Below are positions 1 through 64,000 of a stretch of DNA of 64,000 nt, piece by piece. The position numbers and the translations under genes were made by a program. A model generated the notes under the pieces. That model was not told the DNA's origin, did not search any database, and saw only the letters and a program-made list of their open reading frames with translations. This stretch comes from Candidatus Mcinerneyibacteriota bacterium (lineage in GTDB: Bacteria; Macinerneyibacteriota; Macinerneyibacteria; Macinerneyibacteriales; DSCS01): NCBI GenBank assembly GCA_016937175.1, contig JAFGWL010000056.1:62001-126000 (forward strand), read 5' to 3'. The stretch's first letter is position 1, and every line of letters begins with the position of its first letter.

Positions 1-256
1 CATCCTTGGTCTCATGGGCTCTCCCCCCTTTGATAAAACCCGTGACTTCGATAAGGGGCAGAGAGTGATCCTCCACCAGGTAGACGACGAGCCCGTTATC
101 CAGGACAAATCGCTCATAAGCGGGGATCTCGATCTCGGGGACTTTATTGACGCTCCGGGCCAACTCTTCAAACAGCTGGGGAGAAAATTCCACTCCTGCC
201 AGGGCTGAAGGAATGAAGAGAGCCAGGGCCAACCATAGCATTATTAATCTTTTCAT
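1..256 (-). CDS. M16 family zinc peptidase, N-terminal part (cut by window start)
   Basis: Reading leftward from an ATG at 256, the first 85 codons show a cleavable signal peptide (MKRLIMLWLALALFIPSALA followed by G) and then the opening strand of an M16 domain (YERFVLDNGLVVYLVEDHSLPL), closely like the neighbouring gene. A GGAGG ribosome binding site sits 7 nt before the ATG. The product is expected to be exported to the periplasm. Tandem M16 genes often form a pair in which one member carries the HxxEH zinc site and the other does not; the diagnostic part lies outside the window, so its activity cannot be judged here. It is 12 nt downstream of the complete M16 gene and surely cotranscribed with it. 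Confidence 0.85.
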   Translation of the reverse strand, partial: MKRLIMLWLALALFIPSALAGVEFSPQLFEELARSVNKVPEIEIPAYERFVLDNGLVVYLVEDHSLPLIEVTGFIKGGRAHETKD

Positions 257-268
257 GGATATCCTCCG

Positions 269-1618
269 TTATTTTCCCTTGGGGACGACATATCCCACAG
301 TTCTTTTTTGAGGCACGAGATATTTTCGGGCCGCTTCTCTGATATCCTCTCCGGTCAGGGCTTCAAGCTGCTGATACGACCTTTTATATAGGTCAGGATC
401 ATTGAAACGCAAGGTGTTGATAGCCAGCTGAGAAGCAAAGCCTCCTTTGTTCTTCAGGCTGAAGACCTTGGATTTGAGCGCGGCTTTTTTCACCGCTGCC
501 AGCTCCTCTTCAGTAATACCTTCATCAATGAGCCTCTGTATCTCTGCGTCAAATGCCTCTTTGACATTATCCATGCTTTTGACCGACATAGGGATAAGAT
601 AGACAAAGAGATAGGAGGGGTCTCTCAGTTCAAAACTGAAGCTTCCCGCTTGCATGATCAGATGCTTCTCGTTTTTCAAGACACTGTTGACCCGTGATGT
701 GGCATTATTGACAAGGATGGCATTGAGGGCATTGAGGGCCACTATATCGGGGTGATTGCCCGCAGGGATCTTGTACATCATGCCGATGAGAGGGACCTGA
801 GTCACTTTTTCAATCTTGATAAAGCGTTCCTCGGTCTGCTCGGGTTCAGTGATTCCCAGCCGAGTGACTTTTCGGGATTCATAGTCTCCGAAATATTTTT
901 CAGCTAGTTTGAATACCTCCTGAGGATCCACATCGCCCGAAACGGCCATCACGGCATTGTTCGGGGCATAATACTGGGTGTAGTAGTCTCTCATATCTTC
1001 GACAGTATAAGCTAAGATAGAGTCCATCCAGCCGATGATGGTATGATGAAGGGGGTGCTTGATGAAGGCTTTGGACTGGATCTCTTCCATGGAGGACATG
1101 AAGAAGTTGTTTTCTGTCCTCTGGCGCCTTTCCTGAGCGACCACCTGCTGTTCACGGGCAAACTCCTCCGGATCGATCTTAAGGTTTCTCATCCGGTCGG
1201 CTTCGATAGCCATGGCCAGCTCCAGCTTGGCTGAAGGCAGCTCTTCTTCATACATGGTAAAATCATAATATGTGCCGGCGTTGGCCCATCCGCCGACCTG
1301 CTTAGTCAGGTGATGGACTTTATCCTTCCCCAGGCTTTCCGTTCCCAGAAACATCGTATGCTCCAGCATATGGGATATCCCGGAGATGCGTTCTGTCTCA
1401 TCGATGGCTCCCACATTGTACCAGATCTCGAATTTTACCAGGGGGACGGCGTGGTCTTCCACCACATAGATCTTCAGCCCGTTATCCAGCTGCATGGTCT
1501 CATAGCGGATCTCGGGGATTTCAGTTGCTGCGGAAGTGTCTTTGGTCTGGGCCATGGAACATCCGACGGCCAACACAAGGACTCCCAGGGCAAACAGGGT
1601 CATTATGCTTCTTTTCAT
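269..1618 (-). CDS. M16 family zinc metallopeptidase, lipoprotein-like
   Basis: This 449-residue protein has the inverted zinc site HMLEH (H83, E86, H87) and a glutamate at position 163 at the spacing expected for the third ligand of M16 (pitrilysin/insulinase) peptidases. The N-terminus is a signal sequence ending LAVGC, a near-match to a lipobox, so it may be a periplasmic lipoprotein. At about 450 residues it is the short one-N-lobe-plus-one-C-lobe form that works as a dimer or heterodimer, which fits the second M16 gene directly downstream. The start is set by a taaggagg ribosome site. The operon with an M18 aminopeptidase and amino-acid-handling enzymes suggests a role in peptide breakdown, but no substrate can be named. 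Confidence 0.9.
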   Translation of the reverse strand: MKRSIMTLFALGVLVLAVGCSMAQTKDTSAATEIPEIRYETMQLDNGLKIYVVEDHAVPLVKFEIWYNVGAIDETERISGISHMLEHTMFLGTESLGKDKVHHLTKQVGGWANAGTYYDFTMYEEELPSAKLELAMAIEADRMRNLKIDPEEFAREQQVVAQERRQRTENNFFMSSMEEIQSKAFIKHPLHHTIIGWMDSILAYTVEDMRDYYTQYYAPNNAVMAVSGDVDPQEVFKLAEKYFGDYESRKVTRLGITEPEQTEERFIKIEKVTQVPLIGMMYKIPAGNHPDIVALNALNAILVNNATSRVNSVLKNEKHLIMQAGSFSFELRDPSYLFVYLIPMSVKSMDNVKEAFDAEIQRLIDEGITEEELAAVKKAALKSKVFSLKNKGGFASQLAINTLRFNDPDLYKRSYQQLEALTGEDIREAARKYLVPQKRTVGYVVPKGK

Positions 1619-1689
1619 AGAGCCTCCTTAAATTGGTTCTACTTCTTTATACGGATTCAGCTCTTTTTGTTGCACAGAATCCTTACCAA

Positions 1690-2925
1690 TTATGAACACT
1701 TCTCCTTTTTATATTGTTCCAGGATGCTGAGGACAGCTTCGATATCAGCTTCCGTATGATCTCCGTTCACCTGAAAACGGATCTCTTCATCTCCTTTGGG
1801 AACCACAGGGTAGTTCAACCCTGTGGCCAGGACACCGTTCCGGGTAAGATACTCCACCAGGTCTGCTGTCTTCTTCGTATCCCTGACCAGGAGGGGGACG
1901 ACGGGATGCTCCCCGGGAAGTGTCTCATACCCCAGGGATATAAGCCCTTCTTTGAATTTCGAAGTCATGGCACGTAAATGCTCCAGCCTTTTCTTCCCTT
2001 CGTCGCTTTCGAGGATATCCAGGACTTTCAGGGCAGCAGCTGCTTCCGAACAGGTTATGGGATTAGAGTAGATATACATGGGGGTCGTCTCCCGGAAATA
2101 GTCGATGACAGCCTGGTCCGACACCACATACCCGCCGTTGACGCCGAAAGCTTTCCCCAGGGTCCCGATGAGAATATCGACTTTGGCTCCTGTGTACTCT
2201 TCTGTCCCTCGTCCGGTCTTACCGAACCCGCCTACTCCGTGGGAATCATCGGCGATGGAGATAACCCCTTCTTCGAACCGGCTGTCATAGGCACGGCAGA
2301 GGGCCGTAAGCTCGTCGAAAGGGCTGTGGTCTCCGCGCATGCTGAAGATGCCGTCGGTAATGACCAGGACTCTCTTCCCCTTCCCCACAGCCTCTTTGAG
2401 TTTGTCTTCCAGATCCTTCATATCATTATGCCTGAAGATAAATTTTTGCGCCGGCCGGGAAAGGCGGAGGGCGTTGATTATACAATTGTGGTTGAGTTCG
2501 TCGCTGATGACCACGGTCTCCGAAGTCGTCAGGGGAACGATGACCCCCATGCTGGTCACATAGGCCGAGCTCAGGATCATACAGGCTTCCCGCCCGTGGA
2601 AAGAGGCCAGCCTCTTTTCCAGTTCCACATGGGGTTTATGTGTCCCGCTGATAAACCGGACTGCACCCGGGCCCACTCCATATTCCAGTGCGGCCTTCTC
2701 TTCTGCTTTGATGACTTCAGGATGCATAGAGAGGCCGAGATAAGAATTGGCATTCATCTTGATATACTCTTTGTCGCCGCTTCCTTCCAGAAGATACCGG
2801 GGGCCCTTATCCTGGCGGGGAGGAATGATCTTGACAATGATCTTTTCCTTCCCTTTTGACGTCCCCTTTTCCATGAGTTCCAGGACTTCCTTCTTCAACA
2901 GGTCATTCAATTTATTCAAAGCCAT
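1690..2925 (-). CDS. kbl: alpha-oxoamine synthase, glycine C-acetyltransferase (KBL)-like
   Basis: This PLP enzyme of 411 residues belongs to the KBL/BioF/ALAS group. The internal-aldimine lysine is K258 in TLGKAFG, the cofactor-binding DDSHG is at 226-230, and the ring-stacking histidine is H146. The C-terminal segment NYPVVPKGDEEIRFQVNGDHT resembles E. coli KBL more than BioF or ALAS. KBL splits 2-amino-3-ketobutyrate with CoA into glycine and acetyl-CoA in threonine breakdown. No threonine dehydrogenase lies nearby, so the substrate is an inference. Lying 14 nt behind a phosphate acyltransferase, it could feed acyl-CoA into ATP formation through acyl phosphate and acetate kinase. Ribosome site agaggagg overlaps the upstream stop codon region. 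Confidence 0.8.
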   Translation of the reverse strand: MALNKLNDLLKKEVLELMEKGTSKGKEKIIVKIIPPRQDKGPRYLLEGSGDKEYIKMNANSYLGLSMHPEVIKAEEKAALEYGVGPGAVRFISGTHKPHVELEKRLASFHGREACMILSSAYVTSMGVIVPLTTSETVVISDELNHNCIINALRLSRPAQKFIFRHNDMKDLEDKLKEAVGKGKRVLVITDGIFSMRGDHSPFDELTALCRAYDSRFEEGVISIADDSHGVGGFGKTGRGTEEYTGAKVDILIGTLGKAFGVNGGYVVSDQAVIDYFRETTPMYIYSNPITCSEAAAALKVLDILESDEGKKRLEHLRAMTSKFKEGLISLGYETLPGEHPVVPLLVRDTKKTADLVEYLTRNGVLATGLNYPVVPKGDEEIRFQVNGDHTEADIEAVLSILEQYKKEKCS

Positions 2926-2939
2926 CTTTGCCTCCTCTT

Positions 2940-3824
2940 TTAGAGTAATCCCATGACAATCGAGTTCAGCTTCGTGGCCGCATCATCGGCCCTGCTCAGC
3001 ATGATGATAGGGGCTTTCCCCCCTACGACAAGCCCTCCGAAGGCACAATCAGCTGTATACATCATAGCTTTGGCCATGAGGTTGCCGGAAAGGACATCCG
3101 GCACCAGGATAATATCGGCATTTCCCGCAACCGGGGAAGAGATCCCTTTGACAGCAGCAGCCTCTTCGGACAAGGCATTATCCAACCCGAAGGGCCCGTC
3201 GATTATACACCCTTTGATCTGCCCCCGCCGGCTCATCCCTGCCAGAAGAGCAGCATCCAGGGTCGCCTGTGATTTAGGGTTCACTGTCTCCACATGAGCC
3301 ACAGCAGCGATTTTAGGATTATTCCATCCCAGCCTTGACGCATATTCCACGGCATTACCGATGATCATGACCTTATCCTGGAGAGTGGGTGACAAGACCA
3401 TTCCACTGTCTGTTATCATAATCAGGCGTCCGATCTTTGCTGCGTCCATGAGGACGATATGGCTTAAGAGAGAGCCTGTCCGCAGGCCCTTCTCTTCGTC
3501 CAGGGCCGCTTTCAAAAAGAGAGCGGTGGGGAGCTTTCCCTTCATCAACGCGTCAGCTTCGCCAGAAGCTACCAGGGAAGCACTTTTAAGAGCCCCTTCC
3601 CACTCCCCGGGAGCATGGATGATCTCATAATCATCCTGTGAGATCTCTGCCTCTTCAAAGGAAGCGTCTATCTTTTCCCTGTCCCCTACGAGAAGAGAAC
3701 GGGCGATGCCCTCTCTCCGGGCTTCTTCAAGAGCACGGATCACTTCCCCTCCGTAGGGATGGGCGACGGCTAGCCGCCGGTTCCTGCCTTTTACTCCGTC
3801 AAACAGGTCAGAAAATCTTTTCAC
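2940..3824 (-). CDS. phosphate acetyl/butyryltransferase family protein
   Basis: This 294-residue protein matches the PTA/PTB family over its full length (for example GKLPTALFLKAAL, DAALLAGMSRRG and GPFGLDNALSEEAA). The length and N-terminus are those of phosphate butyryltransferase rather than the longer PTA. It exchanges CoA for phosphate on a short acyl-CoA, giving an acyl phosphate for a kinase. The only acyl kinase in the window is acetate kinase at 13688-14887, and the acyl-CoA sources are the KBL-like enzyme next door and propionyl-CoA from the methylmalonyl pathway; which one it serves is inference. The start codon is GTG at 3824, preceded by an agaggg ribosome site. Confidence 0.85.
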   Translation of the reverse strand: MKRFSDLFDGVKGRNRRLAVAHPYGGEVIRALEEARREGIARSLLVGDREKIDASFEEAEISQDDYEIIHAPGEWEGALKSASLVASGEADALMKGKLPTALFLKAALDEEKGLRTGSLLSHIVLMDAAKIGRLIMITDSGMVLSPTLQDKVMIIGNAVEYASRLGWNNPKIAAVAHVETVNPKSQATLDAALLAGMSRRGQIKGCIIDGPFGLDNALSEEAAAVKGISSPVAGNADIILVPDVLSGNLMAKAMMYTADCAFGGLVVGGKAPIIMLSRADDAATKLNSIVMGLL

Positions 3825-3838
3825 AAGAATCCCTCTTT

Positions 3839-5251
3839 TCAGTTCATCTTCTCAAAAAAGGTTTTATAGGCTTCATAACAGGTATAAATATCCATGACCG
3901 ACGCCAGCTCAAAGGGAGAATGCATGGAGAGGAGGGCCGGGCCGGCATCTACGACATTCATGTTGTATTCAGCCAGGAACTTGGCGACGGTTCCGCCGCC
4001 CCCTTCGTCAACTTTCCCCAGAGTCCCGATCTGCCAATCGACATTATTGTCATCCCATATCCTGCGGACCTTGGCCATAAATTCGGCATCTGCGTCATTA
4101 GAGCCGCCTTTCCCCCCTGAACCGGTATATTTAGTCAGGACGATCCCGTACCCCAGGCGGGGAGCGTTCAAGGGGTCATGGACTGATTTGAAGTTGGGGT
4201 TGATCCCCGCGCCCACATCAGAGGAGAGGACGTTGGATCTCTCCATGGCTTTACGGAGCATAAGGTCGTTGAACCCCTTTTCCTGATAGTCCATGATCTC
4301 AGAGAGGACACGGAGGATAAACCAGGACTGCATCCCCGAACGGCCTTCGCTTCCTATCTCCTCTTTGTCAGCCAAAAAATTCACCGCAGTATATTCCGGG
4401 TCTTCCACATCAAAGATAGCCATTGAAGAGGTGTAACCGCAGATCCTGTCGTCATGTCCGAAGGCTCCGATGAGTCCTTTATCAAATCCGACCCACCTGG
4501 CAGACCCTGCCGGGACTAGCTGCAGCTCGGCGGAAATAAAATCGGCTTCTGTGATTCCGTATTTCTCGTGAAGGATCTCAAGCACATGGATCTTGATCTT
4601 GTTTTTGACCTTTTCATCATCTACAGGGATGGACCCGCAGAGCATGTTGAGGTCTTCTCCTGAAAAACCGCTGAGAAGCTTCTTATCTCCCTGGATCTTC
4701 CTGGAGAGGTGAGGAAGCACATCGGGAAAAGTCAGGACTCCCTCCTCTTCTTTTTCTCCCCAGACGATATTGATCCTTGTCCCGTCTTTTTTCACGATAA
4801 TCCCGTGAAGGGCCAGAGGCAGGTTCACCCAGTGATATTTTTTGATCCCTCCGTAATAGTGTGTCTTGACAAGGCAATACTCCTCGTCTTCATAGAGGGG
4901 GTTCATCTTCAGGTCGATATGGGGGACATCCACATGGGAGGCCACAAGATTGACCCCATCTTTTACACTCTTTTCTCCCAGGACGATCAGGACAAGGTTC
5001 TTTTCCTGATTTACATCATAGAATTTACGATGCCCCTTTTTTCCCAGTTGAGACAGAGGCAAAAACCCTCTCTTTTCGGCCATTTTGACCACTTCGCGGA
5101 CATTCTCACGCTCTGTCTTCACCGCCGAGAGAAAATTCCTGTATTCTTCGCTGAACCGGAAGGCTTTCTTTCTCACTTCACCGTCATGTTTGATCCAGCT
5201 GCTTTTTTTCTCATTGAGCAACTCTTTTTCCAGTTTTTCATATTTTGTCAT
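3839..5251 (-). CDS. M18 family aminopeptidase
   Basis: This 470-residue cytosolic metallo-aminopeptidase has the M18 (aspartyl aminopeptidase) signatures in order: SHVDVPHIDL near residue 125, HDDRICGYT, the catalytic DKEEIGSEG, SSDVGAG, and MHSPFEL near the C-terminus. H, D, E, D and H in these blocks are the expected two-metal ligands. It resembles the clostridial M18 group. It opens an operon continuing into a phosphate acyltransferase, a KBL-like enzyme and two M16 peptidases, so it probably takes part in the breakdown of peptides to amino acids. It has a strong ribosome site (gaaggaggg) and a good sigma-70 promoter just upstream. Confidence 0.92.
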   Translation of the reverse strand: MTKYEKLEKELLNEKKSSWIKHDGEVRKKAFRFSEEYRNFLSAVKTERENVREVVKMAEKRGFLPLSQLGKKGHRKFYDVNQEKNLVLIVLGEKSVKDGVNLVASHVDVPHIDLKMNPLYEDEEYCLVKTHYYGGIKKYHWVNLPLALHGIIVKKDGTRINIVWGEKEEEGVLTFPDVLPHLSRKIQGDKKLLSGFSGEDLNMLCGSIPVDDEKVKNKIKIHVLEILHEKYGITEADFISAELQLVPAGSARWVGFDKGLIGAFGHDDRICGYTSSMAIFDVEDPEYTAVNFLADKEEIGSEGRSGMQSWFILRVLSEIMDYQEKGFNDLMLRKAMERSNVLSSDVGAGINPNFKSVHDPLNAPRLGYGIVLTKYTGSGGKGGSNDADAEFMAKVRRIWDDNNVDWQIGTLGKVDEGGGGTVAKFLAEYNMNVVDAGPALLSMHSPFELASVMDIYTCYEAYKTFFEKMN

Positions 5252-5283
5252 TCGTATCCCTCCTTCATTTTTTTCCTGTGCCT

Positions 5284-5311
5284 ATTATAGAGGGAAGGGC
5301 TTTCCCGTCAA
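5284..5311 (-). promoter_or_regulatory. sigma-70 promoter for the aminopeptidase operon
   Basis: On the minus strand TTGACG (5306-5311) and TATAAT (5284-5289) are separated by 16 bp. The expected transcript start is near 5277, about 25 nt before the M18 ATG. The spacer holds a GGGAA/TTCCC inverted repeat, which could be an operator half or chance. Confidence 0.75.
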
Positions 5312-5336
5312 GGCTATTATTTCGTATACAGAAACA

Positions 5337-6512
5337 TCAAAACCATAAAACGATCCCTGTCAGCGCAGCCGCCGCCATAAAAAGAGGCAGTGATGCAGGA
5401 ATCAAAAATCTCTTATACAGACTTGTGAGTTTTACATCAAAATAGTCCACCGTAAGCACCAGGCAAAGATGAGTGGGAGAGAGGATGATACCCACAAAGA
5501 CAAAGGTGTAAAGTGCCAGAAGATGGAGCAGTCCGAAATCGGGAAAAAGGGCCATGAAAACGGGAAAAGCGATACTCACCCCGGCAACCGTCAGCCCCGT
5601 GGCAAACCCCACCACCAGAGGCAGCCCCATAAAAAAGAGGATCAGAAGCCAGGAGGGGATAGCCCCTACGCTTCCGAAGATCTCTCCTTCCTGGACAATA
5701 GTCTTAAAAAACATCGCTCCGAAGATCAGAAAAAACATCGAAAGATAACGGATCTTTCCGAAAGCCCTGAAAAAGTCTTTTGCGGGGATCTTTTCAGCCA
5801 GAGTGAAAACCAGAACGGATATAACAAGGCTCAACAGGATATTCAACCTGAAGAGGGCATAAAGAAGGATCAGGAGGATGATGGGATAGATGATCCGGAG
5901 AAGCTCTCTCCAGTTGACAGCCCCGAATTTCAAAGGGCCGTCTACATGCCTGATCATAAAAAATCCCGACAGGACCGCAAGAAGCATCAACGGGAGCATT
6001 CCCAGGAAGACCGATGAGAAGCGAATGGTTACAAATCCGTTCATAAACAGGATGATAGCCGGATATAGAGGCCATCCGAACTCCCAGACATGCCTGAACC
6101 AATAGTTGACAAAGGCTTTCTCCTCCCCTGTCATCCGGAGACTTTCTCCGATCTGCCCCACAAAGGGAGCCGAGACCATGGCTCCTCCCGGCATGGGTAT
6201 AAGCCCGATGAGCATGGCCGGAAAAAGCAGAGCGCTTTTACTGACCCCCATATGTCCCGCCAGGGAATCGATCCGTCCCTTTTTCCCCATGAGGTTAAGA
6301 AGGAGATAGATAAGATAGACTGTAAAAAGAAGCTGGATATTACTCCAGTCTGTCACAGTAGCCAGGGCAAACCGGTAGGCTCGGTAGTTGGGTATATGGA
6401 AGGCAAAGAGACTGAGCAGCCCTGAAAAGACAAGGGCCAGGCCGATATTGACCTTCATCTTGATCAACAGGATCAAAAAGACGATGATCAGGAGAAATTT
6501 GAGAAAAATCAT
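5337..6512 (-). CDS. DUF401 family integral membrane protein, probable transporter
   Basis: This 391-residue protein has about ten hydrophobic membrane segments and the DUF401 hallmarks PMPGGAMVSAP (around 107-117), FRHVWEFGWPLYPA and LSPTHLCL. DUF401 belongs to the ion-transporter superfamily of anion and organic acid carriers; no substrate is established. It stands alone between a terminator upstream and the aminopeptidase promoter downstream. I see no convincing promoter in the 58 nt before it, so it may depend on read-through past the hairpin at 6541-6561. The neighbours suggest a carboxylate or amino acid substrate, but that is a guess. Ribosome site aaaggga lies about 10 nt before the ATG. 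Confidence 0.85.
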   Translation of the reverse strand: MIFLKFLLIIVFLILLIKMKVNIGLALVFSGLLSLFAFHIPNYRAYRFALATVTDWSNIQLLFTVYLIYLLLNLMGKKGRIDSLAGHMGVSKSALLFPAMLIGLIPMPGGAMVSAPFVGQIGESLRMTGEEKAFVNYWFRHVWEFGWPLYPAIILFMNGFVTIRFSSVFLGMLPLMLLAVLSGFFMIRHVDGPLKFGAVNWRELLRIIYPIILLILLYALFRLNILLSLVISVLVFTLAEKIPAKDFFRAFGKIRYLSMFFLIFGAMFFKTIVQEGEIFGSVGAIPSWLLILFFMGLPLVVGFATGLTVAGVSIAFPVFMALFPDFGLLHLLALYTFVFVGIILSPTHLCLVLTVDYFDVKLTSLYKRFLIPASLPLFMAAAALTGIVLWF

Positions 6513-6532
6513 GTAAGATCATTCCCTTTCTG

Positions 6533-6561
6533 AAAAAGGAACCCGGAAAACTATTCCGGGT
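6533..6561 (-). terminator. intrinsic terminator of the propionate/decarboxylase operon
   Basis: A perfect 8-bp stem, ACCCGGAA paired with TTCCGGGT around a 5-nt loop (6541-6561), is followed on the minus strand by TCCTTTTT. It begins 9 nt after the mmdB stop codon and marks the 3' end of the ten-gene unit. Confidence 0.75.
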
Positions 6562-6570
6562 CCCTGTATC

Positions 6571-7779
6571 TTACTTGACAAAAATGGCCAGAAAGACCCC
6601 TGCAGCAATGGCCGAACCGATGACTCCGGCGACATTGGGTGCCATAGCGTGCATAAGCAGATGGTTGTCTTTATCATACTGCCGGGCAAAATGCTGGACC
6701 ACGCGGGCAGAATCGGGAACAGCCGAGACCCCGGCAGCCCCGATCAGGGGATTGATCTTTCTTTTTAAAAAGAGGTTCATGATCTTGGCGAAAAGAAGCC
6801 CTGAAGCTGTAGCCACAGCAAAAGAGAGAGCCCCCAGGCCGAAGATCTTCAAAGATTCCCATTTGATAAAATAACTGGCCTGTGTACTGGCGCCCACGGA
6901 AAATCCCAGAAGGATCGTCGCGATATCAAGGATAGCATTGGCTGCAGTCTTGGCCAGGCGTTCAGTTACTCCGCTCTCTTTAAGAATATTCCCGAACATG
7001 AGCATTCCTACCAGGGGAATGGCTCCGGGGGCTATAAGAGCTGATCCGATGAAAGCGATGACCGGAAAAGCGATGCGTTCCACTTTGGTCACTCTCCGGG
7101 GCGGCTGCATCCTGATAAGACGTTCTTTTTTTGTGGTCATCAGTTTCATGATAGGCGGTTGGATCACCGGCACAAGGGCCATATAGGAATAGGCTGCGAT
7201 GGCAATGGGGCCCAAAAGCGGCGGGGCAAGCTGAGAGGCTATAAAGATGGATGTAGGGCCGTCGGCTCCGCCGATGATCCCTATAGAAGCCGCCTCCATG
7301 GGAGTGAAACCCAGATAGAGGGCTCCCAGGAAAGTGGCATAGATCCCCACCTGGGCCGCTCCGCCCAGAAGAACGGATTTTGGGCTTGATATCAGTGTAG
7401 AGAAATCGGTCAGAGCTCCGATGCCCAGGAAGATCAGCGGGGGAAAGATACCGGCCCGCACCCCCCAGTAGATATAACTGAAGACACTGTCCATACTGAA
7501 CCCGTTGGCCACCGTATCATAGACCCCGATAGGGATGTTGGGAGCACTGGCGATATTCCCAATGATGATTCCGAACCCGATGGGCAGGAGAAGAAGAGGC
7601 TCATATTTTTTGGCAATAGCCAGGTATATGGCCACGATTCCCACAACCAGCATGATGATATTCCCCCACTGCATATGGGCAAACCCTGTATTCCCCAGGA
7701 TGTCTTTGAAGAGGTCGATCAGATGTTCCAATGAAGCCGGAATCGCCATCTGGCTGCTTAAGGCAGAAATCACGTGCAT
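6571..7779 (-). CDS. mmdB: sodium-pumping decarboxylase beta subunit (MmdB/OadB type)
   Basis: This 402-residue polytopic membrane protein is the beta subunit of a biotin-dependent, Na+-translocating decarboxylase. It takes carboxybiotin from MmdC, decarboxylates it and moves Na+ out of the cell. The diagnostic block GIIGGADGPTSIFIASQLAP holds the aspartate that binds Na+ in OadB. About nine to eleven hydrophobic segments are visible. With MmdA, MmdC and MmdD upstream in the same operon the substrate is methylmalonyl-CoA, not oxaloacetate. Ribosome site aaaggaga precedes the ATG. This is the last gene before the terminator. Confidence 0.93.
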   Translation of the reverse strand: MHVISALSSQMAIPASLEHLIDLFKDILGNTGFAHMQWGNIIMLVVGIVAIYLAIAKKYEPLLLLPIGFGIIIGNIASAPNIPIGVYDTVANGFSMDSVFSYIYWGVRAGIFPPLIFLGIGALTDFSTLISSPKSVLLGGAAQVGIYATFLGALYLGFTPMEAASIGIIGGADGPTSIFIASQLAPPLLGPIAIAAYSYMALVPVIQPPIMKLMTTKKERLIRMQPPRRVTKVERIAFPVIAFIGSALIAPGAIPLVGMLMFGNILKESGVTERLAKTAANAILDIATILLGFSVGASTQASYFIKWESLKIFGLGALSFAVATASGLLFAKIMNLFLKRKINPLIGAAGVSAVPDSARVVQHFARQYDKDNHLLMHAMAPNVAGVIGSAIAAGVFLAIFVK

Positions 7780-7791
7780 GCTTTCTCTCCT

Positions 7792-8238
7792 TTATTCCAG
7801 GACGATGAGGATGTCTCCTTCATAGACAGAATCCCCGCGTCTGACCTTTATCTCTTTAACTGTCCCCTCCTGGGGCGACTGGACTTCATTCTCCATCTTC
7901 ATGGCTTCCATGATCAGGACATCCTGTCCGGCTTTCACCATGTCTCCCTCTTTGACAAGAATCTCCAGGATGAGTCCCGGAAGCGGCGCTGTCACATGGC
8001 CGGACCCTACGACCTCCCTGGGTTTCCTGAGAGTTTCTCCCTCTTTGGCAGCCGGAGCTGGCTGCCTTTTGAGAGGCGGAGCTGCAGGTCTGATATCCAG
8101 AGCCTTGGGCTCTCCCAGGTCTTTCAGCCCGACGGTATACTCGGTTCCGTTGACAGAAAGTTTCGCTTTTTCGGCGCCGAACTCCTGCACTTTGACTTTG
8201 TACTCTTTTCCGTTTATTTCAAGTGTGATTTCCTTCAT
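7792..8238 (-). CDS. mmdC: biotin carboxyl carrier subunit of methylmalonyl-CoA decarboxylase
   Basis: The 148-residue protein ends in a biotinyl/lipoyl domain with the biotinylation motif EAMKMEN (target K114). A Pro/Ala-rich linker (about 50-66) joins it to a beta-rich N-terminal part resembling the carrier subunits of pyruvate and propionyl-CoA carboxylases. It shuttles CO2 from MmdA on the cytosolic face to MmdB in the membrane. It lies 8 nt after mmdD and 12 nt before mmdB. No biotin ligase is in this window. Confidence 0.93.
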   Translation of the reverse strand: MKEITLEINGKEYKVKVQEFGAEKAKLSVNGTEYTVGLKDLGEPKALDIRPAAPPLKRQPAPAAKEGETLRKPREVVGSGHVTAPLPGLILEILVKEGDMVKAGQDVLIMEAMKMENEVQSPQEGTVKEIKVRRGDSVYEGDILIVLE

Positions 8239-8246
8239 ACTCCCCC

Positions 8247-8651
8247 CTATACTCTATGGCCGTATTTCATGCCGGATTTCCAGGCAGTCTGTTCGCGGCC
8301 TTGCCGAAATGTTATTTTACTTTGCAGTTCATCCATATGGAGCCTTTTATAGAGCTCCACGGTGGCCCCGATGGCCGCCAGGATGTCACTGTCCAGCTCA
8401 TCCTGGACAATGATCCCCTTTTCCGCGGCTGCAGACGGTACAGTAACGGATTCTCCGGGGATATCGGTTTTGATCTTTTTAGCCGGGGAATGGGTAAAGA
8501 CGATATTAAACAGGGCAATAAGCAGAGCGATGAGGATGAGCCCTGTGAAAACAGTCATAATACCGCTTAACGCCACATTTCCTCCATGGAACTTCTCCTG
8601 GATGGCCTGTTGCACCACGGGATCCTGGGTCATCTGTAAGAGCAGATACAC
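8247..8651 (-). CDS. mmdD: decarboxylase gamma/delta subunit (OadG/MmdD family)
   Basis: This small protein of 134 residues has one membrane helix (about 27-50, IMTVFTGLILIALLIALFNI), then a polar linker and a C-terminal segment DILAAIGATVELYKRLHMD. That pattern is typical of OadG-family subunits, which anchor the carboxyltransferase to the membrane subunit. The start codon is GTG (8651) after a gggaggggag ribosome site. The position between mmdA and mmdC confirms the role. Confidence 0.85.
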   Translation of the reverse strand: MYLLLQMTQDPVVQQAIQEKFHGGNVALSGIMTVFTGLILIALLIALFNIVFTHSPAKKIKTDIPGESVTVPSAAAEKGIIVQDELDSDILAAIGATVELYKRLHMDELQSKITFRQGREQTAWKSGMKYGHRV

Positions 8652-8666
8652 GATACTCCCCTCCCC

Positions 8667-10217
8667 TTACAACGGGATGTTCCCGTGTTTTTTCGGCGGG
8701 TTCTGATCCCTTTTATTCTGAAGCATCTCAAGCGCCTTGATCAGTTTATAACGTGTCAGCTTGGGTTCGATGACATCGTCCACATCTCCCCGTGACGCTG
8801 CCACATAGGGGTTGGCGAACTTTTCCCGGTACTCCTCTTCTTTTTCCTGCAGCTTGGCTTCAGGATTCTCAGATGCAGCGATCTCTTTGGCAAAGACGAT
8901 CTCGCTGGCTCCTTTGGGACCCATGACGGCGATCTCTGCAGAGGGCCAGGCAAATATCATGTCGCCGTTGAGCTGTTTGGAGTTCATGACGCAATAGGCT
9001 CCTCCGTAAGCTTTTCTTGTAATGACCGTGATCCGCGGGACAGTGGCCTCGGCATAAGCATAGAGCAGTTTTGCCCCGTGGCGGATGATCCCGCCGTATT
9101 CCTGGACAGTTCCCGGCATGAAGCCCGGGACATCTTCAAATGTGACGATAGGAACATTGAACGCGTCACAGACCCGGACAAAACGGGCTGCTTTAACAGA
9201 AGCATTGATATCAAGGACCCCGGCCAGATGTTTGGGCTGGTTGGCGACGATCCCGATGCTCTTTCCGTTAAGGCGGGCATATCCGATGACGATATTGGGT
9301 GCGAAATATTCCTGGACTTCTAAGAACTTCCCGTCATCCACGATACGGGTGATGATATCCTTGACATCGTAAGGTTTATTGGGGTTGTCAGGGATGATAT
9401 AGTTGAGTTCTTCATCGACGCGGTCCACGGGATCCTCAGTCTTGACGACGGGAGGCTCCTCCATATTATTCTGGGGCAGATAAGAGAGCAGGACCCTGAT
9501 TCCCTCAAAGAGGTCTTTTTCATTGTCATAGGTCATGTGAGTCACACCGCTTTTTGTCGCGTGGACCATGGCTCCGCCCAACTCTTCTTTGGTCACATCC
9601 TCGTGGGTGACGGCTTTGACCACTTTAGGGCCCGTGACAAACATCTGAGATGTATTCTGGGCCATAAAAATAAAATCTGTGACGGCGGGAGAATAGACCG
9701 CCCCCCCGGCTGCAGGCCCCACGATAGCCGTGATCTGGGGAACGACCCCCGAATACATGACATTGCGGTAGAAGATAGAGGCATATCCTGCCAACGCTCC
9801 GACTCCTTCCTGAATACGGGCTCCGCCGGAATCGTTGATCCCCACTACGGGAGCTCCCGTCTTGGCTGCCATTTCCATGATCTTAACGATCTTGGCCGCC
9901 ACTGTCTCGGAAAGAGAACCGCCGATCACAGTAAAATCAAAAGAATAGACAAAGACCAGACGGCCTTCCACTGTCCCATATCCGGTGACCATGCCGTCAC
10001 CATAGTATTTTTTCTTTTCCATGCCGAACTCGGTGCAGGTATGGGTTCGAAGGGCGTCGATCTCTTCAAAGCTCCCCTGATCCAGGAGCAGTTCAATGCG
10101 CTCCCGGGCGGTGAGTTTTCCTCTGGCATGCTGCTTAGCGATAGCCTCTGTCCCGCCGCCGGATCGGGATTTTTCCATTTTCTCTTTCAGTTCAAGGATT
10201 TTACGGTCCATGGACAT
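8667..10217 (-). CDS. mmdA: methylmalonyl-CoA decarboxylase alpha subunit (carboxyltransferase)
   Basis: The 516-residue protein covers the acyl-CoA carboxyltransferase N- and C-domains seen in MmdA and PccB (blocks [15 protein letters not shown]-like near 31-46, [66 protein letters not shown]). It transfers the carboxyl group of (S)-methylmalonyl-CoA to biotin on MmdC, giving propionyl-CoA. Its place between the epimerase and the Na+-pump subunits favours decarboxylation with energy conservation over carboxylation. Length is normal for the family. A ggagtaagatt ribosome site precedes the ATG. Confidence 0.93.
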
Positions 10218-10221
10218 AATC

Positions 10222-10635
10222 TTACTCCTCTCCGGCCTGGCACAGTTCAGTCAGTACTTTGGCCGATGATTTTGGATGTAAAAAAGCTATACGGCTGCCG
10301 TGGGCGCCGCTTCGGGGTTCTTCATCGATGAGACGGACCCCTTTTCCCTTCATAATGCTTAACTCGTCTTCAATGTCGTCTGTGTTGTAAGCCAGGTGAT
10401 GGATCCCTTCGCCCTTCTTTTCAATGAATTTTGCAATAGGGCTCTCTTCTGAAAGAGGTTCCAACAACTCGATCTTCACTTCACCCACTTGAAACATAGC
10501 CACCCTGACCTTCTGCTCAGGCACTTCTTCCGTCCCTACCAGCTTCAATCCGAGGATATCCCTGTAAAAAGGGATTTGCTCCTCCAGCGAAGAGACAGCG
10601 ACTCCTACATGGTCGATCTTCCTGATCATTGTCAT
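10222..10635 (-). CDS. mce: methylmalonyl-CoA epimerase
   Basis: This 137-residue vicinal-oxygen-chelate protein has the family's opening [23 protein letters not shown] and the central [15 protein letters not shown], with metal ligands H10, the glutamine or glutamate of the mid block, H in HHLAY and the late glutamate of KIELLEPL-type blocks. It interconverts (R)- and (S)-methylmalonyl-CoA between the mutase and the decarboxylase. Its ATG overlaps the meaB stop (ATGA), implying translational coupling. Length is normal. Confidence 0.92.
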
Positions 10636-11588
10636 TCACTCTCCTTTTTTAAAAAAAACCGTAAACGCTCATTTATAAAATGGTATGGTTTGACGTCCTT
10701 ATTATAGATCATTTCAGCCCATTCGCCCACATTATTATAAAAATCCATTTTTCTGTCAAGTAATTCGTGGATTTTAAGCGAAAATATCCTGAGAAGCTCC
10801 TTCCGGATGCGCTCTTTTCTCTTTTCCCTGAGCTCCCCGCTCTCCTCCAGCTGACCATAGAGCCTTTCCATCTCATTCCGGAGATGATCCAGTCCCTTCT
10901 TCATCTTGGCAGAGACCAGGCAGACAGGGTTCATCTTCTCTTTTTCACCGGCATATTTGAACCCCAGGACATATTCCACTTCTGTGCGAAGCTTTTCAGC
11001 TCCCTCTTTGTCGCTCTTATTGATGACAAAAATATCTCCGATCTCCATGACTCCGGCCTTCATCGCCTGGATCTCATCCCCCATGCCGGGGACAAGGACA
11101 AGGAGGACTAGGTCGGTGAGCTCGATGATATCCACTTCTGTCTGGCCCACTCCGATGGTCTCCACGATAATCGTGTCAAATCCGGCGGCGTCCAGGACCT
11201 TGACTGCGTCGAGCGTCGCGCCGGAAACTCCCCCGAGATGGCCCCGGGAAGCCATGGAGCGGATAAAGACTCCGTCATCCTCTGCATGGGACTGCATCCT
11301 GAGCCGGTCTCCCAGCAGGGCCCCGCCCGTAAAGGGAGAGCTGGGGTCCACGGCCACAACTGCGACTTTCCGGCCCCTATCCCGCTCACAGGAGATGAGA
11401 AGATCAGCGAGTGTGCTCTTGCCGGCGCCGGGCGGGCCTGTAATCCCCCAGACCTGCGCCTTCCCCGTGTGGGGAAAGAGAGCATCGATCAACTCCTCGC
11501 GCCCTTTTATGTTATTTTCCACCAGAGAGATTCCACGGGCGATGGCCCGGATCTTTCCCCCGATGATATCACGGGCCAACTCGGTCAT
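10632..11588 (-). CDS. meaB: MeaB/ArgK G-protein chaperone of methylmalonyl-CoA mutase
   Basis: This 318-residue GTPase has Walker [10 protein letters not shown], a switch-region [16 protein letters not shown], and the base-recognition NKSD. MeaB loads and protects adenosylcobalamin in the mutase and expels damaged cofactor. The C-terminal helical extension for dimerisation is present. It overlaps the mutase small-subunit stop by 4 nt and the epimerase start by 4 nt. The ribosome site is weak, so translation is likely coupled to mutB. Confidence 0.93.
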
Positions 11589-11992
11589 TGATTCCGTTCA
11601 TCCCTTTTCGATTCGATAAAATCCACGATCTCCTGTATCGGTGTTCCCGGAGTGAAGACAGCCCGAACTCCTTTTTCCTTCAAGAAAGGAATATCCTCTT
11701 CGGGGATGACACCTCCCCCGAAAACGATGATATCGGCAGCATCATTCTCACGGAGAAGATCCACGATCCGGGGAAAGAGTTCGTTATGAGCCCCTGAAAG
11801 AAGACTCAGCCCGACAAAATCAACATCCTCCTGCAGGGCCGTCCTGACAATGCTTTCGGGAGTCTGCCGGATGCCTGTATAGATGACTTCATACCCTTCA
11901 TCTTTCAGAGCCCGGGCGACATATTTTGCTCCTCTGTCATGGCCGTCCAGGCCGGGTTTGGCGATCAGTATCCTTAATTTTCGTTTACTCAT
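11585..11992 (-). CDS. methylmalonyl-CoA mutase, B12-binding small subunit
   Basis: This 135-residue protein is a free-standing cobalamin-binding domain: the DGHDRG block (base-off His ligand in DxHxxG) is near residue 16, followed by GLSLLSGAH and [11 protein letters not shown]. It pairs with the separate catalytic subunit 11 nt upstream. This split arrangement (about 557 plus 135 residues) is the form seen in archaea and several anaerobic bacteria, unlike the single fused chain of many others. A taaaggggg ribosome site precedes the ATG. Confidence 0.93.
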
Positions 11993-12003
11993 TTTTTCCC
12001 CCT

Positions 12004-13677
12004 TTACAGAACAATAGACTCTTTATATTCTCCGTAGACTTCCCTCAGGATATTGCATATCTCCCCCAGAGAGGCATATTCCCGTACAGCATCGATGATG
12101 AGCGGCATCAGGTTCACATCAGGCTTCGCTGCGGCGTCTTCCAGGGCTTTCAACGCCTTTTTAACCGCCTCATTATCACGTTCGGCTTTTGTCCGGGCCA
12201 GTTTTTTGACCTGAAGGTCCCGCAAAGCGGGATCGACTTTGAGAAGGTCTCTGGGAGCTTCCTCTTTGATCGTAAACTTGTTGACACCCACAACGATACG
12301 GTCACCTTTTTCCACATCCTTCTGGTAACGGTAGGCGGCATCCTGGATCTCTTTCTGTATATAACCCTTTTCGATAGCTTTTACCATTCCGCCCATCTCT
12401 TCGATCTTTTCGATATAATCCATGGCTTCGTTGTAGATGCGGCTGGTCAGGGCTTCTACATAATAGGAACCGGCCAGGGGGTCCACGGTATTGGCCACCC
12501 CGGACTCATGGGCCACGATTTGTTGCGTCCTCAAAGCAATACGGACAGAATCCTCTGTGGGCAGGGCCAGAGCCTCGTCTCTGGAATTTGTATGAAGGCT
12601 CTGGGTCCCTCCCAAAACAGCGGCCAAAGTCTGGATCGCAACACGGACGATATTGTTGTCCGGTTGCTGAGCGGTCAGGGTCGAACCTCCTGTCTGTGTA
12701 TGAAAACGCAGCATCATGGACTTCGAGGACTTTGCAAGAAACTTCTCTTTCATGAGCGTCGCCCATATCCTCCTGGCAGCCCGGTATTTGGCTACTTCTT
12801 CCAGAAGGTCGTTATGAGCATTGAAGAAAAAGGAGAGACGGTCGGCGAACTGGTCTACATCGAGCCCTGCCCTGACTGCGGTCTTGACATATTCCATGCC
12901 GTCGGCGATGGTAAACGCCACTTCCTGGACAGCCGTAGACCCCGCCTCCCTGATATGATAACCGGAAATGCTGATAGTGTTCCATTTGGGGACCTCTTTT
13001 GAGCAGAACTCAAAGATATTCGTGATCAGGCGCATGGAGGGCTCCGGAGGAAAGATATAGGTCCCCCGGGCGATATACTCTTTCAGGATATCATTCTGTA
13101 TCGTCCCGCGGAGCTGATCCCGGGAGACGCCCTGCTTTTCTCCTACGACGATATACATGGCCAGAAGGACCGAGGCAGGAGCATTGATGGTCATGGATGT
13201 GGAGACTTTGTCCAGGGGGATCCCCTCGAAAAGGATCTCCATATCTTTGAGTGTATCGATGGCGACACCCACTTTTCCCACTTCGCCCACACTCATGGCA
13301 TCATCCGAGTCATACCCGATCTGCGTCGGCAGATCAAAAGCCACGGAGAGGCCGGTCTGGCCTTGCTCCAGCAAATATTTATACCTTCTGTTGGATTCTT
13401 CAGCTGTGCCGAATCCGGCATATTGCCGCATGGTCCAGAAACGGCCCCGGTACATGGTAGGCTGGACACCCCTTGTGAAGGGGTATTCTCCGGGAAAGCC
13501 GACTTCATCCAGCCAGCGCTCTTCGTCAAAGGACTCAGGAGAATAGGCACGGTCTACGGGGATATCCGATCCCGTAACAAAGATCTCTTTCCGTTCCGGG
13601 AAACGGCTGATGACTTTATCTACGGTTTTTTCCTCCCACTTTCTGCGGGCTTCCTTGATTTTCTTATACTCTTCCAC
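12004..13677 (-). CDS. methylmalonyl-CoA mutase, catalytic large subunit
   Basis: The 557-residue TIM-barrel subunit carries the family blocks [26 protein letters not shown] (about 65-90, CoA-entry barrel), [31 protein letters not shown] and [14 protein letters not shown]. It rearranges succinyl-CoA and (R)-methylmalonyl-CoA with adenosylcobalamin bound on the small subunit. The C-terminal B12 domain is missing here and supplied by the next gene. The start is GTG (13677) behind a strong aaggagg site. No cobalamin riboswitch is visible upstream. Confidence 0.95.
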
Positions 13678-13687
13678 GATAGCCTCC

Positions 13688-14887
13688 TTACTTTTCCTGT
13701 GTCAGCTCAAGGGTCTCTTTGGCGATCATCAACTCTTCGTTGGTGGGGATGACCAGGACTTTGATGCGGCTTTCCGGAGCGGAGATATCCACTCTTTTCC
13801 CCCGCACCTTGTTCTTCTCCTTGTCGATTTTAATCCCCAAAAACTCCATTCCGCTGCAGATCTCTTCTCTGGTCTCCCAACCGTTCTCCCCGATACCGGC
13901 GGTAAAGACAAGGGCATCGGCCCCGTTCATGACAGCCAGATAGCCCCCTATAAACTTTTTAGCGTTATAATGGACAAGGTCCAGGGCCAGCTGGGCCCTC
14001 TTGTCTTTCTCGTTCCAGGCCTTCTGCTCGATGTCCCGCATATCGCTCGAGATCCCCGAGACGCCCAGCATCCCGCTTTTTTTGTAAATAAGGTCATGCA
14101 GGCTCTCAGGCGTGAAATCCCCTGTATTGAGAAGGTGAGTCAATATTCCCGGATCGAAATCACCGGCCCGGGTACCCATGGGGATCCCGCACATGGTACT
14201 GAAACCCAGGGAAGTGTCCACAGAATGGCCGTTCTGAACGGCGCTGAAAGATGTCCCGTTCCCCATATGGCAGGTAATGACCTTGATCTCCTCAAAGGGG
14301 CGCCCCAGCATAGCTGCCGCTTCCAGAGCCACATAATGATGGGATGTCCCGTGAAATCCGTACCTGCGTATCCCGTACTGCTCGTAAAGCTCATAAGGCA
14401 GAGCATACATATAGGCCTTTTCGGGCATCCTTGAATGGAAAGAGGTATCAAAGACGATGACATTGGGGACCTGCGGGATCAGCTCCAGCATAGCCTTGAC
14501 ACCCACCAGGTTGTGCGGATTGTGAAGAGGAGCCAGATGATTCAGCTTTTCCAGAGCGGGAATATCCTCAGCAGTGACCACAGCAGAATCTTTATACTCT
14601 TCTCCTCCGTGGACATAACGATGTCCCACAGCATCGATCTCATTGAAATCGGAGATGACTCCGTGTTCTGAATCCGTCAGAATATCGAGAACGGCAGAGA
14701 GCCCTTCCTTATGTCCGGGAATCTGAAGGGTTTTTTTGTGTTGATCTCCATCCGTCTTCCAGGAGATGGCCGATTCTTCCAGGCCGATCCTCTCCACAAG
14801 TCCCCTCAGCAAGACCTCTTCGCTTGACATGTCAAGCATCTGGAACTTGATGGATGAACTTCCTGAATTCAATACCAAAATTTTCAT
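13688..14887 (-). CDS. ackA: acetate kinase
   Basis: The 399-residue protein has the acetokinase signatures [16 protein letters not shown] at the N-terminus, [21 protein letters not shown] and [11 protein letters not shown] in the right order. It makes ATP from acyl phosphate, most likely acetyl or propionyl phosphate given the operon. It overlaps the upstream membrane-protein gene by 4 nt and precedes the mutase by 10 nt. The partner phosphotransferase is not in this operon; the PTB-like gene at 2940-3824 is a candidate. Ribosome site ggaggaag. Confidence 0.95.
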
Positions 14888-16218
14888 AAATCTTCCTCCA
14901 ATTGGCTGTTTCGTTTCAACTTAATCACAACTTCTCCGTCAATCGTATCCCGGTTGAAATCGGCAGAAAAGAAGAGTCTTGAGAAATTTGCATAGACACC
15001 TTCATTCTTATAGACTTCATTGAGATAGAGACTGTCCATATAGAGACTGATATGGGAGCTACGGTATATCAGGCCCCGCACAAAATCCCCTGCCCGGGAA
15101 GAGGGTAAGATCCCCGTCTCCAGGCCCCGGTTATAGATTTTTAAGCTGTGCAGGCTGTCAAAAAAAAGAAGAAAATCCCCCCGGGCGTAATAGAAGGGCC
15201 TTTTCATCTCCTCCCACTTTTCTTTAAACAAGTTCTTAACGATGAGGCCGGCTATCCCTGTCACATCCACAGTCCAGGCCCGAAGTCCGTCGAAATCATC
15301 TTCCCTGAACTCAACAGGGTAGCGTTTTTCCAATTCTCCGGCGATCCGCCCCATCTCTTTCAATCCGGTTTCTTTCTCCATGACGGCGAAATAATCATCC
15401 ACATCGCGGGCTCCGATCACGGCTCCCGCTTCTAAAAGGGGCATGATCTGTTTCTCGATATCGATGCCTGTCTTTTCATAGATCTTTCTTCGGGTCTCCA
15501 TGAACTTCTGAAAAAGGGCACTCCTCTGAAACATCTTTCTGATACGGGCATAATGAGCTTCGAAATCCGCCATGTTGACCTTGAGTATAAAGTCGGAATC
15601 GGAAGGGACCAGGGCCAGACACTTCTCCGCCCGGGCCTGCTGCGCAGCATCCCCTATGGGGTTCTTCATGTGATAGGAGATTTTAAGCGCGTTGTGCCGG
15701 GATAAGACATTGACTTCACCCCAGAGGGCTTCTCCGAGTTCCTCCTCTTTCAAAAACATCTCAGGCCTCTTCAGGACAAACCGGGCATCCCCTCCTCCTT
15801 TGAGCTTTCCTGTCTCTTCCCTGTGTGATCCGATATAGCCCCCCGTCATGACATAGTCTTTATTGGTCGTAATACAGAGTACATTCCCTTCCACCGGACC
15901 CAGCGAGGAAAAGAGCGGCGCTAAAAATGAGAGTTCGATGAAAATATAGGTGTTTTTATCCTGATCCAGGGCCAGATAAAAGTCTTTACCAGGGAGCCAT
16001 CTGATCCACTTCTTACTCTTGAATTCTCCTGCATAACGGTCAACAAGAGGGGAATCAAGTTTGAGAAAAGACTTGAAAGAGCGGACTTTGGCAAAAGCCA
16101 CGGTGTCCTGAGGGAAAAAATCAGGAGCGCTCCGGCGGTTAAAAAGATAGTACGCCCCGATGGTTAAGAGAATAAGGAGAATTAGGGTCAGGGCAACCCC
16201 GGGAATTTTTTTTTTCAT
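14884..16218 (-). CDS. membrane-anchored protein, DUF3352-like, function unknown
   Basis: The 444-residue protein has one N-terminal hydrophobic anchor (about 8-27, after MKKKIP) and a large, probably periplasmic domain. The early motif FFPQDTVAFAKVRS and the overall pattern resemble DUF3352 proteins, for which no function is known. I chose the ATG at 16218 with ribosome site gcggggaa; an upstream in-frame TTG at 16239 abuts the tRNA and is unlikely. The ATG is only 21 nt from the mature 3' end of tRNA-Arg, so the mRNA is probably released by tRNA 3' processing. Being first in the propionate operon hints at an envelope role linked to the Na+ pump, but that is only context. Confidence 0.65.
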   Translation of the reverse strand: MKKKIPGVALTLILLILLTIGAYYLFNRRSAPDFFPQDTVAFAKVRSFKSFLKLDSPLVDRYAGEFKSKKWIRWLPGKDFYLALDQDKNTYIFIELSFLAPLFSSLGPVEGNVLCITTNKDYVMTGGYIGSHREETGKLKGGGDARFVLKRPEMFLKEEELGEALWGEVNVLSRHNALKISYHMKNPIGDAAQQARAEKCLALVPSDSDFILKVNMADFEAHYARIRKMFQRSALFQKFMETRRKIYEKTGIDIEKQIMPLLEAGAVIGARDVDDYFAVMEKETGLKEMGRIAGELEKRYPVEFREDDFDGLRAWTVDVTGIAGLIVKNLFKEKWEEMKRPFYYARGDFLLFFDSLHSLKIYNRGLETGILPSSRAGDFVRGLIYRSSHISLYMDSLYLNEVYKNEGVYANFSRLFFSADFNRDTIDGEVVIKLKRNSQLEEDL

Positions 16219-16239
16219 TATTTTCCCCGCCAAAAGCAA

Positions 16240-16312
16240 TGTGCCCGAAAGGAGTCGAACCTTCAGCCTACAGATCCGGAGTCTGTCGCTCTATCCATTG
16301 AGCTACGGGCAC
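16240..16312 (-). tRNA. tRNA-Arg (anticodon CCG)
   Basis: A 73-nt cloverleaf is readable: acceptor GTGCCCG paired with CGGGCAC, D-arm with AGCTCAATGGATAGAGC, anticodon arm ACAGA-CTCCGGA-TCTGT with anticodon CCG (16277-16279), T-arm with GGTTCGACTCC, and discriminator A. CCA is not encoded, so it depends on CCA addition; a terminal-A-adding enzyme is encoded at 29311-31908. It reads CGG arginine codons. Confidence 0.95.
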
Positions 16313-16323
16313 GTACGAGCAGT

Positions 16324-16351
16324 ATTATAATGGCCCTTTAAGACTTGTCAA
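16324..16351 (-). promoter_or_regulatory. consensus sigma-70 promoter of tRNA-Arg and probably the propionate operon
   Basis: Perfect TTGACA (16346-16351) and TATAAT (16324-16329) hexamers flank a 16-bp spacer on the minus strand, 11 nt before the mature tRNA 5' end. No other promoter is evident before ackA or the mutase genes. Confidence 0.85.
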
Positions 16352-16372
16352 GACAGATAACAGCCTCTTTGC

Positions 16373-17761
16373 TCAATTCAGCTCGAAGGATTCACCCATT
16401 TCCGGCACGTAGATCTCCGCTTTCGAGATCTCACCGAGAGACTCTGCAAAAGCGAGAGCAGACTCCTCTTCTCCATGGACGACGAAGATCTTTTCAGGCT
16501 CCTGTTTCAGCCCCCGGACAAATCCCAGAAGCTCATCTCTGTCCGCATGGGCGGAGAAGGATTCGATACGCGCGACTTCAGCATGGACTTCATAAGGTTC
16601 TCCGAAGATCTTTACCGGACTTTCGCCGGTGAGGATCTTCCTGCCCAGGGTATTTTCAGCCTGAAAACCCACAAAAAGGACAGTATTGCGCTCATCTTCG
16701 ACATTATTCTTGAGATGGTGAAGAATGCGTCCCGCTTCAGCCATACCCGATGCCGATATAATGATCATGGGATCCTGAGTGTCATTGAGTTTTTTGGAGT
16801 CTTCCACATGCTGAATGTAACGAAGACTGTCGAAACCGAAGGGGTCCCCTTCCCTGACCAGGAAATCATGGGTCTCCCTGTCGAAGCATTCGGCATGAAG
16901 CCTGAAGACGGAAGTGGCGTTGACACTCAGGGGGCTGTCGACAAAGACAGGGACATCGGGGATCTGATTACGGAGGAAAAGACGGTGAAGCGCATAGACC
17001 AGCTCCTGGGTCCGACCCACGGAAAAAGAGGGGACGATGACTTTTCCGTTTCTCTTTACTGTCCTGGTGATGACAGCTGCCAGCTCCTTTTCCATATTCT
17101 CGATATCGTCATGCAGCCGGTTTCCGTAAGTACTCTCAATGACCAGGTAATCCACGGGAAGGTCGATGGAATCGGGATCCCTCAGAATAGGAAGGTTTTT
17201 CCGGCCCAGGTCTCCGGAAAAAAGGATGTTTTTCCCCTCTGCTTGAACCATGATCATGGCAGAACCCAGTATATGGCCTGCGTCATAGAATTTCAGCTTG
17301 ATGTCGTCATGCAAGGCAAAGAGCCGGTTATAGTTATAACTGACGAAATACTGGAGGGCGTTGATGGCGTCATCCATGGTATAGAGGGGCTCGAAGGGAT
17401 TTTTCCCACTTCTTATCCTTTTTTTATTCACATAAGCCACATCAAATTCCTGAATATGGGCGGAATCCCTGAGCATGATATTGGCCAGGTCGCGTGTGGC
17501 ATGGGTGCAGACGATATCTCCTTCAAACCCGCGACTGACCAGGGTGGGTATACTTCCTGAATGATCGATGTGGGCGTGGGTGAGCAAAACGGCATCCACA
17601 GCTTCCGGATCGATCCCCTCCAGCCTGCGGTTCATCTCAAAGGCTTCCTTGCGCTTACCCTGAAAAAGGCCGCAATCGACGAGGATCTGCCGGTTCCCCG
17701 TCTCCAGAAGATGTTTTGATCCGGTCACTGTCCTGGCTGCTCCATGGAACGATAATCTCAT
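16373..17761 (-). CDS. MBL-fold beta-CASP ribonuclease (CPSF73-like)
   Basis: The protein of about 462 residues has the metallo-beta-lactamase site THAHIDHSG, the later zinc ligands DAGHILGSAM and FSGDLGR, and the beta-CASP motifs A (ESTYGNR), B (GRILHHLK) and C (SFSAHADRDEL). This architecture marks RNA-processing exo/endonucleases of the RNA-specific MBL family. I set the start at the ATG 17761 (MRLSFHGAA), 6 nt after an aaggag site, rather than the ATG 7 codons upstream inside the thyX end. It sits 1 nt after thyX and is surely cotranscribed. Its RNA target cannot be told from sequence. Confidence 0.9.
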   Translation of the reverse strand: MRLSFHGAARTVTGSKHLLETGNRQILVDCGLFQGKRKEAFEMNRRLEGIDPEAVDAVLLTHAHIDHSGSIPTLVSRGFEGDIVCTHATRDLANIMLRDSAHIQEFDVAYVNKKRIRSGKNPFEPLYTMDDAINALQYFVSYNYNRLFALHDDIKLKFYDAGHILGSAMIMVQAEGKNILFSGDLGRKNLPILRDPDSIDLPVDYLVIESTYGNRLHDDIENMEKELAAVITRTVKRNGKVIVPSFSVGRTQELVYALHRLFLRNQIPDVPVFVDSPLSVNATSVFRLHAECFDRETHDFLVREGDPFGFDSLRYIQHVEDSKKLNDTQDPMIIISASGMAEAGRILHHLKNNVEDERNTVLFVGFQAENTLGRKILTGESPVKIFGEPYEVHAEVARIESFSAHADRDELLGFVRGLKQEPEKIFVVHGEEESALAFAESLGEISKAEIYVPEMGESFELN

Positions 17762-17762
17762 C

Positions 17763-19226
17763 CTATTCTCCTTTTTTTTCATTTCTCATTCTTATAAAAG
17801 CATCTTTTCCCATGAGTTGTCCGGTCAAAAGAGGATAGGCTTCATGGAGTTTCTCCCGTATCATCTCTGACAAGGCCCGGATCCCCCATTGGGCATGGGT
17901 GTCGCTCCGGAGACGGACAAAATGGTACCATTCGCGGAGGTTGGCTTTGACCACGACTTTTCGTCTGTGGGCATTGGTAAGGACATAGCCTGCCCCGTTC
18001 TTATCGTATAATCTCACTTTCTCATAAAATTCATTGACTCTTTCGATCTCTTCCATGAAAGAGCCTTCTTCCCCTATCTCTTTGATGGAATCGGGGACCG
18101 TAACCCCCAGGCCGGGAGTGTATTCCCCCGTTAGCCGGCTCATCAGGCGATGCCTTTTCAGCTGGGCATAACAGGAGGCCGAGGCCAGGACTTCAAATGT
18201 CGCTGTGGCCAGTTCAAAGGCCCTGTCCACGCTGTCATAAAAGTTGATCCCCTTCATCGCCTCCCTGATAACGCTCTTCTTGTCAATGGTTTTGATATTG
18301 TCCAGAAGGGCCTGATAATCATGGCCGGAATCTTCAAAGACCAGTCCGGCCACTACCTTATCCTCACCGTCTGACGTCCATGAAACCAGACGGACGATAT
18401 CGGGGCCGGGATCCAGTCGTTGTGTTTTGACTGGGAATCCTCCCCGCCAGGCTTTCACATCATATTCTCCGGGCTCATGGAAAACGACCAGCGAGGGAAC
18501 CTTGTCCCGGACCAGGCTGAATATCTCGTCTCCCAGCATGCGGACCTCATACAACGGGGAGGCTGCCATCTGACGAAGTATATATTCGAGGTTTCTGGCG
18601 TTGACTGTCATCCCCATCTGCGATGTGGTGGCCAGAGAGAGGATATACCGGGCGTCCTCTTTCGCCTTTCCCGTCAGCTCCCGTTCTGAAATCCGGGGTT
18701 CCTTCTCTTTGAAATATTCGAGGAGAGCGGTGTAGTACCGGTTATAGAGGTTGTTTTCTCTCTCCAGGAGTTCCCTGAACTCCCGGGTAAGCTCCTTATC
18801 GTCTTTGATCTCATCGGGAGTGATAAAATCTTTTCCAAGTTTAATATACCTTTGTGATTTTTCTGTAAAAGAGAGGAGGCGATGCTCCTGGAGCCATTCT
18901 GAAGCCAGGCGGGAGATTCCGAGAAGATCAAAATTGAAGACGGCATGCTCGGCAATAGATCCGTGCCCCATCCCGTAGATGATCTTTTCATTGGACCTCC
19001 GGGCCTTTTCGACTTCCCGGACAGCCTGGCTTCTCAGCTCCTCAACGGAGAGAGGCGACCGGCTGATGCGGGCATAGGCTGCTGAGATGGTTTCAGGGGT
19101 AAGAGCTCCGTTTTTCAGCAGGCGGATCAGTTCATCCCGGGATCTTTCGTCCTCTTCCAGCAGGGCTTTTTCCATAAGTTGCAGAAGTGACATGTCAATA
19201 TTCATGCCGGCAAGAATAACCTTCAT
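17763..19226 (-). CDS. thyX: tandem-domain FAD-dependent thymidylate synthase (ThyX-like)
   Basis: The 487-residue protein is about twice the length of classical ThyX (around 220-250) and holds two ThyX-like repeats. The N-repeat has YGMGHGSIAEHAVF (84-97), then EHRLLSFTEKSQRY (114-127), where the signature's first arginine is E but the nucleophile-position serine (S124) and RY are kept. The C-repeat has RHRLMSRLTGEY (358-369), with intact RHR but no serine at the matching place. Residues 197-219 (NARNLEYILR) and NLREWYHFVRLR near the C-terminus are the matching substrate-binding helices. If active, it makes dTMP using methylene-THF and FADH2. Ribosome site aaggggg. Confidence 0.88.
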   Translation of the reverse strand: MKVILAGMNIDMSLLQLMEKALLEEDERSRDELIRLLKNGALTPETISAAYARISRSPLSVEELRSQAVREVEKARRSNEKIIYGMGHGSIAEHAVFNFDLLGISRLASEWLQEHRLLSFTEKSQRYIKLGKDFITPDEIKDDKELTREFRELLERENNLYNRYYTALLEYFKEKEPRISERELTGKAKEDARYILSLATTSQMGMTVNARNLEYILRQMAASPLYEVRMLGDEIFSLVRDKVPSLVVFHEPGEYDVKAWRGGFPVKTQRLDPGPDIVRLVSWTSDGEDKVVAGLVFEDSGHDYQALLDNIKTIDKKSVIREAMKGINFYDSVDRAFELATATFEVLASASCYAQLKRHRLMSRLTGEYTPGLGVTVPDSIKEIGEEGSFMEEIERVNEFYEKVRLYDKNGAGYVLTNAHRRKVVVKANLREWYHFVRLRSDTHAQWGIRALSEMIREKLHEAYPLLTGQLMGKDAFIRMRNEKKGE

Positions 19227-19245
19227 GGAACCCCCTTTTTTCGCG

Positions 19246-19274
19246 AGTATACAGGAGCCTTCCGGTCAAATCAA
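19246..19274 (-). promoter_or_regulatory. probable promoter of thyX-ribonuclease operon
   Basis: TTGATT (19269-19274) and TATACT (19246-19251) on the minus strand are 17 bp apart, about 20 nt before the thyX ATG. The -35 is only a fair match. Confidence 0.5.
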
Positions 19275-19295
19275 TCCGTTTTTTGTCCCCGCCGG

Positions 19296-20546
19296 TCAAT
19301 ACCCCTGCATGGCTTTCCCCAGGGAGAAGATTGGCATGTAGATAGCTAAGGTAAGGATCAGGACCACAACGGCCATAAAAATGATAAGCATCGGTTCGAT
19401 GATCTGGCTGATCCTGTCCACCTTCTTATTGATCTCATTGTCATAAAACTGGTTGAACTTCAACAGCATATCGTCCAGGGAACCGGTCTCTTCCCCTGTC
19501 CCCACCATCTGAACAAGGATAGAGGGGTAGATGGGGCCCTCTTCCTGCATACTGGCATAGATGGTATATCCCTGCTGTATTTTTTTCCTGACTCGGTCCA
19601 GAGAGCGCCTGTAGATCTCATTATTGATGATATTGCGCGACAGTTCCAGGGATTCGAGGATATTGATCCCTGCAGTCATAAGCAACCCGAAAGTCTTGGA
19701 AAAATTTACCAAAATCCCCATCTGATAAATAGGGCCGAGATTGGGAAATTTGAGCAGGAACTTATGATAGTAGAAACGAACAGCCTCATTTGTCCTGATA
19801 AGATACTTCATCAATATCACAAGGGCGATGATGAGGATGAGTACAAAGAAGAAATTCTTCCTCATGAATTCCGCTACGGACATGATCATCAGAGTGATGG
19901 GAGGGAGTTTTGCCCCCATGTCCGAATAAATCGTCTTGAATTTAGGGATGACAAAAAGCATAACGCCCAGAGTGGCCAGGATAATAAAGGAAAAGACAAA
20001 GAGAGGGTAGCGGGTAGCCGATTTGATCTTGTCGCTGATGTCTTTCAACCGCTCCATATACTCGCTTATACTGATAAGGGTCACGTCAAGGCCGCCCGAA
20101 GCCTCGGCGCTTTTTATCATGTTGACAAAAAGGCGGTTAAAGACTTTGGGATATTTGGCAATGGAATCGGAAAAAGCGACTCCTCCCCGGATATCGTCGA
20201 TGACTTTTCCCAGGATCTCTCGGAACTCCTGGTTTTTCTCGTCCCGCGTCAATGTCTCCAGAGACTGCATAATGGGAAGCCCTGCGCTGATCATGGAACC
20301 TAATTGCCGGGAAAACATAATAAGCGTGGTAGCATCGACTGAGGTCCCTGATATATTGATCCGGTTAAGGCTTTTGATAAAATCGATCAGCGAAGGTTTC
20401 GAAGAGGCACCCTTTTCATGGATATCCAGGATCGTCTTGTCTTTGTCCCTGAGCATGGAGACAAGCTCTTCGCGGTTCACGGCAAAGATATTCTGCCTGA
20501 TCTTCTTCCCGGAAGGTTCAAAGTAGGTCACACGGTATTCAGGCAT
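19296..20546 (-). CDS. pilC: type IV pilus / type II secretion inner-membrane platform protein (PilC/GspF)
   Basis: The 416-residue protein carries two T2SSF domains, the first with SRQLGSMISAGLPIMQSLETL near 75-95 and the second with NFSKTFGLLMTAGINILESLE near 275-295. Each is followed by hydrophobic segments giving about three membrane helices. It forms the platform that couples the PilB ATPase to pilin polymerisation. The ATG at 20546 lies 1 nt after the pilB stop, with ggggaagag as ribosome site; an upstream TTG inside pilB is less likely. No pilin, pilT or pilD gene is nearby. Confidence 0.9.
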   Translation of the reverse strand: MPEYRVTYFEPSGKKIRQNIFAVNREELVSMLRDKDKTILDIHEKGASSKPSLIDFIKSLNRINISGTSVDATTLIMFSRQLGSMISAGLPIMQSLETLTRDEKNQEFREILGKVIDDIRGGVAFSDSIAKYPKVFNRLFVNMIKSAEASGGLDVTLISISEYMERLKDISDKIKSATRYPLFVFSFIILATLGVMLFVIPKFKTIYSDMGAKLPPITLMIMSVAEFMRKNFFFVLILIIALVILMKYLIRTNEAVRFYYHKFLLKFPNLGPIYQMGILVNFSKTFGLLMTAGINILESLELSRNIINNEIYRRSLDRVRKKIQQGYTIYASMQEEGPIYPSILVQMVGTGEETGSLDDMLLKFNQFYDNEINKKVDRISQIIEPMLIIFMAVVVLILTLAIYMPIFSLGKAMQGY

Positions 20547-20547
20547 A

Positions 20548-22260
20548 TCACTCTTCCCCGAAGGTGGCTGCAAAGACCTCTTCCACAGTGGTCACTCCCC
20601 TTTCGACTTTTTCCATGCCGTCATCACGCATGAGAAGCATTCCCTCACTCAAGGCCTCTGCTTTGAGTTCATCGGAGTCGGCATTACGGTAGATCATCTT
20701 ACGCAGGGATTTGCTGATGGAAAGGATCTCAAAGATCCCCACACGCCCTGAATAGCCTGTATTATTACAGGCCAGACAGCCCTGTCCTCTGTGGAGGACA
20801 GTATCTTTTTTCAGGCCGTACTTCTCCAAAGCCTCACTGTCAGCCACATAGGCTTCCTTGCAGCTGTCACAGACGCGCCGCACCAGGCGCTGGGCCACCA
20901 CCATATTGAGGGAAGAGCCCACCAGGTAGGGAGGGATCCCCATATCAAGGAGCCTGGCCACTGTGGCAGATGCATTATTCGCATGGATGGTGGAAAGGAC
21001 CATATGTCCCGTAAGAGCCGCCCGGATGGCTATCTCAGCTGTTGCCTTGTCCCTGATCTCGCCTACCATGATCACATCTGGGTCCTGACGGAGCATGGAG
21101 CGGAGGCCGGCGGCAAAAGTGAGTCCTGCTTTCTCATTCACCTGGACCTGATTGACATTGTCCATGTTGTATTCAATGGGATCCTCGATGGTGATGATGT
21201 TCTTGTCAGGGCTCACCAATTCTTTTAAAATAGCATACATAGTGGTCGTCTTGCCGCTTCCGGTGGGGCCGGAAACCAGGATAATGCCATAGGGTTTCTC
21301 GAAGTTTTCGATAAACTGGGGCAGAGCCCTGTTGGAGATCCCGAGGCTTTCCACGTCCAGCAGACCCATAGACTTGTTCAGGATCCTCATGACGATCTTT
21401 TCCCCGTAACTTGTGGGAAGGGTAGAGACGCGGATATCCACATTGTAATTCTTATGCCGGAATGAGAAACGCCCGTCCTGAGGGACCCTCTTTTCGGCAA
21501 TATTGATATTGGCGATGATCTTGATCCGGGAGACAATGGCCGCCTGAAGCTTTTTGGGCGGAGTGACGATCTCCAGAAGTTTCCCGTCGATACGGAACCT
21601 GACCTTCAGCATATACTCGAAGGGTTCGATATGGATATCTGTAGCGTTCTTGTTGATGGCCTCGATGAGAATATAGTTGACCAGACGGATGGCCGGAGCC
21701 TCATCTTCTTCGGAGACGACCATCTCAGGTTCTGTCTCCTCCTCTTTTTCAAAGGAGATCTCCCCTTCGGTCTGCATCTGGATCTCCTTGACCTTCTGGA
21801 TCTCAGAATAGAGCCGTTCGATGCTTGCGGCGATATCCTCTGCGTCAGCAAGCATGGTGACGATATTCATAGAGACGATACTTTTAAGATTTTCCAGGAG
21901 GATGATATCTTCCGGATGTTCTGTGGCTACATAGAGTTTATCCGTACGCTGGTCATACCTGATGGGAAGGACGTTATACTTCTGGGCTACTTCACGGGGG
22001 ATCTTATAGACGACGTCGGGGCTGATATTGATGAACATGTCCCGTGTGACCAGATCCACATTAAGCTGTTCAGCAAGGACGGCAAGAAAATCATCCTTGT
22101 CGACAAGGCCCAGCTCGATGATAGCCTTCCCCAGCTTGATCCCCTCTTTTTTCTGGTAGGAGAGGGCATTTTCCAGCTGCTCCTCATTGATGAGCCCTTT
22201 GCTGACAAGAAGCTCTCCGACCCGTGAATAGACATTTTTATATCGTTTGGGATCTGCCAT
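20548..22260 (-). CDS. pilB: type IV pilus assembly / type II secretion ATPase (PilB/GspE)
   Basis: The 570-residue protein has an N-terminal MshEN/T2SSE_N domain (about 10-155, with VGELLVSKGLINEEQLENAL and LGKAIIELGLVD), the type of domain that binds c-di-GMP in some relatives. The ATPase core follows: Walker A GPTGSGKTTT (331-340), the Asp box ITIEDPIEY, Walker B with RQDPDVIMVGEIRD, the His box LTGHMVLSTIHAN, and a tetracysteine zinc site (CDSCKEAY and CLACNNTGY). It powers pilus extension or pseudopilus assembly. It is 8 nt behind a STAS-domain gene and 1 nt before pilC. Confidence 0.95.
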   Translation of the reverse strand: MADPKRYKNVYSRVGELLVSKGLINEEQLENALSYQKKEGIKLGKAIIELGLVDKDDFLAVLAEQLNVDLVTRDMFINISPDVVYKIPREVAQKYNVLPIRYDQRTDKLYVATEHPEDIILLENLKSIVSMNIVTMLADAEDIAASIERLYSEIQKVKEIQMQTEGEISFEKEEETEPEMVVSEEDEAPAIRLVNYILIEAINKNATDIHIEPFEYMLKVRFRIDGKLLEIVTPPKKLQAAIVSRIKIIANINIAEKRVPQDGRFSFRHKNYNVDIRVSTLPTSYGEKIVMRILNKSMGLLDVESLGISNRALPQFIENFEKPYGIILVSGPTGSGKTTTMYAILKELVSPDKNIITIEDPIEYNMDNVNQVQVNEKAGLTFAAGLRSMLRQDPDVIMVGEIRDKATAEIAIRAALTGHMVLSTIHANNASATVARLLDMGIPPYLVGSSLNMVVAQRLVRRVCDSCKEAYVADSEALEKYGLKKDTVLHRGQGCLACNNTGYSGRVGIFEILSISKSLRKMIYRNADSDELKAEALSEGMLLMRDDGMEKVERGVTTVEEVFAATFGEE

Positions 22261-22268
22261 GTCATCTC

Positions 22269-22859
22269 CTATCGGCCGGATATTCCGGCGGTCTTCGCTT
22301 TGAGCAGTATAAGTTTGAACAGCGAGACTTTTGTATAATCATAGGCCGGGGTCCGGAGGAGTTTTTTCATCCCGGAAAGGCTGATCTGAGGGTAAGTGGC
22401 CAGGATCCGCTCGACTTTTTCCCGGAGCGTGAGGCCTTTGACATCGGTAAAGTCTTCTACTGTATCGAGATTGATATTTGTGATATCCGTAGGGGAGAGC
22501 GAAGAGTCGTAAAAGGAGAGGACCGCATCAGCCGGCTCACGGTAGTAGGAGAGGATCCGGTCGTACTCCAGAAGATGAAAAGCCTTTTCAGGGTCTTTAC
22601 GAAGAGCTGTGATCCTGATATCACCACCCCCCGCCTTGATATTGTTCAGGATCCCAATAATGGTGTTCCATCCTACGGCAGCCACGAACTCCACATCAGA
22701 CATATCCAGGACGAATTGGAGTTTTTCCTCGGCCAGGAGCCGTGTAAAGCGCTGGATAAGGATATTGGCAGTCCCTGAGTCCAGATATCCCTGAAGGGCT
22801 ATGACCGTGACCTTTTTCCCCTTCCCGGCTTCTTTTATCTCTTTGATAAGCTTTTCCAT
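22269..22859 (-). CDS. STAS-domain protein lacking the phosphorylatable serine, with C-terminal extension
   Basis: Residues about 15-115 match an anti-sigma-factor-antagonist (STAS) fold (VTVIALQGYLDSGTANIL, then FVLDMSDVEFVAAVGW at 49-64). In active SpoIIAA/RsbV proteins the second block is D-S-S/T-G; here residues 56-64 read VEFVAAVGW, so no serine or threonine stands at the phospho-site. An additional roughly 75-residue C-terminal part (about 120-196) is helical and unrecognised. It heads the pilB-pilC operon with its own promoter. I infer a scaffolding or partner-binding role, perhaps towards pili, rather than phospho-switching. Ribosome site aaagggg. Confidence 0.75.
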   Translation of the reverse strand: MEKLIKEIKEAGKGKKVTVIALQGYLDSGTANILIQRFTRLLAEEKLQFVLDMSDVEFVAAVGWNTIIGILNNIKAGGGDIRITALRKDPEKAFHLLEYDRILSYYREPADAVLSFYDSSLSPTDITNINLDTVEDFTDVKGLTLREKVERILATYPQISLSGMKKLLRTPAYDYTKVSLFKLILLKAKTAGISGR

Positions 22860-22892
22860 AAAGCCCCTTTCATCGTATGGTTTTTCTCTTAT

Positions 22893-22921
22893 ATCATATC
22901 ATGAAGGGCTCTCTTTTTCAA
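22893..22921 (-). promoter_or_regulatory. promoter of the STAS-pilB-pilC operon
   Basis: TTGAAA (22916-22921) and TATGAT (22893-22898) on the minus strand are spaced by 17 bp, 33 nt before the STAS ATG; the -35 lies just before the cdaR stop codon. Confidence 0.65.
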
Positions 22922-22925
22922 CCGT

Positions 22926-23846
22926 TTACTCGATGATGACCTGTATGCTGCTGGGATCGAGGTCAATAAGGCTGACTGCTTCGGGATGGCCGATCTCCGG
23001 AACCAGATTGTATGTCCCCTTCTCGTAGTCTCTCAGGTCCAGACTGACACTAATACTCTCCCGTAGCGCTTCTGTCTCCATGGAGACGGGGGCTTCGAAT
23101 TTGAGAGAGACTACCCGGGGGAATATAAGAGAATAGGAGCCGGTGACCCGGACAGGGATATCTCTGATTTCGGCTGTTTTTAGTTTGACAATCTCGATCT
23201 GGGCGAAGATCTTATCTTCTTCATCTCTGAGAAGAGTGGTATTCTCCGGAATATCAAGGGTAACTTCTTTGCTGAAGGACTCGGTCATCCCCTCCAGATC
23301 AAGGGGATAGGTCTCCAGGATCCCTACGCTTTTGGGCCCCCTTATCTTCACCACTGAAGGCGTCACGATAATCGGCTGCATAAGCTTATACCCTTTTGGA
23401 GGCGTTCCCCGGGAAACGATCCGAATGGGGACATATTTCTCTTCTTTCTCATCAATAACGACTCTGACGGAATCATGACGCTCGCTGATCTGAAATAGGC
23501 TGAGGTTTTCGGTCCCCATTATATTTCTTTTATCCAGGGAAAGTTCATATTTACCCTTTTCAAAACCAGTCAGTTTGACTTCATAATAGAGCTCTTTTTT
23601 CATCAATTTTATAATATCGCTACCCCGGGCCTCCACACGGACGATGACCTCCTCTGGATCCATCGAAGCGATGACGAGACTCTCTTGTAACCCTGAATAG
23701 CGGACAGAGAGGTGAAAAGCTTTCGTAACGACCCGGTTATGTACTAAAGAAAACCAGAGAAGCAGAGAGATGAAGAAAGCCAAAATCTTATATAGGGTGT
23801 TCCTGAAGAAAACGCCGGTAGGACGCTTAAGGAGTCTCTTTCCCAT
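22926..23846 (-). CDS. cdaR: YbbR-domain protein, c-di-AMP cyclase regulator CdaR
   Basis: The 306-residue protein has one N-terminal membrane helix (about 20-36, YKILAFFISLLLWFSLV) and repeated YbbR domains outside the membrane, with the typical VPVRI-type strands (VPIRIVSRGTPPKGYKL, DIPVRVTG). CdaR binds and modulates CdaA, the membrane c-di-AMP synthase encoded directly upstream. The two genes overlap by 20 nt, with ribosome site gggagg inside the cdaA end. glmM, the usual third partner, is not present in the window. Confidence 0.9.
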   Translation of the reverse strand: MGKRLLKRPTGVFFRNTLYKILAFFISLLLWFSLVHNRVVTKAFHLSVRYSGLQESLVIASMDPEEVIVRVEARGSDIIKLMKKELYYEVKLTGFEKGKYELSLDKRNIMGTENLSLFQISERHDSVRVVIDEKEEKYVPIRIVSRGTPPKGYKLMQPIIVTPSVVKIRGPKSVGILETYPLDLEGMTESFSKEVTLDIPENTTLLRDEEDKIFAQIEIVKLKTAEIRDIPVRVTGSYSLIFPRVVSLKFEAPVSMETEALRESISVSLDLRDYEKGTYNLVPEIGHPEAVSLIDLDPSSIQVIIE

Positions 23847-24672
23847 CGCCCTCCTCCCTTTTTTCCTTCTTCAGTGTCTCCTGACCCAGCCTTTCCTTCT
23901 CTATGAGAAGGTCATAGAGGACATCCTTGACCTCATTTCTGTTCATCCCTCGGGTGAGGAACTGTCCCCGATGAGCAAAGGAGATCCGCTTTGTCTCCTC
24001 GGAGATCACGATGACCCCTGCATCGGTGAGCTCACTCAGTCCTACCGCAGCCCTGTGCCTCGTCCCGAACTCGCGGGGGATATTGGCCCCTTCCGGGAGC
24101 GGCAGAACACAGCGGGCAGCATAAATACGTCCGTTACGGATAACCACGGCCCCGTCATGAAGAGGAGTGTTCAACGAAAAGATGGTCACAAGAAGCTCAC
24201 GGGTGACAGCTGCATCCAGGATGACGGCATTCTCTATGTAATTCCTGATATCAGTGTTCTGCTCGAAGACAATAAGGGCTCCTATTCTCCGTGAAGACAT
24301 CTCCATGACAGCTTCGATGATCTCATTGATATAAGCCTCCTCTTCGGAGACAGCCTTCCTCATGATGAGGGAAAAGAGCGGCAGCTTTGAGACCTTATCC
24401 AGGATGTTGCGAAACTCAGGCTGGAATAAAAGGAGGAAGAAGACTCCCCAGATGACGAGAAACAGGCTGCTGAGATAGTGGAGCATATGAAGCTGTAGCC
24501 ACTGCGCTGCAAAGAAGAGAAGAAGTATGATCATCAGGAGGATGGTCATCTGCAAAGCCTTTATCCCCTTAAACGTCAGGAGGAGAAAATAGATAATAGA
24601 GGCCACGATAAGAATATCCAGGATATCGAGAATCGTGATATTTTGCAGATAGATCAGGAAATTGATATTAAT
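23827..24672 (-). CDS. cdaA: membrane diadenylate cyclase CdaA (DacA), with a non-standard start codon
   Basis: The protein has three N-terminal membrane helices and a DAC domain with the catalytic [11 protein letters not shown] and [11 protein letters not shown] blocks. It makes the second messenger c-di-AMP from two ATP. The only standard start in frame is GTG at 24606, which would cut the first helix and has no ribosome site. The conserved N-terminus (FLIYLQ then DILDILIVA) continues upstream to an ATT at 24672 or ATC at 24666, right behind an aaagggagg site that overlaps the folE end, and then a stop codon closes the frame. I therefore place the start at ATT 24672, with ATC 24666 as the alternative. 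Confidence 0.88.
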
Positions 24673-25240
24673 GCCCTCCCTTTATCAAAAAAAGAGCCTC
24701 TTCACGTGTCGATTTTCTCTTAAAAGCTCCCCGCATGGCTGATGTCACCGTCTTGGACCCCGGTTTTTTGATCCCCCGCATGATCATACAGAGGTGTTCC
24801 GCTTCAACGATGACAAAGACTCCAAGAGGGTTGACAAGATTCATAATGGTATCAGCTATCTTCGTCGTGAGTCTCTCCTGAAGCTGGGGAGCACGGGAGA
24901 TCAAGTCCACAGCCCGGGCTATCTTACTGAGTCCGGTTACACGGTTCTCCTTGGGAATATAAGCGACATGGGCTTTGCCGAAAAACGGCAGAAGATGGTG
25001 CTCACACATGGAGTAAAAGGGGATATCCTTGACGATGACCATCTCGTCTTCATCAAAATCGGCATGAAATGTCACGACGATGTTTTTAAGCTCTTCGTCG
25101 GCTCTGTGAAGCCCGCTGAAGACCTCTTCATACATGTCGGCCACCCGACGCGGAGTTTCAGCCAGGCCTTCCCGGTCAGGGTCTTCGCCGATGGCTTCCA
25201 GAAGTTCTCTGACGGCTTGCCGGATCTTTGCCTTATCCAT
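24668..25240 (-). CDS. folE: GTP cyclohydrolase I
   Basis: The 190-residue enzyme has the FolE zinc and active-site blocks [10 protein letters not shown] (C79, H81, H82), GLSKIARAV and [17 protein letters not shown] (C151). It opens GTP to 7,8-dihydroneopterin triphosphate, the first step of folate synthesis; the product pathway feeds the methylene-THF used by ThyX and the dehydrogenase at 58316-59281. Start is ATG 25240, overlapping the ftsH end by 8 nt, with a strong ggggggaggggg site; longer frames upstream lie inside ftsH. Its stop codon overlaps the presumed cdaA start. Confidence 0.95.
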
Positions 25241-27050
25241 TTGCCCCCTCCCCCCGGATGAGGGTGTCGATCTCCTCAGCTTCCAGGACTTCTTTATCCA
25301 GAAGAGCTTCGGCCAGCCTGACAAGGATGTCCTTGTTTTCAGCCAGGATCGTTTTAGCTTCCCGGTAAGCCTCTGTTACTATATTGCTTACTGAGCGGTC
25401 GATCTTTTCAGCTGTGCTTTCACTGTAGTCCCGGGTGCTTCCCAGGTCTCTTCCCAGGAAAATATGCTCCTCTTTTTTCCCGAATGTCAAGGGGCCGACT
25501 TCATCGCTCATCCCCCAGTTGGAGACCATTTTCCGAGCGATATCGGTGACTCTCTCCAGATCGTCGGAAGCACCGCTGCTGTATTCGTTGAAGATGATCT
25601 CTTCGGCGGCTCTACCTCCGAGGATACGCTGCATGAGCCCCGTAAGGTAATCTTTTGTATAGAGGTGTTTCTGGTCCAGGGGCAGAAAATGGGTCACACC
25701 GAGGGCTCTGCCCCGGGGAACGATGGTCACTTTATGGATGGGATCTCCGTTTTTAGTCAGTTTACCGATCAGGACATGCCCCGATTCGTGGTATGCGATC
25801 CTTTTTTTCTCCTCATCGGTGATGACCAGGCTTTTACGCGCTTTCCCCATGAGGACCTTGTCCTTGGCTTCTTCGAAATCTTCCATCTCCACGGATTCTT
25901 TGTTAAGACGCGCTGCCAAAAGAGCGGCTTCATTGGTCATATTCGCAAGGTCAGCACCACTCATCCCGGGGGTAGCTTTGGCCAGGATATCGAGACGGAC
26001 ATCAGCGTGGACGGGGATCGAACGGGTATGGACTTTGAGGATCTCTTCCCTTCCTTTTACATCGGGAAGGTCGATGACGACCTGACGGTCAAAACGCCCG
26101 GGGCGAAGCAGGGCCGGGTCCAGGACATCCGGCCTGTTGGTGGCAGCGATGAGGATCACACCGAGTTTCGTGTCAAACCCGTCCATCTCCACAAGAAGCT
26201 GGTTCAGTGTCTGTTCCCTCTCGTCATGCCCGCCGCCAAGCCCGGACCCTCTTGAGCGTCCCACGGCATCGATCTCGTCGATGAAGATGATAGCCGGTGC
26301 ACCCCGTTTGGCCTGTTCAAAGAGGTCACGGACCCGGGCGGCACCCACACCCACGAACATCTCCACAAAATCTGACCCGCTCAGGGAGAGGAAGGGGACG
26401 TTGGCTTCTCCCGCCACGGCTTTGGCCAGAAGGGTCTTTCCTGTTCCCGGGGCCCCCACGAGGAGGACTCCTTTTGGGATCTTGCCTCCCAGTCTCTGAA
26501 AGCGGGAGGGCGCCTTGAGGTAATCGATGATCTCTTCCAGCTCCTCTTTTGCTTCTTCACAACCGGCGACATCATTGAAGGTCACGCCCACTTCGCCTTT
26601 GGCGATCATCCTGGCACGGCTTTTGCCGAACGAGAAGGCTTTGTTGTTGCCCCCCTGCATATTACGCAGAAACATGATGAAAAAGACTACGAAGATGAGA
26701 GTAGGCAGCACATAGATAAGAAAAAGCTTCAAGTCTCCCGACGAGGGTTTTTTGATCTTGATGTCGGAATTCTGGCTGAGGAGACGATCGATGGTATTGG
26801 CCTGGTCCAGGGGGATGACCGTCGTAAACTCTGTGGCCTTATCCGGATAGGGCTTTTTGAACAGCCCTGTGACGTCCATCTCCTGAATCTCTACCGAATC
26901 CACATTCCCTGACTCCACCTGAGCGATGAATTCGCTGTAGGTGATCTCCACTGTCTTTGTGTTTTTCTGCCATTTATTCAGCCAGCTGAACGCCAGCATA
27001 AAAATAAAAAAGAGTATGATCCATATCATGACGTCTTTGAATTTACCCAT
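25233..27050 (-). CDS. ftsH: ATP-dependent zinc metalloprotease FtsH
   Basis: The 605-residue protein has two membrane helices (about 7-24 and 108-127) flanking a periplasmic domain, an AAA module with Walker A GAPGTGKT (199-206), Walker [10 protein letters not shown] and the second region of homology [20 protein letters not shown]-like at 303-322, then the protease site HESGH (421-425). It degrades membrane and regulatory proteins. It opens the ftsH-folE-cdaA-cdaR operon from its own promoter. Ribosome site aaggaga. Confidence 0.97.
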
Positions 27051-27078
27051 GCACAGTTCTCCTTAATCCTTTTGATGA

Positions 27079-27106
27079 ATTGTAAAGAAACAGGCTTAAA
27101 AGTCAA
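27079..27106 (-). promoter_or_regulatory. promoter of the ftsH operon
   Basis: TTGACT (27101-27106) and TACAAT (27079-27084) on the minus strand are 16 bp apart; the -35 overlaps the last codon and stop of the Nudix gene. Start of transcription is expected near 27072, about 22 nt before the ftsH ATG. Confidence 0.7.
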
Positions 27107-27750
27107 GGGAATTTGACCGGCTCCCCCTGCGGCAGGAGAAGCTGGTGCACCATGAGAAGAAAACGCCCTGTGATCCCCCAGATAACACCGAAAGAGGCAG
27201 AAAACGAGACGATCTCATGCCTGAGGGGCTTCCCTGCTTCCTGCCGGGCTTTGAAAGTAAGCTCTGGCCCTGTCTGTGGGACAGCTTCCCACTCCAGAAC
27301 GCCCTTACGGAAGGAAGAGGAAGACTGGATCTCCCGGAGCGGGAGGAGGTGGAGAGATTCCACTTCCCGGGGAGAAGGACGGAGATCCTCCATCGTCTCT
27401 CGTTTCAGGACACCCCAAAACCCATGGACCACCTTCCCCCAGGGGTTGACCACAACACCCACAGCCCCGCCGGGTTCCAGATCGCTGAGAGGAACCCCGA
27501 TCTCTTCAGATGTCTCACGAAGGGCTGTGGCCATAAGCGAGCTGTCCCCTTCGTCGTAATGACCCCCCGGAAAAGCGAACTGGCCGGGATGAGAGATCGT
27601 CCCTGTGCGTTTTTCCAGGAGAAGAGTCCACTCTCCCTCCTGATAAAAGAAAGGGATGAAGACAGAGGAGGGACGTGAAAGCCCTCCCGCAGCGATAAAG
27701 GTTTCGGGCCTGGGTGATTGAAGCAGAGGAGGACGGGGACTATCGGCCAT
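27103..27750 (-). CDS. Nudix hydrolase, probable CoA pyrophosphatase
   Basis: This protein of about 215 residues holds HPGQFAFPGGHYDEGD followed by TALRETSEEIGV. The pattern (GQ..FPGG...D.D.....TALRE..EE.G) is the NudL/NUDT7 variant of the Nudix box that marks CoA diphosphatases, which cut CoA and its oxidised or acyl forms into phosphopantetheine and 3',5'-ADP. The start is ATG 27750 behind aaggag; an upstream ATG-less extension lies within the GNAT gene. It overlaps the GNAT end by 11 nt and is the last gene of the long division-cluster transcript. Confidence 0.82.
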   Translation of the reverse strand: MADSPRPPLLQSPRPETFIAAGGLSRPSSVFIPFFYQEGEWTLLLEKRTGTISHPGQFAFPGGHYDEGDSSLMATALRETSEEIGVPLSDLEPGGAVGVVVNPWGKVVHGFWGVLKRETMEDLRPSPREVESLHLLPLREIQSSSSFRKGVLEWEAVPQTGPELTFKARQEAGKPLRHEIVSFSASFGVIWGITGRFLLMVHQLLLPQGEPVKFP

Positions 27751-28633
27751 AGCGCTCCTTAAGCAGGCCCTGGGGGAAAGTGTATATCCAGTAATCATGC
27801 TCCCGCTCCCAGGAGACCAGGCCTTCAGAAGCAAAGACATGCCTGATGAGAGGTTCATCGGGAATGACACTTTCCACATATCCTACCCCTGACTCTTGCA
27901 TCTCATTAAGAAAAGAGGAGAGCAAAGCCCTTCCGGTTTCCACCCCTGAACATTGGAACAGGGTCAGTTTGACCTCCCCGGGCCGGTAATCCGGGGCAAA
28001 GGAAAGAAAGTCCCCTTCCCCGCTTCCCAGGCATCTGAATGCCCTCCCGGTATCGGCAAAGAGGGGGAAAACCTCTTCCTTTACAGGGTAAACACGCCAC
28101 CCGTCCACGATATAACCTCCGCATCGGTCAAAAAAAGAGGTGCGCCCGAGCAACCGCATCTTCTCCCCTTCATCCTCAACACGACGGTATTGCTCATGGG
28201 CCTTCCATTTCTTATCGGGAACGATCTCTACCGACTTGACATTAAGCTCCTTTTCTCTGATAAAACCATAGCGTTCAGAATTCTTTATGGAACCTATGTT
28301 TCCCCAGTAAGTTGCAAAACGGACTGTCTCAGGGGTCTGAGCAGCCAGCCGGGGCATGAGATAATCCAGTGTAGCCCGGCCGATACCCCTTTTCTTCAAC
28401 TCCATGTCTGAGCGCAACCCTTCAAGCCATGCATCCTTATCCGTAAGCCAGGTCAGTTTGGCACACCCGGCCAGGTGATCTTCAACCTCCACAGCGATAA
28501 AGAGCCCTCTCTCATCATTCACCCACTTATGAAACAACATGGGAAGATAATCATGCCCCTCCCACAGGTTCTCCACCATCTTTCGGACAGCCTCTTCATC
28601 CCCGGGCCGCATGGGGCGCACTTTAAAATCCAT
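27740..28633 (-). CDS. GNAT family N-acetyltransferase
   Basis: The first half of this 297-residue protein is a GNAT domain: VRPMRPGDEEAVRKMVENL at the N-terminus, FIAVEVEDHLAGCAKL, the acetyl-CoA loop ELKKRGIGRATLDYL, and NSERYGF as the C-terminal motif. The remaining 150 residues are unrecognised but contain a second alpha/beta-like stretch (EVKLTLFQCSGVETGRALL, GVGYVESVIPDEP), perhaps a second degenerate GNAT lobe. The ATG at 28633 is preceded by aaggag; a GTG one codon earlier is possible. Substrate unknown. Confidence 0.8.
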   Translation of the reverse strand: MDFKVRPMRPGDEEAVRKMVENLWEGHDYLPMLFHKWVNDERGLFIAVEVEDHLAGCAKLTWLTDKDAWLEGLRSDMELKKRGIGRATLDYLMPRLAAQTPETVRFATYWGNIGSIKNSERYGFIREKELNVKSVEIVPDKKWKAHEQYRRVEDEGEKMRLLGRTSFFDRCGGYIVDGWRVYPVKEEVFPLFADTGRAFRCLGSGEGDFLSFAPDYRPGEVKLTLFQCSGVETGRALLSSFLNEMQESGVGYVESVIPDEPLIRHVFASEGLVSWEREHDYWIYTFPQGLLKERYGR

Positions 28634-28636
28634 CAC

Positions 28637-29326
28637 TCAACTCCTTGCCAGGCAGAGGGCGAGGATATCCACTCTCCGTGCCCCGCCTCTTTTCAGAGCT
28701 CTGGCGGCTTCTTCCGTCGTAGCCCCGCTTGTCACGACATCATCCACGAGGAGAAGAGACAAGCCTCTGATCTCTTTTGTCACACAAAAAGCCCCTTTCA
28801 CATTTTCGCGGCGTTCACGGATGCTCTCCAGGGAAGATTGTGGCCTTGTCTTTCGCCCTCTTTTAAGAAAGCCGGCTCCGTTTTCACCGGGCAAAAGAGA
28901 GGCCAGTTCTTCGGCCTGGTTGAAACCCCTCTCTTTCTGTCGGCTATAAGCTAGGGGGACAGGGACCACGGCATGATGTACCCTGTCCGGGAAAGACTCG
29001 CAATAGAAATCCCTCAATTCCCTGGAAAAAGTCCTTAAAAGCGACAGGTCTCCGCCATATTTCATCCGGTGCACCAGGGAGGCCATAGTATCATCATAAT
29101 GATAAAGACAGCGCCTTCGGGACCAACCACGGCTCGGCGGCCGTGGAGCGCAATCGGGACAGACTCCTTTCCAGGCCATGGGACGCCCGCAACGGGTACA
29201 GACCCTCTCCCCGATCCGGGGGAGAGACTCCAGGCACCGGGGACAGATCCCTTCCCTGGCCGTTGTCTTTTCTCCGCATAAAGGACAATATTGAGGAAAA
29301 AGAAGATCCTCTAGGACGTCGCTAAT
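28637..29326 (-). CDS. comF: ComF family phosphoribosyltransferase-like protein, start codon unclear
   Basis: The C-terminal half is a PRT fold with the PRPP loop LLLVDDVVTSGATTEEAA and the ComF block VPVPLAYSRQKERGFNQAEELA. The first ATG in frame (29179) lies after clearly conserved sequence: coding continues upstream through CTRCG, CPRC and LLFPQYCPLCGEK, the zinc-knuckle N-terminus of ComF proteins. Between there and well into the cca gene no ATG, GTG or TTG is in frame. The residue context ISDVLEDLLFP suggests ATT at 29326 as start, but no ribosome site precedes it. ComF aids DNA uptake in competent bacteria; comEA lies three genes upstream. It overlaps the cca end. Confidence 0.85.
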   Translation of the reverse strand: MSDVLEDLLFPQYCPLCGEKTTAREGICPRCLESLPRIGERVCTRCGRPMAWKGVCPDCAPRPPSRGWSRRRCLYHYDDTMASLVHRMKYGGDLSLLRTFSRELRDFYCESFPDRVHHAVVPVPLAYSRQKERGFNQAEELASLLPGENGAGFLKRGRKTRPQSSLESIRERRENVKGAFCVTKEIRGLSLLLVDDVVTSGATTEEAARALKRGGARRVDILALCLARS

Positions 29327-31908
29327 CGCTTTATATAGCGGAGAGCTTCTTCTCTGGTCTTTATCTCTCCGTCGATATGCATTTTGTGCACTTTTTCCAG
29401 AATCCTGCGTAACTCTTCCCCCCTTTTAAATCCTGTCTCCTTCAGGTCGTTCCCGTTCACCAGCTGTCTTTTCCGTGAGATCTCCATGATATAAAGAGAA
29501 GCATATTGCTGAAAGCGCTCATTGTGAGCATACGCCGCCATCAGATAGAGGATGGCATCCGACTCCAGATTCCTGAACAAGTCGTAGATCTCGCTCTTTT
29601 TCAAAAAGCGTTTTACATGGACAGCTTTATACCGCTCACGGATAAAAGCCTCCACCTGGTCTGAAAGGGTTTGAAACCTTTTGGTCAGCTCAAACTTCTC
29701 TATACACTCCTGGCGCAGATTTTGGTCCATGTCACTGAAGAGAGCCATGAGATAAAGGGATCTCTCCTGAATCTTCTTTTTAAAATAGAGAAGCCTGTAC
29801 CAGTGGATGGTATGGCGTATTTCCCTGAAGATCTTCACTTTCTCTTTGGTAAAACGGAGGCCCCTGAAAAGTTCGGGAAAGATCCCCAGTTCTTCCATGA
29901 GTGAAAAGGCATTCTCGGGGTAGTCCTCTTCGAAGATGAGAAAAAGCTCATCTTTGACCCGCCGTCCTGAGAGATATTGGATGACTTTCATCTCCAGGGC
30001 ATTTTTCAAGAGGCCCATGGTCTGCTTTCCAAATGCGAAATCAAAACGAGCGGCGAACCTCACTCCGCGAAGGATCCTGGACGGGTCTTCGATAAAGCTT
30101 ATGGTATGCAGGACTTTCAGAACACCTTTTTTCAGATCCTCATATCCTCCGAAAAAGTCATAAAGGTCTCCGAAACTCTCCCCGGAAAGAGAGATGGCCA
30201 TGGCATTCATGGTAAAATCCCTGCGGTAGAGGTCATATTTCAGTGGAGAACGCATGACGACCGGAAGGGCCCCCGGGCGGGCATAAGTCTCGGAGCGGGC
30301 CGTGGCAATATCCATCTTGAACCCATCCTCGAAAAGGACAGTGGCAGTCTGAAACTTTTTATGAATGATCACTTTCCCGTGCTCTTTCTCCGCCAGGGCC
30401 TGAGCTACCTCGATGCCGCTTCCCTCCACCACCAGGTCGATGTCATAGGTGGCTCTTTTCAGCAGAAGGTCGCGGACAAAACCTCCCACGACATAGGCTC
30501 TATACCCCAAGCTGTCGGCGATCTCTCCGGCGGCCCGGGCCCTCTTGTAATTGGCCCCTTTCAAACCGTATCTGAAGTCCGAAGAGAGATTACGGATGCT
30601 TTTTTTCTGTCCGTTTCCGATAAAATCCATCAGAAGCAGATCATTTTTTGTGATGATTCCGGCCAGGGCCCCTTCACGGCTGACCAGCACCATGGATCTC
30701 CTCTTTTCCAGGATCTCTTCACGGGCTCTTCTTACATCTTCATCCTCACTCAGGACGGGGACTTCCCTGTCTAAATAGTCGCTCACAGGAAGATGCCCGA
30801 AGTCATGCTGATAGAGCCGGTTGACTTCTTTTTGAGTGATCATTCCCTGAATAGCCCCACTCCGGTCTGTCACCGGGATCTTGGAATGGTTATATGCCAG
30901 CATCTTTTCCCTTACCTGTGTGATGGTCTCTTCCTCCGCTGCCGTGACCACATCACGGTTCATGACCTCTCTGAGAGGACGCTCTTTCTTGTAGCATCGG
31001 AGGATGATATCATAGGCCTTTTCCCGGGCATCCACATAGGAGGTCTCCTTGAGAGAGACATAAGCTGCAGAGGGATGGCCGCCTCCTCCCAGAGGAGCTA
31101 CACTTTCGCGGACATCGATAAGCCTGTTGCGGCTTCTTGCAAGAAAATAGACCGTCTTCCCCAGGCGGACCAGGACAAAGACGGCTTCCACGGCCAGGAT
31201 TACCAAAAGGCGCTGAGCAACAAATGAGATATTGGAGACATACTCTTCACGTTCAGCGGTGCAAAAAGCTATCTTTCCGTTTGCCGTATCCAAATAGGTG
31301 CTCTGTTTAGCCAGGTCGTCCATGATGGAAAGCTGTTCCGCTGTCAGGTCCGTCACCAGATAACGGGAGAGATAGGAGATGTCTTTCTCTTTCAACATCC
31401 CGAAAAGTTCTGCAAAGGCCCGCACGTCTGCTTCATGCAGCGAAATATAACTGAAAAAACCCGTGTCTTCGTAGAGCCCCAGAAGGAAGAGTCTGACATG
31501 GGCCTCCTCCAGGATAATTCCTTCTTTACGGATCTCTTCCATAAGAAGAGAAATATTGGCCCCGTACGGTTTGTAGACCCCTCTGACCCTGTTCTGTTCC
31601 AGCCACTCCCCCGTTTCAGGGTGATGATCATAGACATAAACGACGGAACACTTCCCGATGAACTCTTCAGGTATTCCGGTACGGTTCAGATCATTATTGT
31701 CCACAAGGATCATCTGCGTGCAGGGAGTCTCAAGCTGTGAAGCGAAAAGATAGGAGATTCCCAGCTTCTCCCGGCTGATATAATCTCTGACGGCGCGCTC
31801 TGCATTGTCCGGAAAGACAGGGGTAAAATCCGGATAGAGCAGGCCTGCCGCTACCATGGAGGCCAGGCAGTCAAAATCCATATTCGTATGTCCTGCAATG
31901 ATCTTCAC
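29311..31908 (-). CDS. A-adding tRNA nucleotidyltransferase with DHH and CBS domains
   Basis: The 865-residue protein combines a DHH/DHHA1 phosphoesterase-like part (GHTNMDFDCLAS 6-17, DHH 94-96, GGGGHPSAA 274-282), two CBS domains (about 312-430) and a class II polymerase head with YVVGGFVRDLLL (472-483) and catalytic DID (489-491), RRDFTMNAM and EDPSRILRGVRFAARF. Such fusions in Aquifex and other deep lineages are the A-adding half of a split CCA system, with a separate CC-adding enzyme. The tRNA in this window lacks an encoded CCA and so needs it. The start is GTG (31908), overlapping the upstream stop by 4 nt. Confidence 0.9.
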   Translation of the reverse strand: MKIIAGHTNMDFDCLASMVAAGLLYPDFTPVFPDNAERAVRDYISREKLGISYLFASQLETPCTQMILVDNNDLNRTGIPEEFIGKCSVVYVYDHHPETGEWLEQNRVRGVYKPYGANISLLMEEIRKEGIILEEAHVRLFLLGLYEDTGFFSYISLHEADVRAFAELFGMLKEKDISYLSRYLVTDLTAEQLSIMDDLAKQSTYLDTANGKIAFCTAEREEYVSNISFVAQRLLVILAVEAVFVLVRLGKTVYFLARSRNRLIDVRESVAPLGGGGHPSAAYVSLKETSYVDAREKAYDIILRCYKKERPLREVMNRDVVTAAEEETITQVREKMLAYNHSKIPVTDRSGAIQGMITQKEVNRLYQHDFGHLPVSDYLDREVPVLSEDEDVRRAREEILEKRRSMVLVSREGALAGIITKNDLLLMDFIGNGQKKSIRNLSSDFRYGLKGANYKRARAAGEIADSLGYRAYVVGGFVRDLLLKRATYDIDLVVEGSGIEVAQALAEKEHGKVIIHKKFQTATVLFEDGFKMDIATARSETYARPGALPVVMRSPLKYDLYRRDFTMNAMAISLSGESFGDLYDFFGGYEDLKKGVLKVLHTISFIEDPSRILRGVRFAARFDFAFGKQTMGLLKNALEMKVIQYLSGRRVKDELFLIFEEDYPENAFSLMEELGIFPELFRGLRFTKEKVKIFREIRHTIHWYRLLYFKKKIQERSLYLMALFSDMDQNLRQECIEKFELTKRFQTLSDQVEAFIRERYKAVHVKRFLKKSEIYDLFRNLESDAILYLMAAYAHNERFQQYASLYIMEISRKRQLVNGNDLKETGFKRGEELRRILEKVHKMHIDGEIKTREEALRYIKRLATS

Positions 31909-34325
31909 GGAATCCTCGCTCCTATGGAAAACTCGATCTTTCCATTCTCCTCATTCCATAAATATTCCCAGCGGGCGTATTTTATCAGCAGGATCTTCTG
32001 TTCGACTCCCACAGACCAGTAAGGCTCCCACACCCCACCCTCTCTTGAGACCCAGCCGGCGTAGAGGAAGGGTACCGCAAGGGGCGTTAAGCCCTGCCCC
32101 TTGATCCCGACAGCGAAATGCCCGACTCTATTATACATGGCATAGCGGTCATGGTCAAAGAGGTTTTCAAACCTGATCTTCAGGTTTTTGTCGCTTTCCT
32201 CTCGACTGATCTTTCCCCAGAAAAAGGACGTGTAGAGCGAAACCCCCCGGACAGCCTCCCAGTAACCCTCCCCTGTGAGAGTGAAACGGTCATATTTCAG
32301 CCCGTTCAGGGAGGTCTCATATTCTCCGTTAAAGGAGAGCCCCCGGGTAGGCAGGTTGAGGTCATTGAGTGTGTCGGTACGCAGCCCCCCCAGGAGAAGC
32401 CACTGTTTCTGTTCAGGCCCTTCCGGATAGGGATTATAAGCCCGGTAGGCCAGCCCCACGGTCCGCTGATGGTGATATCCGTTGTAGGAGAGGGACACAC
32501 GGCCGGTCTTTCGAAATTCTGTATATTCCTCGTCGGGAAAGAGGCTGTCTTCCCTGTATCCGGCTTCATATCTCAAGACAAAAGGGCTTTTTAAAAAGGA
32601 TGATGTGCCTGCAAAAAGGCGAAGAGACAGGTCCCTGCTTAATAAGAGCTCTGCCCCGGCGAAATCGCCCCAGTGAAGGACCTGGTTTCTCTCATACCGC
32701 AGAAAGGTCAAAAAACCCTTGTCTGACCTGTAATTCCCTGCCAGGCTGATAATATTGTTTTCACGCTCCTTCACAAGAAGCTTCAAAACCGCTCCCTCTT
32801 CACTCCTTTCCAGGTAGGGAAGGAGGATGGCGAATTTCCCTGTGGCATAGAGCCTGTCCAGGGCTCGGAGAAGAGTGCTGTCAAACCATTGTCCCTGTTC
32901 AAAACCCATGATCTGCCTGATCTTCTCGTCTGAAGTGAAATGGTTTCCCTGGGCTTCGACCCCTGTGATTTTCAGCCTGTTTGTCTCCAGTGAGAGGATT
33001 CCTTTCTCATAGGCCCATCCCCCGATATTAACGCTGTAAAAACCCCGTCCCTTCTCGACCTTTTTGATCTCCTTGAGAAGAAAGCGGACTTCATCCAGGC
33101 TTTCAGTCATGTAGCTGATGTCTCTTTCAGGGCTATCGATCCGGATAGAAGTAAGAGGCTCCACTTTTTCGATGAAAAGGATATTATCATCCAGCCGGGC
33201 TTCAAAAGCCCAGGGGGTCACGGGAGAGAGAAACTCAAGACAAGCCCGGTAGATAGCCTCTTCAGAAAGAAAAGAACCTACGGAACGGGCTCCCTCCCTG
33301 TAACGGATCTCTCTGATGTAGTATTTGACTTCACCGAGTTCCACCTTTCCCCGGATCTCAGGCAGATGGTCCCTGGTGTACTCGTACCCGATGCGAAAGA
33401 GTTCGCGGGCTTTGTCAAAGCTGCTCCCGTCGAACTCCTCGACAGGAAAGGTCACCACAAGGTCCGCCAGGGACCGGGCCTCTTTTTCTCCCTCCTCTAC
33501 CAGGTTAGCTGCCATCTTTTTCAGAGAAGAGAGCGCCGAGGAGAGGTCTTCTTCCGGAGGGGGAAAATCAAAGGCGATGAGTGTGTCTGCTCCAAGGCTC
33601 TTAAGCTCCTTCACCGGCAGGTTATGGTATATACCTCCGTCCACCAGGGCTCTCCCCTGAACTTTCAAAGGAGGAAATACTCCCGGTATGTTCATGCTTG
33701 AACGGACAGCCAGGCCGAGGTCCCCTCTGTCCCACACAAATCCCTCTCCGGAGACAAGGTCGGTTGAGACAGCACGGAAGGGGTAGTAGAGAAGATTAAA
33801 GTCATCAAGTGCGTCCATGGCGCTTACAGTAGAGAGATGGGTTAAAAAGAGCTTCTGCAGCTCATATCCCGGCAAGATCCCCTCAGGGATCACGGGGCCC
33901 CTCTCAGACAGGCTGACACTCCCTATAAAAAGGTCATACTGGTCTTTGCGGGTCATCCTGACATTACTCCGCTGGGGAAGATCCATAAACATCTCAAAAA
34001 AATCGGTCTCCTCCATAAGTGAGATGACTTCATCCACATCATATCCGGCAGAGAGGAAACCTCCGATAATAGCCCCCATGGAGGTGCCTGTGATCATGTC
34101 CGGAGCCATCTCCTCTTCAATCAGAGCCTTCATAGCACCCAGATGGGCGAATCCCAGGGCCCCGCCTCCGCTCAGAGCTACCCCCCAGTAGGTACTTTTT
34201 TTCAAGCTCTCCCTCACTTTTCCTGTGGGATAGACATGGATCCTGTACTGAAACAGAGTCTCTCCCAAAACCGGAAGAGGGAAGAGAAACCCTGCCAGAA
34301 GGATGACCGACAGCCACCTCTTCAT
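31905..34325 (-). CDS. patatin-like phospholipase fused to a BamA/Omp85-type outer-membrane barrel
   Basis: The 806-residue protein starts with a signal peptide (to about residue 21). A patatin domain follows, with the oxyanion loop SGGGALGFAHLG (52-63), nucleophile elbow GTSMG (S82) and the catalytic DGG (D229). A POTRA-like stretch (about 335-500) precedes a surface-antigen beta barrel ending in a typical C-terminal strand (KIEFSIGARIP). This is the layout of type Vd autotransporters such as PlpD and of relatives that keep the lipase in the periplasm. It supports a diderm envelope. It overlaps comEA and cca by 4 nt each. Confidence 0.9.
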   Translation of the reverse strand: MKRWLSVILLAGFLFPLPVLGETLFQYRIHVYPTGKVRESLKKSTYWGVALSGGGALGFAHLGAMKALIEEEMAPDMITGTSMGAIIGGFLSAGYDVDEVISLMEETDFFEMFMDLPQRSNVRMTRKDQYDLFIGSVSLSERGPVIPEGILPGYELQKLFLTHLSTVSAMDALDDFNLLYYPFRAVSTDLVSGEGFVWDRGDLGLAVRSSMNIPGVFPPLKVQGRALVDGGIYHNLPVKELKSLGADTLIAFDFPPPEEDLSSALSSLKKMAANLVEEGEKEARSLADLVVTFPVEEFDGSSFDKARELFRIGYEYTRDHLPEIRGKVELGEVKYYIREIRYREGARSVGSFLSEEAIYRACLEFLSPVTPWAFEARLDDNILFIEKVEPLTSIRIDSPERDISYMTESLDEVRFLLKEIKKVEKGRGFYSVNIGGWAYEKGILSLETNRLKITGVEAQGNHFTSDEKIRQIMGFEQGQWFDSTLLRALDRLYATGKFAILLPYLERSEEGAVLKLLVKERENNIISLAGNYRSDKGFLTFLRYERNQVLHWGDFAGAELLLSRDLSLRLFAGTSSFLKSPFVLRYEAGYREDSLFPDEEYTEFRKTGRVSLSYNGYHHQRTVGLAYRAYNPYPEGPEQKQWLLLGGLRTDTLNDLNLPTRGLSFNGEYETSLNGLKYDRFTLTGEGYWEAVRGVSLYTSFFWGKISREESDKNLKIRFENLFDHDRYAMYNRVGHFAVGIKGQGLTPLAVPFLYAGWVSREGGVWEPYWSVGVEQKILLIKYARWEYLWNEENGKIEFSIGARIP

Positions 34326-34702
34326 CGCTCACCGCTTTTCAGAGTCACATAGGGCTTTATCTCTTTAAATGTCACCGGGCCGATCCCTTTGACTTTTTTC
34401 AATTCTTCCACCGAGTCGAAACCTCCTTGTTTTTGCCGATAGGTGACGATGCGTCCTGCCAGAACAGGCCCTATTCCCCTGATCCGTTCCAGTTCCTCGG
34501 AGGAGGCCTCATTGATATCCAGGGGAAGGCTATCTCTTTTTTGCTGTGAGACGGGCCGGGTTTCATTTTCAGCGGGCTTCTCCCTCTGAGCCCCTCTTTT
34601 CAGGGAGACAGAGCCCTGGATATAATAGGCCAGGGAGGCGACAAACACAATCAAAGAAAGGAGATAAAATACTTTATATAAGGGGCGCGGATGAGAATGC
34701 AT
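34322..34702 (-). CDS. comEA: ComEA-like helix-hairpin-helix DNA-binding membrane protein
   Basis: The 126-residue protein has one membrane helix (about 12-30), a Lys/Arg-rich linker and a C-terminal pair of helix-hairpin-helix motifs (LERIRGIGPVLAGRIVTYR and LKKVKGIGPVTFKEI). ComEA proteins bind incoming double-stranded DNA in the periplasm during natural transformation. Its start lies 29 nt inside ecfT, and the ribosome site is poor, suggesting translational coupling. Together with comF and pilB/pilC in the window, it hints at competence; no comEC is seen here. Confidence 0.88.
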   Translation of the reverse strand: MHSHPRPLYKVFYLLSLIVFVASLAYYIQGSVSLKRGAQREKPAENETRPVSQQKRDSLPLDINEASSEELERIRGIGPVLAGRIVTYRQKQGGFDSVEELKKVKGIGPVTFKEIKPYVTLKSGER

Positions 34703-35486
34703 AGAAGATATATGCGCAGGCTCCCCCTGTCAAACCCAGTAGAAGGAAGGCCACTCCGTCAGAAGCCCTGAAAGAGAGTTTCCCGCGCTTTGTCCGCAGC
34801 TCACCTCCTCTGTAGCAACGGCTTTCCATGGCATCGGCAAGTTCTTCCGCCCGCTTGAAACAGGAGACGAAAAGAGGGACGAAAACTGGAAGAAGCCTTT
34901 TGATCCGCTGGAAGAGATTACCCTTGTCAAAATCCACTCCCCTTGACATCTGAGCTTTGATCAGCCTGTCGATCTCCTCCAGAAGCGTGGGGATGAAACG
35001 CAGGGCGATAACCAGCATGAGAGCGATATCCTCAACAGGGACTTTGAACCTTTTGAGCGGTTTCATGAAATACTCCATGGCATCGGTAAGCCTGATGGGC
35101 GAGGTCGTAAAGGTGAGGATCACTGATGTAAAGACGAGAAGGTAGATACGCAGAGCATAGAGGGCCCCGAAATAGGCTCCTTCCCGTGTGATCTTCCACC
35201 AGAGAGTCTCCCCGGGAGTAAAAAAAAGGTTAAAGAGAGCAGAAAAAAGAATCAGAAAAAGGACCGGTTTCAGGCCTTTCCAGATATAGCGGTAGCGGAG
35301 AGATGATGCCATGAGGACAAGATGAAGGGCGGCCATGAGGAAAAGGTAAACGGTAAGGGAGGGGAAGAGAAAGACTAATATCATCACCCCAGTAAGCCCG
35401 ATAAACTTCGTCCGGGGATCCAGGTTATGGACCGCTGAGTCCAGCGGGATGTATTGTCCTATTGTAAAGCCGCCTAAGAATTTCAT
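34674..35486 (-). CDS. ecfT: ECF transporter transmembrane subunit EcfT
   Basis: The 270-residue protein has five to six hydrophobic segments and both coupling-helix motifs of EcfT (AQMSRG and AMESRCYRGG, each a variant of the A-R-G signature). EcfT links two EcfA ATPases to a substrate-specific S component that takes up a vitamin or metal. None of those partners is within the window, so it is either a shared, general EcfT with dispersed partners or part of a split set. It lies 3 nt after the M42 gene. Confidence 0.88.
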   Translation of the reverse strand: MKFLGGFTIGQYIPLDSAVHNLDPRTKFIGLTGVMILVFLFPSLTVYLFLMAALHLVLMASSLRYRYIWKGLKPVLFLILFSALFNLFFTPGETLWWKITREGAYFGALYALRIYLLVFTSVILTFTTSPIRLTDAMEYFMKPLKRFKVPVEDIALMLVIALRFIPTLLEEIDRLIKAQMSRGVDFDKGNLFQRIKRLLPVFVPLFVSCFKRAEELADAMESRCYRGGELRTKRGKLSFRASDGVAFLLLGLTGGACAYIFYAFSSAPLI

Positions 35487-35489
35487 CTC

Positions 35490-36524
35490 TCATTTTTTCA
35501 TATAATGATACAGCAAAGCAGCTGTCGCCTCAAGCGAATCTTTATGCGTACGCTCATAGGCATGGGAAGCATCTACACCGGGCCCCAGGACGATGGTCCT
35601 CAGATCGAGCCTAGTCCTGCGGGCAGCGGAAGCATCAGACCCGTAATGGGGGTAGATATCCACTTTAAAGGGGATCTTCTTCTCCCGGGCCAACTTTGTC
35701 AGTTCTCGTCTCAGGCCCAAATCATACGGCCCGCTGCTGTCTTTGGCGCAGAGGCTCACCGTAAATTCGTCTGATTCCTGTCCCCGTCCGGGAGCTCCCA
35801 TATCGACTGCAATGAATTCTGTACAATTGTGATCCAGGCCGTTGGCTGCTCCCGCGCCTACCTCTTCTGTATTGTTGAAGTAGAAGAGAAGCGTCCTGGG
35901 CGGGACGATCTTTTCATCAGCGATGGCCTTCATAAGTCCCATGAGAACCGCGACACTGGCTTTGTCATCCAGAAAACGACTTTTAACAAACCCCTCCGGA
36001 GTCACCCGGAACCGAGGGTCAAAGGAGATAAAATCACCCACGGCGATACCGGCCTTTTTTGTCTCTTCGGCACTCGATGTCCTGATATCCGGGCGTATCT
36101 CCATATTTTCAGCTTTCCGCTCCAGTTTGCGGGCATCATCATAGACATGGACCGACTGGGAGTTAGAGAGGATCGTCCCTGTAACCGTCCCCCCTTTTTC
36201 CGTATGGATCTCCACATTCTCACATTCGACCGCTGTCATAAGAAAGCCTCCGATGGGAGTGAAGGCAAGTCTTCCGTCAGCTTTGACCTCCTTCACCATG
36301 GCTCCCAGCGTATCGACATGGGCATCAAGGACCAACGTCTCCTCCCGCTCTCCCGGGACCCTGACCACGACAGCTCCTTTTTTCAGACGGATGATCCCGG
36401 CCTCGGGAAGAAGGCGGGCGGCCTCGTTTTTGATCAGGTCCAGGACCTCGTCTGTATTTCCCGTGGGAGAGGGGACCGCGACGATCCTCGACAGAAGATC
36501 TATGATGTAATTTACATCTATCAT
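35490..36524 (-). CDS. M42 family metallo-aminopeptidase
   Basis: This 344-residue peptidase has the M42/M20-clan metal blocks DAHVDTLG (near 68-75), RFLDDKASVAVLMG (catalytic DD), NNTEEVGAGAANG (general base E), AVDMGAPG, and a C-terminal histidine in THKDS. Relatives such as FrvX and tetrahedral TET aminopeptidases trim peptides in the cytosol. It starts 7 nt after ftsZ with ribosome site ttgagg, so it is carried on the division-cluster transcript; the functional tie is probably only genomic. Confidence 0.9.
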   Translation of the reverse strand: MIDVNYIIDLLSRIVAVPSPTGNTDEVLDLIKNEAARLLPEAGIIRLKKGAVVVRVPGEREETLVLDAHVDTLGAMVKEVKADGRLAFTPIGGFLMTAVECENVEIHTEKGGTVTGTILSNSQSVHVYDDARKLERKAENMEIRPDIRTSSAEETKKAGIAVGDFISFDPRFRVTPEGFVKSRFLDDKASVAVLMGLMKAIADEKIVPPRTLLFYFNNTEEVGAGAANGLDHNCTEFIAVDMGAPGRGQESDEFTVSLCAKDSSGPYDLGLRRELTKLAREKKIPFKVDIYPHYGSDASAARRTRLDLRTIVLGPGVDASHAYERTHKDSLEATAALLYHYMKK

Positions 36525-36531
36525 AAGAACC

Positions 36532-37626
36532 TCAATCTGCTTTCCGCCTGAAGACAGCCGGAGTATCGAACTCGGGCAGGTCGGGATTCGTCAGGACAAG
36601 CCTCTCCAGAGGGACGTCTTTTCCAGCGATTTCCTTGAGTTTGTCCACACCGTGTTTTTTGTTTTCACGAAAACCCTTGGCAATCACCGTGACCTTGATC
36701 TCTTCACTCATATCCTGGTCATAGACCACACCGTATTTCAGGTTTCCGTATCCGTTGGTCTTCTGTTCGATGACTTTTACGATGCGTTCCACTTCACCCA
36801 TCTCGAAATCCTGTCCTGTGGTCACATTGACTAGGATCTCTTCGGCGCCTTCCATGCTCAGTTCTTCCATCAGGGGACATTCCACCGCCTTCTGGGCAGC
36901 TTCCACAGCCTTATTCTCTCCTACTCCCAGGCCCATGCCGATAAAGACGTCTCCCGGAGTCTTCATGACCTTGGCCAGGTCACTGAAATCCACATTGATG
37001 ACTCCCGCTGTATCGAGAAGTTCGGTGATCCCGCGGACGGAATCCAGCAGGACATTATCTACCATGCGGAAGGCCTGAAGGAAGGAGATCTTCCCCTCCT
37101 GAAGGAGGAAAAGACGCTGATTGGGGATGACGATGACAGCATCGGCAGATTCCTTGACTCCCTCTATCCCCTTTTCTGCATTTTCCATCCTGGATTTCCC
37201 TTCGAACTCAAAGGGTTTAGTTACTACAGCGATGGTCAAAATCCCCATCTCACGTGCCACTGATGCGATAACCGGCGTCGCTCCGGTCCCGGTTCCGCCA
37301 CCCATCCCCGTTGTGAGAAAGAGAAGGCTGGCGCCATCGATCATATCTCGGATCTTGTCTCGGTCTTCTGATGCGGCCTTTTCCCCTATTTCAGGATTTC
37401 CGCCCGCTCCCAGTCCCCGGGTAAGCTTGCTTCCGATGGCCAGCTTATGGCGCGCTTTGTTCTGATCCAGGACCTGAAGGTCAGTATTGACGGCAACGAA
37501 GTCAAGTCCCTTGAGAAGTCCCGACCCGACCATATTATTGAGAGCGTTGCATCCACCGCCGCCGATTCCGAAGACTTTGATCCTGACATTGAACCGTTCT
37601 GCATCTGTTCTTTCAATACTTATCAT
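36532..37626 (-). CDS. ftsZ: cell division protein FtsZ
   Basis: The 364-residue tubulin homologue forms the division ring. The GTP-binding GIGGGGCNALN (20-30), the tubulin signature GGGTGTG (109-115) and the T7 synergy-type NVDFSDL block are all present. The C-terminal peptide DTPAVFRRKAD is a recognisable variant of the FtsA/ZipA-binding tail, joined by a very short linker compared with most FtsZ proteins. Ribosome site gggagg; 11 nt after ftsA. Confidence 0.98.
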   Translation of the reverse strand: MISIERTDAERFNVRIKVFGIGGGGCNALNNMVGSGLLKGLDFVAVNTDLQVLDQNKARHKLAIGSKLTRGLGAGGNPEIGEKAASEDRDKIRDMIDGASLLFLTTGMGGGTGTGATPVIASVAREMGILTIAVVTKPFEFEGKSRMENAEKGIEGVKESADAVIVIPNQRLFLLQEGKISFLQAFRMVDNVLLDSVRGITELLDTAGVINVDFSDLAKVMKTPGDVFIGMGLGVGENKAVEAAQKAVECPLMEELSMEGAEEILVNVTTGQDFEMGEVERIVKVIEQKTNGYGNLKYGVVYDQDMSEEIKVTVIAKGFRENKKHGVDKLKEIAGKDVPLERLVLTNPDLPEFDTPAVFRRKAD

Positions 37627-37637
37627 GACAACCTCCC

Positions 37638-38903
37638 TTACCGGTTACTGAACAGTCTTTTCAGATAACCTGTTACTTTCCTGTACAGGGCAGGAAAATC
37701 TCCCATAAACCGCTCCTCATATTCATCCAGATGGTTTTTACCGTAAAGCAGCAGCCCAACCGGCGCCGCAAACTGGGGCTGGCTCACATCAAGCCCCGTG
37801 ATCGTCCCGGTGGCTCCCGGGACTCCGATCTTGACCTGGACGTCGAACATCTGCTCCAGAAGGCGGTCAAAGCCGTGGAGCCTGGCCATTCCCCCGGTCA
37901 GGATAATGCCGGCGGGAAGGTCTCGGGTGATGTTGATGTTATTCCTTCTTACCCGGTCAAAGATCAGGTCACCGATCTCTTCGAGACGGGGACGGATGAT
38001 CTCTTCGATGTTCTCTCTTTTGATACGTCCGGGCGGACGGCCGCCGACTGCGGGGACTTCGATGAGTTCGTCAGGATCTACAGTTTCGTCGATGTAGGTC
38101 GTCCCGTACCTGATCTTCAGCTGCTCCGCTTTATTCTTAGGAGTCTTCAATACCGTCGCCAGGTCACGGGTGACAATATTTCCCCCGATCTCAAGGACAT
38201 CGCTGTAATGGAGAGCATCATCGATAAATACTGCGATATCCGTCGTTCCCGCTCCCATGTCGAGGACCATACACCCCAGCTCTGATTCATCTTTGTCCAT
38301 GACAGCCATACTCGAAGCCAGAAGGTTAGGCACGGTGTCTTTCAGTCCCAGGTCAGCTTTCATCACACACTTTTCAATATTCCTTATCTGCTGAGTATTG
38401 CTGAGGATGATATGCATATCCACACCCAGTTTGATCCCCGACATCCCGCGGGGCTCTTTGATACGGTCTTCGCCGTCGATACTGTACCACCGGGGGATTT
38501 GTTTCACGACAGTTTTCGACTCCGGAAGAGGTTCCACTTTGGTCTTGGCCTGGTCTTTTACCCGTTCCACGTCTTCCTGATCGATCTCATGTTCCCGTCC
38601 TGAGACAACCACACTGCCTTCTTCGTTTCTTGACTCGATGTGCCGTCCGCTGAAACCTACGATGAGATCGTTGATGTTTTCTCCGTATTGGGACTGGGCA
38701 TCATTGACCACCTGGCTAATATTCCGTACAGTCATCTCGATATTCTTGATGATCCCCTCGCTGATGCCGCAATTTCCCATGCTGCAGGTCACCATTCCCA
38801 TCCCTTTGATCTCCAGAGCTCCGGAGTGGTCTATGGCCCCGATCATTGCTTTGATATTCTGTGATCCAAGGTCGAGACTCATCAGGATCTTTTCATTTTC
38901 CAT
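37638..38903 (-). CDS. ftsA: cell division protein FtsA
   Basis: The 421-residue actin-like protein has phosphate loops SLDLGSQNIKAMIG and VLDMGAGTTDIAVF, the adenosine motif ILTGGMARLHG, and a C-terminal amphipathic helix (about 399-421, ending YLKRLFSNR) that anchors it to the membrane. It tethers FtsZ filaments. A strong ggaggtgactg ribosome site precedes the ATG, which shares one base with the ftsQ stop. Confidence 0.97.
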   Translation of the reverse strand: MENEKILMSLDLGSQNIKAMIGAIDHSGALEIKGMGMVTCSMGNCGISEGIIKNIEMTVRNISQVVNDAQSQYGENINDLIVGFSGRHIESRNEEGSVVVSGREHEIDQEDVERVKDQAKTKVEPLPESKTVVKQIPRWYSIDGEDRIKEPRGMSGIKLGVDMHIILSNTQQIRNIEKCVMKADLGLKDTVPNLLASSMAVMDKDESELGCMVLDMGAGTTDIAVFIDDALHYSDVLEIGGNIVTRDLATVLKTPKNKAEQLKIRYGTTYIDETVDPDELIEVPAVGGRPPGRIKRENIEEIIRPRLEEIGDLIFDRVRRNNINITRDLPAGIILTGGMARLHGFDRLLEQMFDVQVKIGVPGATGTITGLDVSQPQFAAPVGLLLYGKNHLDEYEERFMGDFPALYRKVTGYLKRLFSNR

Positions 38904-39604
38904 CAGTCACCTCCGCCGTTTCTTACCACCACATAGGGTATGAACCGTAAATCAACATAATGCATCTTGTTATTGACCTTAATCAGTTCCGCCAGAGCTT
39001 CCGCCTTTTCCCGGAAGGACTCTTTTCCGAAATTGCATACCACAGAGTGCCCCTGTTCATCGACGACAGTGGCCACCACTTCGTAAGGGGCTCTGCACGA
39101 GAGAGCCTTGACGGAGAACTCCGTTTTCCCGCGGATCTCAGCCAGGAGTCTCAACCCCGCCTTGAGAGACGCTTCCCCGGTGATCACCGGGATCTCTTCG
39201 GACCCGTTTTCCGGAAAAAGAACCCCCTCGTCATCCACGCACATCCTCTCTCCTCCGGCTTTTATAAGGCCTAAAGGCCTCCTTTCAACGACTGTGATGA
39301 TGATCTTGTCAGGATAGGCTTTTCTCACCTGTACCTCTTTGACATCCGTGTTGTCCAAAAGCTCTTCACGGAGAGACGCCGCATCGACCTTCAACAGGTT
39401 CTCGCCCTTTAGTGCGCTGATCCGGGACGGGACGGGGTGTCGGGTCAGCCCTGTGACCACGACCTCCTTTACTTCCAGAGCGCTCCAGGATCCCAGCAGG
39501 GCCCCGCCTCCGTAAAAGAGGCCCGCCAGGAAAAGTCCCCAGAAAAGTAATTTGAAAACCCGCACTTTTCGGGCTCTTTTTTTCTTTCTCGTCACATAGG
39601 CCAT
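38903..39604 (-). CDS. ftsQ: cell division protein FtsQ
   Basis: The 233-residue bitopic protein has a basic cytosolic tail (about 1-15), one membrane helix (about 17-36), a POTRA domain (LEVKEVVVTGLTRHP on) and the FtsQ/DivIB beta domain. It connects the FtsL/FtsB subcomplex to the divisome. It starts 13 nt before the murC stop and is translationally coupled to it. Confidence 0.92.
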   Translation of the reverse strand: MAYVTRKKKRARKVRVFKLLFWGLFLAGLFYGGGALLGSWSALEVKEVVVTGLTRHPVPSRISALKGENLLKVDAASLREELLDNTDVKEVQVRKAYPDKIIITVVERRPLGLIKAGGERMCVDDEGVLFPENGSEEIPVITGEASLKAGLRLLAEIRGKTEFSVKALSCRAPYEVVATVVDEQGHSVVCNFGKESFREKAEALAELIKVNNKMHYVDLRFIPYVVVRNGGGD

Positions 39605-40923
39605 GACTCCTCCTCCCTGACATCCCGGGCCAAACGTCTGACAGCCAGGTTTCCATCCCCGGCTCCGAAGGAGATCACCGTCATCGGGGATGAAAGGAGA
39701 GAGCGCATAAGATGATAAGCTTCGTCCACACCGCCGGCGTAAAAGACACCGCTCCGAAAAGATGAAAGGTCGTTGACAAAATCCATGCCGTCGGGACTGT
39801 TGACTTTCTTTTCCGATGCCCCGTATACCGGCAGGACCACGATGAAATCCCCCCGGTTCCTGAAGACTTCCAGGAATCGCCTGTAAAACATTTTGAACCG
39901 TGTATACCTATGGGGTTGGAAAAGAATCATCGTGGGAGCCTTCGATTCCTCTCCCCTGAGGGCAGCCTCGATCTCAGTGGGGTGGTGGCCATAATCATCG
40001 TAAACGGCGATACCGCCTTTCCTTGCCAGAAGTTCCATCCTCCGGCCGGTCCCTTCATACATCTCCAGCCCCTGAAAGACTTTATCGGGGTCACACCCTG
40101 TTTCGCTTAAAGCTGCATAAGCCAGGAAAGCGTCAAAGACATTGTGAGCTCCCCTTTTCTTCAGATGACATGTCCTCTTCCCGATCCTGAAGTAATCATC
40201 TCCCCACTCATCGGGCCGTATCCTGCCTCTCTTCAATCCTACAGTCACCAGGCCGTTTCCGGCTTTTTTCAGCTTCCCTGCAGCCTCTTCTCCAGCAAAG
40301 ACCGGCCCACGGAAGTTCTCCACAAACTCCTGAAACGCCTCCCGGTATCTCTCCTCATTCCGGTAATTGTCCACATGCTCCAGTTCGATGTTCGTGATCA
40401 GGGCTGCCTCCCCTTTTTGGAAAGAAAGGAAGGACCCGTCGCTCTCATCCAGCTCCACTGAAGCCCTGCGTCCTTCTCCCCAGTGGCCGTTCAGGCCGGT
40501 CTGACTGAGAATACCCCCGATATAGTAGGAGGCTTTCTCTCCTTCCAGAGCTAAAAGAGCTGAAGCGGTGAAAGAGGCCGTGGTCGTCTTTCCGTGGCTT
40601 CCCACGACTCCGTAAACCTCTTTTTCTTTAAACAGGTCTGCCAGGAAAGCCCCCCGTGAGATAAGAGGGATCTCTTTTTTCAAAGCCTCATCCCATTCCG
40701 GGTTATCAGGGCCCACAGCACTGGTGAAGATGACTTTTTGACACTTTCCCGGGATATGGTCACGGCTGTGGCCGTAAAAGAGCGAAGCTCCCCGCTGTTG
40801 CAGAGCACGGGTCCTGTCATTCTCCTTCAGGTCCGACCCTGAAACACGGTCTCCGCGCTCAAGGCAGATCTCCGCCAATGCACTCATCCCGATACCACCT
40901 ATACCGATAAAGTGGATGATCAT
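39592..40923 (-). CDS. murC: UDP-N-acetylmuramate-L-alanine ligase
   Basis: The 443-residue Mur ligase has the N-terminal FIGIGGIGMSALAEI UDP-binding loop, ATP site GSHGKTTTAS (near 110), metal-binding VELDESDGS and the C-domain block YDDYGHHPTEI. It adds L-alanine to UDP-MurNAc, the first cytosolic peptide step. It overlaps murG by 4 nt. murB, which normally sits next to it, is absent. Confidence 0.97.
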   Translation of the reverse strand: MIIHFIGIGGIGMSALAEICLERGDRVSGSDLKENDRTRALQQRGASLFYGHSRDHIPGKCQKVIFTSAVGPDNPEWDEALKKEIPLISRGAFLADLFKEKEVYGVVGSHGKTTTASFTASALLALEGEKASYYIGGILSQTGLNGHWGEGRRASVELDESDGSFLSFQKGEAALITNIELEHVDNYRNEERYREAFQEFVENFRGPVFAGEEAAGKLKKAGNGLVTVGLKRGRIRPDEWGDDYFRIGKRTCHLKKRGAHNVFDAFLAYAALSETGCDPDKVFQGLEMYEGTGRRMELLARKGGIAVYDDYGHHPTEIEAALRGEESKAPTMILFQPHRYTRFKMFYRRFLEVFRNRGDFIVVLPVYGASEKKVNSPDGMDFVNDLSSFRSGVFYAGGVDEAYHLMRSLLSSPMTVISFGAGDGNLAVRRLARDVREEESWPM

Positions 40924-41930
40924 AACATCGCCTCCGCAATCCGTTCCGCGGCACTTTTATTCTTATGCAGGGGCTCCCGCCCCCCTGTCTTTCCGGCCTT
41001 GTTCATTTTTATCAAGGCTTCTTCCAGGCGCTCTTCGAATCCGTCGCCCTCTTCCACCATGATATAACCGCCCTTCTTTTCCATGGCCCGGGCATTGGCC
41101 CGCTGATGGTCATCTTTAGCGTGGGGATAGGGCACAAGGATCCCCGGGATCTCCAGGGCCTCCAGCTCAGCCAGGGCTGTGGCCCCTGCCCGGGAAACAG
41201 CCAGAGCCGTCTCGGCGAAGATCTCTTCCATATGGTGGCAATAGGAGAAGATACGCAGTCCCGGCCTCTCTTCAAGGGCGGAAGAGACCATCTCGAAGTC
41301 GCGCTCTCCGGTGATCCATAAAAGCGGACGGCCCAGTTTTTCCAAAAACCCTGATTTCTCCAGACGGACCAGAGCCTCATTCAATCTCCTGGATCCCAGG
41401 CTTCCACCCAGGACTGCCAGGCCTTCTCCTTCTGGAATGATCTTCAGAAGAGAAGCGCGGACAGGATTCCCTGTCCATAAGGCCTTGCCAGGGGCGAATC
41501 CCGAGAGGCTTTCGGGAAATGAGACAAAGACCTTTTCGGCAAGAGGCGCTAAAAGCCGGGTGACACGGCCCGGAATGACATTCTGCTCCAGCAGATAGAG
41601 TGGCTTTCTCTGAAAAGCCGCAGCCAGTCCGAAATAAAAGCTTACATATCCCCCGGCGCATACCACACAGTCAAAAGCTTCTTTACGTATCCAATTGCTG
41701 ATAGAGAAAAGAGTCAGCGGATTTTTAAAAAATCCCCCTATCTTTTCACCGGGCCGGTAGATCTCAAATCCCCGGTAATCGGCCCCTTCCCGCTCAAAGA
41801 GTTCCCGCTCCATGCGATGGTTGGTTCCTCCGAAAGAGACACGGGCCCCCCGGCCGGCTAAAAACTGCCCCAGGGCCAGGGCAGGATAGATATGCCCTCC
41901 GGTTCCTCCGGCGGCCAGGAGCACCTTCAT
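40920..41930 (-). CDS. murG: UDP-GlcNAc:lipid I glycosyltransferase
   Basis: The 336-residue GT28 enzyme opens with the glycine loop AAGGTGGHIYPALALG and has the C-domain donor site blocks VLGGSLGSRRLNEAL and SRAGATALAELEAL. It converts lipid I to lipid II on the inner membrane face. Start ATG 41930 overlaps the ftsW stop by 4 nt behind an aaggagg site. Length is slightly shorter than E. coli MurG (355). Confidence 0.96.
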   Translation of the reverse strand: MKVLLAAGGTGGHIYPALALGQFLAGRGARVSFGGTNHRMERELFEREGADYRGFEIYRPGEKIGGFFKNPLTLFSISNWIRKEAFDCVVCAGGYVSFYFGLAAAFQRKPLYLLEQNVIPGRVTRLLAPLAEKVFVSFPESLSGFAPGKALWTGNPVRASLLKIIPEGEGLAVLGGSLGSRRLNEALVRLEKSGFLEKLGRPLLWITGERDFEMVSSALEERPGLRIFSYCHHMEEIFAETALAVSRAGATALAELEALEIPGILVPYPHAKDDHQRANARAMEKKGGYIMVEEGDGFEERLEEALIKMNKAGKTGGREPLHKNKSAAERIAEAML

Positions 41931-43042
41931 GACATCCTCCTTGCAATATCTTTTTCAATGCTTCTGGCCATTCCCAGGAGCGTCATGAAAATGAGAAGAG
42001 AGGTCCTTCCGTAACTGATCAGGGGCAGCGTCATGCCGGTTACCGGGAAAAGCCCTACGGTAACGCCCATATTGATCACCGATTGGAAGGCAAAAAGAGA
42101 GCCTGTCATAAGAAGGAAATAGCGTTCATAATCATATTTTGATTCTTCTGCAAGGCGGATAAATTTGTAAAAGAGAAGAAGGTAGAGAGCAATGATCCCC
42201 AGAATGAAGATAATGCCCATCTCCTCTCCGATGACAGAAAAGATAAAGTCTGTATGAGCTTCCGGAAGCAGATTTTTATAGGCACCTGAGCCGAATCCGC
42301 GCCCGAAATAACCACCCATCTGAAAAGCGGCGATAGAGTGTCTCAGCTGGTAAGCCGGAGGGGCTCCGTTAAAAAGATAGTCCAGCCAGGAGGCTACTCG
42401 TCCGCTTCTGAAGCCTCCCCCTCTCAAAAGAAAGAGAAGCCCGACCGTTAAAGCTGAGGAGGCCCAGAAGAGTATGGCCTTGGGATTCCGCCCCGATACG
42501 AAGAAGACGACTCCGTACAGGGAGAGAATCAGCACCGAAGTGGAAAAATCATTCCCCGTGAAGATGAGAAGTGCTGTGGCCGCTGTGATCAGCAGCGGGT
42601 ACTGTTTCAGCGAAGTTGACTTTCCGGGCCTCCTGTATCCTCCTGCTTCTTTGTGGAACGAAGCGGTCAGATAGAGGATCAGCGTTAACTTGGCCCCTTC
42701 CGAGGGCTGGAACCTTAAAAATCCCAGCTCGATCCATCGGCGGGCCCCGTTTATCTCAACGCCCACATGGGGCAGGAAAACGGCTACGAGAAGGATTAGG
42801 GAAAGAAGGTGGAGCCAGGGCGCAATGGGAAGCAGACGCTTAAGGACCACCCGTGACGCCAGGGCGTAGATGAACAAACCGGCCAGGGCTGCCAGAAGAT
42901 GTCTTTTAAAATAAAAGAGAGGATCCCCTGTATGGCGCATGGCCGGAGAGATGCTGGCTGTCCACATGGCCAGGATAGAAAAAGCATAAAAGGCCATGAT
43001 GATGATCTTCATATCCATTACCACGGGACGGGGGCTTTTCAT
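41927..43042 (-). CDS. ftsW: septal peptidoglycan glycosyltransferase FtsW (SEDS family)
   Basis: The 371-residue protein has about ten membrane helices and the SEDS blocks INGARRWIELGFLRFQPSEGAKL and GFGSGAYKNLLPEAHTDFIFSVIGEEMG, including the catalytic-type aspartate and the conserved C-terminal GMTLPLISYGRTSLL. It polymerises lipid II with its class B PBP partner FtsI, encoded upstream in the same operon. A second SEDS gene (rodA) is not seen here. Confidence 0.96.
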   Translation of the reverse strand: MKSPRPVVMDMKIIIMAFYAFSILAMWTASISPAMRHTGDPLFYFKRHLLAALAGLFIYALASRVVLKRLLPIAPWLHLLSLILLVAVFLPHVGVEINGARRWIELGFLRFQPSEGAKLTLILYLTASFHKEAGGYRRPGKSTSLKQYPLLITAATALLIFTGNDFSTSVLILSLYGVVFFVSGRNPKAILFWASSALTVGLLFLLRGGGFRSGRVASWLDYLFNGAPPAYQLRHSIAAFQMGGYFGRGFGSGAYKNLLPEAHTDFIFSVIGEEMGIIFILGIIALYLLLFYKFIRLAEESKYDYERYFLLMTGSLFAFQSVINMGVTVGLFPVTGMTLPLISYGRTSLLIFMTLLGMARSIEKDIARRMS

Positions 43043-44400
43043 CTCTGCTCCTTTTTCAGGCGGAGGGACTCTTCTTTGAAATGGCGTCCCCGCTCTTCAA
43101 AATTCGAATACATGTCGAAACTGGCCGCAGCCGGCGAAAGAAGGACGATATCCCCTTTAAGCGCTTTTGAGAAACTCAGCCTCACAGCCTCCTCCATCCC
43201 CCCGGCACTCTCATAGGGGATCTTCTCTCTCTCCATCAGGCTTTTAATACGGGGAGTCGTCTCCCCCAACAGGACGACGGCCCGGCACTCTTTTCTGATA
43301 AGAGGGAGAAGGGGGGTAAAATCACTCTTTTTTGCATCATCCCCGCCAAGGATCAGAATGATCTTTCGGCCGGGAAAGGAGGCAAGGGCTTTTTGAGTGG
43401 AATCCACATTGGTCCCCTTGGAATCGTTGACAAAAAGGATTCCCATTATTTCACAGACTGGTTCCAGGCGGTGTTCTATCCCCTTGAAATCACAGAGGTC
43501 CTCCGCCCACCGGTCCATGGAGGTAACATAGGGGCGTACAGCAGCGATAGCTGCCAGGGTGTTTTCCAGGTTATGGGCCCCCGGCAAAGTCAGTCGATCT
43601 GCATAAGCAATTCGTTCGGGATCGCCCCCTTCTGAAAACCAGAGAGCCCCCTCGTTCACGAAAGCTCCCCTTGGGAGGCTTCGCCGGCGTGAGAAAAGAT
43701 AGCGCTTCCCGGGAAAGGCACGGGTCGCCGTTTCCAGTTTTTCATCGTCTCCGTTTACCACAAGCCGTCCCTCTTCTCCCATATTATCAGTAATTTTTAA
43801 TTTCGTCTTAAAGTAGACTTCATAGGAGCCTCCGTAACGGTCCAGATGGTCGGGTGTGATATTGGTGATGACAGCTGTCTCCGGCCGGAAGGTCTCGACT
43901 GTCTCCAGTTGATAGGAGGAGACTTCACACACAAGAAAGGTATGGCAAGAGTCTGTATAATCGGATAAGGCCTGCCCGATATTCCCCACCGCTGCAGCAG
44001 AATGTCCCTGTCCTTCTAAAAGATACCGGATCAGGCTGACTGTCGTCGATTTCCCGTTGGTCCCGGTGACAGCGATGAGCCTTTTCCCCGGGGAAAGGGA
44101 CCGATAGGCGAATTCCAGCTCTCCTATAAGGGGCATCTCCTCTTTGACCCTCTGAATATAGGGCGACCGGGGGTCTATCCCCGGAGAGAGGACGGCCAGA
44201 CTACAAAAGGAGAAGAACCCGTCAGTATTTTCTGTCTCATAAGGGATTCCCAATTCTTCGAGCTGCTGAAAGCGGCTTTCAAGGGCCGGAGTCCGCTGCC
44301 TCTCTGTCACATAGGCCTTCCAGCCTTTTCTGAGAGCCAGCCGGGCTGCCGCCAGGCCGCTGATTCCGCATCCGATTATCAGAATTCCGTCACGAGACAT
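43039..44400 (-). CDS. murD: UDP-N-acetylmuramoyl-L-alanine:D-glutamate ligase
   Basis: The Mur ligase (about 453 residues) has ILIIGCGISGLAAARLAL at the N-terminus, the ATP site VTGTNGKSTTVSL, the metal block CEVSSYQLE and the C-domain ILGGDDAKKSDF. It adds D-glutamate to UDP-MurNAc-L-Ala. Two ATGs two codons apart (44406 and 44400) are possible; the second is better spaced from the gagagg ribosome site and was chosen. Its 3' end overlaps ftsW by 4 nt. Confidence 0.96.
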   Translation of the reverse strand: MSRDGILIIGCGISGLAAARLALRKGWKAYVTERQRTPALESRFQQLEELGIPYETENTDGFFSFCSLAVLSPGIDPRSPYIQRVKEEMPLIGELEFAYRSLSPGKRLIAVTGTNGKSTTVSLIRYLLEGQGHSAAAVGNIGQALSDYTDSCHTFLVCEVSSYQLETVETFRPETAVITNITPDHLDRYGGSYEVYFKTKLKITDNMGEEGRLVVNGDDEKLETATRAFPGKRYLFSRRRSLPRGAFVNEGALWFSEGGDPERIAYADRLTLPGAHNLENTLAAIAAVRPYVTSMDRWAEDLCDFKGIEHRLEPVCEIMGILFVNDSKGTNVDSTQKALASFPGRKIILILGGDDAKKSDFTPLLPLIRKECRAVVLLGETTPRIKSLMEREKIPYESAGGMEEAVRLSFSKALKGDIVLLSPAAASFDMYSNFEERGRHFKEESLRLKKEQR

Positions 44401-44412
44401 GACCATCCTCTC

Positions 44413-45498
44413 CTATTGCAGTTTCAGTGTACTCAATCCCAGTAAAGCCAGCATGATCCCCATGATCCAGAAACGTACCGTCACCTTCGTCTCACTCCAG
44501 CCCAGCAGCTCAAAATGGTGGTGGATCGGAGCTCTTAAAAAGATACGCTTTCCCTTTGTCGCCTTGAAATAAGCTACCTGCAGAAGCACCGAGAGAGCCT
44601 CCATGACGAAGACACCCCCGACGATGACGATGAGGATCTCCCTTTTTATCAAAATAGCGATTATGGCAAGAGCTCCCCCCAGGGGAAGAGACCCCACATC
44701 TCCCATGAAGACAGAAGCAGGATAAGAGTTAAACCAGAGAAATCCCAGAGCTGCTCCCACGATGGCCATGGCAAAGACTGTCAACTCTCCGGTTCCGGGA
44801 AGAAAGGGGATGTTGAGATAATCGGCAAACTGGATATGGCCGGTAACATAAGCCATAAGGGCAAAAGCCGAAATAGCGAGCCCCACGTTGCCGATGGCCA
44901 GTCCGTCCAGGCCGTCGGTAAGGTTCACAGCATTGGAAGTGGCCATGATCACCAACATGACAAAGGGGATATAGAGGAGGCCCAGGTCCAGAAAGACATC
45001 CTTCATAAAGGGGATGGCGATGGACCCCTTCAGCGCGGCGTCCTGGGGGAAAAAGTAGAGAAGTGCCCCTACCCCCAGCCCCAATGTCCCCTGAATGATC
45101 AGCTTGTAACGGGCGATGACCCCTTCCGGGTTTTTCTTCGTGATCTTCAGATAGTCGTCCAGAAAACCCAGGGCTCCGAGCCAGAGGACTGTAGCCAGGG
45201 CGACCAAGACATATTCGTTTTTAATATCGGCCCAGAGAAGTGTAGAAAGGACGATGGAGATAAGGATCAGGACCCCTCCCATACTGGGTGTCCCTGCTTT
45301 TTTCTGATGAGAATCGGGGACATATTCCCTGATATGGGAGAAATTGATCCTTTTCAGGAAACGGATAGTCATGGGCCCGAAGATAAAGCTGATCACAAGG
45401 GCCGTGATCAGAGCATAGGCAGACCGGAACGTGATATAGCGGAATACATTGAATCCGGCAAAATGTTTGATGAGAGGGACAAAAATATAATAGAGCAT
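44413..45498 (-). CDS. mraY: phospho-MurNAc-pentapeptide translocase
   Basis: The 361-residue membrane enzyme has about ten helices and the MraY signatures KKAGTPSMGGVLI, NAVNLTDGLDGLAIG, FMGDVGSLPLGGAL (catalytic aspartates) and APIHHHFE. It transfers phospho-MurNAc-pentapeptide to undecaprenyl phosphate, giving lipid I. The ATG shares one base with the murF stop (TAATG). Ribosome site gggaggag. Confidence 0.97.
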   Translation of the reverse strand: MLYYIFVPLIKHFAGFNVFRYITFRSAYALITALVISFIFGPMTIRFLKRINFSHIREYVPDSHQKKAGTPSMGGVLILISIVLSTLLWADIKNEYVLVALATVLWLGALGFLDDYLKITKKNPEGVIARYKLIIQGTLGLGVGALLYFFPQDAALKGSIAIPFMKDVFLDLGLLYIPFVMLVIMATSNAVNLTDGLDGLAIGNVGLAISAFALMAYVTGHIQFADYLNIPFLPGTGELTVFAMAIVGAALGFLWFNSYPASVFMGDVGSLPLGGALAIIAILIKREILIVIVGGVFVMEALSVLLQVAYFKATKGKRIFLRAPIHHHFELLGWSETKVTVRFWIMGIMLALLGLSTLKLQ

Positions 45499-46844
45499 TA
45501 CTTCTCCTCCCTTATGAGATGGATGAACTCCTCCATCCGCATACCCCGTGACCCTTTAAAGAGCAGCAGGCTGTAGTCATTTCCGACTTCTCTGAGATAC
45601 CCGGCATATTCACGGCGGTCTTTAAAAAATGCGAATTGCGGGAACTCTTCTTTCAGGGCGTAAAACTCCGGCCCCAATAGCAGAGCCTGCGACCGGGGGA
45701 TCCGGCGGCAGAGCTCCAGGGCTTCCCGGTGATAGCGTTTGCTCTCCTGCCCCAATTCCAGCATATCTCCCAGGCAGAAGAGTTTCCGGAATGAGCCGAA
45801 ACGCGCAGAGATCTCTTCCAGAACCGCCTTCAGGGTGGCCGGCGAAGAGTTGTATGTATCGTCTACAATGAACAGCCCTTCTTCTTCCCGGATTGTGAAC
45901 CGGCCTCCTGTGATGACGCATTTCTCCAGCCCGGTCCTGATCTGGCCGGGGGATACTCCCATATTGAGAGCCACCGCCACGGCTGCTGCAGCGTTGAAGG
46001 CGTAGTTCACCGACCAGACGGGGATCCTGTAAGGCTCTCCGTTCAACTCGAAATGCACTTCTCCCTTCCCTGCAGTGACCGGGCCCACACGATAGTCGCA
46101 TCCTTCGCCCTTTCCGTATGAGAGGACCCGCTCATAGGCCTTTCCGGCTTCTGCCAGGCGAGGGTCGTCTCCGTAGACCAGCTTTACAGCTTTAGGGTCC
46201 ATCATCTCAAAAAGCTGGACTTTCCCCGCATAGACGCGATCCAGGGTTTGGAGATACTCCATATGGACAGGGCTGATCCCTGTGATCACCCCGATATCGG
46301 GCTTCAACGCTTTGGCCAGGATCCCGATATCCCCGAAGTGGTCCATCCCCAGCTCCATCACGACCACCTCCCGGCTGAAATTATTGAAAAAAGTAAGGGG
46401 GACACCCCATTCGTTATTGAGGTTTCCTTCTGTCTTCCCCGTCTTGTAAAGAGAGGAAAGGGCACTGTGTATAAAATCTTTGGTGGTCGTTTTTCCATAA
46501 GAGCCTGTGACAGCCACTATACGCTGATGAGCCGTGAGAACCCGCAGAGCCTCCACCAGGTCGAGCAATGTCCTGATCGGGGCGTCGGTAATAAGGACGG
46601 GGACATCGATTCTTTTATCCACATAGGCTCCGTTTTCGGCTACGACAAAAGCCGCCCCCTTCTCTACAGCCTGGTTGATGAAACGGTTCCCGTCGGCATG
46701 GTCTCCCTTCCGTGCGATAAAAAGGCAGCCCGGAAAGGCCTGCCGGGAATCAAGGACAGCTCCGCTGAACGACGGATAATCGTCCCAGCGGCCGATACGG
46801 TCGATATGGTGGATCATGGAATAATCGATGAGACGTGTGGTCAT
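45498..46844 (-). CDS. murF: UDP-MurNAc-tripeptide:D-Ala-D-Ala ligase
   Basis: The 448-residue Mur ligase has ATP site VTGSYGKTTTKDF (near 112), the MurF-specific GNLNNEWGVPLT, MELGMDHFGDI and the C-domain DDTYNSSPATL. It adds D-Ala-D-Ala to complete the pentapeptide. It overlaps the ftsI stop by 4 nt with ggagg only 3 nt before the ATG. murE, normally between ftsI and murF, is missing at this junction. Confidence 0.96.
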   Translation of the reverse strand: MTTRLIDYSMIHHIDRIGRWDDYPSFSGAVLDSRQAFPGCLFIARKGDHADGNRFINQAVEKGAAFVVAENGAYVDKRIDVPVLITDAPIRTLLDLVEALRVLTAHQRIVAVTGSYGKTTTKDFIHSALSSLYKTGKTEGNLNNEWGVPLTFFNNFSREVVVMELGMDHFGDIGILAKALKPDIGVITGISPVHMEYLQTLDRVYAGKVQLFEMMDPKAVKLVYGDDPRLAEAGKAYERVLSYGKGEGCDYRVGPVTAGKGEVHFELNGEPYRIPVWSVNYAFNAAAAVAVALNMGVSPGQIRTGLEKCVITGGRFTIREEEGLFIVDDTYNSSPATLKAVLEEISARFGSFRKLFCLGDMLELGQESKRYHREALELCRRIPRSQALLLGPEFYALKEEFPQFAFFKDRREYAGYLREVGNDYSLLLFKGSRGMRMEEFIHLIREEK

Positions 46845-48508
46845 AGTCCTCCGTAACGCGCCACTTGCTCAGCGGCTTTTTTAAAAACAGGAACAGCGAA
46901 TTGCGAAGCATACCCGCCTTTGCTGGGTTCGTCCATCATGATCCCTATGACATACTGTGGATCATCGGCCGGGAAGAACCCGATAAATGTCCCGACGACC
47001 CGGCTTCTGTCGTACTGATTCCGGGATGAATCGTACTTTGTGGCCGTCCCTGTCTTGCCAGCTACCGGGACGCCTCTGGGAGAAGCCTTGTCATTGAGTC
47101 CTTTTTCCACCACATCCCGGAGGATCTTACGGACACGGGAAGCGGCATTCTTGTCCAGGACACGGCGGATCATCACGGGTTTCACATGGTAAGTAGCTCC
47201 CCGGCTGTAATCCACCCTGTTCACAACATGAAGTTCAGGAAGAAGCCCGCCGTTGGCCGGAACTGTGTAGGCAGCTGTCAGCCGGAGAAGGTTGACTGCC
47301 ATACCATAACCGATGGAAAATGTCCCCAATTCAGCCGGGACCCATTTCTCCACATCTTTGATCCGGCACATGGCTTCATTGGGGAGCTCAAGGGATTTTT
47401 TTTCTGTGAATCCGAAGAGTTTGGCATAATAGTAAAGCTTTTCTTTTCCGAGCTTGTCAGCCAGTTTGATCACTCCCACGTTACTCGACCTCTGAAAGAC
47501 TTCTGAAAAGGTCAGCTTCTTATTTACCAATGTATCCCTGATCCACTCCCCCTTATAGTTGATGACACCCCCTTCGCAATCGATGATGTCGGTTTCTCCT
47601 GCAGCATCCTCCTGAAGGGCGGCAGCCAACGTGACAAGCTTAAAACTGGATCCAGGCTCAAAGGAGTGGGCGATAGCACGGTTGATCACTTTGTCGCTAC
47701 CGGCATAATCGAAAAAGCGATTGGGATCGAAGGAAGGAAAGCTTCCCATGGCCAGTATCTCACCTGTTTTGGGGTCCAGGACGACACCTGAAACTGAAAG
47801 GGGCGAAAACTCTTCATACCCCCACCGGAGGGCCTCTTCGAGAAAGTATTGGATATTCGTATCCACCGTCAGGACGACATCAGCGCCATCATCAGGCAGA
47901 GCATTCATATCTGTGACTCCCACACCGCTCAAAAGCATGTCAAAGGCTTTTTCCGCTCCGGTGGACTGCCCGGCATAATTGACATACCCTAAAACATGCG
48001 CCCCCAGGGAGCCCATGGGATAATAACGCACGGCATCATCCTCGCGCACAAAGATCCCCCGGCACGCGTTGAGAGCAGCTATCTCTTCCGCGTCCGGTTC
48101 CACCCTTCGGGCTACCGGTATGTAACGGGACTTTCTCTCGATCTCCCTGGAGATCCTTTTCAACTCGTCTCCGGCGATATCACCGAGAAGAGCCAGGGTT
48201 TTTTCCTTCTCGCCGGGGCCGATAAGAGACCCGTCTGCAAAAATGCGGTAATGATAAAGTGTCGTGGCCATGAGGCTCCCGTTACGTGAATAAATATTCC
48301 CTCTCAGGGGGCGGAACCTTCTTTCCGTGGCCAAAGTATTGTCTACAACCCTCTGGTAACGGTTCGTCGTAGCCTCGAGAGACCGGCTGTCCCTGAAGAC
48401 CTGGATATTGATAAGACGGATGGCGATGACCAGGTACCCGGCGCAGGCCAGGGCGAACAGGATCTTTCCATACCGGTTTCCTTTTTTAATACTCACGGGC
48501 TTCTCCAT
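46841..48508 (-). CDS. ftsI: class B penicillin-binding protein FtsI (PBP3)
   Basis: The 555-residue transpeptidase has an N-terminal membrane helix (about 15-37), a dimerisation/pedestal domain with RGNIYSRNG (69-77), and the catalytic motifs SSFK (S287, K290), RSSNVG and AGKTGTATK. It cross-links septal peptidoglycan with FtsW. The ATG at 48508 lies 23 nt inside ftsL and has a poor ribosome site; a GTG at 48496, 6 nt after ggag, is a plausible alternative that would drop only four residues. No PASTA domains are present. Confidence 0.95.
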   Translation of the reverse strand: MEKPVSIKKGNRYGKILFALACAGYLVIAIRLINIQVFRDSRSLEATTNRYQRVVDNTLATERRFRPLRGNIYSRNGSLMATTLYHYRIFADGSLIGPGEKEKTLALLGDIAGDELKRISREIERKSRYIPVARRVEPDAEEIAALNACRGIFVREDDAVRYYPMGSLGAHVLGYVNYAGQSTGAEKAFDMLLSGVGVTDMNALPDDGADVVLTVDTNIQYFLEEALRWGYEEFSPLSVSGVVLDPKTGEILAMGSFPSFDPNRFFDYAGSDKVINRAIAHSFEPGSSFKLVTLAAALQEDAAGETDIIDCEGGVINYKGEWIRDTLVNKKLTFSEVFQRSSNVGVIKLADKLGKEKLYYYAKLFGFTEKKSLELPNEAMCRIKDVEKWVPAELGTFSIGYGMAVNLLRLTAAYTVPANGGLLPELHVVNRVDYSRGATYHVKPVMIRRVLDKNAASRVRKILRDVVEKGLNDKASPRGVPVAGKTGTATKYDSSRNQYDRSRVVGTFIGFFPADDPQYVIGIMMDEPSKGGYASQFAVPVFKKAAEQVARYGGL

Positions 48509-48746
48509 TCCAGGCCTGGGTAAGCCCCTTGCCGACAGCCCATTTTTTGACAGCCTCCATACTCAGGCTCTTTTCGATCTCAGTTTTGAGAAGCCTGTTT
48601 TTCAGCTTCAGGGAAATGACCTCTTCTCTCAGCGTATAGATCTCTGCTCTCAGGCGCTCTTTTTCCACATACATCACAGCCTCCAGCAGAAATACACAGA
48701 CCAGTAAAAGAAGAAGAAAGATGAAAATTTTCCTTGCGCGTATCAT
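48486..48746 (-). CDS. ftsL: cell division protein FtsL-like
   Basis: The 86-residue bitopic protein has an N-terminal membrane helix (about 7-28) followed by a coiled coil with heptad leucines (about 30-60, LRAEIYTLREEVISLK). Sequence alone would not identify such a short protein, but size, topology and the place between rsmH and ftsI are diagnostic for FtsL, which activates FtsWI with FtsB. The ATG overlaps the rsmH stop. Confidence 0.85.
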   Translation of the reverse strand: MIRARKIFIFLLLLLVCVFLLEAVMYVEKERLRAEIYTLREEVISLKLKNRLLKTEIEKSLSMEAVKKWAVGKGLTQAWNGEAREY

Positions 48747-49672
48747 AATCTCTCCGCCACCCTCATCCGGGCACTCCGGCTTCTGGGATTCTCCTCTTTT
48801 TCCTGGGCTTCCGGGATGATGACCTTTTTATGGACAGCCTTGAGGGAGGCTTTATGCCCGCAGACACAGACCGGGACATTTTTCGGGCAGAGACAGTCCC
48901 GGCTTTCTGTCCTTATAAAATTCTTTACGATCCTATCCTCCAGCGAATGGTAAGAGATCACAACCAGTCGCCCTCCCGGCCTCAACCGTGCCACAGCTTC
49001 TTCCAGTCCCCTCTCCAGACGCTCCAGCTCCCTGTTTACATAGATCCGTATCCCCTGAAAAGTGCGCGTCGCAGGGTCCAGGGACATGGCTCTGCGTTCG
49101 GCTGCCGGGAAACAGGAGCGGACGATCTCTGCCAGTTCTACTGTGGTTTCGACAGGTCTGTGAGCACAGATCATCTTTGCAATCCTGCGCGAACGGCGCT
49201 CTTCCCCATAGCGGAAAAGGATATCAGCCAGCTCCCTTTCAGAAAAACGGTTGACGACCTGCCATGCCGTTTCGGACGAGGAGCGGTCCATCCGCATGTC
49301 GAGGGCGGCTGGTTTGGAAAATGAAAATCCACGCACCCCTTCATCCAGCTGATGCGAGGAGACACCGAGATCCATGAGGATCCCGTCGAAAGGAGCCAAC
49401 GGGTCCACCTTTTCCCACAGAGGGGATTCTCCGAAATTGCCGTAATAGGCATGAAAAGAAGAGTAAGAAGATAAACGGTTTTTCGAAAATTCCAGAGCCT
49501 CTTCATCCTGGTCCGCTCCGGCCAGAAGGCCCGAATCGGGATCAAGTCTTTTTAAGATGGCTTCGGCATGGCCGCCTCCGCCGAGGGTCAGGTCCAGATA
49601 GCATCCCCGGGGCCGGATGTTCAGGCCTTCGAGGACTTCTTTGAGAAGGACCGGTTCATGATAAGAGGCCAT
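48743..49672 (-). CDS. rsmH: 16S rRNA (cytosine1402-N4)-methyltransferase
   Basis: The protein of about 309 residues has the family start SYHEPVLLKEVLEGL, SAM-binding LDLTLGGGGHAEAIL, MDLGVSSHQLDEGVRGFSF and the C-terminal VISYHSLEDRIVKNF. It methylates C1402 of 16S rRNA in the decoding centre. I prefer the ATG at 49672 (MASYHEP) to a GTG four codons upstream that overlaps mraZ, because it matches the family N-terminus. It lies 4 nt after mraZ. Confidence 0.96.
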   Translation of the reverse strand: MASYHEPVLLKEVLEGLNIRPRGCYLDLTLGGGGHAEAILKRLDPDSGLLAGADQDEEALEFSKNRLSSYSSFHAYYGNFGESPLWEKVDPLAPFDGILMDLGVSSHQLDEGVRGFSFSKPAALDMRMDRSSSETAWQVVNRFSERELADILFRYGEERRSRRIAKMICAHRPVETTVELAEIVRSCFPAAERRAMSLDPATRTFQGIRIYVNRELERLERGLEEAVARLRPGGRLVVISYHSLEDRIVKNFIRTESRDCLCPKNVPVCVCGHKASLKAVHKKVIIPEAQEKEENPRSRSARMRVAERL

Positions 49673-49676
49673 TGGA

Positions 49677-50120
49677 TCAATCACTTTCCCGACGGGCCAT
49701 ATAATCCAGGAACTGACCGCTCAATTCCTCGACCTCCTCTACCTCCTTACCGAAGCGTTCCGGAGCCCACAATTCCACATAATCACCGACTCCGATTATT
49801 TCGACATCCTTGTTGATACCGGAAAAATCCAATAGAGATTTCGGCAGTAAAACTCTCCCCTGGCTGTCGATCTTCACTTCGGCGGCAGAAGAAAACTTGA
49901 CCCGCATGTATTGTCTGTACTTGTAGTCATGTAGCGCTTTTTTACGGATGGGGCCAACATACTCTTGCCACGTTTCCCAGGGATATAGGGTAATATGCCG
50001 GGCTTCACCGTCTCCCTTAGCCAGGACGACAGTATCAGCTGTGATCTTTTGACGAAAATTCGACGGTAGCTTCAGGCGCTGTTTATCGTCAATGGCATGT
50101 GTATAGCTCCCGATAAACAT
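49677..50120 (-). CDS. mraZ: division/cell wall cluster transcriptional repressor MraZ
   Basis: The 147-residue protein has two AbrB/SpoVT-like repeats (FIGSYTHAIDDKQRLKLPSNFR near 2-23 and VKIDSQGRVLLPKSLL near 83-98) joined by the family's YPWETWQEY block. MraZ assembles into a ring and binds direct repeats upstream of itself. Three such boxes lie in the leader (50126-50150), so autorepression of the whole cluster is expected. Ribosome site ggaggg overlaps the last box. Confidence 0.97.
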   Translation of the reverse strand: MFIGSYTHAIDDKQRLKLPSNFRQKITADTVVLAKGDGEARHITLYPWETWQEYVGPIRKKALHDYKYRQYMRVKFSSAAEVKIDSQGRVLLPKSLLDFSGINKDVEIIGVGDYVELWAPERFGKEVEEVEELSGQFLDYMARRESD

Positions 50121-50125
50121 AAACC

Positions 50126-50150
50126 CTCCATTTCATCCCACTTCGTTCCA
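50126..50150 (-). promoter_or_regulatory. MraZ operator: three TGGRR boxes at 10-bp spacing
   Basis: On the minus strand TGGAA (50146-50150), TGGGA (50136-50140) and TGGAG (50126-50130) repeat every 10 bp with 5-nt spacers, the known MraZ arrangement. They cover about +1 to +25 of the expected transcript and reach the mraZ ribosome site. A fourth TGGGG (50167-50171) lies off-register inside the promoter spacer. Confidence 0.8.
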
Positions 50151-50157
50151 CATCTAT

Positions 50158-50186
50158 ATATTATCACCCCACTATGGTAATGTCAA
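50158..50186 (-). promoter_or_regulatory. promoter of the division/cell wall cluster
   Basis: TTGACA (50181-50186) and TAATAT (50158-50163) on the minus strand have a 17-bp spacer, 37 nt before the mraZ ATG. It is the only clear promoter found ahead of the 23-kb run of genes down to 27103. The A/T-rich block upstream (50187-50240) could act as an UP element. Confidence 0.8.
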
Positions 50187-50342
50187 GGTACACAACGATT
50201 TTTTTTCGTTTTTTTCAGGGATTTTTAAAAAAGTGATTATCCCGGGAACTCCCGGCCCAAAAGGTTGTTTTTTAAGAAGAAAGCAGCATAACCGCGACAG
50301 ACATCATGAACAGCGCAACCGAACCTCCTTCACACCCTCAGC

Positions 50343-50390
50343 AACAGGAACGGGGCACCTCAGGTGCCCCGTTCCTGTTTTATCTCTTTT
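50343..50390. terminator. strong hairpin between the lipoprotein gene and the division cluster
   Basis: A perfect 17-bp stem with a 3-nt loop (50343-50379; arms AACAGGAACGGGGCACC and its complement) begins 10 nt after the lipoprotein stop. The T-rich tail (TTTTATCTCTTTT) is on the plus-strand side; on the minus strand only two Ts follow. It may stop transcription both ways. The rest of 50187-50342 shows only A/T tracts and no supportable gene. Confidence 0.6.
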
Positions 50391-51436
50391 CATGGAAGCG
50401 TATAGACAAGGATCCATTTGTCTCCGCCGGGAGACGTTTCTTTTGTGGCTCCCAGAGCCTGAGACAATTCTCCCTTATCATCGATGGCCAGGAGGACCAG
50501 CTTTCCTTCTGTGACCCCTACAGCACTCAGCATTCCTTCAAACCGGGAGACAGGCCCTTTTATGGTATAGAGATGCCTGCCGCCCTCTTTATCAAAGACA
50601 GCTACAGCACATTCACTTTTCATCTTCCCTGTCCTCTGGGCTTTTTCAAGGTCCGCGGGAAAGGGTAGGTAGAGATGCGATCTGTCTGCTGCTATCCCGA
50701 AGGTGATAAGGGAACCCGGTAGATCGGCGTAGACCTTCTCCTCATTCCAGTGATCATCCAGCCGGGATAGCCTGAGAGACTTCCGGGAGACGAGTGAGAA
50801 AAGGACTCCTTCAGAGACCAGGGGAATCGTCAGCCGTGTCCCCCGGGTCTCCAACTCCTCCATTCCCCGGTAGATATCTTCATATTCTCTTTTCCGCAGG
50901 GTCTTAACTGCTCCGTTTTCAACCCGCCCTTCTCCGTATTGGACGCTGAGCAGCCCGCTATAGAGAAAGGTCTCCCCGGTCTGCTGATGAAAGAAGGGGA
51001 TCCCCTGATCGGGATCCATCATCACATCTTCCATAAAATCTCCCTCGGGGGAGTAGAGGGAGAACTTGAGAAGCTGTATATCGTAGATCATATAATATTT
51101 CTCACTCAGAGTCGTCTGCATGGGAGCCAGGACCTCCCCGGGGCCTTTCCCCTTGGGAATGACGAAAGAGGAGATCTCTTCTCCCCCGAGCCCTGTCAGA
51201 ACCAGGGCCATCTCTTCTCCCCGGTCCCGTATCGAATAGATCGTGCCGTTTCCGACGCCCATATTGAACATAGGATTATTATTGATAAGGTCGTCGATCT
51301 TCCAGGCTGCATCCAGGGTGAGTTCCTTTTCTCCCTCAAGCGGATGAGACAGGTCGGATAAGGGCTTCCGGGCACAGCCTGTGACAAACAGGACAATCAG
51401 AATGAGTATAACGGACACCACTTTACTTCTTTTCAT
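50390..51436 (-). CDS. lipoprotein with a 6-bladed beta-propeller-like domain
   Basis: The 348-residue protein has a lipoprotein signal peptide with lipobox LFVTGC (Cys21). The block SFVIPKGKGPGEVLAPM is typical of 6-bladed beta-propeller lipoproteins, in which a GKGPGE loop opens a blade. Its exact role is unknown. It is the last gene of the GntR/ABC operon, overlapping the gntR end by 14 nt, so it may be an extracytoplasmic partner of the exporter or a stress-response lipoprotein. A strong hairpin follows. Confidence 0.72.
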   Translation of the reverse strand: MKRSKVVSVILILIVLFVTGCARKPLSDLSHPLEGEKELTLDAAWKIDDLINNNPMFNMGVGNGTIYSIRDRGEEMALVLTGLGGEEISSFVIPKGKGPGEVLAPMQTTLSEKYYMIYDIQLLKFSLYSPEGDFMEDVMMDPDQGIPFFHQQTGETFLYSGLLSVQYGEGRVENGAVKTLRKREYEDIYRGMEELETRGTRLTIPLVSEGVLFSLVSRKSLRLSRLDDHWNEEKVYADLPGSLITFGIAADRSHLYLPFPADLEKAQRTGKMKSECAVAVFDKEGGRHLYTIKGPVSRFEGMLSAVGVTEGKLVLLAIDDKGELSQALGATKETSPGGDKWILVYTLP

Positions 51437-51791
51437 CGTTCCATATCCTTTCCATAGCCGTGTACAGGGCTTTTTGAGTAAACCCGAGGAGACGGGCGCG
51501 TTTGATAAAATTTCTCATTTCCCGCTCTTGAAAATCTCTTTTCAATTCATCGGCAAGCCTTTCGGCAGCTCTGGTGGCTACCCTGTTCCCCACGCCCCGC
51601 TCCATTTCCAAGACGCCCTCTTTCTGAAGATCGCGGAGGGTATGCAGAACAGTATTAGGATTCACACCAAGGTCAGTACTCAGGACCCGTACACTGGGAA
51701 TATGATCGCCCTCTTTCCACCTTCCCGAGATGATCTCGGTGACAATCATATCTCTGATCTGCTGATAGATAGGTTTATCATGGGCAAACAT
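51423..51791 (-). CDS. GntR family regulator, YtrA subfamily
   Basis: The 122-residue repressor has the GntR winged helix (PIYQQIRDMIVTEIISGRW, HIPSVRVLSTDLGVNPNTVLHTLRDLQKEGVL) and only a short helical dimerisation tail, which defines the YtrA type. YtrA regulators usually control a neighbouring ABC transporter, as here. A palindromic site over the operon's -10 (53349-53372) is the likely operator. It starts 1 nt after the permease stop, with ribosome site gggagg. Confidence 0.93.
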   Translation of the reverse strand: MFAHDKPIYQQIRDMIVTEIISGRWKEGDHIPSVRVLSTDLGVNPNTVLHTLRDLQKEGVLEMERGVGNRVATRAAERLADELKRDFQEREMRNFIKRARLLGFTQKALYTAMERIWNDEKK

Positions 51792-51792
51792 C

Positions 51793-52503
51793 TCAATCCT
51801 CCCGGTAAGCCAGCCTGGAGAGGGCCAGCCAGGCCAGTCCGTAAAAGAGTCCGCCCTGGAAAAGGAAATGGAGAAGGATCAGAAGCCCGCCTTCCGCACC
51901 GGGAACTATCCAGGAGGCGATACCCCACAAGAGACGTCCCATGAAGAGGGCAAAGGCCACCATCCCTGCAAAGATGAGCAGGTTTGCGATACCTTGATGT
52001 TGCCTGATAAGGGCGAAGAAGAAAGAAAAGAGGGAAAACGCGGCCATAGAAGCCAGGATAGCCAGAAGGATCACAGGGTCGAACTCGCCTCCCCCTGTAA
52101 AGGTCACCTCTTCACCCCGGGCTGCAGACGAGAGAAACATCAGAGCCAGCCAGATCACAATATTCATGAGCATCCAGAGGAGTCCGTAAAGGGTAGTCCC
52201 CACAACTTTGGATTGCTTCGAAGCCGGAAAGAGGATAAAGGCCCTGCGGCTTCCCACCGCCCGGATGACGTGAGCGATGACTCCGAAGGTCATGTTGACC
52301 GTGAAAGCCAGGCCCGCTCCGATCAGAAAAAGATTCCCCTCTGCGATAAAGCGGACCACTCCTCCCCCTCTCTGTGCAAAGGGGGCTGCCAGAAGAGTGA
52401 TGATATAGAGCAGGATGTAGACACAGGGGCCTGAGATGAGAAGTGACCGCCATCTTGTCTTCAGCTGATAGTCTAAAACAGATAAAAAGTTATTTCTTTT
52501 CAT
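51793..52503 (-). CDS. ABC transporter permease-like membrane protein
   Basis: The 236-residue protein has about six hydrophobic segments and no soluble domain. It follows the ABC ATPase with a 14-nt overlap and precedes the YtrA-type regulator, so it is the membrane half of that exporter. No closer family is recognisable; it loosely resembles ABC-2 type permeases. Ribosome site aaggag within the ATPase end. Substrate unknown, often antimicrobial or lipid-related in such operons. Confidence 0.75.
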   Translation of the reverse strand: MKRNNFLSVLDYQLKTRWRSLLISGPCVYILLYIITLLAAPFAQRGGGVVRFIAEGNLFLIGAGLAFTVNMTFGVIAHVIRAVGSRRAFILFPASKQSKVVGTTLYGLLWMLMNIVIWLALMFLSSAARGEEVTFTGGGEFDPVILLAILASMAAFSLFSFFFALIRQHQGIANLLIFAGMVAFALFMGRLLWGIASWIVPGAEGGLLILLHFLFQGGLFYGLAWLALSRLAYRED

Positions 52504-53332
52504 GGTCAGACTCCTTTCCTTCCATGGTCACAGCTTCCAGAAACGTAACCAGGTCAGCAGGCCTTACGGCGTTTCCGTGCTGTTCAGGGTGGCGGATAAG
52601 GACATATTCCGTCCCCAGGATCGTCTTTCTTTGTAGAAGATCGCTTTCAGGCCCTTTGAAGTCCGATGCCTCCATCCATCCTGTAAGGCTGAGAGCTTCG
52701 TCCAGAGGCCCGGAATAGCAGATCCGCCCCTTCTCCATGACAAGGATATCATCCAGAAGAGACTGACACTCTTCCATGTGATGAGAAGCCAGCAGCACGA
52801 TCCGCTCAGGGTCATGATGCGCTACCATCTCCCGGACAAGCTCTCTCTGTGCAGGCATGTCCATGCCGTCATTCACTTCATCCATGAGAAAAAGACGGGC
52901 CCGGACAGCAAGGCCGAAATAGAAGTAGACTCTTTTGAGCCATCCGTGTGAGAGGCTTTTCAGGGACATGTCCCCTTCAAGGCCGTTTTTTTTAAGAAGG
53001 GTATCAAAGATCTCCCTCTCCCATCGGGGGTAGAGGGGGCCGAGCCGGAAAAAAGCGCTGATCTTCAGGTCAGAGCGAACGGGGGATTCCGGAATGTAGT
53101 AGAGAGCCTCCAGATAGTCTCTGCTCCTTTTTCTGCTCTCCATCCCATCAAACCGGATCGCCCCCCGGTATCCTGTCAACAGTCCGGATATGAGGTTCAG
53201 AAGCGTGGTCTTCCCGCTTCCGTTCCGTCCGATTATCCCATAGGTCCTGCCCGGCTCAAAAGAAAGCGATTCGTTCTGAATCAAAGCTCTGCCGGGGCTG
53301 TAGCCGAAAGACACCTTGTCGAGTGATAACAT
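52490..53332 (-). CDS. ABC transporter ATP-binding protein
   Basis: The 280-residue ATPase has Walker A IGRNGSGKTTLLN (near 34-46), a Q-loop region, a divergent signature (LKSLSHGWLKRVYFYFGLA, where LSGGQ reads LSHGW), Walker B ARLFLMDEVNDGMD and the switch SHHMEEC. The signature change and the DEVND in place of DEPT are unusual but occur in YtrB-like ATPases. It opens the operon regulated by the GntR protein. Strong aaggaggt ribosome site. Confidence 0.88.
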   Translation of the reverse strand: MLSLDKVSFGYSPGRALIQNESLSFEPGRTYGIIGRNGSGKTTLLNLISGLLTGYRGAIRFDGMESRKRSRDYLEALYYIPESPVRSDLKISAFFRLGPLYPRWEREIFDTLLKKNGLEGDMSLKSLSHGWLKRVYFYFGLAVRARLFLMDEVNDGMDMPAQRELVREMVAHHDPERIVLLASHHMEECQSLLDDILVMEKGRICYSGPLDEALSLTGWMEASDFKGPESDLLQRKTILGTEYVLIRHPEQHGNAVRPADLVTFLEAVTMEGKESDHEKK

Positions 53333-53348
53333 AGTACCTCCTTGTTAT

Positions 53349-53372
53349 ACTGTTTTAGTTAACTATAACAGT
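53349..53372. promoter_or_regulatory. palindromic operator, probably for the GntR/YtrA regulator
   Basis: A 24-bp inverted repeat has half-sites ACTGTTTTAGTT and AACTATAACAGT on the plus strand, matching at 11 of 12 positions with a perfect AGTTAACT core. It spans the -10 element and transcript start of the ABC operon, a position fitting repression. Assignment to the encoded regulator is inference. Confidence 0.7.
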
Positions 53373-53390
53373 AGACACAAAAAAAAACAA
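53362..53390 (-). promoter_or_regulatory. promoter of the ABC-gntR-lipoprotein operon
   Basis: TTGTTT (53385-53390) and TATAGT (53362-53367) on the minus strand are 17 bp apart, with a T9 tract inside the -35 and spacer. The -10 lies in the palindromic operator. Confidence 0.6.
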
Positions 53391-53397
53391 GAAAGTT

Positions 53398-54519
53398 TCA
53401 CTCAGAAATAATAGAATCATCCTCCTGACGCAAAAGGTCCACGAAAGTGTCGATGACATTTTTGACAGAAAGAAGGGGATAGCCGAAGCGCTTCCCCATC
53501 AGGCGCTCCTTTCCCGCAAGGCCCTGATAGTAGTTCTTTAAAAAGAGGATCATGCTTTTCGCCGAATCCACATGGCGGCATTGCTCCATCATAAGCTCCA
53601 GGAGACGGCAGAAGGCCGGAATAGCTTCGCTTCCCGCTGCTACTAGGAGACGGAGGCTTCCGTTCTGGCCCTGCGAGACTTCATCAGCAAGGCCCGAGGC
53701 GGAAATACAACTTTTCATATCTTTTATACAGTCGGAAACCGTTATATTGAAAGTCGTCTGAGCCTCCTGTAAAAAGGTGTTCACGGCGAAAACCATGAAG
53801 TCTCCGTCGTTTTCGGGTTCTTTTGCTGCATCGCGGTTTCCGGTATCTATCTGAAAGCCGCGGAGTTTGTCCAGGATGCCGCTGTCTTCCGAAGAGGCTC
53901 CGATCTTTCCCAGAGAATGGGGCCTGGATTCTATCTCTTCGACTCCTCTTTTTTTCTCCTTCTTTTCCGACAAGGCTGAAAAGAGGCCGCTGGACTTGAC
54001 CATCTCCTCCTCCCCTCTCTCTGTAAGGCTTGAGGGTGGGGAAGCGGGTGGTCTTTTCTGTTCTGTGAAGGTGGTTTCGATGAGATCGTCATGTGAAGGC
54101 TCTGCGGCTGGGGCCGGTTCTTCTTCCTGGAAAAGGGGAAAATCGAAATCCCCTGTTTCAGAAAGCTTTGCAGCAGGGGCCTGTCCCTGAGAAAAACTCT
54201 CATCCCGCGAGCGTTCATCACTGAGACGGGCCGCTTCCAGGATGATCCCCTGCCAGTTCTGATCGATGGATGTCTGGGGGGGAAGCAGATTGAGGTCAAA
54301 GATGAACTCCCCCTCTTCCCAGTCAAACATCGTGTAGATGGCCTGCTCTCCCTTGATATTCCCCGTCCTGGCATGGACGATGTTACTCTTCTCAAAAAAG
54401 ATCTCCCCGATGATCCCGTTTCTCCGGGTAATCCTCAGGCAGCCGATATATTGTCCCAGGCCGAGGAACTGAAAGATATCTTCGAGCCTGAAATCCTTTA
54501 AATTTCCGTTCAACGCCAT
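53398..54519 (-). CDS. DUF4388 (PATAN) domain protein
   Basis: The 373-residue soluble protein starts with a DUF4388 domain (about 1-100: ALNGNLKDFRLEDIFQFLGLGQYIGCLRI and GEQAIYTMFDWEEGEFIFD), found in signalling proteins linked to gliding and two-component pathways. A long acidic, Pro/Ser-rich low-complexity middle (about 100-225) follows. The C-terminal 130 residues are helical and unrecognised. It is transcribed alone, divergent from the acyltransferase. A role as a protein-interaction hub is inference from the domain. Ribosome site aaggag. Confidence 0.8.
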   Translation of the reverse strand: MALNGNLKDFRLEDIFQFLGLGQYIGCLRITRRNGIIGEIFFEKSNIVHARTGNIKGEQAIYTMFDWEEGEFIFDLNLLPPQTSIDQNWQGIILEAARLSDERSRDESFSQGQAPAAKLSETGDFDFPLFQEEEPAPAAEPSHDDLIETTFTEQKRPPASPPSSLTERGEEEMVKSSGLFSALSEKKEKKRGVEEIESRPHSLGKIGASSEDSGILDKLRGFQIDTGNRDAAKEPENDGDFMVFAVNTFLQEAQTTFNITVSDCIKDMKSCISASGLADEVSQGQNGSLRLLVAAGSEAIPAFCRLLELMMEQCRHVDSAKSMILFLKNYYQGLAGKERLMGKRFGYPLLSVKNVIDTFVDLLRQEDDSIISE

Positions 54520-54538
54520 CTATTTCTCCTTATTTTTT

Positions 54539-54566
54539 AGCATATCATAGTTTCAGCGACATTCAA
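54539..54566 (-). promoter_or_regulatory. promoter of the DUF4388 gene
   Basis: TTGAAT (54561-54566) and TATGCT (54539-54544) on the minus strand are spaced by 16 bp, 20 nt before the ATG. A plus-strand promoter for the divergent acyltransferase is less clear (TTGTGA-N16-TATTGA is the best candidate, just downstream). Confidence 0.55.
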
Positions 54567-54639
54567 GTTTCATTGTGAAATGAATCGATAAACCTATTGA
54601 TAAATCTCCTGTTCGGAATTAAACTAAAGAAGGTGGGTT

Positions 54640-55503
54640 ATGAAAAAGAAAATGCTGAAACAAAAGTTGATCGATATCCATAAACTGGCGCGTCAGAATA
54701 TTCCCGAAATATACAGCGCTCTTCCGGGAAAGATCCGGGATATAGTCTTCCGTTTTCTCGAGCGCTTCCTCAGGATCCGGGATATCAACGATGTGATGAA
54801 CAAATTCCGACACTTCCAGGATATCGACTTCATTGAAGCTTTTTTTTCCGATATCGATTTCAAAGTAACAGTCAAAAAACGAGAGCTGTTGAATATCCCG
54901 CCCCGCGGAGCCTTCGTGGGAATAGCCAACCATCCCCTGGGCGGGCTCGACGGCCTGGCCCTTCTTAAAGTGATCCATGAGGTCCGGGATGATGTCAAGA
55001 TCATCGTCAATGATATCCTCATGAATGTGGATAATCTCAAGGGAGTTTTTGTCCCCTACAGCCGGAAGAGAAAAAGCATCCCTGTCTCTACTGTCAGAGA
55101 AGTCTCCGAAACCCTGAGAAACGACGGGTGCGTCCTCTTTTTCCCCGCCGGGGGAGTCTCCCGTATCCGTCCTGACGGCCTCAGGGATCCCAAATGGATG
55201 GCCGGGGCTTTCTACTTCGCCAAAAGATTCCGCTGTCCCATCGTCCCCATGTTCGTCCATGCCAAAAACTCCTTTTTTTATTATATCTTCACCCTGATCC
55301 ATCGGAAATTGGCCGCCCTGATGCTTCCCCGGGAGATCTTCAAGAAGAAATCCTCATCCATCTCCATCACCATAGGCCAGATCATTCCCGCAGATCTTTT
55401 CAGAAACATCCCCGAATCGACACTGGCAAAAGCCCTGAAAAAAGCTGTCTATGCCCTGGGGCGGGGAAAGCAAGCCGATATCCGCGCTCTTCTTCAGGGG
55501 TAA
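54640..55503 (+). CDS. lysophospholipid acyltransferase family protein
   Basis: The 287-residue protein has the PlsC-type acyltransferase motifs: ANHPLGGLDG (catalytic H..., D), VPYSRKRKSIP, FFPAGGVSRI and PIVPMFVHAKNS. The NHPLGGLDG form and C-terminal part match the hemolysin/ornithine-lipid-like branch of the superfamily. It probably acylates a lysolipid or related membrane acceptor at the inner membrane. It is the first plus-strand gene and appears monocistronic; a new promoter precedes the next gene. Ribosome site aaggtgg. Confidence 0.85.
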   Translation: MKKKMLKQKLIDIHKLARQNIPEIYSALPGKIRDIVFRFLERFLRIRDINDVMNKFRHFQDIDFIEAFFSDIDFKVTVKKRELLNIPPRGAFVGIANHPLGGLDGLALLKVIHEVRDDVKIIVNDILMNVDNLKGVFVPYSRKRKSIPVSTVREVSETLRNDGCVLFFPAGGVSRIRPDGLRDPKWMAGAFYFAKRFRCPIVPMFVHAKNSFFYYIFTLIHRKLAALMLPREIFKKKSSSISITIGQIIPADLFRNIPESTLAKALKKAVYALGRGKQADIRALLQG

Positions 55504-55547
55504 ACTCCCTTCCCGGCCTGCAGAAAACTCTTTTTTCCCTTATTTTC

Positions 55548-55575
55548 TTGAATTTTTATACAGAATGTCTATAAT
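55548..55575 (+). promoter_or_regulatory. promoter of the pseudokinase operon
   Basis: TTGAAT (55548-55553) and TATAAT (55570-55575) have a 16-bp spacer, 31 nt before the ATG, followed by the ribosome site ggggggaag. A second TATAAT-like hexamer overlaps just downstream (around 55580). Confidence 0.7.
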
Positions 55576-55606
55576 CGTATATAATCTGCTTTTATAAGGG
55601 GGGAAG

Positions 55607-57892
55607 ATGAAATATATCAAGATAATTCTTATTTTAGCTGTTCTTGGATTGGCGCTGTTCAACACCCAGGAAGTGGTCAGGCCTCTGCTCTTCTCCAGAG
55701 CCAGGAGTGAAGCGGAAAAAGAGGCCTCACAAAGCCTTGCCCGGCAATACGATGCTGTCTTTCAGGGGCTGGCATCAAAAGAGGCGGCTCTTGACGGCCT
55801 AGCGGCATCTCTGAGCACAAGGACCTCAGCCGAAGAGGTCTCAGGGATCCTGGAAGGGAATCTTTCACAATTTCTCTGGCTTGAATATACAGATCAGTCG
55901 GGCGTCCCCATCGCCCTGGCGGGAGAGCGCACAGATTCCTTCTCGATTTCCCGGCCTCTTCCAGGAGGCAGACGGATCGAAGCGGGGATCGACCTGAACT
56001 CTTTTGTAGAGACTCCCATGCAGCCCTATGTCACCCTCCTCAGAGACCCTGCTCCCGCAGTGAAGAAGTATTCCGCGGACCCCCGGACAATCGTCCGCAC
56101 CCTCCCCCTGGACGACACCGGTTTTACCCTGGTCCTGCATACTCCGGCCAAACCGCGCATGGACTCCCTCCTGATCATCCAGGGAGCCCTGCTGGCCCTG
56201 GGCCTCTTCGCTGCCTGGCTGGTCCTTAAAAACGCCAGGCGTGTGGACATCCCTTCCCTGACCTCTTTTTTCGAGCAAGTGGAAAAGGGGAATGCCGACC
56301 TTCGATTTGATATTAAGAACAATGACCCCCTGAAAAATGTCAAAGAGCGTGTCAACTATTTTCTTGATTCTACCCAGAGGGATTATTCCGACGCTGCAGT
56401 AGAGAAGAAAAAGATCCTCTCTTTCTGCCATACGCTCCATGCCGTATCCCGGGAACAGACCCCCGTCAAACAATACCAGTTTTTCCTCTCTTTTCTCGTC
56501 AACGAACTTTCCATTGAAAGTGTCCACCTTTTCGTGAAGGATACAAAACAAGTCCTTTACTTCAGAGGTCTGGAGTCAGCCACGATCCCCTCAAACCCCA
56601 ACCTTGAGAAGCTCTTCGCTATGGAAGAAAAGTCACTCCTGGACGAGTTTGACCTCTCATCCATCATCAGTGAAGAGGATACCTCCATTCATGCCTATAT
56701 CGTCTATCCCCTCTCAGAGAATGCCACCCTCCTCCTCCCGAAATCCCAGCTTTCTAATATAAAACTCGATATCTTCGATATTTTCATCAAACTCTTCAAA
56801 CAGACTCTCCTCCTTCACCAGGAGCGCATCGAGGCGATCCGAAACAAAGTCTACAATGAAAAGAGCTTTAATAAAACCGCCGTGGGCTTTCTCTGGGCGA
56901 GTCAGGACGGCCGGATGAAAAAGGCCAATGATGCAGCCAGGGCCCTTCTTCTCATCGAAGAGGAAGAGTTCAATATCTTTGATTTCCTCGTCAATATGGG
57001 CGTCGATACGACTCCTTTTTCAACCCTTGTCCAGGAGGGAAGAAACAGGGCCTTTACCGTAGCAGGAAAGAACAGGACCTTCTATTTCACCGTGAGCCCC
57101 CTTCTGCTAAGCGATCAGGGCCAATATGACCTTCTCTTTTCCATGACTGACGTTACTGATATCCAAAACGAGAAAACACTGGCCCTTCAGGAGGCTGAGT
57201 CCACCATAAGGCGTTATGAAACGGAGATCAACCGCCTGAACCGGGAGAACATCGCCTTTCAGGAACAGGCCGATACAGCGGGAGAGACACCGGCACTGGA
57301 ATATATCACAGCTCCCATGGCTGCCTCCCTTTCAAGAACAGGGAAGGCCATCAAAACTCTTCTTCCCCTCATCTTTGACGACAACGAAAAACGCCTTCTT
57401 CTCCTTATGCGAAAAGAACTGACTTCACTTAATTTCCTCATCAGAGACCTTCTCATCTTCGGTAAGGAGATGGAGCTGGAACGGGATTATGGAGATATCG
57501 CCGACTATATCAAGAGAAGCTTTGACCTGGTCAAACAGGACCTGCGGGAAAAACGCTGTTCTGTCCAGGCCGACTTGAAAAACGCCCCTGCTATCCAGTT
57601 CGATAAGACCTTGGTAAGCCTGGCGCTTTTCAACCTCTTCCTGTTTGTGGCTCAGGCAGCCCAGGACAAAGCCCGGCTGACGGTTCAGACAACCTCGAAA
57701 GAGGGCCGTTTTTTCTTGTTGACCACACTTTCTGACTTTCAGCAGGAAGCCGTGCAGGGAGCTCTCGAGGATATTCTGGACCGCTACAGTGTTTTCGCTT
57801 TCCTCGTCCGTGATATCGCCCGGGCTCACGGAGGTGATTTTGACATCCGCAAGACTGATGCCGGATTGGCTCTGACCCTTAACTTACCCTGA
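55607..57892 (+). CDS. sensor histidine-kinase-like protein, degenerate (probable pseudokinase)
   Basis: The 761-residue protein has an N-terminal membrane helix (about 5-22), a periplasmic sensing domain (about 25-185), a second helix (about 188-207), a HAMP-like linker, a GAF-like region (about 270-400), a PAS domain (about 425-530) and a coiled coil (about 535-565). The C-terminal part keeps the shape of a kinase (ARAHGGDFDIRKTDAGLALTLNLP resembles the end of an HATPase). I cannot find a DHp histidine in H-E/D-x context, an N-box with the usual NAxK, or a DxGxG loop. It likely works as a signal-binding scaffold rather than a kinase; no response regulator is adjacent. Confidence 0.72.
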   Translation: MKYIKIILILAVLGLALFNTQEVVRPLLFSRARSEAEKEASQSLARQYDAVFQGLASKEAALDGLAASLSTRTSAEEVSGILEGNLSQFLWLEYTDQSGVPIALAGERTDSFSISRPLPGGRRIEAGIDLNSFVETPMQPYVTLLRDPAPAVKKYSADPRTIVRTLPLDDTGFTLVLHTPAKPRMDSLLIIQGALLALGLFAAWLVLKNARRVDIPSLTSFFEQVEKGNADLRFDIKNNDPLKNVKERVNYFLDSTQRDYSDAAVEKKKILSFCHTLHAVSREQTPVKQYQFFLSFLVNELSIESVHLFVKDTKQVLYFRGLESATIPSNPNLEKLFAMEEKSLLDEFDLSSIISEEDTSIHAYIVYPLSENATLLLPKSQLSNIKLDIFDIFIKLFKQTLLLHQERIEAIRNKVYNEKSFNKTAVGFLWASQDGRMKKANDAARALLLIEEEEFNIFDFLVNMGVDTTPFSTLVQEGRNRAFTVAGKNRTFYFTVSPLLLSDQGQYDLLFSMTDVTDIQNEKTLALQEAESTIRRYETEINRLNRENIAFQEQADTAGETPALEYITAPMAASLSRTGKAIKTLLPLIFDDNEKRLLLLMRKELTSLNFLIRDLLIFGKEMELERDYGDIADYIKRSFDLVKQDLREKRCSVQADLKNAPAIQFDKTLVSLALFNLFLFVAQAAQDKARLTVQTTSKEGRFFLLTTLSDFQQEAVQGALEDILDRYSVFAFLVRDIARAHGGDFDIRKTDAGLALTLNLP

Positions 57893-57894
57893 TC

Positions 57895-58326
57895 ATGGCC
57901 ATCGCATTCACGTTTAAAAAGAGCCCCTTCTATGTCCTTCTTCTCATGGCGGGGCTTGCTCTTCTTTTCTTCCTTTTTCATACCTTGACCGGCGGACGGT
58001 ATGCCTCTTTGCCGGTAAAGCTTTTCGGAGATCTCAGGCCTCAAGATGTGATCACCGTCCATGCCTTCGGAAAAGAGGTTAAAATCGGAGAAGAAGGGCG
58101 CACTCTCCTCAAAAACATCAGAGTAGAGAGGGGACGGGACTCTTTGAGACTTTCTGAAGATATCTCCCTGACAGTCAACAGGAGTTCTTATGCCCTGGGA
58201 GCCATCACGTCACCGGCTCCCCTGACCTTCATCAAGGGGCCTGACGGGCATATCTATCTCTATCGCGGAGACCTTCTCAGGGAATTAGGCATCACTCTCC
58301 AAAAGGAGGATCCGGATGAGAAGTGA
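57895..58326 (+). CDS. single-pass membrane protein of unknown function
   Basis: The 143-residue protein has one N-terminal membrane helix (about 12-32, YVLLLMAGLALLFFLFHTL) and a small beta-rich domain outside (GDLRPQDVITVHAFGKEVKIGEE, SEDISLTVNRSSYALGAI). I do not recognise the family. It begins 2 nt after the pseudokinase stop and overlaps the methylene-THF dehydrogenase start by 11 nt, so it is cotranscribed and probably translationally coupled with both. It may be an accessory of the sensor protein. Confidence 0.6.
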   Translation: MAIAFTFKKSPFYVLLLMAGLALLFFLFHTLTGGRYASLPVKLFGDLRPQDVITVHAFGKEVKIGEEGRTLLKNIRVERGRDSLRLSEDISLTVNRSSYALGAITSPAPLTFIKGPDGHIYLYRGDLLRELGITLQKEDPDEK

Positions 58327-59281
58327 CAGGATCATCGATGTATCCCATCTTATCGAGACTTTCGACAAGCCCGAGTTTCTGAGAAGAGAAGAGGCCTACA
58401 GCCGATTAGGGATCACTCCCTCTCTGGCTGTAGTCATGGCGGGAGAGGATCCCGGTTCCCTCTCTTATATGAGGGGGATCGAGCGCTTCTGCCGATCAAG
58501 ACAAGTCTCCTTTCATTCTGTCGTCTGCATGGACAGCCGTCATCTGGAAAAAACAATCCACGAGCTTAATCAGGATGAAGAGATCCACGGGATCATGATC
58601 CTCTACCCCACACCCTTCAGAGGAAAAGATACCCGTTTTATGAATGCTGTCTCCCCTGCCAAGGATGTTGAGGGGCTTCACCATACCCATCTCGGGTATC
58701 TCGTCCAGTTCGAACAGTTCAAAGACCCCTTGAAACTGAAAAAACTGGTAATTCCCCCGACAGCCAAAGGTATCCTCTATATTTTCAAACGTTATGCCCT
58801 TCTATATGAAGAGGCCAAAAAAAGGGACGGAGCCTACCCTCTGGGATTTGAGGAGAACCCTTTTGCTATTACCGGAAAGCGCTTCACGATCATCAATGAT
58901 TCTCTGGCTGTGGGGCGCTCCCTGGCGCTTATGCTGCTGAATGAAAACGGATCTGTCCGGGTATGCCATCGTCATACATCCTTCCGGGAAGTCCTGGCAC
59001 TCTGTCATCGTTCCGATGTGATCGTCTCCGCTGTTCCCGGCCCCTTCACTATCCCCACCGAAAAGATCCCCCGAGGGGCAGTGGTCATCGATATTTCTTT
59101 CGAAGGCAACTTTGAGTATCCGGATGTTTTCGCGAAAGCGGGGCTGATCGCCCCGAAATGGAATCTCACAGAAAAAGGCAACCGTATCAACGATATGACC
59201 CTTTACCGGCTTCTCTCCAACCTCTATTATCTTATCGATGCCGGCCTTCCCCCGGGCATCTTACGGCGTTATCACTCCTGA
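58316..59281 (+). CDS. methylenetetrahydrofolate dehydrogenase, yeast MTD1-like, lacking cyclohydrolase lysine
   Basis: The 321-residue protein is FolD-like: AGEDPGSLSYMRGIERF (43-59), ILYPTP, AKDVEGLHHTHLGYL (115-129), TIINDSLAVGRS (191-202) and the DVIVSAVPG and GAVVIDIS blocks. Canonical FolD has YxxxK with a lysine essential for cyclohydrolase; here Y51 is followed at +4 by I55. Length and layout, including the INDS..VGRS cofactor turn and extra segment near 130-190, resemble the monofunctional NAD-dependent yeast enzyme MTD1, which also lacks this lysine as I recall. I infer oxidation of methylene-THF to methenyl-THF only. It overlaps the thiF 3' end by 10 nt, tail to tail. Confidence 0.8.
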   Translation: MRSDRIIDVSHLIETFDKPEFLRREEAYSRLGITPSLAVVMAGEDPGSLSYMRGIERFCRSRQVSFHSVVCMDSRHLEKTIHELNQDEEIHGIMILYPTPFRGKDTRFMNAVSPAKDVEGLHHTHLGYLVQFEQFKDPLKLKKLVIPPTAKGILYIFKRYALLYEEAKKRDGAYPLGFEENPFAITGKRFTIINDSLAVGRSLALMLLNENGSVRVCHRHTSFREVLALCHRSDVIVSAVPGPFTIPTEKIPRGAVVIDISFEGNFEYPDVFAKAGLIAPKWNLTEKGNRINDMTLYRLLSNLYYLIDAGLPPGILRRYHS

Positions 59282-60075
59282 TCAAGCCCCAGGATGAGGC
59301 GAAGAGCTTCATTGGCTTGATGATGGGCGCAGATCCCCACGCGGGGAGCCATGAGCCCGGCTCCCTGCCCCGCTTCACTGGACTGGTCACCGCAGATGAC
59401 GAGCTTACCCAGCCGGACTGTAACTATCTCATTGGAAGGGCCATATCCGGCCATGCCTGAACCGGAAACTACATGGCATCCTTTCATCTTCTCCAGAACA
59501 GTTGTAATCAGCATCTCTTTTTCAGAGGCTTTGTCAAAAGCTTCGATAATCACCGAGGCTCCGTTGAAAAGAACCGGGATATTCTCCCTGTCCAGGCGCA
59601 CAGTATTGATGCGGACCCTTACCCCCGGATGGATATCCGCAATGGTCTCTTTCAGAGCTTCGGTCTTGAATCGGCCGATCTGGCTTAAAAAATAGTGCTG
59701 TCGGTTGATGTTGGAGGGTTCTACCACATCATAATCGGCGAGGATCAACGTCCCTACCCCCAACCGGGCCAAAGCGACAGCCGCCGCAGACCCGAGCCCT
59801 CCCAGGCCGGCTATCCCAACCACGGCACGGGAGACCTTATCATGGACTCCCGGAGAATGACGGGCGGCCAGGAGAGCATCCAGCTCCCCGTCCTCATATT
59901 GTCTCCCCCGCTGAATAAAGACGACAACATCCCCCTCTTTAAGGGGGAGGTCCTCTTCGGCCGGACAGGAGTTCAGTACTGTGATATCCGCTTCCGGAAC
60001 CGTTGCTTCTTTGAGTTCGTAAAGAGTCGTCCCTGCAGGGACTTCCCTTTTTACTTCGTTGACGGTAATGATCAT
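59272..60075 (-). CDS. thiF: ThiF-family adenylyltransferase with ThiS-like N-terminal domain
   Basis: The 267-residue protein joins a ubiquitin-like ThiS fold (about 1-65, ITVNEVKREVPAGTTLYELKE, LPLKEGDVVVFIQRG) to an E1-like Rossmann domain with GLGGLGSAAAVALARLGVG (about 90-108), DYDVVEPSNINRQHYF and the catalytic-type QHY block. The ThiS-like part lacks the C-terminal GG needed to carry sulfur, so it is structural. This is the clostridial-type ThiF that activates ThiS for thiazole synthesis. No other thi gene is nearby; it sits at the end of the SpoIIE operon, overlapping by 4 nt, so another sulfur-carrier partner is possible. It has no CxxC zinc motifs visible. Confidence 0.85.
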   Translation of the reverse strand: MIITVNEVKREVPAGTTLYELKEATVPEADITVLNSCPAEEDLPLKEGDVVVFIQRGRQYEDGELDALLAARHSPGVHDKVSRAVVGIAGLGGLGSAAAVALARLGVGTLILADYDVVEPSNINRQHYFLSQIGRFKTEALKETIADIHPGVRVRINTVRLDRENIPVLFNGASVIIEAFDKASEKEMLITTVLEKMKGCHVVSGSGMAGYGPSNEIVTVRLGKLVICGDQSSEAGQGAGLMAPRVGICAHHQANEALRLILGLDQE

Positions 60076-61616
60076 TCACCCTCGCTCTTTTTAAGGATCA
60101 CTACAGTGACATCATCCTGGGGGACTGGAGAGTCTTTGAACCGCCGCACTTCCTCGAGAAGCAACCCGCCCCATTCAGACGCAGACTTTCCCCCGCATTT
60201 TCTCATATGGCTTTTCAGCCGCTCTTCCCCATACTCTTCGTCCAGTCCGTTTGTCGCCTCTGTGACCCCGTCGGTGAAGAGAAGAAGGGACTCCAGGTCA
60301 CCGAGAGGGAACTCCCCCGTCTGAAAATCGGTTTTCGGGACTATCCCCAAAAGAAGACCTCCTGCAGTCAACTCTATTAACTCTCCCGACCTGCTGAGAA
60401 GATAGGGAGGGTTATGCCCGGCATTGATATAGGTCACAGACTCTTTTTCCAGATCCATTTCCAGAATAAAGAAGGTAATGAACTGTTCAGCTGTGGTACT
60501 GGAAAAGATGAGATGATTGATATCCGCCACCAGGTCTGGCAGGGTCATCTCCAGGTCCGACAACACAAAGAGTGCAGCATGAAGGGTCGAGACAAGGAGA
60601 GCAGCGGGAACGCTTTTCCCGGTGACATCGGCAATTGCGATATAGATCTTATTGTTGACTTTTCGAATAAAGTAATAGTCTCCTCCTACTTCCCGGCTGG
60701 GGATGTTAGCCCCCCAGATCTCCCATCCCGGAGTCCGGGGAATATTTTTGGGCAGAAGATTCTGTTGGATCTCACGGGCCAGGTTGAGCTCGCTCTCCAT
60801 CCTCTTCTTTTCGATGGACTCATGGATCAGCTTAGAATTTTCCAAAGCGAAAGCGACATTAGCCGCCAATGAGAAGAGGAAATCATACTCTGTCTCGGGA
60901 ATACTCTTTCCGTCAGTCTTATGCCCCAGTACGATATAACCGGTGATAGAGTTCTGATATTGCATGGGGACCACAAGCGCACCACCGGCTTTATGGATCT
61001 CTTCCATCTCGGGGTTCATGAGATATTCCTGGTTCTCATTCAGGTCAAGGATATTTCTCAGGGTCTTGACCATGCCCAGCCTGGACGGAAGTTTTTTAAA
61101 ACCACGGAAGACTTTCAGAGAAAAGGTCTCAGACTGATTGAGGTATATCGCCGTCTTAGTCACCATCACCTGCCCCATGATAGCGAAGATCAGGGCATTG
61201 AGGATACTGCTCTCTTCATGGAGAAAGATGAGCTCCCGGGAAATCTCCATGAGAGTCTCCACCTCTTTCTTCTTCTGCATTCGGCTTTTGGATATCCTCA
61301 GAACAGAGCGGTATAAGAGATGGTTCAGAATAACAGACTTGAGAAATTCAAGGTCGATCTGGGCTTCTACAGAGGTGAAAAGCCCTTCCGGGTCCCTGTC
61401 CAGATAGAGTCGGACATCCTCCAGGCCGTTCTTCCTCAGGATGAGCTCATAAGGAAGAGGTGCTGATACATCACGGGCATAGAGGATAGAGTTATCACTG
61501 ATATTAAAGACAGAACAGGAGCCTATCCCGTATTTTCGGCTGAAGTATTCCATAAAAGAGCGGAGCCCTTCCCGGACATGAGTTCTTTCATTGATCTCTC
61601 TCATCTTTTCAATCAT
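60072..61616 (-). CDS. SpoIIE-type PP2C phosphatase with GAF domain (soluble)
   Basis: The 514-residue protein has an N-terminal region of about 130 residues, a GAF domain (about 140-285) and a PP2C-like SpoIIE domain (about 300-514) with GGDYYFIRKVNNKIYIAIADVTG, YINAGHNPPYLL, LLFTDGVTEATN and QDDVTVVIL. The metal-binding aspartates are all present. It would dephosphorylate a STAS antagonist in a partner-switching cascade. Start ATG 61616 has the ideal aagggg site and overlaps the upstream gene by 8 nt; an ATG 7 codons earlier lacks one. No membrane segment, unlike its paralogue. Confidence 0.9.
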   Translation of the reverse strand: MIEKMREINERTHVREGLRSFMEYFSRKYGIGSCSVFNISDNSILYARDVSAPLPYELILRKNGLEDVRLYLDRDPEGLFTSVEAQIDLEFLKSVILNHLLYRSVLRISKSRMQKKKEVETLMEISRELIFLHEESSILNALIFAIMGQVMVTKTAIYLNQSETFSLKVFRGFKKLPSRLGMVKTLRNILDLNENQEYLMNPEMEEIHKAGGALVVPMQYQNSITGYIVLGHKTDGKSIPETEYDFLFSLAANVAFALENSKLIHESIEKKRMESELNLAREIQQNLLPKNIPRTPGWEIWGANIPSREVGGDYYFIRKVNNKIYIAIADVTGKSVPAALLVSTLHAALFVLSDLEMTLPDLVADINHLIFSSTTAEQFITFFILEMDLEKESVTYINAGHNPPYLLSRSGELIELTAGGLLLGIVPKTDFQTGEFPLGDLESLLLFTDGVTEATNGLDEEYGEERLKSHMRKCGGKSASEWGGLLLEEVRRFKDSPVPQDDVTVVILKKSEGE

Positions 61617-63666
61617 AAGAAGGCCCCTTCTTTTCAAAAATTATCATGGCAATATCGTCGGTCTGTTCATAGGTCCCCCTGAATTCGTAAAGGTCAGCGG
61701 TGACCTTGTTGATGATCCGTTCACATCCGCCCTCCCTGTTTTTGTCGATCACTTCAAGAAGGCGGGATTCTCCATACAGGCGGCCGTCCCTGTTCCGGGC
61801 TTCTGTGACCCCGTCTGTATAGAGAAAGACAAAATCGCCCGGGTCAAGGCTGAAAGAATGAAAGTGCAGCTTCTCTTCAAAAAGTGCGTTGTCGACTAAG
61901 CCCAGGCCCATGCCTTCCTGCTCCATGAAGGAGAGGCTCTGTTCCTTGCTTCGAAACAGGATAGGGTAATTATGCCCCAGCTGGATATAAGAGGCCTTGT
62001 TTTCCCTGCTATCGTAATAGACCAGGGCCATAGTCACGAAGATCTGGGCAGGAAGCTTGTTTTTGATATAATCATTCATATAAAGGATAATATCCTTCAG
62101 ATTGAAATAGGTCATCCCCATATGAAGCAGGGTCCTGACCATGCTCATATACATGGCCCCATTGATCCCCTTCCCGCTCACATCGGCTATGACAAAGAGC
62201 GTCTTCTCTCCGCCTTCTCTGAAGATGACATCGCAGTAGTCTCCACCGACTTTTATGGTAGGGTTATAGCGCCACCGGATATTGAGTTCTTCGTGGAGGA
62301 TATCCCGGGGAGGAAGGAGGGAAAACTGGATCTTCCGGGCAAGGTTGATCTCTTTTTCCATGATCTTTTTCTCTGAAAGCTCCCGGCTTGCTTCGACAGT
62401 ATGAAGCAGCATGGCTATCTGATTGGCTACCGAGGTGATCAACTGCATCTCTTTCGGCTTAAAGCGTGTCCTGGCTCTTTTGCTCCCGACGATAAGAAAA
62501 CCGTAAAATCGGTTCTCAAAAAAGACCGGAAAGAAAAAAGTGGCCCACTTATAGGCTTGCCGGAACCGGTATCCCATGTCCAGAAATGTAAAATAGCGCC
62601 GGCTCATATATTTCTCATCCCTGTCATCGCTCAAAACAAGGTCGGCTTCCTGGATGTTCAGCAGAGTCTTCAGCTCATTGATGACCATGTTCCTGATCTC
62701 CCCGAAGGAATTAAGCCCTGAGACATTGACGAAAAAATCGCCTACTATATCTTCGTAGTTGATCTCGTCTTTGATAAAAAAGTAGTCCATAAGCCACTTC
62801 ACCAGCTTATAGTAGGAGATGTAAAGGACAAAGCTGAGGACATAGACGGCAAAAAGAACTATTTCGTGGGCTTGCTGGAGTTTGACCAGTATAAAAGTAA
62901 AAAGAAAAGCATAAGCCAGAATAAAGAAACTCCAAAAGAAGTAGTAGAGAAGGCTTCGTTCTTTGATCTCGATATTAAGAAACTTGTACTTGACCATGGA
63001 AAAAGAGAGAAGGATGGCATTGAGAAGGATCGCCAGCGTATACATCAACCGGATCCTCTCCAGGGTGAAGACTGCAGTAAAGAGATTCAGGTGGCCTGAC
63101 AGAAGGTCGATGACGAAGACAAAAGCAAAAGCCTCGATCCCTGTGATAATATAACCCACCTGTTTTCGCAGCAGCTGATTGTCAAAAAGCTTTCTTTTTT
63201 TCCTGAACATCCTGAAGGCCAGGACCAGATAGACTCCGTTGAGGATCAGCAGAAAGATATTATAGAGAGAGGAAATAAGCCGGGCCAGGCCCTGCCCGAT
63301 AAGCCCCCCGCTGAACATCTCGGGAAGCAGAGCCGTTTCCAGGAATTTAAGGATAAAGAGGGCCAGAAAATAGAGAAAATAAGGGATAAAGATCACATAT
63401 TTCAAACCCTTATAGCGCTTTGTATACTCCAGTTCGTAAGGGTAGATGATAGAGAAGAGGAGCAGGAAAGGGAAAAAGAGAATCCAGATCTCGAAAAAAT
63501 TCTCAAAAATATCGATTTTTTCGGTGATGATCCAGGAAAAAGGAGCCAGGCCAAGGGTAAAAAGCATGATCGCCGTAATGGTATTGATATTGGTCTTCTT
63601 GTTTTTGTAGATGTAGATACTCAGCATGAAGATGAGAAACGAGCTGATGGTATTGACCGCTTGCAT
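61609..63666 (-). CDS. SpoIIE-type PP2C phosphatase with multi-pass membrane sensor and GAF domain
   Basis: The 685-residue protein opens with about eight hydrophobic helices (about 5-290) resembling the 7TM sensor module of some kinases. A GAF domain follows (about 300-435) and then the SpoIIE phosphatase (about 450-680) with GGDYCDVIF, FVIADVSGKGINGAMYM, YIQLGHNYPILF, FLYTDGVTEARN and QTDDIAMIIF. It should sense a membrane or small-molecule cue and dephosphorylate a STAS protein. It lies 6 nt after the anti-sigma kinase gene and upstream of its soluble paralogue. Confidence 0.9.
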   Translation of the reverse strand: MQAVNTISSFLIFMLSIYIYKNKKTNINTITAIMLFTLGLAPFSWIITEKIDIFENFFEIWILFFPFLLLFSIIYPYELEYTKRYKGLKYVIFIPYFLYFLALFILKFLETALLPEMFSGGLIGQGLARLISSLYNIFLLILNGVYLVLAFRMFRKKRKLFDNQLLRKQVGYIITGIEAFAFVFVIDLLSGHLNLFTAVFTLERIRLMYTLAILLNAILLSFSMVKYKFLNIEIKERSLLYYFFWSFFILAYAFLFTFILVKLQQAHEIVLFAVYVLSFVLYISYYKLVKWLMDYFFIKDEINYEDIVGDFFVNVSGLNSFGEIRNMVINELKTLLNIQEADLVLSDDRDEKYMSRRYFTFLDMGYRFRQAYKWATFFFPVFFENRFYGFLIVGSKRARTRFKPKEMQLITSVANQIAMLLHTVEASRELSEKKIMEKEINLARKIQFSLLPPRDILHEELNIRWRYNPTIKVGGDYCDVIFREGGEKTLFVIADVSGKGINGAMYMSMVRTLLHMGMTYFNLKDIILYMNDYIKNKLPAQIFVTMALVYYDSRENKASYIQLGHNYPILFRSKEQSLSFMEQEGMGLGLVDNALFEEKLHFHSFSLDPGDFVFLYTDGVTEARNRDGRLYGESRLLEVIDKNREGGCERIINKVTADLYEFRGTYEQTDDIAMIIFEKKGPSYD

Positions 63667-63672
63667 ACTATC

Positions 63673-64000
63673 CTAAATCTTTTTCACGACAGTCAGTTCA
63701 TTTTTGTGATACGGGTCTATGGTGATAGTCAGTTTGTCAGCCAGCCTGTCTATCATGAAGAGGCCAAGGCCTCCTTTATGACGGTTTTTAACTTTACTTT
63801 TGATATCCTCAAAATTCAGTTCATGATACTTCTTCTCATCAAACCCTTTTCCATAATCAGTAATGGTCATGGTAAAGAGGTGAGGCTCAAGTTTAAGGCC
63901 GATCTCCACCACAGCTTTTTCTTCCGGCATATCCCGGTAGGCATGTTTTACCACGTTGGAGGCTGCTTCGCCGACAATATAGACCAGGTCTTCGGCCATC
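63673..64000 (-). CDS. RsbW/SpoIIAB-like anti-sigma factor serine kinase, 5' end outside window
   Basis: The visible 109 codons cover most of an HATPase_c_2 domain: N-box VGEAASNVVKHAYRD, the DYGKGFDEKKYHE G1 loop and the GGLGLFMIDRLADKLT G2 region. Family members phosphorylate STAS antagonists and bind sigma factors or other partners. The gene is truncated at its N-terminal side by the window edge; about 30-40 residues are probably missing. It leads the operon with two SpoIIE phosphatases, giving the kinase/phosphatase pair of a partner switch whose STAS protein is not next to it in this window. Confidence 0.88.
   Translation of the reverse strand, partial: MAEDLVYIVGEAASNVVKHAYRDMPEEKAVVEIGLKLEPHLFTMTITDYGKGFDEKKYHELNFEDIKSKVKNRHKGGLGLFMIDRLADKLTITIDPYHKNELTVVKKI

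Follow-up and report, generated by a model that had tools for sequence, protein, structure and literature searches.

Is a monofunctional methylene-THF dehydrogenase of the type known as MTD1 in yeast also found in bacteria, and what would such an enzyme do there? The question is raised by one gene in the 64,000-nucleotide stretch of Candidatus Mcinerneyibacteriota DNA analyzed here (the window), which an earlier note, made from the sequence alone, had likened to MTD1. A survey of the FolD family named MTD1 only in fungi and called its placement difficult (PMC11064299). A search of the open literature, outside of which most subscription journals lie, gave no paper describing a bacterial family of MTD1 type. 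The FolD-fold protein encoded in the window is named MTDL here.

The MTDL gene and its product

The MTDL gene (58316..59281, + strand) begins with ATG and encodes a 321-aa FolD paralogue with likeness to MTD1, as identified by Pfam and profile search. A Shine-Dalgarno-like AGGAGG (58304..58309, + strand) was read from the sequence 6 bases upstream of the ATG. The protein matched PF00763 with 68.7 bits and PF02882 with 66.3 bits, both above the Pfam cut-offs, and all 25 listed NCBIfam FolD models scored far below cut-off (best, 117.7 bits vs. 333). The predicted structure (pLDDT 80, pTM 0.80), for which the underlying alignment included FolDs, contained the two-domain FolD fold and aligned with FolD and MTD1 structures at Z of about 27–30 (VIA-align). 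The Pfam matches and the predicted structure agree with the earlier claim that the fold is intact.

The motifs Y-x-x-G-I, Y-P, KDT-x-FMN, KD-x-EGL, NDS, and KGNRINDMT were conserved across the MTDLs. Judged from these motifs, which are held at approximately 50% overall identity, MTDL is neither a chance ORF nor a decaying gene. The stretch IINDSLAVGRS, to which the earlier note had drawn attention, is present in the window protein, and its N-D-S and A-V-G-R-S are invariant across the family.

Distribution of MTDL

MTDL and a separate FolD were both present in all three genomes examined of the window's phylum. The relatives of the window protein there are those of Ca. Mcinerneyibacterium aminivorans (54% identity) and of a MAG labelled "Bacillota" (75%). 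This MAG (DSCS01000004.1, "Bacillota bacterium") carries a same-genus version of the locus, with 75% identity and the same gene order, and its label looks wrong. In a domain-wide sample of 386 bacterial genomes, MTDL was detected in only one further genome. A search of 103 genomes of a second phylum revealed MTDL in eight, all from one family and two genera, and a second sample of 389 bacterial genomes, which overlaps the first, yielded no further MTDL-bearing lineage. The second phylum is probably Thermotogota, as inferred from its SecA, which matched 3din best (1121 bits vs. 878 for the next group); 3din is from Thermotoga maritima. No paper linking Marinitoga to an MTDL enzyme was found in the open literature.

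The second-phylum MTDLs are approximately 48–53% identical to the window protein, and the MTDLs of the two phyla formed separate groups in the tree with moderate support. MTDL is a real family spanning two phyla.

Active-site and cofactor-binding residues

In the human enzyme, Lys56 acts with Gln100, and Tyr52 and Asp125 bind the substrate (PMC3368264). The silkworm enzyme retained dehydrogenase activity in the K53A and Q97A mutants and lost it in Y49A (PMC6443876). In MTDL, the YxxxK motif is represented by Y51-I55 (58466..58480, + strand), as the earlier note had read it, and the position of the catalytic Lys is Ile in 11/11 MTDLs from the two phyla. The partner Gln is also gone: the site of human Gln100 and MTD1 Tyr98 is Leu96 in the window protein (58601..58603, + strand) and Met or Leu in 11/11. 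The third element of the bifunctional-FolD signature (YxxxK, partner Gln, GGVG-type loop) is likewise replaced, with KGNRINDMT (residues 287–295; 59174..59200, + strand), invariant in MTDLs, standing in place of the substrate loop GGVGPMT. MTDL thus has the entire fold and the two Pfam domains in common with the bifunctional FolDs of E. coli (1b0a) and human DC301 (1a4i) but lacks the YxxxK Lys, Gln100, the GGVGPMT loop, and Arg173. Tyr51, the dinucleotide loop, and the acidic pterin residue were retained, the last as Glu119 (58670..58672, + strand) at the site of the pterin-binding Asp (human Asp125). No compensating Lys was found within the YxxxK motif in any of the 11 MTDLs. Since aliphatic residues occupy the places of both the Lys and the Gln, the cyclohydrolase step is presumed absent in MTDL. 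The substrate could also differ, because KGNRINDMT is particular to MTDL and is absent from MTD1 as well.

The loss of the Lys was found to be common among FolDs. It was missing in 15 of the 35 comparison FolDs (Gln in 12, Ile in two, and Arg in one), a count that includes the closely related FolDs of the eight second-phylum MTDL genomes. The change from Lys to Ile, which had been the key argument for a monofunctional MTD1 type, is therefore insufficient alone, and Lys loss was rejected as proof by itself of an MTD1-type enzyme. The Lys-less bacterial FolDs (some from Clostridium, and those of the second phylum) resemble MTDL in having no catalytic Lys but differ in their ordinary FolD loops, among them the usual GGVG loop, and in having Gln or Ile substituted for the Lys, and they grouped with FolD in the tree. 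These proteins suggest that the cyclohydrolase step may have been lost repeatedly among otherwise ordinary FolDs. In the second-phylum genomes searched, the FolD without Lys was accompanied by a distinct FTCD_C (FchA-like) protein. Lys-less FolDs that have such a protein beside them in the genome are probably dehydrogenase-only.

The human residues Arg173, His196, and Ser197 are located at the NADP 2′-phosphate (PMC3368264). At the Arg173 place, the window protein has Asp195 (58898..58900, + strand), which is Asp in 11/11 MTDLs, and at the Ser197 place it has Arg219. In MTHFD2, the phosphate-binding Arg233 adjoins the matching His. The Arg and Ser were kept at both places by the separate FolD in 11/11 MTDL genomes. 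Asp195 suggests that MTDL may prefer NAD+, but residues are an uncertain guide to the cofactor here, since yeast MTD1 is NAD-linked despite keeping the Arg; Arg219 and the Arg of MTHFD2 are further reservations. For the same reason, the dinucleotide turn, described earlier as MTD1-like, is so only in its Asn (IIN/VIN), which also occurs in 3/35 FolDs. The proposal of NAD+ as the cofactor hence remains plausible, with Asp195 in place of human Arg173, rather than an MTD1-like turn, as its reason.

Relationship to yeast MTD1

Yeast MTD1 (1edz, EC 1.5.1.15) is monofunctional and NAD-dependent, and has lost the cyclohydrolase Lys and Gln as MTDL has, with Thr57 and Tyr98 at the sites where MTDL has Ile and Leu/Met. 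The two also share Glu for the pterin Asp and Asn in the dinucleotide turn, at an overall identity of 26–34%. The segment following KDVEGL (residues 121–147; 58676..58756, + strand) is 27 residues long in 11/11 MTDLs and in MTD1, compared with 18–20 in 35/35 FolDs. Following the last Rossmann strand is a hairpin of eight residues in MTDL, nine in MTD1, and 15–22 in the 35 FolDs. Pro241 and Pro247 (the VP and PT prolines) are common to 11/11 MTDLs and MTD1 and absent from FolDs at those columns. No single mark is proof of MTD1 affinity, because one of nine further FolDs had 26 residues in the first segment. The earlier statement that the extra segments are MTD1-like held for residues 121–147 but not for the others: the connector of MTDL exceeds that of MTD1 by 12 residues, and the stretch after the second Rossmann strand comprises 18 residues in MTDL, 41 in MTD1, and 16 in FolD (34/35), so that the long second insertion of yeast MTD1 is absent.

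When a profile of six MTDLs was searched against the PDB, 1edz ranked first of 27 matches (113 bits; E value, 1.1e-31), followed by a FolD with 100 bits. A three-sequence profile left the affinity undecided between MTD1 and FolD, and with the window sequence alone several FolDs scored above 1edz. PDB similarity of the single sequence was consequently dropped as the deciding test, only the six-sequence profile being clear; MTDL is closer to MTD1 than to bifunctional FolD at the family level, and the window sequence by itself shows no such closeness. In the local set, yeast MTD1 as the query ranked seven MTDLs at the top (82–106 bits) ahead of the best FolD (76 bits), with the window protein itself at 68 bits. 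In the 386 genomes, the same query gave MTDL first (4.7e-21) and an ordinary FolD a close second (2.6e-20), because the local matches break at the MTD1 insertion. Foldseek with the MTDL model placed 1edz first (E value, 2.4e-19), and VIA-align gave a tie (Z of 28.9 for 1edz vs. up to 29.9 for FolDs).

In the tree, MTDL and MTD1 were split together from 35 FolDs, and again from 38 FolDs, with support of 99/97, under a warning of the tool about long branches. In a leave-one-out tree lacking MTDL, MTD1 had no supported place among FolDs. The profile, trees, similarity ranking, Foldseek rank, and shared indels and residues together uphold the MTD1 likeness that the earlier note had proposed without database searches. 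These comparisons used one MTD1 sequence, that of yeast. We regard the two proteins as allied and not as strict orthologues.

Gene neighbourhood

Upstream of MTDL lies a gene for a 761-aa membrane pseudokinase (55607..57892, + strand), which has no H-box His in three homologues, followed by a gene for a 143-aa one-TM protein (57895..58326, + strand), the last 11 bases of which are shared with the start of MTDL. On the far side, a fusion of a ThiS-like ubiquitin domain with a ThiF-type adenylyltransferase (59272–60075, − strand) is convergent with MTDL; beyond it come two adjacent genes for RsbU-like phosphatases, followed by a reading frame for an anti-sigma-like ATPase (60072–63999, − strand). 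The order of pseudokinase, one-TM protein, and MTDL was the same in 3/3 genomes of the window's phylum, and the ThiS–ThiF fusion and the two phosphatases were kept in both relatives. The pseudokinase, a membrane sensor whose histidine-kinase core is degenerate, shares just 23% identity with its counterpart from the phylum's other family, where MTDL is 54% identical.

At the eight second-phylum loci, MTDL lacks these neighbours, and no trace of the pseudokinase was found beside it. There, smc adjoins MTDL at 6/8 loci, and the other side is occupied by a barrel gene (four loci) or prfB (two loci). The pseudokinase and membrane-protein context pointed out by the earlier note is therefore real but restricted to the window's phylum, and it was dropped as a property of the MTDL family. 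A regulatory role of MTDL in the window's phylum is possible.

Pathway context and proposed function

The earlier note had proposed searching the genome for a second folD, fchA, or ftfL. In the genome of the window (1.88 Mb, 71 contigs, 98.7% complete), a YxxxK FolD, an FTCD_C protein, and FTHFS were found. The FolD is encoded on another contig (C64; 734–1567 of locus L001), carries YREAK, KDIDG, and PVPGGVG, and adjoins an ORF resembling xseA. MTDL is thus a paralogue and not a replacement, and the view of MTDL as the sole FolD of the genome was ruled out. At the Gln100 place, where most FolDs read Gln-Leu (VQLP), this phylum's YxxxK FolD carries Glu-Gln (IEQP). The other FolD of the window's genome looks bifunctional, so that a second dehydrogenase is not required there.

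FTHFS, an FTCD_C protein, and the glycine-cleavage P-protein GcvP were present in 7/7 MTDL genomes searched; in the window's genome, FTCD_C is part of a 560-aa ORF. The same three were also found in a second-phylum genome without MTDL, and these pathway genes therefore permit, but do not prove, the role proposed for MTDL. Separate FchA cyclohydrolases are known in bacteria (PMC7219735). With a YxxxK FolD, an FTCD_C protein, and FTHFS in the same genome, hydrolysis of methenyl-THF by another enzyme, which the earlier note had required, poses no problem.

On this evidence, MTDL is probably an NAD+-linked, dehydrogenase-only methylene-THF oxidase, allied to MTD1, that works beside an NADP-type FolD. 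The analysis established the fold family, the residue changes, the distribution, the MTD1 affinity, and the presence of the partner genes; we infer the activity, cofactor, direction, and loss of the cyclohydrolase step. With NAD+ as the acceptor, MTDL would oxidize 5,10-methylene-THF, of which glycine cleavage is one source, to 5,10-methenyl-THF, and would not perform the cyclohydrolase step. Either the separate FolD or the FTCD/FchA-type protein would then hydrolyze the methenyl-THF, and the resulting 10-formyl-THF would go to FTHFS. In this case, NADP-type FolD and NAD-type MTDL would coexist in the cell, an arrangement also found in yeast. NAD-linked methylene-THF dehydrogenases, the activity proposed for MTDL, are known biochemically from Acetobacterium woodii and Clostridium formicoaceticum, as cited in one published account (PMC7793690).

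Alternative interpretations

The likeness to MTD1 may not reflect common descent if MTDL is a dehydrogenase-type paralogue born within bacteria, and the two came to resemble each other by convergence once each had lost the cyclohydrolase site, with long-branch attraction adding to the effect. Both MTDL and MTD1 form long branches, the loss of the Lys is common, and an AU test did not reject a placement of MTD1 with two Thermoplasmata (archaeal) FolDs (p = 0.46). Nonetheless, we consider this origin rather unlikely. Lys-less FolDs of other lineages were not drawn to MTD1 (22–64 bits, compared with 58–106 for MTDLs), and 1edz was the top PDB match of the MTDL profile. The two indels and two prolines common to MTDL and MTD1 are distant from the lost Lys, and the inserted columns, being below the fill limit, were absent from the tree.

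A different role is conceivable for the protein itself. The fixed gene order in the window's phylum, the overlap of the one-TM and MTDL genes, the invariant KGNRINDMT in place of the substrate loop, and the ordinary FolD in the same genome would all suit a FolD fold with a changed substrate, or a folate/NAD-binding sensor in a signalling unit with the pseudokinase and the one-TM protein. Such a role is unlikely, given that eight second-phylum genomes carry the same MTDL motifs with no adjoining pseudokinase and that Tyr51, the acidic pterin residue, and the dinucleotide loop are retained. Still less probable is a bifunctional MTDL that hydrolyzes methenyl-THF via another residue: hydrolysis may persist in some of the 15 FolDs without Lys, but 11/11 MTDLs have aliphatic residues in place of both Lys and Gln, their motif offers no substitute Lys, and the genomes encode FolD and FTCD_C as separate proteins.

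Significance of MTDL

A bolder and less likely reading is that the MTD1 line, described in the papers found only from fungi, is an ancient offshoot within the FolD superfamily that exists also in bacteria of two phyla. These bacteria would pair an NAD-linked, dehydrogenase-only enzyme with an NADP-type FolD, as yeast does, and the fungal MTD1 might have come from a bacterial line of this kind. A bacterial family with the MTD1 indels provides an anchor for the placement of MTD1, which is hard in FolD-family trees (PMC11064299). MTDL would also be a natural case of a FolD losing the cyclohydrolase step and perhaps switching its cofactor. It is predicted that MTDL bacteria can route one-carbon units to either NADH or NADPH.
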